Assembly: GCA_027318865.1 (NCBI GenBank)
Contig: DAHVOJ010000015.1
Location: 1 to 33,750 of the forward strand
DNA from: a bacterium
GTDB lineage: Bacteria; SZUA-79; Acidulodesulfobacterales; Acidulodesulfobacteraceae
Direction of reading: 5' to 3'
Length of the DNA: 33,750 nucleotides
Made by a program: the position numbers and the translations under genes. Positions 1 through 33,750 of this stretch are shown one piece after another. The number at the start of each line of letters is the position of its first letter. Positions within the stretch are counted from its first letter, which is position 1. The notes under the pieces are model-generated. The model was not told the origin of the DNA and did not search any database. It saw only the letters and a list, made by a program, of their open reading frames with translations.

Positions 1-173
1 TTTTATTATTATTTTTAGTTAAGGAATAGACAAATTAAAAGTTATTTATATATAGACATTTTAAAAGTTATTAACATGGGATAAAAAAAATATTGACTTT
101 TTGCTTCCTAAGTGATAAAAAGTAATATTTAGTGTTTAAAAAAATACCGCAAACTTTAAGGTCTAAAATCATA

Positions 174-182
174 TGATATAAT
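174..182 (+). promoter_or_regulatory. Extended -10 promoter of the Rieske/cytochrome b operon
   Basis: The string TGATATAAT is a perfect extended -10 (TGn followed by TATAAT), 31 bases before the Rieske start codon. No good -35 lies upstream (CTTTAA at 154-159), as is usual for extended -10 promoters. A run of G at 201-207 gives a strong ribosome binding site. A second weaker candidate starts with TTGACT at 93-98. Confidence 0.55.
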
Positions 183-213
183 TAGCAAATTATTTAAATA
201 AGGGGGGTAAAAA

Positions 214-735
214 ATGGCTAAAAGTTCGGAAGAGTCGCCGTCAAGGCGAACTTTTATGATGGTTGTGATCGGATTAATTTCCGCTATAATCGGCGTTGCA
301 GTTACAATACCGATATTGGGCGAAATTTTAAGTCCGCTGTTTAAAAAAAGAGACATAGTATGGGCTGAACTCGGTAAAATTGACGACTTTAAAAACATCA
401 AACCTTTGACGCCAAAGTTTGTTCCGGTTTATTTCAGGGTCAAAGAAGGCTGGACCATAAACACGCTTCCTAGACAGGTTGTAGTCGTTAAGGATATAAC
501 CGGGAAACTTTATTTCTTTTCCAATCAATGCACCCATTTGGGATGTCCTCTTCACTGGATATCCGATAGACAAAAATTTTTATGCCCGTGTCACGGCGGC
601 ATGTTTAACGTTCTCGGCAAGGTAGTAGGCGGACCGCCCCCAAGACCTTTATATCAATGGGTTTATAAAGTAAATAAAGGTAAAGTTTTAATTCAAAATA
701 AGTTTATCGATAATCCAAAGGATAGGGGGATCTGA
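214..735 (+). CDS. petA: Rieske 2Fe-2S protein of a cytochrome bc/b6f-type complex
   Basis: 173-residue Rieske iron-sulfur subunit that passes electrons from quinol to a cytochrome c-type acceptor at the outer face of the inner membrane. The N-terminus has a twin arginine (RR at 11-12) before a hydrophobic anchor (about 14-36), the usual uncleaved Tat signal-anchor. The cluster ligands are clear: CTHLGC at 106-111 and CPCHGG at 124-129, with the two Cys and two His needed for the 2Fe-2S centre and the Cys pair forming the disulfide. A GPPPRPL segment at 140-146 is the usual proline loop. Length is normal. The stop codon overlaps the cytochrome b start by one base (TGATG), so the two are translationally coupled. 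A GGGGGG ribosome binding site supports this start. Confidence 0.95.
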   Translation: MAKSSEESPSRRTFMMVVIGLISAIIGVAVTIPILGEILSPLFKKRDIVWAELGKIDDFKNIKPLTPKFVPVYFRVKEGWTINTLPRQVVVVKDITGKLYFFSNQCTHLGCPLHWISDRQKFLCPCHGGMFNVLGKVVGGPPPRPLYQWVYKVNKGKVLIQNKFIDNPKDRGI

Positions 736-1841
736 TGTTTAAAAAAATTCAGGACTGGTTTGACGAAAGGATAGGTTTGACCGAACTAATAAACGAGTTT
801 AACGGCGAAAGGATACCTGCGAGGGGCGGCTGGGCATATACGTTCGGAAGCCTGTTAGCCTTTCTTTTTATAATACAGGTTGTAACGGGAATATTTCTGT
901 TATTCTATTATGTTCCTTATTTTCCGATGGCAAGAAACTCTACCTATTTTATAAAGCATCATGTTTTATTGGGCAATATTCTCCTCGGTATTCATTTATG
1001 GGGAGCGTTTACCATGATTTTTATTCTTCTCGTACATATGTCCAGGGTTTATTTTTCCGGTTCATATAAAAAACCGAGAGAAATGCAGTGGGTTGCCGGT
1101 ATGGTTTTGTTTTCGGTGGTAGTATTTCTTGGATTAACCGGATATATGCTTATAGGAAACGAAAATTCATGGTGGACGATAAACGTTCTCGATAACGTTG
1201 CTTCTCATACCCCGCTTATCGGCGGTTTTTTGAGGATAATCGTAAAAGGCGGAACCGAAACGTCGGTTTTGACTATGCAGCATATATTTGCCGTTCACGT
1301 GTGGCTTTTGCCGCTAGTAGTCATTATGTTTATACCGATACATATTTTCTTGGTAAGGAAAACCGGCGAACAGGGTATGCCGCTGGAATATAAAAACAGC
1401 AAGCTGCCCGACGACGATATTAATAAATGGAAACATCCGGATGCAACCGTTCCGTTTTTTCCGGATCAGCTGTTTAAAGACATGATAGTTGCATTAGGGG
1501 TATTTGCCGTGATTTATTTTCTTGCAATTTATTTCGGCGCGCCGATAGGACCTATGTTCAGACCGCTCGCGCTTAATTTTGCTCCAGAGGCTGACTGGTA
1601 CTTCCTTGCAAACGAAGAATTGCTAAAATATTTTCCGGGTCACGGGCTTATAATATTTTCGACGTTTCTAATACCGACTATCGGATTTGCCATACTGTTT
1701 GCATTGCCTTTTATCGACAGGGGGCATGAGAGAAGTCCGTTTAAAAGACCTGCGGCAACGGTGCTTGGGATTTTGTTTCTCCTTTTGTTAGTTTATTTAA
1801 CTTTAATCGGCGGCGAACCAAAAGCGCCTGCTACCGTATAA
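735..1841 (+). CDS. petB: Cytochrome b of a bc/b6f-type complex
   Basis: 368-residue polytopic cytochrome b, the quinol-oxidising core partner of the Rieske protein. Heme-ligand histidines are visible at H87/H101 and H188/H203. The 15-residue step of the second pair is the cytochrome b6-type spacing. The loop EADWYFL (near 283) stands for the PEWY-like quinol-site motif, but with D before WYFL. The C-terminal half carries about three more membrane segments and the conserved LPFIDRG stretch, so both b6 and subunit IV-like parts are in one chain, shorter than mitochondrial cytochrome b. It follows the Rieske gene directly and is followed 22 bases later by a heme c membrane protein, giving a three-gene operon. 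Confidence 0.95.
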   Translation: MFKKIQDWFDERIGLTELINEFNGERIPARGGWAYTFGSLLAFLFIIQVVTGIFLLFYYVPYFPMARNSTYFIKHHVLLGNILLGIHLWGAFTMIFILLVHMSRVYFSGSYKKPREMQWVAGMVLFSVVVFLGLTGYMLIGNENSWWTINVLDNVASHTPLIGGFLRIIVKGGTETSVLTMQHIFAVHVWLLPLVVIMFIPIHIFLVRKTGEQGMPLEYKNSKLPDDDINKWKHPDATVPFFPDQLFKDMIVALGVFAVIYFLAIYFGAPIGPMFRPLALNFAPEADWYFLANEELLKYFPGHGLIIFSTFLIPTIGFAILFALPFIDRGHERSPFKRPAATVLGILFLLLLVYLTLIGGEPKAPATV

Positions 1842-1863
1842 AATCAAAAGAGGAGTAAATACG

Positions 1864-3372
1864 ATGAATTTAGGTGTTATAGATATAGTAAATCTATTTA
1901 TAAACAGGCTTGCGCTAGGTTTTATGGCGATTGCCTTTATATCCCAGTATATCGGGATATTTAAAAAAGAAGACAGATACTTCAGGCTTGCAAAGCCGCT
2001 TATAATGTGTGCTTTGGTAATAGGCACCGTTCAAACTATACTGTATTTTTATTTCTTAAGTCTTCTTAGAAACGGAATTCCAAATTTCTGGATACTTATA
2101 AATAAATTACAGCCCGGAGTGATCGGTTATTCGATGGAATTTTTACTGGCGTTTCTTGTTCTCGGCGCAATATACTATGCGGGGTTTGACAGAAAAGGCG
2201 AAGGGAAACACAAGGGGTGGAACGTATTTATCGGTATAATAGCGTTTTTGGCAGGTTTTGCTTCAGACGTTTTTTATACCATTTCCGAAAGCTATACTAT
2301 GGGTCCTACTCCTCAGACCGCTATCAGAACGCCGATGGTTTTGCTTTTAATCATAGAAAAAAATATACAAATTTTTGCTCTTTCAGGCGCATTACTTATT
2401 ATATGGGCAGGAATCAGATATATTATTTCCTCTAAACAGGAAGATAAAGATTTTTACGACTGGCTCGGGTCGTTTGCAAGTATTATAACGGTTATGTTTT
2501 TATTGATGTATCCTGTAGTATATTTCGGATGGTTTAAGCACTTCAGGGCTACGGCAAGTTCGGGATTTAACAGGATAATGCTTGGAAAAGAGCAGTGGAT
2601 AATGTACACTTTCATGGGAACGATGGGATCTGCGCTTATCCTGCAATACATTTATATGCTCTGGAAGCTGATTAACGGCAGGGATAAGACCAAACCTACG
2701 GTTTCGGTAGGTCTTATCATTTTCTTCATAATAGTCGGGCTTGTTTCTCTAGGTTTTGGAATGCTACCCATGACTGCCGGTGTTCTTGGAAATATGCAGC
2801 CGGTTAAATATTTATCTTTAACCGGTTTATTTTTAACCGGCTTTTTAGTTCTAGGCTATTATCTTAAGGACCTTACGCCAAATTTTAAATTTGGGAATAT
2901 TTCAAAAATTCCCCAAATATTTTTAATATTCAGCGGACTGTGCATTGCCGTCAATGTTCCTGTTATGGGATATATGAAAATTGCGGCAAGAGGGACGAAT
3001 AGAATTATATATCAGACTATGAATTTAAACGGAACCAAATATGTTCCGCCGATTGTTTATCCGTGGCCCGTTAAACCCGGTTACGGTCTTTTGCATGATA
3101 AGTGCGTCATATGTCATACATTAAACAGGGTCGAAAGATATAACGGTAAGGCATACGGAGACTGGAAACTTCTTATCCTGCATCAGATGAAAGATGTAAA
3201 CGGCTGTCCTATAACGATTGCCGAAGGCAAAAAAATCATTCATTATTTAGACTCTTTAAACATCATAGCCTATAATCAACATCTTGCAAAAGAACATAAA
3301 AAATGGACTCCTCCGGCATCTTTACCCTGGGGAACCGTTGCTAAAAAAAGTAAAAAAACAGCTAAAAAATAG
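1864..3372 (+). CDS. Polytopic membrane protein with C-terminal c-type heme domain
   Basis: 502 residues: about ten hydrophobic membrane segments over the first 390 residues, then a soluble C-terminal domain with one CVICH c-heme site (414-418) and a plausible distal Met in LHQM (near 442). The tail is Lys-rich. The start has the ribosome binding site AGAGGAG. As third gene of the Rieske/cytochrome b operon it probably takes the role of cytochrome c1 or f, taking electrons from the Rieske cluster, but on a large membrane platform that I cannot assign to a named family. Heme attachment places the C-terminus in the periplasm. It could instead be a separate quinol- or cytochrome-linked membrane oxidoreductase subunit. 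The heme site and topology are seen; the role is inferred from context. Confidence 0.75.
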   Translation: MNLGVIDIVNLFINRLALGFMAIAFISQYIGIFKKEDRYFRLAKPLIMCALVIGTVQTILYFYFLSLLRNGIPNFWILINKLQPGVIGYSMEFLLAFLVLGAIYYAGFDRKGEGKHKGWNVFIGIIAFLAGFASDVFYTISESYTMGPTPQTAIRTPMVLLLIIEKNIQIFALSGALLIIWAGIRYIISSKQEDKDFYDWLGSFASIITVMFLLMYPVVYFGWFKHFRATASSGFNRIMLGKEQWIMYTFMGTMGSALILQYIYMLWKLINGRDKTKPTVSVGLIIFFIIVGLVSLGFGMLPMTAGVLGNMQPVKYLSLTGLFLTGFLVLGYYLKDLTPNFKFGNISKIPQIFLIFSGLCIAVNVPVMGYMKIAARGTNRIIYQTMNLNGTKYVPPIVYPWPVKPGYGLLHDKCVICHTLNRVERYNGKAYGDWKLLILHQMKDVNGCPITIAEGKKIIHYLDSLNIIAYNQHLAKEHKKWTPPASLPWGTVAKKSKKTAKK

Positions 3373-3412
3373 TTATCTTCAGCAATAAAAAAAGTAAAAA
3401 AAAGACTTTATT

Positions 3413-3492
3413 AAAGGGCATTTGCCGTTTTGTTATATTTTATTCCATAAAGTAAGATATAATTATAAAATATGAAACGGCAAATGCCCTTT
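3413..3492. terminator. Long perfect hairpin with T-run (terminator with 44-base loop)
   Basis: An 18-bp perfect inverted repeat, left arm 3413-3430 and right arm 3475-3492 (AAACGGCAAATGCCCTTT), followed by a T-run. It lies just after the heme c membrane protein and before the ATP synthase genes, so it should end the first operon. The loop is unusually long and contains promoter-like hexamers (see next entry). Confidence 0.6.
3430..3458 (+). promoter_or_regulatory. Candidate promoter inside the terminator loop
   Basis: TTGTTA (3430-3435), 17 bases, TAAGAT (3453-3458). A transcript starting here would carry only the right arm of the hairpin and so could not form the terminator. The next TATAAT-like string at 3458-3463 has no matching -35. 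Confidence 0.4.
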
Positions 3493-3516
3493 TTAATATT
3501 TAGACATAAAAAAATA

Positions 3517-3732
3517 ATGGATAAAAAGTTTATTAAACAAATTGCCAGAATGAGTTCATTGGGTCTCAATTTAATAATATCTATCCTGATTGGAATTTTT
3601 ATCGGAATCGAAATCGATAAATATTTCGGTTTTAAATATCTATTTCTTATCGTTTTTTTTATTCTGGGTTTTATAGCAGGTATTTATGAAATATATAAAG
3701 CTATTAAAAAAGAGCTTAATGAAAAACTATAA
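3517..3732 (+). CDS. AtpZ-like ATP synthase gene 1 protein
   Basis: Small membrane protein, 71 residues from this ATG, with two membrane segments. The pattern LGLN...ILIGIFIGIEIDKYFG...FFILGFIAGIYEIYKAIKK matches the AtpZ (ATPase_gene1, PF09527) family, encoded first in many F-type ATP synthase operons. The reading frame also opens at ATG 3472, adding 15 residues encoded within the right arm of the terminator hairpin. I prefer 3517 because the family starts here, although neither start has a good ribosome binding site. It overlaps the next gene by 14 bases. Confidence 0.7.
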   Translation: MDKKFIKQIARMSSLGLNLIISILIGIFIGIEIDKYFGFKYLFLIVFFILGFIAGIYEIYKAIKKELNEKL

Positions 3733-4114
3733 TAAATCGTTGAAATTTAAAATAATATTAAATGTATTTATTGCCGGAACGGCATCGATTTTTATATCGG
3801 CAGGCTTAATAAAACTGTTTTATAATCGGTCGGATGTTTTTACAAGCATTACGGCCGGTTTCATTATTTCTTATTTTTTATTTACGGATACCTCATTATA
3901 TTTATTCAAAAATATTAAAAAATTAAATCCGGTAAAATTTAATTTAACCGTGATAAGAGACTTGCTCATCATTATGTTTTTTTTTATAATATCTAATAAA
4001 TTTATTAATTTTAATTTTGTTTTAATAGCAGTCGGAATTACCATAACTCCTGTTTCCGTATCATTATTGCGGATATTGTTTCCGCATATCGTAAATTATG
4101 CTTCGGAAGAGTAA
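3719..4114 (+). CDS. AtpI-like ATP synthase accessory membrane protein
   Basis: 131 residues from ATG 3719, with four hydrophobic segments, between an AtpZ-like gene and ATP synthase subunit a. This position and topology are those of AtpI (ATP synthase I), which helps assembly of the c-ring. The sequence is weakly conserved, so the call rests largely on context. An upstream in-frame ATG at 3686 would give 142 residues but would overlap atpZ much further; the coupled start at 3719 is more likely. Low GC and Lys/Ile/Phe-rich composition match the neighbours. Confidence 0.6.
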   Translation: MKNYNKSLKFKIILNVFIAGTASIFISAGLIKLFYNRSDVFTSITAGFIISYFLFTDTSLYLFKNIKKLNPVKFNLTVIRDLLIIMFFFIISNKFINFNFVLIAVGITITPVSVSLLRILFPHIVNYASEE

Positions 4115-4123
4115 AAACGCTTT

Positions 4124-4780
4124 ATGTTAAAATCTCCTATTATAATAAATATTCATGGAATACCGATTTACTGGACGATGACCGTTATCGTAATGGGTCT
4201 TGTATTATTGGCGGCTTTTATCGTCGGCAGGAACTTAGAGGTTGTTCCAAACGGTTTGCAAAGTTTTTTTGAACTTATATTTATAATGACTGAATATTTT
4301 TTAAAGGAAATTATCGGGGAAGAAGGCGGCATATATTTACCTATAATAGCATCTTTTGCAATTTTTATTCTTTTTTCTAATCTAATCGGCAGTATTCCCG
4401 GATTTACTTCGCCGACTGCGACTATCGACACGACTGCCGCTTTAGCCCTTATCGTATTTTTTCTTTCCCATGCCGTCGGAATTAAGAAACACAGAGCAAA
4501 ATATATAAAAAAATTCATAGGTCCGCTTATAATAATCGCGCCGATAATGATAATAATAGAGGTGATGTCCGCGTTATCCCGTCCTTTTTCCCATGCCTTG
4601 CGATTGTTTGCTAATATATTTGCGGAAGAATTTATGGTTACCGTTCTTTTATTTTTGCTCCCTTGGGTAATTCCTGCAATTATGATGTATATGCAGATAT
4701 TTACGGACTTAATGCAGGCATTCGTGTTTTATCTCCTTGCCATTATATATATTGCGCTGTCATTAGAAGAAGAGCATTAA
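4124..4780 (+). CDS. atpB: F0F1 ATP synthase subunit a
   Basis: 218-residue stator channel subunit of the F0 sector. The essential arginine is in SHALRLFANIFAEE (R160), aligned with Arg210 of E. coli, and the C-terminal helix has the QAFVFYLL pattern. Five or so membrane helices are visible. It is shorter than the E. coli protein because the N-terminal extension is minimal, as in many deltaproteobacteria. It is followed 68 bases later by the c subunit. The F1 genes are not in this window, so the operon is the split type with F0 membrane parts separate. Confidence 0.95.
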   Translation: MLKSPIIINIHGIPIYWTMTVIVMGLVLLAAFIVGRNLEVVPNGLQSFFELIFIMTEYFLKEIIGEEGGIYLPIIASFAIFILFSNLIGSIPGFTSPTATIDTTAALALIVFFLSHAVGIKKHRAKYIKKFIGPLIIIAPIMIIIEVMSALSRPFSHALRLFANIFAEEFMVTVLLFLLPWVIPAIMMYMQIFTDLMQAFVFYLLAIIYIALSLEEEH

Positions 4781-4848
4781 AATTTCATTATGTTTCCTTT
4801 AAGCATCTATAAATTATAAAATTATAAAATTAAATTGGAGGTTTTTAA

Positions 4849-5238
4849 ATGTTTAAATATCTAATTTTTATCTTAACGTTTTTGTCGGTTTCTATTTACG
4901 GAATAAAATGCTTTGCGGCTAAAGTCGCCGTATCGTCCGTTCCGGTTCATAACATAACTAATAATTCCGTATTGTTTTCTAAAAGCCTGTTTTTTGGATT
5001 ATCCGCTCTTGGCGGGGGTCTTGCAATAGGACTGGGGGTTATCGGCGCCGGCGTCGGTATGGGCAACGCGGTAAGAGGCGCCTTAGAATCGATGGGAAGA
5101 AACCCCGGCATGGAAAAAAAATTAATCGTCTGGATGATAACCGGTATGGCGATTATGGAGTCTTTAGCTCTTTACGCTTTGCTGATAACTTTCATTCTTT
5201 TTTACGCAAATCCTTTCAAAGGAATATTTTTAAAATAA
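4849..5238 (+). CDS. atpE: F0F1 ATP synthase subunit c, with N-terminal presequence
   Basis: 129 residues, longer than the usual 75-90. The C-terminal two thirds form the hairpin: a glycine-rich first helix (about 50-76), polar loop GRNPG (83-87) and second helix with the ion-binding Glu at E104 in AIMESLALYALL. The Na+-binding Gln of sodium-type rings is replaced by Met71 in the GAGVGMG stretch, so proton specificity is more likely. The first 23 residues form a hydrophobic segment ending KCFAAK that resembles a cleavable signal peptide, an unusual addition followed by a 20-residue linker. GGAGG ribosome binding site. Confidence 0.93.
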   Translation: MFKYLIFILTFLSVSIYGIKCFAAKVAVSSVPVHNITNNSVLFSKSLFFGLSALGGGLAIGLGVIGAGVGMGNAVRGALESMGRNPGMEKKLIVWMITGMAIMESLALYALLITFILFYANPFKGIFLK

Positions 5239-5362
5239 GGGGAAATTTTTAAGAAATATTTTTAAGAAATATTGTTAAAAAATATTTGTATTACCTGAAT
5301 TTTTATGATAATATAAATAAACTCAATTAAAATTTTTTAAATTATTTTTGCCTGTATTTTAT

Positions 5363-5439
<77 letters not shown>

Positions 5440-5481
5440 TTAAAAACACTGAAATAAAGCCTTTCCCCGTAATTCACTCAT

Positions 5482-5510
5482 TTGACAAAAATGTAAAAAA
5501 TAGGTAAAAT
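5482..5510 (+). promoter_or_regulatory. Integrase promoter
   Basis: TTGACA (5482-5487), exactly 17 bases, then TAAAAT (5505-5510): a near-consensus sigma-70 promoter 49 bases before the integrase ATG. Its -10 lies within the inverted repeat below, so a bound protein would block it. Confidence 0.7.
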
Positions 5511-5535
5511 TATGCAAAATTATGAAAATTTTACC
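5503..5535. promoter_or_regulatory. Operator-like inverted repeat over the integrase -10
   Basis: Perfect 9-bp arms GGTAAAATT (5503-5511) and AATTTTACC (5527-5535) around a 15-base centre holding TATGCAAAATTATG. The same central string recurs before the XRE regulator gene (14914-14927), pointing to a shared binding protein. Confidence 0.6.
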
Positions 5536-5551
5536 TACAAAAACCCCTACA
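5534..5551 (+). repeat. Arm-type site, left copy
   Basis: CCTACAAAAACCCCTACA, 18 bases, occurs again in direct orientation at 15736-15753. The two copies lie about 95 and 58 bases inside the two att repeats, as expected of integrase arm-binding sites. CCCCTAC is repeated within the right copy's flank. Confidence 0.55.
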
Positions 5552-5558
5552 CTTTTTT

Positions 5559-6602
5559 ATGAGAATTTATAAGCGCGGAAATATTTATTGGACTGAATTT
5601 ATAGCAGATAACAAGCGTTATCAGATGTCCACTAAGACTAAAGACAAAAAGCTTGCCGAAGAAATAGCGGCAGCTCTTCAGGCCGACGTGGTCCGGAATA
5701 AATTTAATATCCCTGCGAAATATAAAGCCGAAAAAGTTTTTTCGGAAGTCTGGGAACAATATTTTAAAAGCCAATCGACCGAAAAAGAAACGATAAGGCG
5801 CGCAGGTATAGCTTCTAAGCATTTCATTCCGGTATTTGAAAGCAAAAATATAACGGATATAACGTTAGGCGATATAAAAGCTTATCAGCTTCAGCGCAAA
5901 CTCGAAATTATGAATTTGGAAAAAAATATCGGAAAAAAGGATAGTCAAATATCTTACAGGAGCGTTAATTACGAACTTACTATATTGCACCATTTCTTTA
6001 ATTTCTGCATAGAAAAAGGCTACTTAGGTAATAACCCCTGCACAGGCATTAAAAAACTAAACGAACTATCCCGCCTTAAAACTTTATCCGACGAAGATAT
6101 CGAGAAGCTCATTAATGGAGCTACGAATAAGCTGACTAAAGACCTTATTACTTTTTTAATTTTAACCGGCTGCCGCAAAGGCGAAGCCTTAAACCTTAAA
6201 TGGGACGACGTGGACTTACAAAACGACGTAATAGCGATAAAGGGGACGAAGACTAAGTACGACAGGTATATTCCGATAAGCAAGCCCCTGAAAGAGCTTT
6301 TGAGCCGAATTGAAAAAGTCCAAGACGTTTTATACGTATTTCAAAGAAACGGGGCAAAATTGACCGATTTTAAGCGTTCATTCCATACGGCGTGTAAAAA
6401 TGCCGGATTAAAGGATATGCACATTCACGATTTAAGGCACGTATTTGCAAGTAAAATGGTTATGAACGGAACGTCGCTATTTATAACGGGGGAGCTCCTC
6501 GGTCATAGAACAACCCAGATGACGAAAAGATATTCGCATTTAGTCCCAAGCACTTTACGCAAGGCCGTTGACGACGTTTGGAATAAGGACGATAAAAACT
6601 AA
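5559..6602 (+). CDS. Tyrosine recombinase (integrase)
   Basis: 347-residue phage-type integrase that would insert and excise the element at the tRNA-Phe site. The N-terminal 55 residues form a small arm-binding-like domain, about 60-160 the SAM-like core-binding domain, and 170-340 the catalytic domain. Catalytic residues are all present: R206 (TGCRKGEALNLKW), K231/K233 (GTKTKYDR), H290 and R293 (HDLRHVFAS), H316 (LLGHRTTQ) and Y325 (KRYSH). Reads away from the tRNA gene, 120 bases from it. Its promoter is overlaid by an inverted repeat shared in part with the XRE gene promoter, so expression is likely repressed in the integrated state. No clear ribosome binding site before the ATG (ACTTTTTTATG), so translation may be weak. 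Confidence 0.95.
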   Translation: MRIYKRGNIYWTEFIADNKRYQMSTKTKDKKLAEEIAAALQADVVRNKFNIPAKYKAEKVFSEVWEQYFKSQSTEKETIRRAGIASKHFIPVFESKNITDITLGDIKAYQLQRKLEIMNLEKNIGKKDSQISYRSVNYELTILHHFFNFCIEKGYLGNNPCTGIKKLNELSRLKTLSDEDIEKLINGATNKLTKDLITFLILTGCRKGEALNLKWDDVDLQNDVIAIKGTKTKYDRYIPISKPLKELLSRIEKVQDVLYVFQRNGAKLTDFKRSFHTACKNAGLKDMHIHDLRHVFASKMVMNGTSLFITGELLGHRTTQMTKRYSHLVPSTLRKAVDDVWNKDDKN

Positions 6603-6637
6603 ATATCTTTTTTCCAACAAGACGTATTTTATAAAAG

Positions 6638-6703
6638 ACAATTCAATTCCTCGACTTTCAAAGGAGAGGAATTGAATTGTATACTCTCTATGAGTATACA
6701 ATT
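6638..6703. repeat. Two overlapping, mutually exclusive hairpins
   Basis: Hairpin A has 15-bp perfect arms (6638-6652 and 6666-6680). Hairpin B has 12-bp perfect arms AATTGTATACTC (6675-6686) and GAGTATACAATT (6692-6703). They share 6675-6680, so only one can form fully at a time. They lie between the convergent integrase and replication genes. Confidence 0.6.
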
Positions 6704-6728
6704 ACTATGGGGTGAAAATCCCGAAACC

Positions 6729-6757
6729 TGCAAACTCAATATCGGTGGGCGTTTGCA
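6729..6757 (+). terminator. Weak hairpin with T-run, possible integrase terminator
   Basis: Arms TGCAAAC (6729-6735) and GTTTGCA (6751-6757) around a 15-base loop, followed by AGATTTTTTG. The stem is short and AT-poor only in part, so termination is uncertain. Confidence 0.35.
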
Positions 6758-6775
6758 AGATTTTTTGAATTGAAT

Positions 6776-6819
6776 TTTACGCCAGCTACGGCTAATTTTT
6801 TACGCCAGCTACGGCTAAT
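6776..6819. repeat. Two 21-bp tandem direct repeats next to the replication genes
   Basis: Copies at 6776-6796 and 6799-6819 are identical, each with the core ACGCCAGCTACGGCTAAT, at a 23-base period. The second copy touches the stop codon of the initiator-like gene. Only two copies exist, fewer than in typical iteron arrays. Confidence 0.6.
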
Positions 6820-7574
6820 CAATTTTTTGAATATTTGTCAATAATTATCTGCCTTTCTCCGTCTTTTTTAGTAATTTTAAAATCTTCAATTATGAATTCT
6901 TTTTTAAGCTCGCTTAAGGCTCTTTTAATTGCTCTTTGCTCCTCGGACTTTCTCGACGCTTGAATGACTGCCCTTTCTATTAAAAGACTTTCTGTAAATA
7001 TTTCTCCGCTATTACTTGCGATAAATCCGTATAGGTTTTTTCCCGTTGCGCTCAATTTAGAATATTTAGAAATATCTATTTGTAGGGTTTTATCGTTGCA
7101 AGCATTATAAAAATTCTTATCAAGAAATAATGTTAATATGCCTGTTTGCGCTTGAAATGAGTATTTTAGAAGTGGGTGTATGCCGACTTCGCTAATCGTT
7201 TTCTTTTTTTCAATTTCAAAATAAGTAATATCTAAATTCTGCAAACGACGGATAGAACCTAAAATTGACGTTTCGTCGTGGCTATTAACTATTTTTTTAA
7301 TGTCTTTTATATTTACGTCTATTCTAATAATATTGCCAAAGTCTTTATCTGAAACCGATATTGTCTTTACTGTATTATTTTTTTGAGATATATACATAAT
7401 ACAAAATAGTTTTTCTGCGTCCTCAGTTGTCACGTATTCAACCGCTCTTGCGACTACCTTGCCGTGCGCCGTATTATGCGTTATAAGCATTGCTCCGCTT
7501 TTTTTTGATACCGCGAAAGGCGGATACTTGAGTACCCGCCTGTATATGCTTACTTTATCGTCTTTCTTTATCAT
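6819..7574 (-). CDS. Probable replication initiator protein (RepC-like)
   Basis: 251-residue basic protein downstream of, and overlapping by 4 bases (ATGA), a DnaB/RepA-like helicase gene. The same helicase plus initiator order is found in IncQ-type plasmids (repA-repC). The C-terminal 90 residues look like a winged helix: YSKLSATGKNLYGFIASN, then RKSEEQRAIKRALSELKKEF with a basic DNA-reading stretch. The N-terminal half (YRRVLKYPPFAVSKKSG, then two possible winged-helix-like segments) I cannot match to a named family by eye. Tandem 21-bp repeats and several palindromes lie immediately after it and could be its target. The initiator role is inferred from context and fold hints; a transcriptional regulator is the alternative. 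Confidence 0.5.
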   Translation of the reverse strand: MIKKDDKVSIYRRVLKYPPFAVSKKSGAMLITHNTAHGKVVARAVEYVTTEDAEKLFCIMYISQKNNTVKTISVSDKDFGNIIRIDVNIKDIKKIVNSHDETSILGSIRRLQNLDITYFEIEKKKTISEVGIHPLLKYSFQAQTGILTLFLDKNFYNACNDKTLQIDISKYSKLSATGKNLYGFIASNSGEIFTESLLIERAVIQASRKSEEQRAIKRALSELKKEFIIEDFKITKKDGERQIIIDKYSKN

Positions 7575-8935
7575 AATTCACCTGCCTTGCCTGCCGTTCT
7601 GGGTCTGCCCGCAGGCCTTTTATTTTCTATATTATTATAATAGCTAACCGCTTCGGTGTCGTTGTCGGGCGAGGTTAGCATTGAGTATGTTTCCAGCGTC
7701 TCTTCGTCTATCCATTCCTGCCATTCAAGCGGTATCGGCTCCGGAATTTTTATTGCGTTGACCTTTTCAAAAAACAAAAAAAGTTGTTTTTTATCATAAT
7801 TTCCTTTTTCGTTTTTCACTAATTTTTTGTCCAGCAGCAAAGTAAATCTTGTATCGTCCGTTATGCTTGAAGCTCCGCGAACCTTATTTTTACCGTCTTG
7901 CTCGGCTTTTGAAACATGACTATTAATTAAAATTGCGCAGCCGGTTTCATAGCTTATTTTTTCAATACAACGAAGAATATGCGACATTTCGGAGCTGTCG
8001 TTCTCGTTTAGGTTAGACAGACGGCGTAAAGTATCGATAACGACAAATTTTTTATCCTTGCAAAAATCGTATAATTTGCGCTCTGCTTCCTTGTTTATTT
8101 CAATTTTATTATAGTTTTTTTCTGCTAATTTGAAATTTTTTCCGTAGAGGCAGGCAATTTGTAGGTTTTCTATAAGTTTATCGCTTTCTTTTATATTAAA
8201 ATATTTAGCAAGATTATATAATCTATGATGTATCAGTTCCTCATCGTCTTCTAAACTTATATAACCGCATTTTCCGCGTCTTTCTTGCTTATTTTCAAAC
8301 AAATTGAGATAATTAAGTCTGCATGTTATATCTGCATAAGACAATAAAAAAGCTAATGACATATAGCTTTTTCCGCTTCCGCCTGTTCCTGCAAAAATTC
8401 CGACTGTTGACTCCCTGAAACCTGTAAAAATAAATTTCAAGGGCGCGGGTTTTTGAAAAACTAATAATTTTTCAAATAATTTAATCGGTTCTTGCTCTTT
8501 TTCATAATTTTCTATTGCCGTGAATTTCTGTAAAAATTCGTCTGTTCCTATTTTTTTTGCTGTAAAATCATTGATTAAGTTGAGTCTCTGCCTCTCTGCG
8601 CTCAATTCTTTTATTTTCTTAGCGTAAAGCTGCGGATTAAAACTATTAGGCGTAAAATCAAGCAGTTCGGATATATCAACTATCCAATCCCTGTTTTCGT
8701 CGATTTTTTTTAATTCGGCAACGATAAGGGATATGTCAAAAGGCTGTTCATCTCTTATACAAACATTAACAATTGCACTGTATATATCCCTATATAATTT
8801 ATCGTAGAAGTCGTTAATTTGCAGGTCTTCTATATCATAAAGCCCCGCGCCATTCTCGATAAAAAGGCAGGCTAAAAGCGATTTTTCGAATATTTTCGAA
8901 TCATTTGAATTTTGAAAAGTGTGACTGGCAGTCAT
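7571..8935 (-). CDS. RepA-like RecA-fold ATPase with DnaB N-terminal domain
   Basis: 454 residues. The first 115 resemble the DnaB helicase N-terminal helical domain (SLLACLFIENGAG... DFYDKLYRDIYSAI... QLYAKKIKEL). Residues about 165-400 are an AAA_25/RepA-type hexameric ATPase: Walker A GTGGSGKS (183-190), acidic ISLEDDEE (226-233), Walker B FVVIDTLRRL (297-306), sensor-like ILINSH (335-340) and RGASSITDDTRF (353-364). In IncQ plasmids a shorter RepA without the DnaB domain unwinds the origin. This fusion probably loads and unwinds in one chain for element replication. AAGGAG ribosome binding site, own promoter upstream. Confidence 0.85.
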   Translation of the reverse strand: MTASHTFQNSNDSKIFEKSLLACLFIENGAGLYDIEDLQINDFYDKLYRDIYSAIVNVCIRDEQPFDISLIVAELKKIDENRDWIVDISELLDFTPNSFNPQLYAKKIKELSAERQRLNLINDFTAKKIGTDEFLQKFTAIENYEKEQEPIKLFEKLLVFQKPAPLKFIFTGFRESTVGIFAGTGGSGKSYMSLAFLLSYADITCRLNYLNLFENKQERRGKCGYISLEDDEELIHHRLYNLAKYFNIKESDKLIENLQIACLYGKNFKLAEKNYNKIEINKEAERKLYDFCKDKKFVVIDTLRRLSNLNENDSSEMSHILRCIEKISYETGCAILINSHVSKAEQDGKNKVRGASSITDDTRFTLLLDKKLVKNEKGNYDKKQLFLFFEKVNAIKIPEPIPLEWQEWIDEETLETYSMLTSPDNDTEAVSYYNNIENKRPAGRPRTAGKAGEL

Positions 8936-9010
8936 ATTTTACTCCTTTTTTTTAAATGCCAGTCATCACCTCTCTATATTATTTTATTATTTTTTTTATA
9001 TCATATATAT

Positions 9011-9040
9011 ATTATATACCACTTTTAACTTAATTGTCAA
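9011..9040 (-). promoter_or_regulatory. Promoter of the replication operon
   Basis: Reading the minus strand: TTGACA (9040-9035), 18 bases, TATAAT (9016-9011), about 75 bases before the RepA-like start codon. The overlapping TATATA gives a 16-base alternative spacing. Confidence 0.65.
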
Positions 9041-9070
9041 ATCTTTATTATTTCATAAAATTATGATTTA

Positions 9071-9092
9071 CAGTAATAAAAAAGTATGACTA
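9071..9092. repeat. 22-bp operator-like repeat, copy 1
   Basis: Identical, in inverted orientation, to 14759-14780. It contains AAAAAAGTATGACTA. It sits about 30 bases upstream of the replication promoter -35; the other copy sits 10 bases upstream of the mobilization promoter -35, so one protein may act on both. Confidence 0.6.
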
Positions 9093-9147
9093 TCAATAAT
9101 AACATTATGCTATAAATATAAATAATATAAATGCTTATAACTTATAA

Positions 9148-9447
9148 TCAGATTATTTTTTTTAGTCGTTTTACTGTTTCCGAAAAATCCGGCAATGCTA
9201 CATCGTTGCTTGATTTAAGATTTTCAAAGACTTGACGATATTGTTCGTTTTCTTTTTTTACGTTGTCGAGCTCTTTTTCCAACGTTTCGATTTTTTCTTT
9301 TAATTCAAATAATTTTTTCGGAACTTCTTTTTTAAGGCTCTTCTGCGCTTCTTTTTTAAGTTTCTCGTTTTGGTCGTAGAGCTCTTCATATCTTTTTAGT
9401 ATTTTTTTATATCTTTCGGCGTTAACCGCAATCATTTCTTCGCTCAT
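9148..9447 (-). CDS. Small coiled-coil protein
   Basis: 99 residues, strongly helical, with a Lys/Glu heptad pattern from about 10 to 80 (KKLFELKEKIETLEKELDNVKKENEQYRQVFENL) and a short C-terminal tail. No catalytic motif or signal peptide. It has a GGAGG ribosome binding site five bases from the ATG and is the last gene of the long minus-strand mobilization operon. Function unknown; coiled-coil small proteins of mobile elements often bind DNA accessory complexes or membranes, but nothing here decides between these. Confidence 0.7.
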   Translation of the reverse strand: MSEEMIAVNAERYKKILKRYEELYDQNEKLKKEAQKSLKKEVPKKLFELKEKIETLEKELDNVKKENEQYRQVFENLKSSNDVALPDFSETVKRLKKII

Positions 9448-9525
9448 TTTAAGCCTCCAATTTTTGATTTTAAAAAAGGTTAGTGGTTTTGTATTGACTC
9501 GCCAATTAAAACCGATTTAAAACTC

Positions 9526-9552
9526 TATGGCACGATAAATTACCGTGCCATA
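9526..9552. repeat. 9-bp stem hairpin between two small genes
   Basis: Arms TATGGCACG (9526-9534) and CGTGCCATA (9544-9552), 9-base loop. In the direction of transcription (minus) no T-run follows directly, so it is more likely an mRNA processing or stability element, or a protein site, than a terminator. Confidence 0.45.
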
Positions 9553-9580
9553 TTGTATGCTTTCATTCTCTCCGAATTAG

Positions 9581-9841
9581 TTATTTTCCATTGAATTTAT
9601 CGCTTGTGAATACTTCGTCAATCTTGTTAGCGATGACTTTCGCCGCTGTTTTAACCATTTTCAGCGCAGATTTGATTTCTTTCTTTTTTATTTCATAAGG
9701 TATATCAAGAGTATCTAAATATTCAGCTACAGATAGGTAATAATTTATGTTATTTAATTCATTCTCTTCGATTTCCAAATCAATCATTATTCTTTTTTCA
9801 AAGTTTTGTTTAAAAATCTCTTTCACTTCATCTTTTTTCAT
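9581..9841 (-). CDS. Small acidic-basic helical protein, unknown
   Basis: 86 residues from the ATG at 9841 (MKKDEVKEIFKQNF). A longer frame begins at 9886 but the stretch in between has no ribosome binding site before it, whereas GGGGG lies just before the inner ATG. Predicted mostly helical, no membrane segment, no known motif. It lies in the minus-strand operon between a membrane mini-protein and the coiled-coil gene. I do not recognise it. The mix of Asp/Glu early and Lys late (KKKEIKSALKMVKTAAKVIANK) could suit a small regulator or anti-restriction type protein, but that is a guess. Confidence 0.6.
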   Translation of the reverse strand: MKKDEVKEIFKQNFEKRIMIDLEIEENELNNINYYLSVAEYLDTLDIPYEIKKKEIKSALKMVKTAAKVIANKIDEVFTSDKFNGK

Positions 9842-9886
9842 AAATACCCCCATTAGTTTAAATTTTATATTAAAAAATCCTTCCAA

Positions 9887-10065
9887 ATTTGACCGTTAAG
9901 GCCTCTGATTTTTAAAACAGGTATAAAACCATTAACCTTTTTTATCCATAAACCCGACTACCAACTACCAAAACCCGACGACTAAAAACCCATTTAAACC
10001 CGACTGCCGGAAACCAAAGACCTTTTTTTTCCAACCGGAAACCCAAAGACCGAAAACCAAGAACC
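9887..10065. other. Gene-free, purine/pyrimidine-skewed degenerate repeats
   Basis: About 180 bases with no supported gene. On the minus strand it is G/T-rich, with the string GTCGGGTTT seen three times and two imperfect copies of GGTCTTTGG(G)TTTCCGG (10016-10048 region). The strong strand skew and the repeats are visible; no function is evident. Confidence 0.5.
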
Positions 10066-10227
10066 CTAAAACTTCACGCCCGGATATTTCCCGAAAGTCT
10101 TATTTGCGCTCGCAGGTTTAAAGTTTGTTTTCTGTTTTGCTTTCTGTGTTGGAAAAGATGAAAATATGAAATATGCTGCTATTATCGCAAAGCAAGCGAA
10201 TATTAATGTTTTAGTTTTCTTGCTCAT
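10066..10227 (-). CDS. 53-residue single-pass membrane mini-protein
   Basis: ATG at 10227 overlaps the stop of the upstream gene (ATGA) and is preceded by AAGGAGG, an excellent ribosome binding site, so this short frame is probably real. The product begins MSKKTKTLIFACFAIIAAYF, a charged start followed by a 19-residue hydrophobic segment, then a 30-residue Lys-rich tail ending GKYPGVKF. No perfect lipobox (IFAC), so an anchored rather than acylated protein is likely. Small proteins of this kind occur beside VirB6 genes (VirB7, entry-exclusion proteins), but the sequence itself shows no match. Confidence 0.65.
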   Translation of the reverse strand: MSKKTKTLIFACFAIIAAYFIFSSFPTQKAKQKTNFKPASANKTFGKYPGVKF

Positions 10228-10532
10228 TTTTTAGCCTCCTTATTATTAATGTTATTTACAGTTTTTTGAATAGACGCTATCGGATTAACCCAGCTTATTC
10301 TCAATGGATACCAGCTATCAATTTTAAACATATCGCCCGTAAGCGTGAAAAATACGAGAGCCATAATGAAGACGATAATAAAGCCCTGCAACTTTGATAT
10401 TCTTTTCTTTTTTAGGAATTCGTCGATTTTATCGGCCACTTTAGCCATTTGTTCGTTTCCGATAGTTTCAAATTCTTCAAGTCTTTTCTCGATTTTCTCG
10501 CTATTTTCCTGCAATTTTTTCTTAATCGTCAT
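10224..10532 (-). CDS. Small membrane protein with cytoplasmic helix
   Basis: 102 residues: an amphipathic coiled-coil-like helix (about 3-40), one membrane segment (LQGFIIVFIMALVFFTLTG, about 48-66), and a short C-terminal domain. The start overlaps the VirB6-like stop by 4 bases and has a GGGGGAGG ribosome binding site inside the preceding gene. Coupling on both sides (ATGA junctions) ties it to the VirB6-like protein and the 53-residue mini-protein. Function unknown; an inner membrane component working with the VirB6-like channel or an entry-exclusion factor are reasonable possibilities. Confidence 0.65.
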   Translation of the reverse strand: MTIKKKLQENSEKIEKRLEEFETIGNEQMAKVADKIDEFLKKKRISKLQGFIIVFIMALVFFTLTGDMFKIDSWYPLRISWVNPIASIQKTVNNINNKEAKK

Positions 10533-11677
10533 TCTTTTTTACCTCCCCCTCTCGCTTTATCTCTGATTGCTTGCGCGCCTTTCATTATTGCCGTCGGACC
10601 GCCGCCGACGGCCATTGTTGCAACTGAAACGACTGTCATCGCTACCCCGACTACGCCGCTAAAGCTCATATTCGGCATACCGGAAACGATTTCGCCCGCG
10701 ATAGACGGAACTTTTAAAATTAAGTATGCAAAGATAGCAATTAAAAATAAAATAGCCAATACAGAGCCGAACGTTTTGGGGCTTGCGTTTAATGCGCTTG
10801 AGCTTGCAACGGCAGACAAAGTCCCCTTTTCAAGCGCCATTACGACGTATAGCAAAAAGTAACTTAAACAAGATGTAATTAGAAACTTTAGCCAGCCGTT
10901 CCAAAGAAACTCTAAAGGTTTAAATATCATAAAAGGCACTAAAATATAGCCTGAAATTAAAGCAATAGCAATGTATGCATGAACTAAAACTACAGTGCCT
11001 AATACGATAAGCCCCAATATCAGCAAAACAAGCGTTACGAAGAAAAAAATCAAGGCAGTGATCGCTTCGCCGACTCCAGTAAGCGACAATAAAATTCCAC
11101 TCACGAGCGTGCCCGAATTTGCGCTTGCTTCGATGATGTATTTGTATACATTAAGAACCAGTAGACCGTAATAACTCATAACAGAGTCGTGAGTTCCTGC
11201 GGCGATTTGCCCCAGATTCCGAAAGAAAACGGCCACGCCGCCGACAAAGAAGAAATTGTATCCGGCAAGAAGACCCCTTACGACCATTAGAAAAAAGAAA
11301 TAAAGCATAAACTCTCTTATTCCTTTATCCCCGAACATAAGATTCTGAATAGACCACAGGATTAAAGAGATAACGGCCAAGTAAAAGAAAAGCTGTCCTG
11401 AAGCGTTAGTTAAATTAGCCGCTATTTTCGGCCCTGCTAGGTCGATTGCTCCGCCCAGCAGATATACTTTCCTGTAAATGCCCGCGAAATTTTGTCCCAC
11501 AGGGGTTTTCCTCGCGGTAGTCGCCGGCGGGCTGGTAACTGTAACTTTCCCGGTAGGACTGGTTGAAACCGTTAATGACCCGCCGCCTACCGAGACCGTT
11601 GTGCTCCCCGCCGCATAGACTTTACCGGCGAAAGAAAATACCGACAATATTAGTAAAAATAAAATAAGTTTTTTCAT
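10529..11677 (-). CDS. VirB6/TrbL-like conjugation membrane protein
   Basis: 382 residues with a signal-like N-terminus (first 22 residues, ending VYAAG), a Ser/Thr-rich linker, then about seven membrane segments. The order fits VirB6/TrbL inner-membrane channel proteins: an aromatic segment YILVPFMIFKPLEFLWNGWLK (a family hallmark), and a C-terminal stretch VPSIAGEIVSGMPNMSF like the TrbL VPSLxxxLxxG motif, before a basic tail. In type IV secretion VirB6 helps form the channel through the inner membrane. It is preceded five bases away by the VirB5-like gene. No other T4SS core gene is in the element, which makes its job here puzzling. Confidence 0.75.
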   Translation of the reverse strand: MKKLILFLLILSVFSFAGKVYAAGSTTVSVGGGSLTVSTSPTGKVTVTSPPATTARKTPVGQNFAGIYRKVYLLGGAIDLAGPKIAANLTNASGQLFFYLAVISLILWSIQNLMFGDKGIREFMLYFFFLMVVRGLLAGYNFFFVGGVAVFFRNLGQIAAGTHDSVMSYYGLLVLNVYKYIIEASANSGTLVSGILLSLTGVGEAITALIFFFVTLVLLILGLIVLGTVVLVHAYIAIALISGYILVPFMIFKPLEFLWNGWLKFLITSCLSYFLLYVVMALEKGTLSAVASSSALNASPKTFGSVLAILFLIAIFAYLILKVPSIAGEIVSGMPNMSFSGVVGVAMTVVSVATMAVGGGPTAIMKGAQAIRDKARGGGKKE

Positions 11678-11681
11678 GAAA

Positions 11682-12635
11682 TTATCTCCCTATTCCAAAA
11701 TTAGTTACGTTTGGATATGTTCCGAATCCGCTCCCAACTTTTGCCGGCGGAGGAGTAACCGTAAATACTGGAGTGTTTTTTTCTATCGCGACCGACGCCG
11801 CCTGTTGCGAGTCTTTCGCTCCTGACTGCAAAGCTTCCAATTTAGCTTTTTGCGCTTCAAGTTTATTAAGCTGATTTACTTCTTCCGTCAAAGCTACTAA
11901 AGCCTGACCGTTAGCCTGCTCCGCCGCAACCTGACCGTGGGCGGCCGCAACGTTTGCCCCCAGTTGCGATATTAAATGCTGGTTACTCTGCGAATTATTA
12001 AGAAGAGATTGACCGTATGCGGCAGTCTGGGCGGCTTGCGTATTTGCTGCGTTATATTGATTATATGCGCCCGTTTGCGCTTCCTGCGGAGTCTCATTCA
12101 CAAATCCGTAACTGCCGCTTCCGTATTCGTTATAATAATTCTGCAAAAACTGGCTCATCTGCGGATTGCCGAGAGCTTTTTCCTGAGCGATTATGTTTTG
12201 CATAGAAGATTCTTCGCTCGTCAAAGTATTCTTAAGCCCCTGAAGTTCGGCCGCAGGCATCATAACCGTCCCTTCGATGTTATTTACCGCTCCGATTAAG
12301 CTTGAGCTTTCCTGCTGGAGCTCCTGAATCTGATTCATTAATTGCTGTCCCTGCCGGGCGTATTTTAAAGCGGATAGTTCTACTTCGATTTTAGACTCCG
12401 CCGTTTGAATGTATGCATTAACGGCCGTCAAATGCTGAATAATCGACTGAATCCCCGCCGTAACGGGGTCGAAAGTGATAATTCCCTGCGCCGAAGCCGT
12501 TAAGGGAGTAAAAGCAAAAAATAAAAATACCGCTAAAAAAATCATTAAAGCGGTATGACGGATTTGATATATCGGTGTTAAGCCGCTTAACACCCTCAAA
12601 GCCTTGATATTACTCATTTTCTTAAAAAATTTCAT
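11682..12635 (-). CDS. VirB5/TrbJ-like conjugation protein
   Basis: About 317 residues from ATG 12635; the GTG at 12644 is in frame but AGAGG lies just before the inner ATG. A hydrophobic segment near residues 31-49 ending ASAQG indicates a secreted protein. The rest is helical and rich in Gln, Ala and Asn, with the pattern QSIIQHLTAVNAYIQ..., QLMNQIQELQQE and VALTEEVNQLNKLEAQKAKLEAL characteristic of TrbJ/VirB5, the minor pilus-tip component that contacts recipients. The C-terminus is Gly/Pro-rich. Its ribosome binding site overlaps the relaxase stop codon. Family assignment rests on pattern and neighbour VirB6. Confidence 0.7.
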   Translation of the reverse strand: MKFFKKMSNIKALRVLSGLTPIYQIRHTALMIFLAVFLFFAFTPLTASAQGIITFDPVTAGIQSIIQHLTAVNAYIQTAESKIEVELSALKYARQGQQLMNQIQELQQESSSLIGAVNNIEGTVMMPAAELQGLKNTLTSEESSMQNIIAQEKALGNPQMSQFLQNYYNEYGSGSYGFVNETPQEAQTGAYNQYNAANTQAAQTAAYGQSLLNNSQSNQHLISQLGANVAAAHGQVAAEQANGQALVALTEEVNQLNKLEAQKAKLEALQSGAKDSQQAASVAIEKNTPVFTVTPPPAKVGSGFGTYPNVTNFGIGR

Positions 12636-12640
12636 AAAAA

Positions 12641-13996
12641 TCACCTCTTTAATTTGTTTTCATTTTTTTTAGTAAATTCTTGAGATACTTGATGTTGCTG
12701 CATTCTTCGTAATTCATCGCTATATTTTTTATTTTCGTCTGGTTTTTCTATTTTCGGCGGTTTTGGTTCAGGTTTTGGCGTCTCAAGTTTTTGAAATTCT
12801 GATTCAAGTTTGTATTTTCGTATGCTTATATCATTACTTTCGATTATTAATTTTTCTCTTTTTTTGTTTGATATGAATTTTGAATTGATTTTTTTATCTA
12901 ATTTATCGATATGTCTCTGAAGCTCATTAATTTCTTTTTTGATTTCCGATTTTTTGTCTTTTTCTTTTGGTTTTTCTTCTTTTTTAGCAGGTTCTTTAGT
13001 AGGTTCTTGGTTTTTCTGTTTTTTTTCCCAGCACATATCCTTGCCCTCCTGAATTTCTTTAACTTTATTTTTTATTTTCGCTTCTTCGCTGCCTGTGATT
13101 TTGCTGAATATTTTCTTTGTCTTTTCCGCAAAATCTTTAAACTTTTCATTAAATTGCTTTTCCTCGCTCTTTAATTCGCTGTATTCCCTTAATGCTTTTT
13201 TTCTTTCTTTTTCTTTCAAAAATTCGGAGAAAATCGGATAACGCTTGATATATTCTTGCTTTAAAGCTCCTTTATCGCCCGCTAATTCCGCTTTTTGTGC
13301 CCGCTTAAACGCCTCGCAAACCCACCTCGGATACCTTTTCCTTGCCTGTTTTTTGTCGTTTTGCCTGATTTCTATGCCAAGCTCACGATTCAAAAAAATG
13401 CCAACGTCTCGTTTAAAACTATCTAAAAACATATAATTAGACTTAGATAAGTCCCTTATGTTTTTCCCGTTTGCGTCGACAGGCGAAAATATAATGTGAA
13501 TATGGGGGTTCTTCATATCTTTTCCGCCTGCGTGGAGCGCGAAGTTGTATGTCGAACACGGTTCAAAATATTTCTTTCCGAATTGGTCAGCGAATTTTTT
13601 TAAGTTTTCGTCAGCTTTGTTCAGAAACTCTGTAGGAACGGGAACGATTAATCTGCGTTGGATAACTCGTTTTGGATTGTCTGATAGTAATTTTTTTTCC
13701 AACTCGTTAAATTTTTTCTTTGCTTCCGGATCGCCGACGGCTGACAAACATTCTTCCGGTCGCTCGATATATTCAGCGAACGCCGCCGCTCTGCCCCTAT
13801 CTTTTACACCCGAAATGACCGAAGCCATGACCGATACGCTCCACGTCTTATTACCGCCGAAGCTCCCTTTATGATTTGTAAAATTACCTCTCGCCGCTCC
13901 GCTTGAAATTCTCGGTTCATTCTTTTGACTTGGCCGTCTTGTGTATTTATCTTTCCAGTCGTGATTTGAAAAGTCGTGCCTCGGTTCTATCTTCAT
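12641..13996 (-). CDS. HUH relaxase, MobA/MobL-like (MOBQ type)
   Basis: 451 residues. The N-terminal about 250 form the relaxase: the histidine triad of the metal site is H155 (FALHAGG) and H165/H167 in NPHIHIIFSP, typical of MobA/MobL proteins. A candidate catalytic tyrosine is Y76 in FAEYIER. The enzyme should nick one strand at oriT and pilot it covalently. The C-terminal 200 residues are a highly charged Lys/Glu coiled-coil tail without primase or helicase motifs. An oriT-like structure lies 28 bases before its start codon. It shares an operon with a small accessory gene upstream and VirB5/VirB6 genes downstream. Confidence 0.85.
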   Translation of the reverse strand: MKIEPRHDFSNHDWKDKYTRRPSQKNEPRISSGAARGNFTNHKGSFGGNKTWSVSVMASVISGVKDRGRAAAFAEYIERPEECLSAVGDPEAKKKFNELEKKLLSDNPKRVIQRRLIVPVPTEFLNKADENLKKFADQFGKKYFEPCSTYNFALHAGGKDMKNPHIHIIFSPVDANGKNIRDLSKSNYMFLDSFKRDVGIFLNRELGIEIRQNDKKQARKRYPRWVCEAFKRAQKAELAGDKGALKQEYIKRYPIFSEFLKEKERKKALREYSELKSEEKQFNEKFKDFAEKTKKIFSKITGSEEAKIKNKVKEIQEGKDMCWEKKQKNQEPTKEPAKKEEKPKEKDKKSEIKKEINELQRHIDKLDKKINSKFISNKKREKLIIESNDISIRKYKLESEFQKLETPKPEPKPPKIEKPDENKKYSDELRRMQQHQVSQEFTKKNENKLKR

Positions 13997-14023
13997 TTTT
14001 CTTCCAACTCTATATTTTTTTTT

Positions 14024-14067
14024 AAAAGCACCGCAGGTTATCCCCCAACGGGGGCTATTTGGGCAAA
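14024..14067. other. oriT-like structure, copy 1
   Basis: Two conserved blocks, 14024-14043 (AAAAGCACCGCAGGTTATCC) and 14051-14067 (GGGGCTATTTGGGCAAA), flank a 7-base centre that folds as CCCCC-AAC-GGGGG. The same two blocks recur inverted at 15422-15466 with a different centre that can also pair. Position between relaxase and accessory genes is where oriT is expected. Confidence 0.5.
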
Positions 14068-14071
14068 AGCA

Positions 14072-14467
14072 TTAAATTCCCTTTTTTAATTTTAAATATT
14101 CCTCGCCATCTCTTACAACAGTTTCGAATTTTTCGGCGTTAAGTTCGAAATAATCGTTACTTTTATTTTCAGTTTTTAAGATTTTTTCGATTTCGTTTTC
14201 GATTTCTTTATCGCTTGAAAGTTCTAAAATTTTTGGATAATATTTCGTTACTACCCCGCCCGCTAAAAATTTAACGTGTTCCCTGCGGCTTCTGTCCTTT
14301 TTATTTTTTTGTATTTCGATTAGTTTAATTTTTTTATCTGTAAGTTTTCTTTCAAGTTCAACTTTCTTTCGAATCAGCGATAAGTATTCATCCACCGCAG
14401 TTTTTTTATCAATATTTTTAATTTTTTGTGAAACTTCTTTAATGGAATTTTTGAGTTCCTCGAACAT
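14072..14467 (-). CDS. Mobilization accessory protein (TraD/MobC-like)
   Basis: 131 residues. The N-terminal 60 are a charged helix, followed by RSRREHVKFLAGGVVTKYYPKIL, which resembles the RxxRTRxLIxLGGLV motif of the small TraD/MobC proteins (PF06412) that assist MOBQ relaxases at oriT. It lies just upstream of the oriT-like structure and relaxase gene, and downstream of the HTH gene, with ribosome binding site GAGGTG. The match is by motif only, so the call is tentative. It would bind DNA near nic and shape the relaxosome. Confidence 0.5.
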   Translation of the reverse strand: MFEELKNSIKEVSQKIKNIDKKTAVDEYLSLIRKKVELERKLTDKKIKLIEIQKNKKDRSRREHVKFLAGGVVTKYYPKILELSSDKEIENEIEKILKTENKSNDYFELNAEKFETVVRDGEEYLKLKKGI

Positions 14468-14475
14468 AATTCACC

Positions 14476-14670
14476 TCATAATTGAACAGGTTTGTTTTTA
14501 TTCTGTAATAGATAATTTTTTATATCTTCGACAGAGAACCGATATTGTTTTCCGACACGAAAATAATCAATTTCGCCCTGTCTCATCATACGCCTAAGCG
14601 TAAGCTTAGATACTCCGAGCATATTAAGCACTTCGCCCATCTGCAACATTTGTTTTTTAGTTTTTGTCAT
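14476..14670 (-). CDS. Excisionase-family HTH protein
   Basis: 64 residues consisting of one MerR-like helix-turn-helix of the excisionase family (HTH_17, PF12728): MGEVLNMLGVSKLTLRRMMRQG then the wing IDYFRVGKQYRFSVEDIKNYL. First gene of the minus-strand mobilization operon, eight bases before the accessory gene, with GGAGG ribosome binding site. In an integrative element the natural role is recombination directionality (Xis) or transcriptional control of the operon. Co-transcription with the relaxase would tie excision to mobilization. Confidence 0.8.
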   Translation of the reverse strand: MTKTKKQMLQMGEVLNMLGVSKLTLRRMMRQGEIDYFRVGKQYRFSVEDIKNYLLQNKNKPVQL

Positions 14671-14720
14671 TTTATCTTTTTTCCTCCTTTAATATAATAT
14701 TTTAAGATGTATTATATATA

Positions 14721-14748
14721 ATTCTACCATATAAAAACAAATAGTCAA
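14721..14748 (-). promoter_or_regulatory. Promoter of the mobilization operon
   Basis: Reading the minus strand: TTGACT (14748-14743), 16 bases, TAGAAT (14726-14721) with an extended TGG before it. About 50 bases before the HTH gene ATG. Confidence 0.6.
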
Positions 14749-14758
14749 GTCTTTATTT

Positions 14759-14780
14759 TAGTCATACTTTTTTATTACTG
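14759..14780. repeat. 22-bp operator-like repeat, copy 2
   Basis: Inverted identical copy of 9071-9092. The outer TAGTCATAC (14759-14767) is also mirrored by GTATGACTA at 14816-14824, making a 9-bp dyad 48 bases apart. The rest of the 314-base gap 14671-14984 holds AT-rich divergent promoters only. Confidence 0.6.
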
Positions 14781-14910
14781 ATAGTTATAAAGCTATGATT
14801 TGCCGTCATAATAACGTATGACTATTAATCATAATTTTGCTTGATATAGTGTTATAAATATTATAATATTATATATATAAACGGTATATTTGAATTGCAG
14901 ATTTTGGAAA

Positions 14911-14962
14911 ATTTATGCAAAATTATGCAAAATTTACCACACGTTGCCATTTATGGTATAAT
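14911..14962 (+). promoter_or_regulatory. XRE gene promoter and overlapping operator-like repeat
   Basis: TTACCA (14934-14939), 17 bases, TATAAT (14957-14962) preceded by TGG (extended -10). The -35 is overlapped by a direct repeat TATGCAAAATTATGCAAAAT (14914-14933) whose first 14 bases also lie in the integrase operator. This suggests autoregulation by the XRE protein and joint control of the integrase. Confidence 0.6.
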
Positions 14963-14984
14963 CGAAAAAAAGGGGATTTATTAA

Positions 14985-15365
14985 ATGAAAAAGAAAGTAG
15001 AGAAAATCGATAACGAAATTTATGTTGAAATTGGAAAACGGCTAAAAGATACAAGGGAACGGCTCGGATTTTCGCAACTGCATATTGCGAACACATTTAA
15101 CATAGGCTATCAGTCGCTTCGTCGTTACGAAGACGGCAAGACTCCTATTCCGATTCATTTTCTCGCTCAATTTGCAGAGTATTGCGATATTCAATTATCT
15201 GAATTAATTCCCACCACTGAAAAAAACAAAGAATTTAATAAAGATGTCTTGTTGGAAAAAAATATATTCCAAATTAAAAAAATTTACGAAACCGGAACCG
15301 AAAAGACGATAAAAATCACAAATGCTGCTATCGATTTTCTATCAAAGATAAAAGATATAATTTAG
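14985..15365 (+). CDS. XRE-family HTH transcriptional regulator
   Basis: 126 residues. Residues about 14-72 form a lambda-repressor-like HTH (IGKRLKDTRERLGFSQLHIANTFNIGYQSLRRYEDGKTPIPIHFLAQFAEYCDI), with a C-terminal helical region probably for dimerisation. It reads divergently from the mobilization operon. Shared repeats before its own gene and the integrase gene make it the likely master repressor of the element. Ribosome binding site AAGGGG. Confidence 0.88.
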   Translation: MKKKVEKIDNEIYVEIGKRLKDTRERLGFSQLHIANTFNIGYQSLRRYEDGKTPIPIHFLAQFAEYCDIQLSELIPTTEKNKEFNKDVLLEKNIFQIKKIYETGTEKTIKITNAAIDFLSKIKDII

Positions 15366-15421
15366 TTTTATTTTTTTAAAAAGTTGTGATATATTGAAAG
15401 TAAGAATTAAAGAATTAAGTC

Positions 15422-15466
15422 TTTGCCCAAATAGCCCCGCAAGCGTGGATAACCTGCGGTGCTTTT
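15422..15466. other. oriT-like structure, copy 2 (inverted)
   Basis: Blocks 15422-15438 and 15447-15466 are exact reverse complements of the two blocks at 14051-14067 and 14024-14043. The 8-base centre (GCAAGCGT) differs from copy 1 but still allows CCGC/GCGTGG-type pairing. It lies in front of a small membrane protein gene near the right end. Confidence 0.5.
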
Positions 15467-15492
15467 GAAATTTAATTATAGAGGATAACAAT

Positions 15493-15732
15493 ATGCAGAT
15501 TATTTTAACGGCTATTGCAAGCGTATTTGCAATTCTTTTAGGAACGTGGGGATTTATACGCGCTTCGGAGAAAAGAACGGACGATAAAATAAAAGAACTT
15601 AAATCCGATATATCTCATCTTGAAACGAACCTTAAATCAGATATTTCAGAAGTCAATGACAGCGTAAAAGAAATAAGAAGTTATCTTTTTGCGTTAATCG
15701 GAGCTCGTCCGCCGGAATATAAAGATAAGTAA
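15493..15732 (+). CDS. Small membrane-anchored coiled-coil protein
   Basis: 79 residues: one N-terminal membrane segment (IILTAIASVFAILLGTWGFI) and a coiled coil of two 11-12 residue repeats (IKELKSDISHLETNLKSDISEVNDSVKEI), then a short tail. GAGG ribosome binding site. Last gene of the element, just inside the right arm site. Similar small proteins occur in phages and plasmids, but no specific function can be read from it. It follows the second oriT-like structure by 26 bases, so that structure may lie in its leader. Confidence 0.65.
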   Translation: MQIILTAIASVFAILLGTWGFIRASEKRTDDKIKELKSDISHLETNLKSDISEVNDSVKEIRSYLFALIGARPPEYKDK

Positions 15733-15735
15733 GCC

Positions 15736-15753
15736 CCTACAAAAACCCCTACA
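15736..15753 (+). repeat. Arm-type site, right copy
   Basis: Exact 18-base copy of 5534-5551, same orientation, 58 bases before the right att repeat. An extra CC precedes it so that CCCCTAC occurs twice, 11 bases apart. Confidence 0.55.
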
Positions 15754-15810
15754 TAAAAAATATACCGTACTATATTATTAATTATTTCAATATCTTACAA
15801 GCTATATCGC

Positions 15811-15860
15811 AGGACTGAAAATCCTCGTGTCGACGGTTCGATTCCGCCTCTCGGCACCAC
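15811..15860 (+). repeat. attR: 50-bp direct repeat of the tRNA-Phe 3' part
   Basis: Exact copy of 5390-5439, without the tRNA 5' half, so it is not a functional tRNA gene. It is the displaced original 3' end of the tRNA gene. 15861-15994 beyond it holds nothing I can name. Confidence 0.92.
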
Positions 15861-15994
15861 CTTTAAATAGAAGTTAATTTCTGTCTAAACCGCAATTTCA
15901 ATAAATCCGGTATTAAAGCTTTATTTATTTTTCCAAAGGAAATGCGGGGAATTCGCCTAATTACATCCTTTTAAAAACAATGTTATTTTTTTTA

Positions 15995-16177
15995 CCCAAA
16001 ATTGCCGATAGAAAATTATTTTTCTGGATTCCCGCCTGCGCGGGAATGACAATTAAGGAATTTAACTTTTCACCCAACAGGTGTCATTCCTGCGTAAGCA
16101 GATATAAACGCACGCCGTTTATGCAGAATTTATAATATACCGAAACAGTTTTAAATATTTCTATCGGCAATTTTGGG
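15995..16177. mobile_element. MITE-like element, copy A
   Basis: Terminal inverted repeats of 20 bp, CCCAAAATTGCCGATAGAAA at the left and its exact complement at 16158-16177. The inside holds a GGATTCCCGC...GCGGGAATGAC hairpin and a partial second one, also found in the element at 29254-29416. No coding capacity and no clear target duplication. From 16178 to 16333 only AT-rich leader with TTGACA at 16262-16267 is seen. Confidence 0.75.
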
Positions 16178-16333
16178 GTTTTAAAAAAGTATTGATTTAT
16201 TTTTTTTTTTGTAATAAACTGAAATATGACAGATAAAAGACGGTAGTTATTCGATTTTATTTTGACAATAAAAAGAAAAAATAAGATTTATTTTTTTTGT
16301 AAAATATTCGTTTAAAAATAAAATATAGGTTTA

Positions 16334-17215
16334 ATGTTGAAAAATAATATCACTTATTTTCCCGGTTGTGTAGGTTCTCAAAATAGCAAAACAGAAACAG
16401 AAAATATTTTTAAAGCATTAGGCGTAGATATTAAATTAGTTTCCGAATGGAACTGTTGCGGCGCCCCGCCGTCGCATTATAAGCCCGATTTTTTCAATAA
16501 AGTTGTAATGCCGTTAAGAAATCTAGGATTATGTCAGCAAAAAGGCGAAAATTATTTGTATTCCGGCTGCGCGGTATGCGTAAACCAGATAAACGAAGCA
16601 CTTAAGCTAATCAATTCGGATTCTATGTTTAGAAATCAAGCAGATTACAGTCTCGAACCCTTTAACGCAAAACTGAAAGAAACTGACGTTTCAAAGGCGG
16701 GAGCGTTCCATCTTATGGATGTTATTACGGATACGGTTGTCGAAAACAGACTTTTGAAAGCAGGTACGACAAAAATAAAAGGAAATTCTATACTTCTTTA
16801 TACAGGATGTTATAAGGACGACGTTAAAATAGAGTCTTTTAAAAAAATGCTTAACATTCTCGGCGCTGAAATAAACCTTTACAACGAATGTTGCGGAGGG
16901 GAGAAACTGCAAAATATGACCCCAGTGCGTTCTAAAAGAATTGAAAACGCCAATGCCGCAGATAAATTTTTTAAGTTGATTAATAAAAAAGCCGATGACG
17001 TCAATTCCGATTATATAGTCGCAATATGTTCGATGTGCGAAAAAAATATAAACGACGGCTTAAAATTATCCGACCTCGATATCTTTGCTCCGGTGATAGG
17101 TTTAACGGAATTTATCGGTTATTTATTAGATATAAAGGGATGCGGAGAATTATTAAATCTTAGCGCCTGTAGCGGTATAGAAGCAGAAAATATAACAAAA
17201 GCGTGCGGCATCTAA
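16334..17215 (+). CDS. HdrB-like CCG-domain iron-sulfur protein
   Basis: 293 residues with two complete CCG domains as in heterodisulfide reductase subunit B: C12, C41-C42, C79xxC82, and C159, C186-C187, C232xxC235. In HdrB these bind two noncubane 4Fe-4S clusters that split disulfides. Cytoplasmic, no signal. Start has no strong ribosome binding site (ATAGGTTTA). Directly followed, 38 bases on, by a molybdopterin oxidoreductase. The usual HdrC and HdrA partners are absent here, so this protein may link thiol/disulfide or quinone-type chemistry to the molybdenum enzyme through the ferredoxins. Substrate is unknown; related CCG proteins act in lactate or sulfur metabolism. Confidence 0.88.
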   Translation: MLKNNITYFPGCVGSQNSKTETENIFKALGVDIKLVSEWNCCGAPPSHYKPDFFNKVVMPLRNLGLCQQKGENYLYSGCAVCVNQINEALKLINSDSMFRNQADYSLEPFNAKLKETDVSKAGAFHLMDVITDTVVENRLLKAGTTKIKGNSILLYTGCYKDDVKIESFKKMLNILGAEINLYNECCGGEKLQNMTPVRSKRIENANAADKFFKLINKKADDVNSDYIVAICSMCEKNINDGLKLSDLDIFAPVIGLTEFIGYLLDIKGCGELLNLSACSGIEAENITKACGI

Positions 17216-17253
17216 AATAAAATATACTTTATCATCTAAAATGGAGGTAAAAA

Positions 17254-19797
17254 ATGGACTTTGAGGAGTTAAAAAATGAGAAATTTATGCGGGTAAAAGA
17301 CAACAGACTTATAAAAATAAAGCCTGATCACCGCCCGCAAGAGTCGTCGAAGGACTACGACGCCGTCCGGTATTCGACCTGCACAAATATGTGCGAGAGC
17401 GGTTGCGGACTTAAGATTTTTTTGAAAGACGGTAAAATTGTGGATGTGATGGGAGATGCCGAACATCCGCAGAACAGGGGCGGTCTCTGTTCTAAAGGCG
17501 TGGGGCAGATTCAGTGGTGGTACGATCCGTTAAGGGTGCACTATCCTATGCTCAGAAAATCTTTGACCGACGATTTTAAAAAGGTTTCATGGGACGACGC
17601 TCTTGACTTTGCCGCAGAGAGGTTAATTAAACTTCATAACGAATACGGTCCGGAAGCTCTTGCCGTTTTTAGAACCGGCAGGTCTTCGTTTGGAAATAAG
17701 GAAGGAGGCGCAAGATTCGGCAGGATATTCGGAACTCCTAATGTTTACGGGCAGGGTCCGATATGTTGTGAAAGCCCCGGCGTATCTATGAACTATGTTT
17801 TCGGCGCAAAAGGACTCGGCAGACTTATGAATCCTTCGCAGGATTGGAAAAACTCAAAGTGTATTCTCGTAGTAGGAACAAATATGGCGGCACAGGAAAC
17901 TATTACGATGACGCACCTTCTGGATGCGAGAGATAACGGCGCATTTTTAATAGGAGTCGATCCCCGTTTTAACGCAACGCTTTCAAAATGCGATATAGGC
18001 ATGAGAATCCGTTCCGGATCGGACGCTATTTTATTTTTAGCTATGGGCAATATCATTATAAAAGAAAAACTTTATAATAAAGAATTTGTAGATGAATGGG
18101 TTGACGGATTTGAAGAATATTCAAAAGAATGCGCGCAGTGGACGCCTGAAAGAGCGGAAAAACTTACGTACGTTCCTAAGGAAATGATTATAGAAGCGGC
18201 AAGAAGATTCGGCTCTGCCAGACCGGCTTCAGTAACCGGCAATCTCGGCACGGCGCAGATTTATAACTCGAACAACGTCAACAGGTCTATCGCCGCATTG
18301 CTGGCTCTTACAGGTTCTATAGGAGTTAAAGGCGGAGGCTGGAACTGGCTTCATAACTGCCGTCCTCCGTTAAATTACGGCAACGATTTAAAAGTTTTGC
18401 CGAATTTTAAAAGACCGCAGATAACCGACAAATTAATATCGTGGGGCGACAGCTCCGTTCCGTGCATTATAAACGGTATGATGTATGAAAAACCGTATCC
18501 CGTTAAAGGAATTATATGGAACGGCGACCATCTGCCGCAGTTTCCAAATTCTTGGAAAATGGAAGAAGCAATGAAGAGAAACATAATCAATATACACCTT
18601 TCCATATATCCCAACCATACGTACATGTTCAGCCACGTTGCGTTTCCTATCGCAATTTCCGTCGAAACGGACAGCATCTGTCATCACGGCAATAACAGGC
18701 TCCTTCAGTGGCACAATAAAATAATACCGTATCAGCATGAACACAGAGCGGATATAGACGTGTTCGACGGCCTTGCAAAAAGGCTGAAAGGGAAAGCGGG
18801 ACATTTCGATAAAGTAGAATTTAATCCGTGGGGTTATTACGAAGACGGTCCCGATAAGGGAAGAGTCAACGAAATTAAAATGACGGATTTCTTTAACGAA
18901 CAGGAATCGCTTACGAGAGGCATTACTTATGAACTTCTTAATCCGGAGAAAAATCCGAAAGGCGGTCTAATGTGGCCCGTAATGTCCAAAGAAGAAGCTG
19001 TTTTTCAGGATGACGATGCCGTCTTAAGGGGAAAATGGATAATGTACAAAGAAGGCGAAAACTATCCAGAATCGGATAAAAGATTTCCGACTCCATCGGG
19101 CAAAATCGAGTTAGCATCGGGGGCTTTAGAAAAAATAGGCTGGTATAAAGTTCCAACCCAGGTCGAAAGTTCGGAATCGCCTCTCGGCAATTTCGAAAGA
19201 GCAAAAAAATATCCGTTAGTTTTGAATACTACGAGAATAGCTCAGTCGTTTCATGAAGGCGGACACTGGTGGCCTTGGAACGACGAACTGGAACCCGATA
19301 GAAATATAGAAATAAATCCCGCCACCGCCGCGGTTATGGGAATAGAAGACGGCGATATGGTAATGGTAGAAAACGACAGAGGCTGGGTTGAGGGTCCTGC
19401 ATGGGTAACGGAGATGGTTCCAGAAGACGGAATATGGGCAAACTTTGGATTCGACAGGTATCAGCCGTTCCATCCGTATGAATCTATAAATACGGTGATA
19501 GACGATATAATAAAAGACCCGGTTTATGGACAGATACAGTTTAAAGCAGTCCTTTGCAGGGTTTATAGAAAAGGCGATCCGGATCCGGAAAGTACGGCTA
19601 AAAAAACTCTCGAGTTTTTACAGAAAAGGTTTCCTGAAGTATGGGATCCTAAATATCAGGATAAAAAAGTTATAGTCGGAAAATGGAAAGACCACTGGAA
19701 AGAATATCACGAACTTAGCATCGGATGGAAAAAACTCGTTAATTTTAAAGAGCCCGTCGAATGTACGCCCGTTTCGTGCGATATTCGCAAATATTAA
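17254..19797 (+). CDS. Molybdopterin oxidoreductase, catalytic subunit
   Basis: 847-residue DMSO reductase-family protein. An N-terminal 4Fe-4S site is C43xxxC47xxxC51 with C79 27 residues on, followed by K81. Middle domains bind the bis-MGD cofactor, and the C-terminal about 170 residues form the molydop-binding domain (PLVLNTTRIAQSFHEGGHWW...). The metal ligand is probably C171 or C172 in GPICCESPG. No Tat signal, so a cytoplasmic enzyme. Specificity cannot be read: the family includes polysulfide, tetrathionate, arsenate, formate and acetylene-type enzymes. Operon partners are HdrB-like protein, a DmsB-like ferredoxin and a full set of cofactor genes. Ribosome binding site GGAGG. Mo versus W is undecided. 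Confidence 0.9.
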   Translation: MDFEELKNEKFMRVKDNRLIKIKPDHRPQESSKDYDAVRYSTCTNMCESGCGLKIFLKDGKIVDVMGDAEHPQNRGGLCSKGVGQIQWWYDPLRVHYPMLRKSLTDDFKKVSWDDALDFAAERLIKLHNEYGPEALAVFRTGRSSFGNKEGGARFGRIFGTPNVYGQGPICCESPGVSMNYVFGAKGLGRLMNPSQDWKNSKCILVVGTNMAAQETITMTHLLDARDNGAFLIGVDPRFNATLSKCDIGMRIRSGSDAILFLAMGNIIIKEKLYNKEFVDEWVDGFEEYSKECAQWTPERAEKLTYVPKEMIIEAARRFGSARPASVTGNLGTAQIYNSNNVNRSIAALLALTGSIGVKGGGWNWLHNCRPPLNYGNDLKVLPNFKRPQITDKLISWGDSSVPCIINGMMYEKPYPVKGIIWNGDHLPQFPNSWKMEEAMKRNIINIHLSIYPNHTYMFSHVAFPIAISVETDSICHHGNNRLLQWHNKIIPYQHEHRADIDVFDGLAKRLKGKAGHFDKVEFNPWGYYEDGPDKGRVNEIKMTDFFNEQESLTRGITYELLNPEKNPKGGLMWPVMSKEEAVFQDDDAVLRGKWIMYKEGENYPESDKRFPTPSGKIELASGALEKIGWYKVPTQVESSESPLGNFERAKKYPLVLNTTRIAQSFHEGGHWWPWNDELEPDRNIEINPATAAVMGIEDGDMVMVENDRGWVEGPAWVTEMVPEDGIWANFGFDRYQPFHPYESINTVIDDIIKDPVYGQIQFKAVLCRVYRKGDPDPESTAKKTLEFLQKRFPEVWDPKYQDKKVIVGKWKDHWKEYHELSIGWKKLVNFKEPVECTPVSCDIRKY

Positions 19798-19829
19798 ATT
19801 AAAATAGCTGCAATAAAATTAAAATCTAA

Positions 19830-19878
19830 CCGGAAATTTGTATAGGAAACGATAACAACAACATTTGCAAATTTCCGG
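19830..19878 (+). repeat. Hairpin in leader between catalytic and electron-transfer subunits
   Basis: 11-bp perfect arms CCGGAAATTTG (19830-19840) and CAAATTTCCGG (19868-19878), 27-base loop. No T-run, so likely an mRNA processing or stability element setting subunit ratios. Confidence 0.5.
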
Positions 19879-19912
19879 AAATTATAACTAAAATAAAAAT
19901 AGGAGTATAAAT

Positions 19913-20569
19913 ATGTCTTCGGAATACGGATTCGATAGATTTCACCTTGGAGAAGAAAGAACTTCCAGGATTACCCTGAAGTCTTCAACTCCAAAATATT
20001 CAATGAAGGTAAATATAGACAGATGCATAGGATGTATGTCGTGCGAAGTGTCATGCAAAAAAGAACATAATCTTCCGGTTGGTCCCCGCAGAATGAGGGT
20101 TATTCAGGTCGGACCTTATTTTATAAAGAAAGGGCAGTTAAAAACGGTTTATCTTCCTATGAACTGTTTTCACTGCGACGATGCGGCATGCGTAAAAGCC
20201 TGTCCCACAGGTTCGATGCAGAAAAGGTCCGACGGAATAGTTTTTAACGATCCCAATACCTGCATCGGGTGTAAATCCTGCATACATGCTTGTCCTTTCG
20301 GTTCTCCTCAGTTTAACGATGCAACCGGAAAAGTTACGAAGTGCGATTATTGCAGGCATAGGGTTGACGAGGGGCTTTTACCGGCGTGCGTAACGTTATG
20401 TTCCACGGATGCTCTCTGGTTTGGAAATATAAACCGGATATCGACGATAGACAGAGAGAAGACGGCGAGGAAATTAACCGAGCATTTATTTGGGTTTGTT
20501 GAGCCTCATGCAACAGCTATGGGAACTTCTTCGACAAACGATACCGATAATCCGGTAAAAGTCGGATAA
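19913..20569 (+). CDS. DmsB-like four-cluster ferredoxin subunit
   Basis: 218 residues with four cysteine groups: CIGCMSCEVSC, CFHCDDAACVKACP, CIGCKSCIHACP and CDYCRHRVDEGLLPACVTLC. This is the usual electron-transfer partner of DMSO reductase-type enzymes, passing electrons between the molybdenum subunit and a membrane or soluble carrier. No Tat signal and no membrane anchor gene follows, so the complex is probably soluble and cytoplasmic. C-terminal tail is short and Ser/Thr/Asn-rich. Ribosome binding site AGGAG. Confidence 0.92.
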   Translation: MSSEYGFDRFHLGEERTSRITLKSSTPKYSMKVNIDRCIGCMSCEVSCKKEHNLPVGPRRMRVIQVGPYFIKKGQLKTVYLPMNCFHCDDAACVKACPTGSMQKRSDGIVFNDPNTCIGCKSCIHACPFGSPQFNDATGKVTKCDYCRHRVDEGLLPACVTLCSTDALWFGNINRISTIDREKTARKLTEHLFGFVEPHATAMGTSSTNDTDNPVKVG

Positions 20570-20623
20570 GGCCGGTTATATTTGTAAATATTATATTATA
20601 AAGTTAAAATAAGGAGGTTATTT

Positions 20624-20869
20624 ATGGCAGATATATTAGCTTCGGGAACCGTTTATAATGCGCCTATAAGAGTAGATTATATAAACGGCGATTTTGACAA
20701 GGCTGAAGAAGTATTAAAAAAAGAAAATGTTCATATTCTTGGAAGAAACGTTGCAAGCGTTACGCCTTACCATGCAACTATATTCGTTAGCCTTGAGGAA
20801 GAAGAAAAAGCTTTAAAAATAATTAAAAAATCGGGCATAAAAACATATCCGGTTGAACCATATTTTTAA
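20624..20869 (+). CDS. Small protein, ACT-like, unknown
   Basis: 81 residues with AAGGAGG ribosome binding site. The order beta-alpha-beta-beta-alpha-beta is suggested (RVDYINGDFDKAEEVLKKENVHILGRNVASVTPYHATIFVSLEEEEKALKIIKKSGIKTYPVEPYF), resembling a ferredoxin-like or ACT fold. No cysteine and no catalytic motif. Final gene of the operon before a strong terminator, so it should act with the molybdenum enzyme, perhaps as regulator, chaperone or small subunit. I do not recognise the family. Confidence 0.65.
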   Translation: MADILASGTVYNAPIRVDYINGDFDKAEEVLKKENVHILGRNVASVTPYHATIFVSLEEEEKALKIIKKSGIKTYPVEPYF

Positions 20870-20878
20870 AAAAAGTTC

Positions 20879-20919
20879 AAATAATAGCCGCCATGCTTTT
20901 TGACGGCTATTATTTTTTT
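20879..20919 (+). terminator. Rho-independent terminator
   Basis: 12-bp arms AAATAATAGCCG (20879-20890) and CGGCTATTATTT (20904-20915), 13-base loop and T-run to 20919. It ends the HdrB-like/molybdenum enzyme operon. Confidence 0.85.
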
Positions 20920-20947
20920 GCAAAAAAATTTTAATTCATATTATATT
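20918..20947 (+). promoter_or_regulatory. Candidate moeA promoter
   Basis: TTGCAA (20918-20923), 18 bases, TATATT (20942-20947). Transcription would start about 20954, only a few bases before the moeA start codon, giving a nearly leaderless mRNA. Confidence 0.4.
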
Positions 20948-20957
20948 ATTATTTTAC

Positions 20958-22247
20958 GTGATGTACGATAAAACGGCAAAAAGACTGTTAGACATAGCGG
21001 AAGAAAATATAAAAAAAATCAACGCCTCGGAAATTATTTCTACAGAAGACTCTGCGGGCAGAATAATTTCTGAAGACGTAATTCCTAAAAACAACGTCCC
21101 TCCGTTCGTAAGATCCGCCGTTGACGGTTTTGCCGTTATATCCTCCGATTTTTCCGAAAAAAACATAAATAGATTTAAAGTGAATAGCCAAATAACAGCA
21201 GGTTATTCAAAAGAAATAAACCCGCTTAATTCGGGAGAAGCGGCATTCGTTACTACGGGCGCCCCCGTTCCTCCAAATGCGGACAGCGTTATATTAATCG
21301 AAGATGCCTGCGAATATGCAAACGGAGTTATGGTTTATAAAAAACCGGTTGAAAAAGGTTCTTATATATCGCCCGTCGGAGACGACATAAAGGCAGGCGA
21401 AGTACTTTTTAAAAAAGGACACAGGATAAGATTTTGCGATATTGCCGCTTTATCGGGGATCGGTTTAAATTCCGTTTCCGTATATAAAAAACCGGTAGTC
21501 GGTATATTGGCGGGCGGAAACGAATTGACGCCGCCGGGCGAAGATTTAATGACCAATAAAATTTATGATATAAATACGACCGTTCTTAAGTCTTTAGTTA
21601 AAGATGCGGGAGGTATTCCCGAAGTAATAGGAACAGTGGAAGACGATTTTGAAAAATTGACCGGAATTTTAAAAAAAGCCGATGAATCCGCAAAATACGA
21701 CCTTTTGATTTCTACGGGCGGAACCGGCGCCAGTTTTTTAGTGTTAGAAAATAAAGAGATAAAAAATTTTTACGATCTTGTTCCTTCGGCTATCGAAAAA
21801 GTAGGCAGATTACTGTTTCATGGAGTAAAACTAGTGCCCGGAAAACCGACGTCTTTCGGCTTATTGGATAATGGAACTCCTATCTTTGCTCTTGCCGGCT
21901 GGCCGTATTCCGTCCTGATAACGTTTGATCTATTCGCAAGACCTTCTATCCAAAGGATGTCTAATTTCAAAAACATATATAAAAGATATCCATCGGTTCA
22001 GGCTGTTTTAAAACATGATATTTTAAAGGAAGAGGGAGTAAGAAAATATTTTCAGGTTAAGTTATTTAAAAACGAAGGAGCGCTATCGGCGGAAGTAATA
22101 TCGGCGCCAAAACCGCCGTCGGCGGCAAGGTCTTTAAGTCCGATGCTCCAGGCGGACGGAAGTTTTGTTGCGGACGAAGAAACTAAGTTTTTAAGCGCAG
22201 GCAGCTTGATTAACGTTACCTTAAACGATTATGAAACCTTGAAATAG
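20958..22247 (+). CDS. moeA: Molybdopterin molybdenumtransferase MoeA
   Basis: 429 residues from GTG 20958 (ATG 20961 equally possible; no ribosome binding site before either). Inserts molybdate into adenylylated molybdopterin. Typical features: PPFVRSAVDGFAV (about 48-60), VTTGAPVPPNADSVI, LAGGNEL, STGGTGAS (MoCF-binding domain) and LVPGKPTSFG. The usual GNP of the GLPGNP motif is GWP (LAGWPYSV), a substitution worth noting. Begins the cofactor operon that runs through the radical SAM, PTPS-like and MobA genes, with spacings under 30 bases. Confidence 0.92.
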   Translation: MMYDKTAKRLLDIAEENIKKINASEIISTEDSAGRIISEDVIPKNNVPPFVRSAVDGFAVISSDFSEKNINRFKVNSQITAGYSKEINPLNSGEAAFVTTGAPVPPNADSVILIEDACEYANGVMVYKKPVEKGSYISPVGDDIKAGEVLFKKGHRIRFCDIAALSGIGLNSVSVYKKPVVGILAGGNELTPPGEDLMTNKIYDINTTVLKSLVKDAGGIPEVIGTVEDDFEKLTGILKKADESAKYDLLISTGGTGASFLVLENKEIKNFYDLVPSAIEKVGRLLFHGVKLVPGKPTSFGLLDNGTPIFALAGWPYSVLITFDLFARPSIQRMSNFKNIYKRYPSVQAVLKHDILKEEGVRKYFQVKLFKNEGALSAEVISAPKPPSAARSLSPMLQADGSFVADEETKFLSAGSLINVTLNDYETLK

Positions 22248-22265
22248 TTAATAAGCCGAAAAATA

Positions 22266-23111
22266 ATGAAACAGTATTTATGTGAAACATTTGAAAATAG
22301 AGAATATGAATTTAATTCCGGTAAATACGAATTTAAGATACCTTCCTTAAGAGTTTCTCTGATAAGCAGATGCAATGAAGGCTGTTTTTACTGTCACAAC
22401 GAAGGAATCTCTAAAAAATTGCCTTCGACTATTCAAACAGGCGACATAATAAATACAATATATTTATTAAGGGATTACGGGCTTAAAAAGGTAAAATTTA
22501 CCGGCGGAGAGCCTTTGCTTTTTAAAGATTTAAAAAATCTTCTCTATAAAATAAAACATATTACCGACGTCGATATTTTTATTACTACTAACGGCACGCT
22601 GTTAAGAAGAAGAATAAAAGATTTAAGTCCTAATATAATAAATAAAATGTCTGTCAGTTTGGATACGTTAGACCCTTATGTTTATAAATTTATAACCGGG
22701 AAAAACTTTCTTGACGAAGTTCTTTCGGGTCTCGATATTTTAAAAAAGAACGGATATAGGGTAGAAATAGATTCTATTATATTAAAAGGCTTGAACACCG
22801 CTAAAAAATCTATAAATTATTTAATAGAATATTGCGTAAAAAATGAATTTGATTTGCAATTTATAGAATTATCCGGCGCGATCGATAATCATTTGTATTT
22901 AAAATATTATGCCGATCCAAATGAAATATTACAAAATGCAGGTTTGGATTTCAAGAATGACGACACGAACGACAGGCAGTTTTTTAAAATTAAAAATTCT
23001 AGAATTACTCTATGCAGGAATGTAAGCGATGTTTGTAAATCCTCGGGCGAAAGATGCGGCGGATTAAGATTATTGCCTAACGGCATTATAAAAAATTTTT
23101 ATTATTTATAA
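22266..23111 (+). CDS. MoaA-like radical SAM protein, atypical C-terminus
   Basis: 281 residues. The radical SAM cluster site is C36xxxC40xxC43, with the SAM-binding GGEP at 80-83 and a (beta/alpha) barrel core as in MoaA (GTP 3',8-cyclase). MoaA proteins are usually 320-340 residues, with a second cluster from CxxC-13-C and a C-terminal GG. Here the tail has C250, C257 and C264 in a different spacing (CRNVSDVCKSSGERCGG) and stops right after LRLLPNGIIKNFYYL, where the last Cys and the GG tail would be. So either a diverged MoaA or a radical SAM enzyme with another substrate. Its neighbours (MoeA, MobA) favour a pterin role. Confidence 0.75.
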   Translation: MKQYLCETFENREYEFNSGKYEFKIPSLRVSLISRCNEGCFYCHNEGISKKLPSTIQTGDIINTIYLLRDYGLKKVKFTGGEPLLFKDLKNLLYKIKHITDVDIFITTNGTLLRRRIKDLSPNIINKMSVSLDTLDPYVYKFITGKNFLDEVLSGLDILKKNGYRVEIDSIILKGLNTAKKSINYLIEYCVKNEFDLQFIELSGAIDNHLYLKYYADPNEILQNAGLDFKNDDTNDRQFFKIKNSRITLCRNVSDVCKSSGERCGGLRLLPNGIIKNFYYL

Positions 23112-23130
23112 AGTATGAGGTTATACCTTT

Positions 23131-23622
23131 ATGATCGTGGAACTTATCGGAAAAGAAGCAGGGTTGACGTTTGAATGCATGCATATAGTGCCGGGAAGGG
23201 GAGACTGTTCGAGAATACATCCGCATTTTCACTATGTCGATGTTTTAATAGACGGAGAGTTTGACGACAAAAGAAGAATAGTCCACCTGTATAATTTAAA
23301 AGCCGTAATAAAAAGAATATGCTCTACATTCGAGGACAAAATTTTGATAGCGGATTATCCCGAAAGCGTCCAGCGCGTTACCGCGGAAGAGTTCCATTAT
23401 AGAATAGAAATTAACGGCAAAACGTATTTAATACCTAAAGCCGATATTTTTAAAATAAAAAGTCCGTCGCTTAATATTGAAGATTTAACGGTTTATTTTG
23501 CCGGCGAACTTTCTTTAGATTTAAAAAATAAAGAATTATTTAATCCTATAAATTATTTTGAAGTTACGCTCAGCGAAGGACACGGTCAGAGAGGTAAAAT
23601 AAAAATAAGCTGTAAAAAATAA
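23131..23622 (+). CDS. 6-pyruvoyl tetrahydropterin synthase/QueD-family protein
   Basis: 163 residues. Zinc-site histidines are H18, H32 and H34 (HPHFH), the candidate catalytic Cys is C26 (GRGDCSRIH), and the pterin-anchoring Glu is E149 (LSEGHGQRG). The middle shows the family pattern DVLIDGEFDDKRRIVHLYNLKAVIKR. Members convert dihydroneopterin triphosphate to pyruvoyl- or carboxy-tetrahydropterins in biopterin or queuosine synthesis. Here it sits 20 bases after a MoaA-like gene and touches mobA, and no queuosine gene is nearby, so a step in molybdopterin or a modified pterin cofactor is possible. An insertion near residues 80-115 is longer than usual. Confidence 0.8.
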   Translation: MIVELIGKEAGLTFECMHIVPGRGDCSRIHPHFHYVDVLIDGEFDDKRRIVHLYNLKAVIKRICSTFEDKILIADYPESVQRVTAEEFHYRIEINGKTYLIPKADIFKIKSPSLNIEDLTVYFAGELSLDLKNKELFNPINYFEVTLSEGHGQRGKIKISCKK

Positions 23623-24584
23623 TGGATAAAATAAGCTGTATTGTACTGGCTGGCGGAGAGTCTAAAAGATTTGGAGAAAATAAGGCATTTTTTAATTTTA
23701 ACGGAAAATCTTTTATTGAAAGGGCTATAGATACGGCATCGCAAATTAGCGACGATATAATAATTTCGGTTAGAAAAGAAGAAAATGTAAAACAATATGT
23801 TTACGAATTAAAAAAAATAGCAAAGAAAAAGCCTCTTTTAGTAATGGCCGACGATAAAAGTTGCGGTTTTAAAGGTCCGTTAAAGGGAATTTACACTTGT
23901 ATTAAACAGCTTAAAGGCAAATCGGTCCTTATTATGGAGTGTGATGCGCCGTTATTTAATTTTACTGCGGCAAGCGAATTAATAAAAAAAATGGAGAAGG
24001 AAAAAGTTAACGCGGTAGTGCCGCTGTGGTCGGATTCCACGGTAGAACCTCTTCTTGCATGCTATAAAATAAAAAAGACTCTATTAATTTTAGAGATGCT
24101 CAACAGTTATGCCATAAATTTAAAAGAATATTTTTTATTTACCGATTCCGTTAATATTTCCAGATTTTTACCGTCCGTTTTCTTTTACGATATACTTGAA
24201 ATAATCAAAAAAAATCCTGAATTAAAAATAGATTCCTTCATAAACATAAATACAGGAAAAGATTTTGAAAAATACGGCAAAAATATAAGTTTATTTAATA
24301 AGCAAAAAGGTTTAAAAAGTGTTAAAATAAGAAAAGCAAACAGATTTTTCGATATAAAAAATCCAGCCGGCAAGCCGTCGGGCATACTGGCAAATGCTCT
24401 TTATTACTGGTGGATTTATGCTAAAACCGGAAATTATATATATTTTGATAGATCTATAGATTATTTTATAAGAGATGCATATTTATATTACGAAAATAAT
24501 CTTGATTTTATGGGCGCAAAAATAATTAAATCTATGCCGGATCCGCTAAGAATATTCGGCGCAAAAATGGATAAATTAAATTAA
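23622..24584 (+). CDS. mobA: MobA-like molybdenum cofactor guanylyltransferase, extended
   Basis: 320 residues. The N-terminal about 200 match MobA: LAGGESKRFGENKAF (nucleotide loop), GPLKGI, and a metal-binding ECDAPLF. It joins GMP to molybdopterin to make MGD for DMSO reductase-family enzymes. MobA is usually about 190-210 residues; here a further 100 follow, of which the last 70 (ILANALYYWWIYAKTGNYIYFDRSIDYFIRDAYLYYENN) are aromatic-rich and unknown to me. The stop of the PTPS-like gene overlaps its start codon by one base (TAATGG). Operon member with moeA. Confidence 0.85.
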   Translation: MDKISCIVLAGGESKRFGENKAFFNFNGKSFIERAIDTASQISDDIIISVRKEENVKQYVYELKKIAKKKPLLVMADDKSCGFKGPLKGIYTCIKQLKGKSVLIMECDAPLFNFTAASELIKKMEKEKVNAVVPLWSDSTVEPLLACYKIKKTLLILEMLNSYAINLKEYFLFTDSVNISRFLPSVFFYDILEIIKKNPELKIDSFININTGKDFEKYGKNISLFNKQKGLKSVKIRKANRFFDIKNPAGKPSGILANALYYWWIYAKTGNYIYFDRSIDYFIRDAYLYYENNLDFMGAKIIKSMPDPLRIFGAKMDKLN

Positions 24585-24611
24585 AATAAAATAAAATAAA
24601 AAGAGGCTGTT

Positions 24612-25160
24612 ATGAGTAAAAAACTTACTAATTTAGAGCAAGATTTAAAGGAAAATCAGATAGAAATAATGCTGTATCCTTCAAAATGCGACGGCTGCGA
24701 AAGCGAGGGATTTGCGGCTTGCGTAAAAGCATGCGAAACGCATATGGCAAAAAAATACGGTTCTAAATATACCGGAGCAAGGATAAACATAAAAAAGAAA
24801 GGCGGTAAATTCTTTCCGGTAGTCTGTCACAACTGCGATGAAGCTCCTTGCGTAGATGCATGTATGCCCGGAGCCAGATATAAAGATCTGGAATCGGGAT
24901 GGACCGTAACAAATTACAAAAAATGCGTAGGATGCTGGATGTGTGTTATGTCCTGTCCTTTTGGTGCTATAGAAAGGATAGGAAAAGACCACTTTGCGTC
25001 AAAGTGCGACGGCTGTGCGGACGAAGATACCCCTAAATGTGTCGAGGCTTGTAAAAAAGGCGCATTAAAAAGAATCGGCATTAAAAATTATTCATATGAA
25101 AGAAGACTTATGGTTGCTAAAAAAATATATGGACCGTATATAAAATCTATTGTAAAGTAA
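24612..25160 (+). CDS. Four-cluster ferredoxin, CooF/HycB-like
   Basis: 182 residues with four cysteine groups: CDGCESEGFAACVKAC, CHNCDEAPCVDAC, CVGCWMCVMSCPFGAI and CDGCADEDTPKCVEAC. The order resembles CooF/HycB-type electron carriers that link NAD(P)H or a flavoprotein to an enzyme. Start has GAGG ribosome binding site. Followed 21 bases later by a FAD/NAD oxidoreductase, so this pair probably passes electrons from NADH to the molybdenum enzyme complex, or the reverse. Cytoplasmic. Confidence 0.9.
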   Translation: MSKKLTNLEQDLKENQIEIMLYPSKCDGCESEGFAACVKACETHMAKKYGSKYTGARINIKKKGGKFFPVVCHNCDEAPCVDACMPGARYKDLESGWTVTNYKKCVGCWMCVMSCPFGAIERIGKDHFASKCDGCADEDTPKCVEACKKGALKRIGIKNYSYERRLMVAKKIYGPYIKSIVK

Positions 25161-25181
25161 CATAAAAAAGGGGATTAGACT

Positions 25182-26507
25182 ATGAAATACGTTATTATAG
25201 GAAATTCATACGCAGGTTTATCCTGTGCCGATGCGATAAGGCGCTTTGACAAGTCGGGAGAGGTTGTGATAATATCGGACGAAAATTACAGGGCTTATGC
25301 GAGACCGCTAATATCATATTACTTAGAAGGTAAAACGACCGACGAAACTATATGGTATAAGGAAGACGACTATTATGAAAAAAATGATTTTAAGTTTATG
25401 CCTGGAAAAAAAGTAGTTTCAGTCGATACCGTCTCTAAAAAAGTCGTTCTTGAAGACGGAGTCAAATTGGACTACGACAAACTGTTTATAGGTCCGGGCG
25501 GAACGCCGTTTATACCCCCCACCGAAGGGTTTAATCCAGACTCTCCGATGATGGGAACGTTTACCAAGTTTGACGACGCAAAAAAAATGGAAAAAGCCGC
25601 AAAATTAGCAAAAAGAAAGGAAGCTATAGTAGTCGGCGGCGGTCTTATCGGACTTAAAGCTTCGGAGGGTTTAAGAGCATTGGGTCTTCATACGACTATA
25701 GTAGAATTACTTCCGAGAGTTCTCGGGCTTGCGCTTGACGAAATATCGGGAAATATAACGTCAAAAAGACTGAATGAAAACGGCATAGATACTGCTACGG
25801 GCGAAACCGTTACGAAAATTAATCTGGACGAATCCGGCAATCCCGTAAGCGTTATCTTAAAAAGCGGGAAAGAATTGCCTGCCGACATTGTCGTGGTCGG
25901 CGTAGGCGTTAGACCTAACGTAGGATTTCTCGAAGGCAGCGGGATAAAAATAGACAGAGGCATCATCGTGGACAAAACGATGATGACGAGCGTAAAAGAC
26001 GTATATGCAGGCGGCGATGCGGTCGTAATATACGACATAATAAATAAGCGTCCCAATATTATAGCCATAGTTCCGCTTGCCTGCGAAGAAGGAAGAGTGG
26101 CAGGTACGAATATGGCGGGAGTTTACAGGGAATATCCCGGCGGCATGGGTTTAAATTCCGTTGAAATTTATGGACTGCCGATAGTAACCATAGGTTTAAC
26201 TAATCCGGCTAACGAGTCGCAAAAAGTTTATATATTTCAGGACGAAAATGTTTATAGAAAATTGGTGTATGACGGCGAAGTTCTCGTCGGCGCGATTTTG
26301 CTCGGCGATATTTCCGGCAGCGGAATATTATCGGCAATTATCAGACAGGGATTAAAATGCCTTAAATATAAAGATGAATTTTTAAACGGAAACATATATT
26401 CGTTCGTTATAGACAATGAATTTGAAATATACAATATAAACGAAGGTTATGCTTTAAGGGGAGATTTTGAGGACCTTCCCGAATTTTCACGGACGAACTG
26501 GCGATAG
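25182..26507 (+). CDS. FAD-dependent pyridine nucleotide-disulfide oxidoreductase
   Basis: 441 residues: FAD-binding VIIGNSYAGLSCA (4-16), NAD-binding VVGGGLIGLKASEGL (about 150-165) and FAD-binding VYAGGDA (about 272-278), with a C-terminal dimerisation domain. The active-site region reads YARPLISYYLEG with no redox cysteine, so it resembles NAD(P)H:rubredoxin/ferredoxin reductases and the NirB N-terminal region rather than NADH oxidase or CoA-disulfide reductase. With the preceding ferredoxin it is a likely NAD(P)H electron entry to the gene cluster. AAGGGG ribosome binding site. Confidence 0.9.
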   Translation: MKYVIIGNSYAGLSCADAIRRFDKSGEVVIISDENYRAYARPLISYYLEGKTTDETIWYKEDDYYEKNDFKFMPGKKVVSVDTVSKKVVLEDGVKLDYDKLFIGPGGTPFIPPTEGFNPDSPMMGTFTKFDDAKKMEKAAKLAKRKEAIVVGGGLIGLKASEGLRALGLHTTIVELLPRVLGLALDEISGNITSKRLNENGIDTATGETVTKINLDESGNPVSVILKSGKELPADIVVVGVGVRPNVGFLEGSGIKIDRGIIVDKTMMTSVKDVYAGGDAVVIYDIINKRPNIIAIVPLACEEGRVAGTNMAGVYREYPGGMGLNSVEIYGLPIVTIGLTNPANESQKVYIFQDENVYRKLVYDGEVLVGAILLGDISGSGILSAIIRQGLKCLKYKDEFLNGNIYSFVIDNEFEIYNINEGYALRGDFEDLPEFSRTNWR

Positions 26508-26519
26508 GAAAATAAAATT

Positions 26520-26714
26520 ATGGATAACGAAAACGAAAAACCGCTGAATGCTTTGTTGGAAGAGCTGTTATTAGAAGTCAACTCCGTTTCTTCCGAAAAT
26601 TTCGATAAATGGTATGAAAAGAAAAGAAAAATTTTTAATATAGGCGTAAAAAATTTTCCAACAAAAGAAGAATTTATAAAATATCTTAATTATGCTTTAA
26701 GTATTAAATTTTAG
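26520..26714 (+). CDS. Small acidic protein, unknown
   Basis: 64 residues, 12 bases after the oxidoreductase stop. Helical, with NENEKPLNALLEELLLEVN and a second helix KKRKIFNIGVKNFPTKEEFIKYLNYALS. No cysteine, no membrane segment. No strong ribosome binding site. Last gene of the operon; possible small subunit or assembly factor. Not recognised. Confidence 0.6.
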   Translation: MDNENEKPLNALLEELLLEVNSVSSENFDKWYEKKRKIFNIGVKNFPTKEEFIKYLNYALSIKF

Positions 26715-26730
26715 TAAACAAATAATAAAT

Positions 26731-26795
26731 AAAGCTCCAAAATGTCATTGCGAGCGATGACGGATAACTAAATATTAGTAGGCTACCGGAGCTTT
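26731..26795. repeat. REP-like palindrome and dyad between convergent genes
   Basis: Arms AAAGCTCC (26731-26738) and GGAGCTTT (26788-26795) enclose a GTCATTGCGAGCGATGAC REP-like unit (26744-26761). The right arm lies inside the end of the ATPase gene. May act as a bidirectional terminator. Confidence 0.5.
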
Positions 26796-29116
26796 TCCAT
26801 AAGCGGTTTCTTGACGAAGTCAAGAGCAACCATATAGATAAAAGTCGTCGCAAGCAGTATAAATATATATACAAAAGGAACTTTAGCCATAAGAATGCCG
26901 TAGCCCGCCATTAAAGCTATAATTATTAAATCTAACGCGCTTGCAAGCATTAAATAATTTCCCGGTTTAGAACTCCAAAAATGCCGCTCTTCCCTTACTA
27001 AATATACGGTTGACTGGGCGCTGAATACTAATGATAAAAATGCAAAGGTCTGAACTTCGGGCAAATTCATTTTCATTATGTAATACCCTATATAATACGC
27101 AAGAAAAGAATAAATAAGCCATGCTCCCGCTATTATAAGAGAGGCTGTTACTATAAGCTTTATTTTCCATTTATCCGGTTTATTGGAATATACGGCGTTA
27201 TCTTTAGCAATAGACATAGTGACGAAATCGTTGGCAAAAATTAATATAAGAATAAGTTTAGGCGTAGTGACGAACTTACCGAAAAATATGAGACCTAAGC
27301 TTAGGAAAAGCGCTACCTGAAAAGTTTTTGATATTTTATTTAAAGTATAAGTCAACATTCTTCTGTAAACCATTCTGCCGTATTTTACCGCATCTACGAT
27401 ATTTGACAGCCCCGGTTCCGTTAATATAAGGCTTGCCGATGCTTTTGCCACATCGGCAGCGTTTGCCACCGCAATGCCGACTTCCGCCTGTTTAAGCGCA
27501 GGCGCGTCGTTAACCCCGTCGCCCGTCATGCCGGTAATTTTTTTGAGTTTCTGTAAACCCTGCACGAGGTGAAACTTATCTTCGGGAAAAACACCCGCAA
27601 ATACGTCGCATCCGGACGGATTTATGAATTTTTCCTTGGTGCATACGCCGTCTCCAAGCCCTATTAAGCGAGCCGTCGTTTTAGCCGTAAGCTCCGTATC
27701 TCCCGTTACCATTCGGACTCTTATTCCTAAATCTTTAAGTTCTCTTAACAATTCTTTAGAGTCTTCCCTCGGAGGGTCTGACAGCCCTAAAATTCCCACC
27801 GGAAAATATTTATTTTCTTTTTCATTTTTAATAGTTACTGCTATGACTCGATATCCCATAGCTTCAAATTTTTCGGATTCTTCGGACAGCATTTTTGCAT
27901 CGTTTTCATTAAGATTTTTTGCGACTATTAAAGGCGAGCCTTTAATAGAACTTATTAAATCTTTTCCGCCGTTTTTAGAAATTTCCAGCAGCGCTTCCGC
28001 TCTTTTTGTCTGCGGGTCGAACGGAATGAATTTAACAGGTTTTCCTATTTCCGGAAGGCTTAATTTATTTGTCTTTATATAAGACAATATAGATAAATCG
28101 ATGGGATCCTGGGTAGATTCGTCGGAAGCCGCCGCCGCATAGGCAAAAAGTTCATTGCCGCCGAAAGGTTCAAACGGTTTAAAAGCGGTAAGGGACAGAC
28201 TATTTGCGGTTAAGGTTCCGGTTTTATCCGAACATAATTCTTCCATTGACGCAATGTCTTCGATTGCCGAAAGATGTGTTACAAGAATGCCTCTATTCGC
28301 AAGTTTCATAGAAGCCAGAGCGGTTGCCAAGGTAAACGTAACGGGAAGAGCGACAGGTATAGACGCTACTAGAAGAATTAAAGCAAAAGGCAGCATTTCG
28401 GTAAAATTCATTTTATATATAAGGGCGTAAACAAGTATTAAAGCTACGAGAATACCGTCTATCATAATAAAATAGCGTACTATTTTTAAAATTAATTCTT
28501 CGATATGACCCTTTGTTTTCGCAGATTTTATAAGTTCGGCAGTTTTTCCGAAATAGCTTTTTTCACCGGTAGCGGTAACATTGCAGGTAGCTTCTCCTCT
28601 TTTAATTACGGAGCCGGAATATATCAGCCCCCCTTCATTTCTATCGACCGGCTGCGATTCTCCGGTTAACGCCGACTGGTCAACTAATACGTTCCCTGAA
28701 ATAATTTCGGTATCTGCGGGAACTAAATCGCCCATTCTGACATGAATTACGTCGCCCGGAACCAACCGTTCGGCGCTTAACTTAATCCATTTTCCGTCCC
28801 TTAAAACCCTTGAAATAATCTTAAGCTGTTTTTTTAAAAGCTCGAGAGCTTTTTCCGCCTTGTTTTCTTGTTGAAACGATATTATAGCGTTAAATAAAAT
28901 TAATCCTATAATAATATACGCTTCTACGTTTTTTCCAAGTATTAATTCTATAATAAACGTAAATTCGAGCATCCATGCAACCGGATTCCAAAATTTCAGA
29001 AAAAAAACGGCAAACGGATGTTTTTTTCGCTCTTTTATTGAGTTTAATCCATACTGTTTAGTTAATTCTTCAGCTTCCGAAGAGGATAATCCTTTAATTC
29101 CTGCATCAGTATCCAT
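26783..29116 (-). CDS. P-type H+-transporting ATPase (type IIIA)
   Basis: 777 residues with all P-type motifs: TGES (151-154), PVALP (254-258), the phosphorylated Asp D297 in CSDKTGTLT, the VTGD...LTAKTTA hinge (near 470) and GDGVNDAPAL (about 537-546). N- and C-terminal features fit the plasma membrane proton-efflux type (IIIA) that in plants, fungi, archaea and some acid-adapted bacteria exports H+. The sixth-helix pattern FANDFVTM includes an Asp at the ion site expected of this type. No heavy metal-binding domain. Runs opposite to the neighbouring operons. An acid-homeostasis role is inferred; K+ or Mg2+ transport are alternatives. Confidence 0.88.
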   Translation of the reverse strand: MDTDAGIKGLSSSEAEELTKQYGLNSIKERKKHPFAVFFLKFWNPVAWMLEFTFIIELILGKNVEAYIIIGLILFNAIISFQQENKAEKALELLKKQLKIISRVLRDGKWIKLSAERLVPGDVIHVRMGDLVPADTEIISGNVLVDQSALTGESQPVDRNEGGLIYSGSVIKRGEATCNVTATGEKSYFGKTAELIKSAKTKGHIEELILKIVRYFIMIDGILVALILVYALIYKMNFTEMLPFALILLVASIPVALPVTFTLATALASMKLANRGILVTHLSAIEDIASMEELCSDKTGTLTANSLSLTAFKPFEPFGGNELFAYAAAASDESTQDPIDLSILSYIKTNKLSLPEIGKPVKFIPFDPQTKRAEALLEISKNGGKDLISSIKGSPLIVAKNLNENDAKMLSEESEKFEAMGYRVIAVTIKNEKENKYFPVGILGLSDPPREDSKELLRELKDLGIRVRMVTGDTELTAKTTARLIGLGDGVCTKEKFINPSGCDVFAGVFPEDKFHLVQGLQKLKKITGMTGDGVNDAPALKQAEVGIAVANAADVAKASASLILTEPGLSNIVDAVKYGRMVYRRMLTYTLNKISKTFQVALFLSLGLIFFGKFVTTPKLILILIFANDFVTMSIAKDNAVYSNKPDKWKIKLIVTASLIIAGAWLIYSFLAYYIGYYIMKMNLPEVQTFAFLSLVFSAQSTVYLVREERHFWSSKPGNYLMLASALDLIIIALMAGYGILMAKVPFVYIFILLATTFIYMVALDFVKKPLMEKLR

Positions 29117-29253
29117 TGTTTTTATTTTTTTTAAGATTAATTTTTTAAATTTATTTTAAATTTTGCTATAATAATAGAATAATGTTATGGGGTATTCTTA
29201 ATTTTTTATCGATATAACATTATATATTAATTACTTTATATGGGCAAATATAG

Positions 29254-29416
29254 CCCAAATCCCGATTTAGAAATTTATTTTCTGGATTCCCGCTTTCGCG
29301 GGAATGACACCCGTTGGGTTAAAAGTTAAATCCTCTCAAAGTCATTCCCGCGAAAGCGGGAATCCAGTGTTATTTAGTGTTATATTTTATAAATATTTTC
29401 TAAATCGGGATTTGGG
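29254..29416. mobile_element. MITE, copy B, with 5-bp target duplication
   Basis: 163 bp, terminal inverted repeats CCCAAATCCCGATTTAGAAA and its exact complement, flanked on both sides by TATAG (29249-29253 and 29417-29421). Inside are two inverted GGATTCCCGC...GCGGGAATGAC hairpins joined by a spacer. Same family as 15995-16177. Lies between the divergent ATPase and mobB genes; outside it the 326-base gap shows only AT-rich leader. Confidence 0.85.
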
Positions 29417-29442
29417 TATAGGCAATAAATTCAGGAAAAATT

Positions 29443-29985
29443 ATGGTTAAAATAAAAAGCGATAAAATTCCTGCCGCCGTCTCTTTTCTGGCAAGGTCAG
29501 GCACAGGCAAAACTACCCTGATAGTTAAAATTATAAAAATACTCTCCGGTAGAGGCTACAGGGTTTCTTCCGTCAAGCATACCGACCATGATTTTTCGGC
29601 GGATATTCCCGGCAAGGACTCGTGGAGGCATAAAAACGCCGGAGCATTTTCCACTATGCTTATTTCAAACGGCAAGGCGGCTTTTTTCAGCGATATCGAT
29701 CCGTCTTTCGATGCGGAAATAAAAACTATATTGCCTAAATATTTCGGCGGTTCGGATATCGTCATAATCGAAGGCTTTAAAGACCTGAAGATAAAAAAAA
29801 TAGAACTGTTGAGAAAGGATATTGGCGGGGATTTGCAACCGAGATTTAAAAACGATGCAGACCTTATTCTTGTCTGCGCGGATGAATTTATAGAAGATTT
29901 GGAAGTTCCGCAAATAAATATAAACGATTCCGAAAAAATCGCAGATTTTATAGAAAATAATATTATTAAGGCATTTAATGGATAA
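29443..29985 (+). CDS. mobB: MobB-like molybdopterin-guanine dinucleotide adapter
   Basis: 180 residues. P-loop at SGTGKTTL (19-26), followed by VSSVKHTDHDFSADIPGKDSWRHKNAGA, the MobB signature including conserved His and the D-x-x-G-K-D-S stretch, and VIIEGFK. MobB helps MobA deliver MGD. AAGG ribosome binding site. It is separate from the mobA operon by the ATPase gene but overlaps the next gene by 8 bases. Confidence 0.85.
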   Translation: MVKIKSDKIPAAVSFLARSGTGKTTLIVKIIKILSGRGYRVSSVKHTDHDFSADIPGKDSWRHKNAGAFSTMLISNGKAAFFSDIDPSFDAEIKTILPKYFGGSDIVIIEGFKDLKIKKIELLRKDIGGDLQPRFKNDADLILVCADEFIEDLEVPQININDSEKIADFIENNIIKAFNG

Positions 29986-30937
29986 AATTAATTTAGGGCA
30001 GTTTATTCTTGCCCCTATGGCCGGAATAACGGGATTTCCTTTTAGGAAAACTGCCCTGAAATACGGCGCAGATTTTTCTTTTACGGAAATGGTAAGCGCG
30101 GCAGGCTTTTTGCATAACGACAGAGGAACTCTGGAACTGCTGGAAACAGGAAAAGATATAGACAAAACCGGAATTCAGCTTTTCGGAAGCGAGCCCGGCA
30201 TGCTTGCCCTGGCGGCTAAAAAAGCCGCAGATAAAGGATTCAAGGTTATAGACGTGAATATGGGCTGTCCCGTTAAAAAGGTGGTGAAGACGGGGGCAGG
30301 CAGCGCGATATTAAAAGACGCAAGAGGATTTTCCCTTATAGCCGAATCCGTCAGAAACGCATTGAAAAATTCTATGTTTACGATAAAAATCAGAAGCGGA
30401 TACGACGAAAATTCGGTTAATTTTTTGGAAATAGGCAAAATAGCCGAGTTAAACGGCGTCGATGCCGTTTTTTTTCATCCGAGAACCAGGTCGCTTATGT
30501 TTGGAGGGGCGGCAGACCATTCTTTAACTAAAAAACTTAAAGAAGAGATTGCTATTCCCGTATATGCAAGCGGCGATATTTTTACGGCTGAAGATGCGGC
30601 AGATATAAAAAATTATACCGGAGCCGACGGAATTATGTTTGCGAGAGGGGCTATAGGCAAGCCATGGGTATTTGCCGAGGGGAAAAATAATCGTAAGCAT
30701 ACTGATATAAATCTAAAAATAGACATAATCATAGAGCTGATGGAAGAAATAAGTTTATTTTACGGCAGGGAAAGAGGGCATAATCTTATAAGACCTCATC
30801 TTTATAGCTTTTTAAAAGGATTTAAAGGCTCAAAGGGATTAAGATGTATGGTTAATAACGCGAAAACCGAAAAAGAGATATTGGAAATTTTAAATATATT
30901 AAAAACGGCGGACGATGAATATACTCGGCTTGATTGA
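29978..30937 (+). CDS. tRNA-dihydrouridine synthase (Dus family)
   Basis: 319 residues, FMN enzyme reducing uridines in tRNA. Start MDKINLGQFILAPMAGITGFPFR is typical; the catalytic Cys is C97 in VNMGCPVKKVVKTGAGSAIL; KIRSGY and HPRTR follow, with the phosphate site ADGIMFARGAIGKPWVF. Closest in pattern to DusB. Overlaps mobB upstream and an iron-sulfur gene downstream (23 bases), so all three are coupled. Confidence 0.93.
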   Translation: MDKINLGQFILAPMAGITGFPFRKTALKYGADFSFTEMVSAAGFLHNDRGTLELLETGKDIDKTGIQLFGSEPGMLALAAKKAADKGFKVIDVNMGCPVKKVVKTGAGSAILKDARGFSLIAESVRNALKNSMFTIKIRSGYDENSVNFLEIGKIAELNGVDAVFFHPRTRSLMFGGAADHSLTKKLKEEIAIPVYASGDIFTAEDAADIKNYTGADGIMFARGAIGKPWVFAEGKNNRKHTDINLKIDIIIELMEEISLFYGRERGHNLIRPHLYSFLKGFKGSKGLRCMVNNAKTEKEILEILNILKTADDEYTRLD

Positions 30938-32045
30938 AAAGTTTTTAAACCGCGGGGACGCCCTTATATCCGTCAATCCCGATTTCTGCGTCAGACTTAA
31001 AACCCCTATGGCGGGATGTTACGAGTGTATAGACAGATGTCCGGATTTATCTATAAAAATAACCGACAGCGACGTAAAAATTCTGGAAAACTGTTCTAAT
31101 TGCAATGCCTGTCTTTATATATGCCCGAATTCGGTTTTTAACGTTAAGGAGGATAAAACAGAGAATAATAATAAACCTGCTTTAGAATCAAAAGAGAAAA
31201 TTTTTTATTTTTGCAGTCAAACCGAACCGTATTTCAAAACCTCAAAAACCTATGAGGATTATTTTATAAAATGTATTTATGAAGTAGAAGATTTAGATAT
31301 AATTTCCGCTATAAAAAACAAAGCGGGGATATTTTTCGTTTCGGCAGACTGCAAGTCTTGCAGGCTTAAATATTTCCATAACAAAAAAATCAAAAGAATA
31401 AACGAAATAGCTAAGTTTTTAAATGCTGAAGACGCTTTTGCCGAAATTAACATGGAGGATTTTAATTTTAAGGAATTCATAAAAGAACGGGGTAAAGGGG
31501 CGTTAAAGTTTAAGCCTGCAGACGATAAAACCGCAGATAAGAGGAATATAGAAAATATCGATGGGGTTCAAAATGCGGAAACTTTAGGCAGAAGGGAGTT
31601 TTTTAAAAATTCTTTTAAAAGCATAAAAAATAATGCCAAAAAACTCGTCGAAAATATATCCATCGAAGACCTCCCGTTGTCGGAACTTTATTCCCAATTT
31701 ATCGATACCGGCGAAAATGAAAAAAAGATAAATTATTTATTATTAAAAAGGCAGAAAAAAATTTACCGGTTTTTAAAAGAAAATAAAGAGTTAGTGCGGC
31801 TTTTAAATATAAGACTGCCTAAAATAAACGAAAACTGCGTTTTTTGTTCTAATTGCTGGGAACTGTGTCCCACGGGAGCATTAAGTTTTCAGGAAAATCA
31901 AATATCGCTTGAGCCGTTTTTTTGCACAGGCTGCGGTTTATGTAAGGATATATGCAGTTTTGGAGCGCTAAGAATGTATAAGGCGGTGAATTTAAAAGAT
32001 ATTTCGGGGGAAAAACTTTTGCTCTTAAATAAAAATAATTTTTAA
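30915..32045 (+). CDS. Four-cluster iron-sulfur protein, unusual architecture
   Basis: 376 residues. Two cluster sites at the N-terminus (C25, C35xxC38xxxC42P and C60xxC63xxC66xxxC70P), a cysteine-containing middle region (FYFCSQTEP, SADCKSCRLK), a Lys-rich segment with RREFF, and two classical sites at the C-terminus (CVFCSNCWELCP and CTGCGLCKDICSFGAL). The first cluster lacks the close CxxCxxC spacing. Middle domain unknown. In redox gene clusters such proteins act as electron relays or maturation factors; the RREFFKNS stretch (near 228) recalls a Tat motif but is internal, so not a signal. Start ATG overlaps the dihydrouridine synthase gene. Confidence 0.8.
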   Translation: MNILGLIEKFLNRGDALISVNPDFCVRLKTPMAGCYECIDRCPDLSIKITDSDVKILENCSNCNACLYICPNSVFNVKEDKTENNNKPALESKEKIFYFCSQTEPYFKTSKTYEDYFIKCIYEVEDLDIISAIKNKAGIFFVSADCKSCRLKYFHNKKIKRINEIAKFLNAEDAFAEINMEDFNFKEFIKERGKGALKFKPADDKTADKRNIENIDGVQNAETLGRREFFKNSFKSIKNNAKKLVENISIEDLPLSELYSQFIDTGENEKKINYLLLKRQKKIYRFLKENKELVRLLNIRLPKINENCVFCSNCWELCPTGALSFQENQISLEPFFCTGCGLCKDICSFGALRMYKAVNLKDISGEKLLLLNKNNF

Positions 32046-32153
32046 TTTGTGACATAAATCATATTTTAAAAATATCCGATTTACTAACATTAAATAAAAC
32101 ATGCAATTAAATAAATCCTATAATTTAAATTTTTAAAAATTAAGGAAAAAATT

Positions 32154-32759
32154 ATGGAAAACTTAAATGAAGAGAAAGAAAAGAGCTGTGTAGAAATAAC
32201 GGAAGAGGACATCAGGGGAGCCTTCGAGAAACATAAAACGTACATCGATATATCTTTAGGCGATTTTATTAAAATTTACAGGGATGCGTTTGAACTTGCT
32301 AAAGACAAGGTTCACGGCGCCACCGTAGAAAAAGTGATGACTAAAAAAGTTATTTCCGTATCCGAAAATTCGGGAATAAACGAGGCTATGAATTTACTTG
32401 CCGAAAACGGGTTGACGTGCGCTCCAGTCGTCAATGAGGAAAACGCAGTTACGGGATTCATAGCGGATTCCGATATTTTAACCAGCGCAGGCTTAATAAA
32501 AAAGCACACCTTTAAAGATTTGGTCAGGCACGTAATAGGAGAGCCGACGCCGCGCGCCCGCAGGACTATCGACGCTAAAAACGTGAAAGACATTATGGCT
32601 TCTCCCGCAATTACCGTATCTACCGATACGTGCGTAAAAAAAGCGGCCGCGATATTTAACGAAAAACGGATAAAAGTTATGCCGGTCGTCGATATTCACG
32701 GAAAACTCGCAGGCGTAATATCTATTACCGATATAATAAAGCATATCGATAAAAATTAA
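32154..32759 (+). CDS. CBS-domain pair protein
   Basis: 201 residues: a 55-residue helical N-terminus and two CBS domains (about 60-115, VEKVMTKKVISVSENSGINEAMNLL..., and 145-198, VKDIMASPAITVSTDTCVKKAAAIF...). CBS pairs bind adenosine nucleotides or other charged ligands and gate attached channels or enzymes. It is followed 29 bases later by an HPP membrane protein, with which such domains are fused in other organisms, so it is probably its soluble regulator. AAGGAAAAA ribosome binding site. Confidence 0.92.
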   Translation: MENLNEEKEKSCVEITEEDIRGAFEKHKTYIDISLGDFIKIYRDAFELAKDKVHGATVEKVMTKKVISVSENSGINEAMNLLAENGLTCAPVVNEENAVTGFIADSDILTSAGLIKKHTFKDLVRHVIGEPTPRARRTIDAKNVKDIMASPAITVSTDTCVKKAAAIFNEKRIKVMPVVDIHGKLAGVISITDIIKHIDKN

Positions 32760-32788
32760 ATATAAAATAATATAGCGGGGATACTAAA

Positions 32789-33337
32789 ATGTGGCTTAAA
32801 GAATACCTTAACAGAATGAAAGGCGGCGGAAAGAACGCAACCAACGTGAGCCTGCACGTAATTTTTTGGTCGGGGCTCGCTTCTATAATAGGCATAGGAA
32901 CGGTCGCATATATATCCGCAAAATTTTTCAATCCGTACGACCTGACTTTACTCATAGGTTCGTTCGGCGCTTCCGCTGTACTTATATACGGCGCTATAAA
33001 AACCCCTCTCGCACAGCCGAGAAATCTTATAGGCGGACATATTCTTTCAGGTTTTGTAGGAGTCGCAAGCTATAAACTGCTCGGCCATATTAATATGCCT
33101 TTAGCCGCAGCGGTAGCGGTTTCATTCGCTATTATGCTTATGCATGCGACTAAAACGCTTCATCCTCCGGGAGGCGCTACCGCGTTAATAGCGGTTATAG
33201 GCGGAAAGGGAATATACAAGCTCGGTTTTCTTTATCCGCTAATGCCGGCAGGTTTAGGCGCATTTGTACTCTTAATAGTAGCGGTCGCGGTCAATAATCT
33301 TTCTAAACATAGAAGCTATCCGGAATACTGGTGGTAG
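32789..33337 (+). CDS. HPP family membrane protein
   Basis: 182 residues with four or five membrane segments and the signature HPPGGATAL (about 124-132) that names the family; some members transport nitrite in chloroplasts and cyanobacteria. A second conserved GxxxAxxLxYGAxxxPLAQPRN run precedes it. Partner of the CBS protein upstream. Substrate here is unknown. Ends with a Tyr/Trp tail (YPEYWW). Confidence 0.9.
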   Translation: MWLKEYLNRMKGGGKNATNVSLHVIFWSGLASIIGIGTVAYISAKFFNPYDLTLLIGSFGASAVLIYGAIKTPLAQPRNLIGGHILSGFVGVASYKLLGHINMPLAAAVAVSFAIMLMHATKTLHPPGGATALIAVIGGKGIYKLGFLYPLMPAGLGAFVLLIVAVAVNNLSKHRSYPEYWW

Positions 33338-33352
33338 TTCTCATAAGGTTAA

Positions 33353-33499
33353 TTAATTATTATCCCAAAATACTGCTTGATTATCATTCCATTTTTCAAG
33401 CATATATTCAAACGGAGGAGATATAATATTAGGCATATTCCCCTTACTTCCGGAATCATTAGTTACTTTAGTTACTTCTCTTGCAACAGGCTCGGTAAT
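33353..33499 (-). pseudogene. Possible remnant of a small gene
   Basis: An open minus-strand frame of about 48 codons ending NMPNIISPPFEYMLEKWNDNQ then AVFWDNN, protein-like in composition but with an in-frame stop upstream and no ribosome binding site. ATG at 33436 would give only 27 residues. Could be a decayed antitoxin-type or other accessory gene. Low support. Confidence 0.25.
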
Positions 33500-33615
33500 C
33501 TATAACTCTCTTGGCACGGTAGAGACCTCCGGAAATACCCTTAATATGGGAGACCAATAAACAATCCTGCTTCAGATTTGAATTTCGCATCCGCTTGAAT
33601 AATTTGTCAATTATA

Positions 33616-33644
33616 TTTACAAATTATTTCAACCATTATATAAT
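33616..33644 (+). promoter_or_regulatory. Promoter of the terminal ATPase gene
   Basis: TTTACA (33616-33621), 17 bases, TATAAT (33639-33644). Start codon follows only 9 bases after, so the mRNA would be almost leaderless. Confidence 0.5.
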
Positions 33645-33653
33645 AGATATATT

Positions 33654-33750
33654 ATGATAAAAAGAGAAGCATCCGTAAAAATTATTGAATTATCGAAACA
33701 GTATCCGGTAATAACTATAACAGGTCCCAGGCAGTCCGGAAAAACTACTT
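33654..33750 (+). CDS. AAA ATPase, AAA_14/DUF4143 type, truncated by window end
   Basis: First 32 codons only: MIKREASVKIIELSKQYPVI then TITGPRQSGKTT. The Walker A GPRQSGKTT and the preceding strand match the AAA_14 (often DUF4143) family, typically about 400 residues. The C-terminus is outside the window. No ribosome binding site. Confidence 0.75.
   Translation, partial: MIKREASVKIIELSKQYPVITITGPRQSGKTT

Follow-up and report, generated by a model that had tools for sequence, protein, structure and literature searches.

A VirB5-like/VirB6 gene pair without other type IV secretion genes in integrative mobilizable elements of the Acidulodesulfobacteraceae

The 33,750-nucleotide stretch of DNA analysed here (the window) contains a 10.4-kb integrative mobilizable element (IME) inserted in a tRNA-Phe gene. 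The left attachment site attL (5390-5439, forward strand) comprises the 3' part of the tRNA gene (5363-5438) and is repeated exactly over 50 bp at attR (15811-15860, forward strand), a direct repeat with a spacing of 10,421 bp. Genome G003 of the family (L178) retains the uninterrupted site together with both window flanks; at the tRNA-Phe sites of G012, G015 and G005 the right flank alone resembles the window, and the left-flank genes are found in G003 only. Behind attL lies a gene for a tyrosine-type integrase of 347 residues (5559-6602, forward strand), named by eye and from its position; G014 carries two tRNA-Phe elements, whose integrases are 73% and 95% identical to it. The integrase gene is followed on the reverse strand by a 251-residue protein (6819-7574) without a Pfam family above cut-off, whose position suggests that it may act in replication, and by a DnaB-like helicase/AAA_25 ATPase of 454 residues (7571-8935; PF13481, 4.5e-22; PF00772, 6.2e-11). 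Towards attR are found an HTH_17 excisionase-like protein of 64 residues (14476-14670, reverse strand; PF12728, 1.1e-11) and an HTH_3 repressor-like protein of 126 residues (14985-15365, forward strand; PF01381, 4.2e-5, above cut-off).

The central block lies entirely on the reverse strand. In the direction of reading it consists of a MobC-like accessory protein (131 residues, 14072-14467; named by position, no Pfam family above cut-off), a MobA/VirD2-like relaxase (451 residues, 12641-13996), a VirB5/TrbJ-like protein (320 residues, 11682-12644), a VirB6/TrbL-like inner-membrane protein (382 residues, 10529-11677) and two open reading frames of 102 (10224-10532) and 53 residues (10066-10227), each encoding one hydrophobic segment. 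The relaxase scores 21.8 bits against PF03432, just under the cut-off of 24.6, and its homologues adjoin mobC in the other eight elements introduced below. The preliminary description took 12635 as the upper boundary of virB5, which is an internal ATG in the same frame; the reading frame extends to 12644, where its GTG start overlaps the relaxase stop (GTGA). A gap of 4 nt separates virB5 from virB6, the 102-residue frame starts inside the virB6 stop (ATGA), and the 53-residue frame is joined to it by a further ATGA. These overlapping or near-touching genes suggest that relaxase, virB5 and virB6 form a single operon; the element would be mobilized by a helper. The C-terminal end of the 53-residue protein (FGKYPGVKF) is similar to that of the VirB5-like protein. 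A C-terminal tail is common to relaxases and unrelated proteins of this group of elements.

An outright lack of profile similarity to VirB5 and VirB6 was not found, although the two proteins differ in how they are recognized. VirB6 matches PF04610 (TrbL/VirB6; E = 1.8e-10, 41.4 bits, cut-off 25.9), and TIGR02783 below its cut-off (3.8e-7), and its profile aligns over 92 columns with a single plasmid TrbL (E = 1.9e-5, probability 78%); window VirB6 found no match among 72,556 plasmids (tblastn, E 1e-3), nor did its alignment in a sequence search of the PDB. Direct profile evidence for VirB5 is weak (TrbJ_Ti TIGR02780, E = 0.0057, 16.1 bits, cut-off 100.55; PF04956 TrbC, 21.1 bits, cut-off 27.9; no match to PF07996 in the Pfam search), and because no curated cut-off is reached we use the name VirB5-like. 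An intermediate homologue and operon position instead support a probable VirB5/TrbJ-like identity. Over 319 columns the protein aligns with the VirB5 of L094 at 27% identity (E = 4e-12); L094 is a larger type IV secretion system (T4SS) locus with its VirB4 on another contig, and its VirB5 in turn matches TrbJ_Ti (6.5e-7) and PF07996 (0.0048), both below cut-off. In L093, where VirB8, VirB9 and VirB10 are confirmed by Pfam, the protein encoded between VirB10 and VirB6 has 61-66% identity to the window protein. The VirB5 profile search covered 19 genomes of the family, those with the VirB6 profile and PF04610 more. The VirB5 sets showed no significant similarity to one annotated TrbJ (L192) when profiles were compared (probabilities 5.1% and 1.8%), the VirB5 alignment gave five chance-like hits in the PDB (best E 0.038), and neither the L094 VirB5 and VirB6 (tblastn against the 72,556 plasmids) nor a search of viral contigs gave a match. 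Structure prediction, proposed beforehand as a check, did not help, since both AlphaFold models are too poor for use (VirB5-like, 6 sequences, all-helical, mean pLDDT 48.5; VirB6, 7 sequences, 41.8). The weak direct match and the poor models would allow the two proteins to have roles outside conjugation, for instance adhesion by a secreted VirB5-like protein. Such a role is very improbable, since the VirB5-like protein is always found paired with VirB6 and a relaxase and is homologous to VirB5 of T4SS operons.

The composition first described from the window, a relaxase with VirB5-like and VirB6 proteins and no other T4SS gene, is borne out by open reading frames, profiles and tblastn, and it recurs. 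Of 30 family genomes, six contain such elements, nine in all and on three backbones; these carry virB5-virB6 without another T4SS gene, and MobC-like homologues adjoin the relaxase in all nine. When 60 T4SS and plasmid reference proteins of the family were compared with these elements by tblastn, VirB5 and VirB6 were the sole T4SS components matched as far as the element contigs reach; a ParB-like protein, ArdC and one unnamed plasmid protein matched in some. The window's own genome (G000, 87% complete) has no match to VirB4 (PF03135) or VirB10 (PF03743), its only PF04610 match is the window copy, and its one T4CP-like match (PF02534) lies on a different contig (C38).

The cassette genes are under purifying selection. 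Between the window and its close relatives dN/dS (NG86) is 0.18-0.19 for VirB5, 0.08-0.14 for VirB6, 0.15 for the 102-residue protein, 0.17 for the relaxase and 0.08-0.10 for the integrase, with YN00 values of 0.10-0.33 where computed. VirB6 has variable segments at about residues 21-65, 166-225 and 346-382. The pair has also been swapped between relaxase backbones: the element G023c47 shares 89% (VirB5) and 95% (VirB6, partial) identity with the window, and only 36% in the relaxase. These observations bear on whether the block is the remnant of an integrative conjugative element (ICE) that lost most of its T4SS genes. A conjugation operon of the family ends with virB5-virB6, so the first ancestor could have arisen by such reduction. 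However, nine elements on three backbones retain the same pair, the remaining T4SS genes were not found adjacent in any of them as far as the contigs extend, dN/dS by NG86 is low (0.08-0.19), and backbones have traded the cassette since it arose; the window element is therefore not a lone decayed ICE. This improbable reading is already largely refuted.

Six of the nine elements additionally carry, between virB5 and virB6, a gene for an EexN-type entry-exclusion lipoprotein (NF033894; five over the cut-off of 33, one at 32.5, or 33.7 with neighbours). The window, G023c47 and G022c6 lack eexN from the gap and retain virB5 and virB6; the 4-nt gap in the window holds no gene, and EexN has no match anywhere in G000. 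Family-wide, 15 of 30 genomes have EexN matches at E <= 0.001 (11 over cut-off), as against 0 of 14 control genomes. A part in exclusion had been suggested for the block together with the 102- and 53-residue proteins; neither of these two matched an exclusion family (Pfam and TIGR profiles), and the candidate, in six other elements, is EexN instead. The lipoprotein gene is exchanged separately: two elements share eexN at 95-100% nucleotide identity, encoding identical 97-residue proteins, and the adjacent virB6 start is only 56% identical. This argues against a tight VirB6-EexN pair.

The position of eexN and its spread in the family lend some substance to the idea that the block is a recipient-side exclusion module, which would mainly keep incoming conjugative elements out of the host cell and use VirB5 and VirB6 as decoys or EexN partners. 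Yet three elements keep the pair without eexN, under constraint between the window and G023c47 (dN/dS 0.18 and 0.10), and virB5 overlaps the relaxase gene. In the available part of a study of plasmid pKPC_UVA01, trbK cloned by itself was enough for exclusion when present in the recipient, and trbJ and trbL were required for transfer (PMC8923210), which also speaks against the module. On balance we regard a primarily recipient-side function as unlikely.

The preliminary description called for a helper with matching subunits, and a family T4SS with related VirB5 and VirB6 does exist. The closest relatives of the window proteins sit in a conjugation operon of the order VirB8-9-10-VirB5-VirB6 (in G027, VirB5 64% and VirB6 47% identical). 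From these similarities the putative helper belongs to type D, in which VirB8-9-10 is followed by VirB5, optionally EexN, and VirB6. Genome G023, which holds two cassette elements, contains a decayed copy consisting of a broken VirB10, two unrelated small genes, a 109-residue homologue, VirB5 and an EexN-like protein (28.8 bits, below cut-off), reaching to near the contig end. In the VirB6 tree a single cassette clade relative to the G027 conjugation genes (D2) is not rejected (p-AU 0.19), and in the VirB5 tree the cassettes already fall on one side of a branch (support 58/30). D2 may fall within the cassette radiation or beside it, and we therefore claim no direction of transfer. Among possible helpers, the F-type T4SS loci found in G022 and G023 were set aside: the matches listed include none of their VirB5 or VirB6 to the window's, although one F-type VirB5 is 30% identical to the G023:C198 VirB5 over 176 residues.

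D- or E-type VirB4 occurs in 0 of 6 cassette genomes and in 8 of the 24 remaining genomes (p 0.16 by Fisher's test), giving no co-occurrence signal. Some mobile loci of the family, termed type E, carry VirB4, a topoisomerase-like gene and VirB11-, VirB2- and VirB3-like genes, with no VirB5, 6, 8, 9 or 10 nearby, and IMEs might supply VirB5 and VirB6 to such half-systems. Unrelated genes follow VirB4 in G027 (C69), G026, G005 and G025 (C104), D-type VirB10 is unmatched in G005 and G025, and G025 has one TrbI match only, as such a division of labour would have it. The contig ends directly after VirB4 in G010 and G025 (C1), however, G005 has three TrbI matches, not all typed, VirB8-10 would remain absent, and cassette elements and E-type VirB4 occupy different genomes here. 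We give this arrangement little credence.

The explanation we consider best, with moderate confidence, is donor-side remodelling of the stalk and pilus tip of a helper, as in SGI1. In a cell that also contains a helper of type D, the IME would supply its own relaxase together with a VirB5-VirB6 cassette resembling the tail of a local conjugation operon. Made from one operon with the relaxase, its VirB5 and VirB6 may rival or displace the helper subunits in the stalk, where VirB5 sits on a VirB6 platform, and at the tip of the pilus. By analogy, the hybrid machine could transport element DNA better and would be unblocked by exclusion in helper-bearing cells; relatives that retain eexN may also bar redundant entry. 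Escape from exclusion is probably the purpose of such remodelling. Against donor-side remodelling stand the window's own genome, with no match to VirB4, VirB10 or EexN, the absence of D- and E-type VirB4 from the six cassette genomes, the separate exchange of eexN, the weak VirB5 profile match and the poor models. The accessible part of PMC8923210 also counts against it: TrbK of IncP plasmids has no known donor partner, and exclusion by pKPC_UVA01 also required TrbK on the donor side.

Known systems offer partial parallels. In the available part of its description, SGI1 encodes TraG, TraH and TraN, which replace helper subunits, and its VirB6-like TraG disables exclusion (PMC5389848). The likeness would lie in IME-encoded mating-pore subunits that replace those of a helper; as far as that source goes, SGI1 carries F-type TraN, TraH and TraG on about 42 kb, in contrast to P-type VirB5- and VirB6-like proteins on 10.4 kb. 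SGI1-family TraN, TraH and TraG were not found in the window, where TrbL/TrbJ-type profiles matched instead. An IncP island of Burkholderia glumae and relatives encodes a relaxase, TrbJ (VirB5), TrbL (VirB6) and a small protein resembling TrbK, with no other mating-pair formation (MPF) gene named, and is proposed to subvert the helper MPF and invade helper-bearing cells (PMC5704250). Like the window element it thus combines its own relaxase, VirB5 and VirB6 without another MPF gene. It differs in its guaA site, as given in the available text, and its IncP-related proteins, the window element having a tRNA-Phe site, its closest known relatives in a local T4SS operon, no eex and a MobC-like gene without a Pfam match; the two are set apart by description, not by sequence. 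For GIsul2 the available text describes adjacent TrbJ-TrbK-TrbL genes without the rest of a T4SS and without a relaxase, and proposes helper remodelling likewise (PMC5704250). Compared by that description only, it shares VirB5 and VirB6 genes without other T4SS genes; the window element has a relaxase and no TrbK/Eex between the pair. In IncN plasmids the operon ends with virB5-eex-virB6, in IncP plasmids with trbJ-trbK-trbL; as presented in the accessible part of PMC8923210, these tails show the same gene order and families as the cassettes (eex in 6 of 9 relatives) and belong there to a complete transfer region, which the cassette elements lack.

The earlier proposal of a compact system distinct from SGI1 therefore stands as to SGI1 and falls as to a new composition, because the same make-up and reading had already been published for GIsul2 and the IncP island (PMC5704250). 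What looks new here is a separate version with spare parts that move about as a cassette. More tentatively, and with odds we would put somewhat against it, virB5-(eexN)-virB6 could be a mobile adapter cassette, moved as a unit among at least three mobilizable backbones and common to a conjugation operon, with eexN exchanged separately, so that helpers and mobilizable elements would be engaged in an arms race over exclusion identity using interchangeable parts. The findings suggest that mobilizable elements of an uncultured lineage have retained the same two parts of the mating machine as GIsul2 and the IncP island, apparently separately. With elements that carry and lack eexN and a conjugation operon holding near relatives, the role of VirB6 in exclusion becomes testable by comparison, and the same set of elements can test why precisely VirB5 and VirB6 are carried.

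The element is inserted in a tRNA-Phe gene (5363-5438) on contig C28 of the genome G000 (1.46 Mb, 121 contigs, 86.9% complete), with exact 50-bp repeats at 5390-5439 and 15811-15860 (spacing 10,421 bp). The uninserted site is found in the same-genus genome G003 (locus L178), where left-flank genes, tRNA-Phe and right-flank gene are consecutive; six of the seven left-flank ORFs there are 82-90% identical to those of the window and the seventh 60%. The tRNA-Phe also adjoins the right-flank gene in three other genomes (G012, G015 and G005), in which a search for the window's left-flank genes found none. Encoded within the element are an integrase, a DnaB-like helicase, excisionase-like and MobC-like proteins, a relaxase, a VirB5-like protein, VirB6, and proteins of 102 and 53 residues with a single hydrophobic segment each. 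The relaxase and virB5 genes overlap by GTGA, virB6 and the 102-aa gene by ATGA, and the 102-aa and 53-aa genes by ATGA, and virB5 and virB6 are 4 nt apart, an arrangement that points to a probable operon of these five genes. Long imperfect inverted repeats lie between two stretches of the element (9053-9108 and 14759-14838) and a perfect inverted pair of 17 nt is present at 14051-14067 and 15422-15438; these may be iterons, regulator sites or parts of oriT.

The identity of VirB6 is considered secure from its PF04610 match (41.4 bits, cut-off 25.9). That of VirB5 is reached by steps: the window protein has a weak direct match to the TrbJ profile; it is homologous (E 4e-12) to a protein of L094, a larger and more distant T4SS locus with its VirB4 on another contig, which matches TrbJ_Ti at 6.5e-7, under that model's cut-off; and it shares 61-66% identity with the product of the gene that separates virB10 from virB6 in L093, the conjugation locus of genome G027, where VirB8, VirB9 and VirB10 are confirmed by Pfam. 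Structure prediction was uninformative on the identity of either protein. The 53-aa protein (10066-10227; FGKYPGVKF) and the VirB5-like protein (11682-12644) with its relatives (FGTYPNVTNF) share a C-terminal pattern, and the distant L094 VirB5 carries FGNYPAASGF near its C-terminus, followed by a few more residues.

The VirB6 profile has matches in 8 of 146 genomes searched, all from the window's family (PF04610 was additionally run on all 30 family genomes). Nine elements with the virB5-virB6 cassette occur in six of these: G000, G009, G014 (two), G021, G022 (two) and G023 (two). The genes lie inside T4SS loci in G001 and G027, and G021 has an extra truncated virB6. With 60 T4SS and plasmid reference proteins as queries, VirB5 and VirB6 are the only T4SS components matched in the nine elements, of which G023c47 runs off its contig within virB6, and two others, G009c55 and G023c69, start at contig starts. 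The cassette is carried on three backbones. The first comprises the tRNA-Phe elements (G000 and both of G014; exact repeats of 50, 50 and 52 bp). The second has other integrases and adjoins tRNA-Thr, tRNA-Gly or tRNA-Lys, a second repeat copy being found for the Lys element only; G023c69 is assigned here by its integrase. The third is of Rep3-initiator type with a longer relaxase (G009c55, where it contains a Toprim domain, and G023c47, where it is 79% identical to that of G009c55). The cassette follows the relaxase gene in backbones 1 and 3 and precedes mobC in backbone 2.

A candidate for a helper, the conjugative element whose T4SS would move the mobilizable one, is of the type found on G027:C41. 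This 23-kb contig encodes VirB8, VirB9, VirB10, a 109-aa protein, VirB5 (64% identical to the window's) and VirB6 (47%), together with ParA/ParB-like proteins named by eye; it has no VirB4 match and no EexN gene between virB5 and virB6. G023:C198 ends in a decayed copy. Its VirB10 is broken into a pair of overlapping frames with 90-98% identity to the G027 protein; the copy also has two unrelated small genes, a homologue of the 109-aa protein, VirB5 (70%) and a lipoprotein resembling EexN, which at 28.8 bits stays under the cut-off. G001:C58 is of a more distant type (VirB5 27%, VirB6 34%). Pfam identifies TrbI and T4CP there, its VirB8 and VirB9 share 40% and 49% identity with those of G027, and one protein is VirB11-like by eye; the VirB4 of G001 is on another contig, C71. 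In this family, then, virB5-(eexN)-virB6 forms the tail of a conjugation operon. The trees are compatible with the G027 genes lying inside or outside the cassette radiation.

Several other features accompany T4SS genes. An IscB-like protein (by eye; L093:576-1628) adjoins VirB6 in the G027 locus, and in G023:C198 a CRISPR-array-like stretch of recurrent translated repeats (L189:5400-11000) lies between cas-like genes and the decayed remnant. Genes resembling type IV CRISPR (csf) by eye (L154:6289-11789) are found on G025:C1, which also bears ParA/ParB-like genes and VirB4. Five loci (L072, L075, L076, L077 and L080, in G025, G026, G010, G027 and G005) contain VirB11-, topoisomerase-, VirB2- and VirB3-like genes and VirB4 in a row, named by mutual BLAST and by eye except for PF03135 matches; they look like half T4SS loci, with no VirB5/6/8/9/10 nearby, and some reach contig ends. 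Five more (L096, L151, L084, L097 and L099) apparently have a MoxR-like AAA ATPase in the place expected for VirB11 (by eye and BLAST).

Relaxases of four of the nine elements (G014c13, G022c3, G022c6 and G021c3) share a C-terminal tail some 20 residues long, PDAF[ST]xDLxNRLxKxKGxGR, which also terminates unrelated mobile-element proteins (ArdC, Fic, AbiEii, a DUF6036 nucleotidyltransferase, HEPN and a 160-aa protein; Pfam confirmed representatives of the named families). Carriers lie at L002:6898-8109 and 8146-8628, L005:5064-6296, L006:5074-6303, L090:7158-8381 and 14085-14561, L072:7299-8648, L076:6913-8256, L073:13562-15371, L074:7273-8067, L080:11081-11674, L086:202-795 and L154:18369-19244. 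A model built from nine seeds matches 20 of 1262 C-termini at E<0.1, the weakest including chance-like ones, among ORFs drawn from the loci examined, a sample biased to mobile DNA; 14 fall below 1e-8 (the seeds and five others), and neither the N-termini nor the reversed C-termini of the same ORFs match. With the tail removed, the bodies of ten carriers are related in only two pairs. The tail is possibly a (T4SS) export signal common to elements and possible helpers. The window relaxase does not have it, ending in QEFTKKNENKLKR, which by eye resembles the endings in G014c51, G009c55 and G023c47; a model of these four endings found no further ORF at E<0.05.

Six of the nine elements have, between virB5 and virB6, a gene for a lipoprotein that is about 90-98 residues long (126 residues for one of the ORFs). 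Five match the NCBIfam entry-exclusion lipoprotein EexN at 36.1-39.1 bits (cut-off 33), and the sixth, at 32.5 bits when its ORF is scored, reaches 33.7 together with its neighbours in the search of the genome. No eexN separates the two genes in the window, in G023c47 (4-nt gaps in both) or in G022c6 (112-nt gap), and a search of the window's genome gave no EexN match. At E<=0.001, EexN matches are present in 15 of 30 family genomes (11 exceeding the cut-off) and in none of 14 control genomes.

G023c47 and the window share VirB5 at 89% and VirB6 (partial) at 95% identity and the relaxase at 36%, and the similarity breaks where virB5 begins. The EexN proteins of G014c51 and G009c55, each of 97 aa, are identical, with 95-100% DNA identity over about 300-400 columns, between a virB5 end and a virB6 start that are 62% and 56% identical. 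Given these mismatches, the cassette has been exchanged between backbones and, separately, so has eexN. Judged from coding sequence, the element's parts are maintained and not decaying. When the window is compared with as many as four relatives (several dS >1), NG86 dN/dS is 0.18-0.19 for VirB5, 0.08-0.14 for VirB6, 0.19 for the 53-aa protein, 0.15 for the 102-aa protein in two of three comparisons (the third saturated), 0.17 for the relaxase, 0.08-0.10 for the integrase and 0.08 for mobC; YN00 gives 0.10-0.33 for the comparisons it covered.

Mobilizable elements of this kind are known since 2017, when GIsul2, with TrbJ-TrbK-TrbL, and an IncP island with a relaxase, TrbJ, a 69-aa TrbK-like protein and TrbL were described and proposed to subvert the MPF of a helper (PMC5704250). 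Set against those descriptions, the present elements differ in lineage and site, in having three backbones, in the separate exchange of eexN and in including members without it. The window VirB6 has no BLAST-level relative among 72,556 plasmids, and a thin search of the literature for this bacterial order found no report of such elements. On the published descriptions, the cassette was apparently captured independently of GIsul2 and the IncP island.

A recent review describes VirB6 as the inner-membrane platform of the stalk, with VirB5 on top and later forming the pilus tip (PMC12624023), and subunits encoded by the mobilizable element SGI1 can replace those of the helper, its VirB6-like TraG disabling exclusion (PMC5389848). 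By analogy, VirB5 and VirB6 of the element would be fitted into a helper's machine, and the relaxase would deliver the element's DNA through the machine so refitted. Such a donor-side role is favoured over pure exclusion because VirB5 and VirB6 are retained without eexN and because virB5 overlaps the relaxase gene; a strict VirB6-EexN pair is disfavoured because eexN is exchanged separately. The putative benefit to the element is most likely escape from exclusion.
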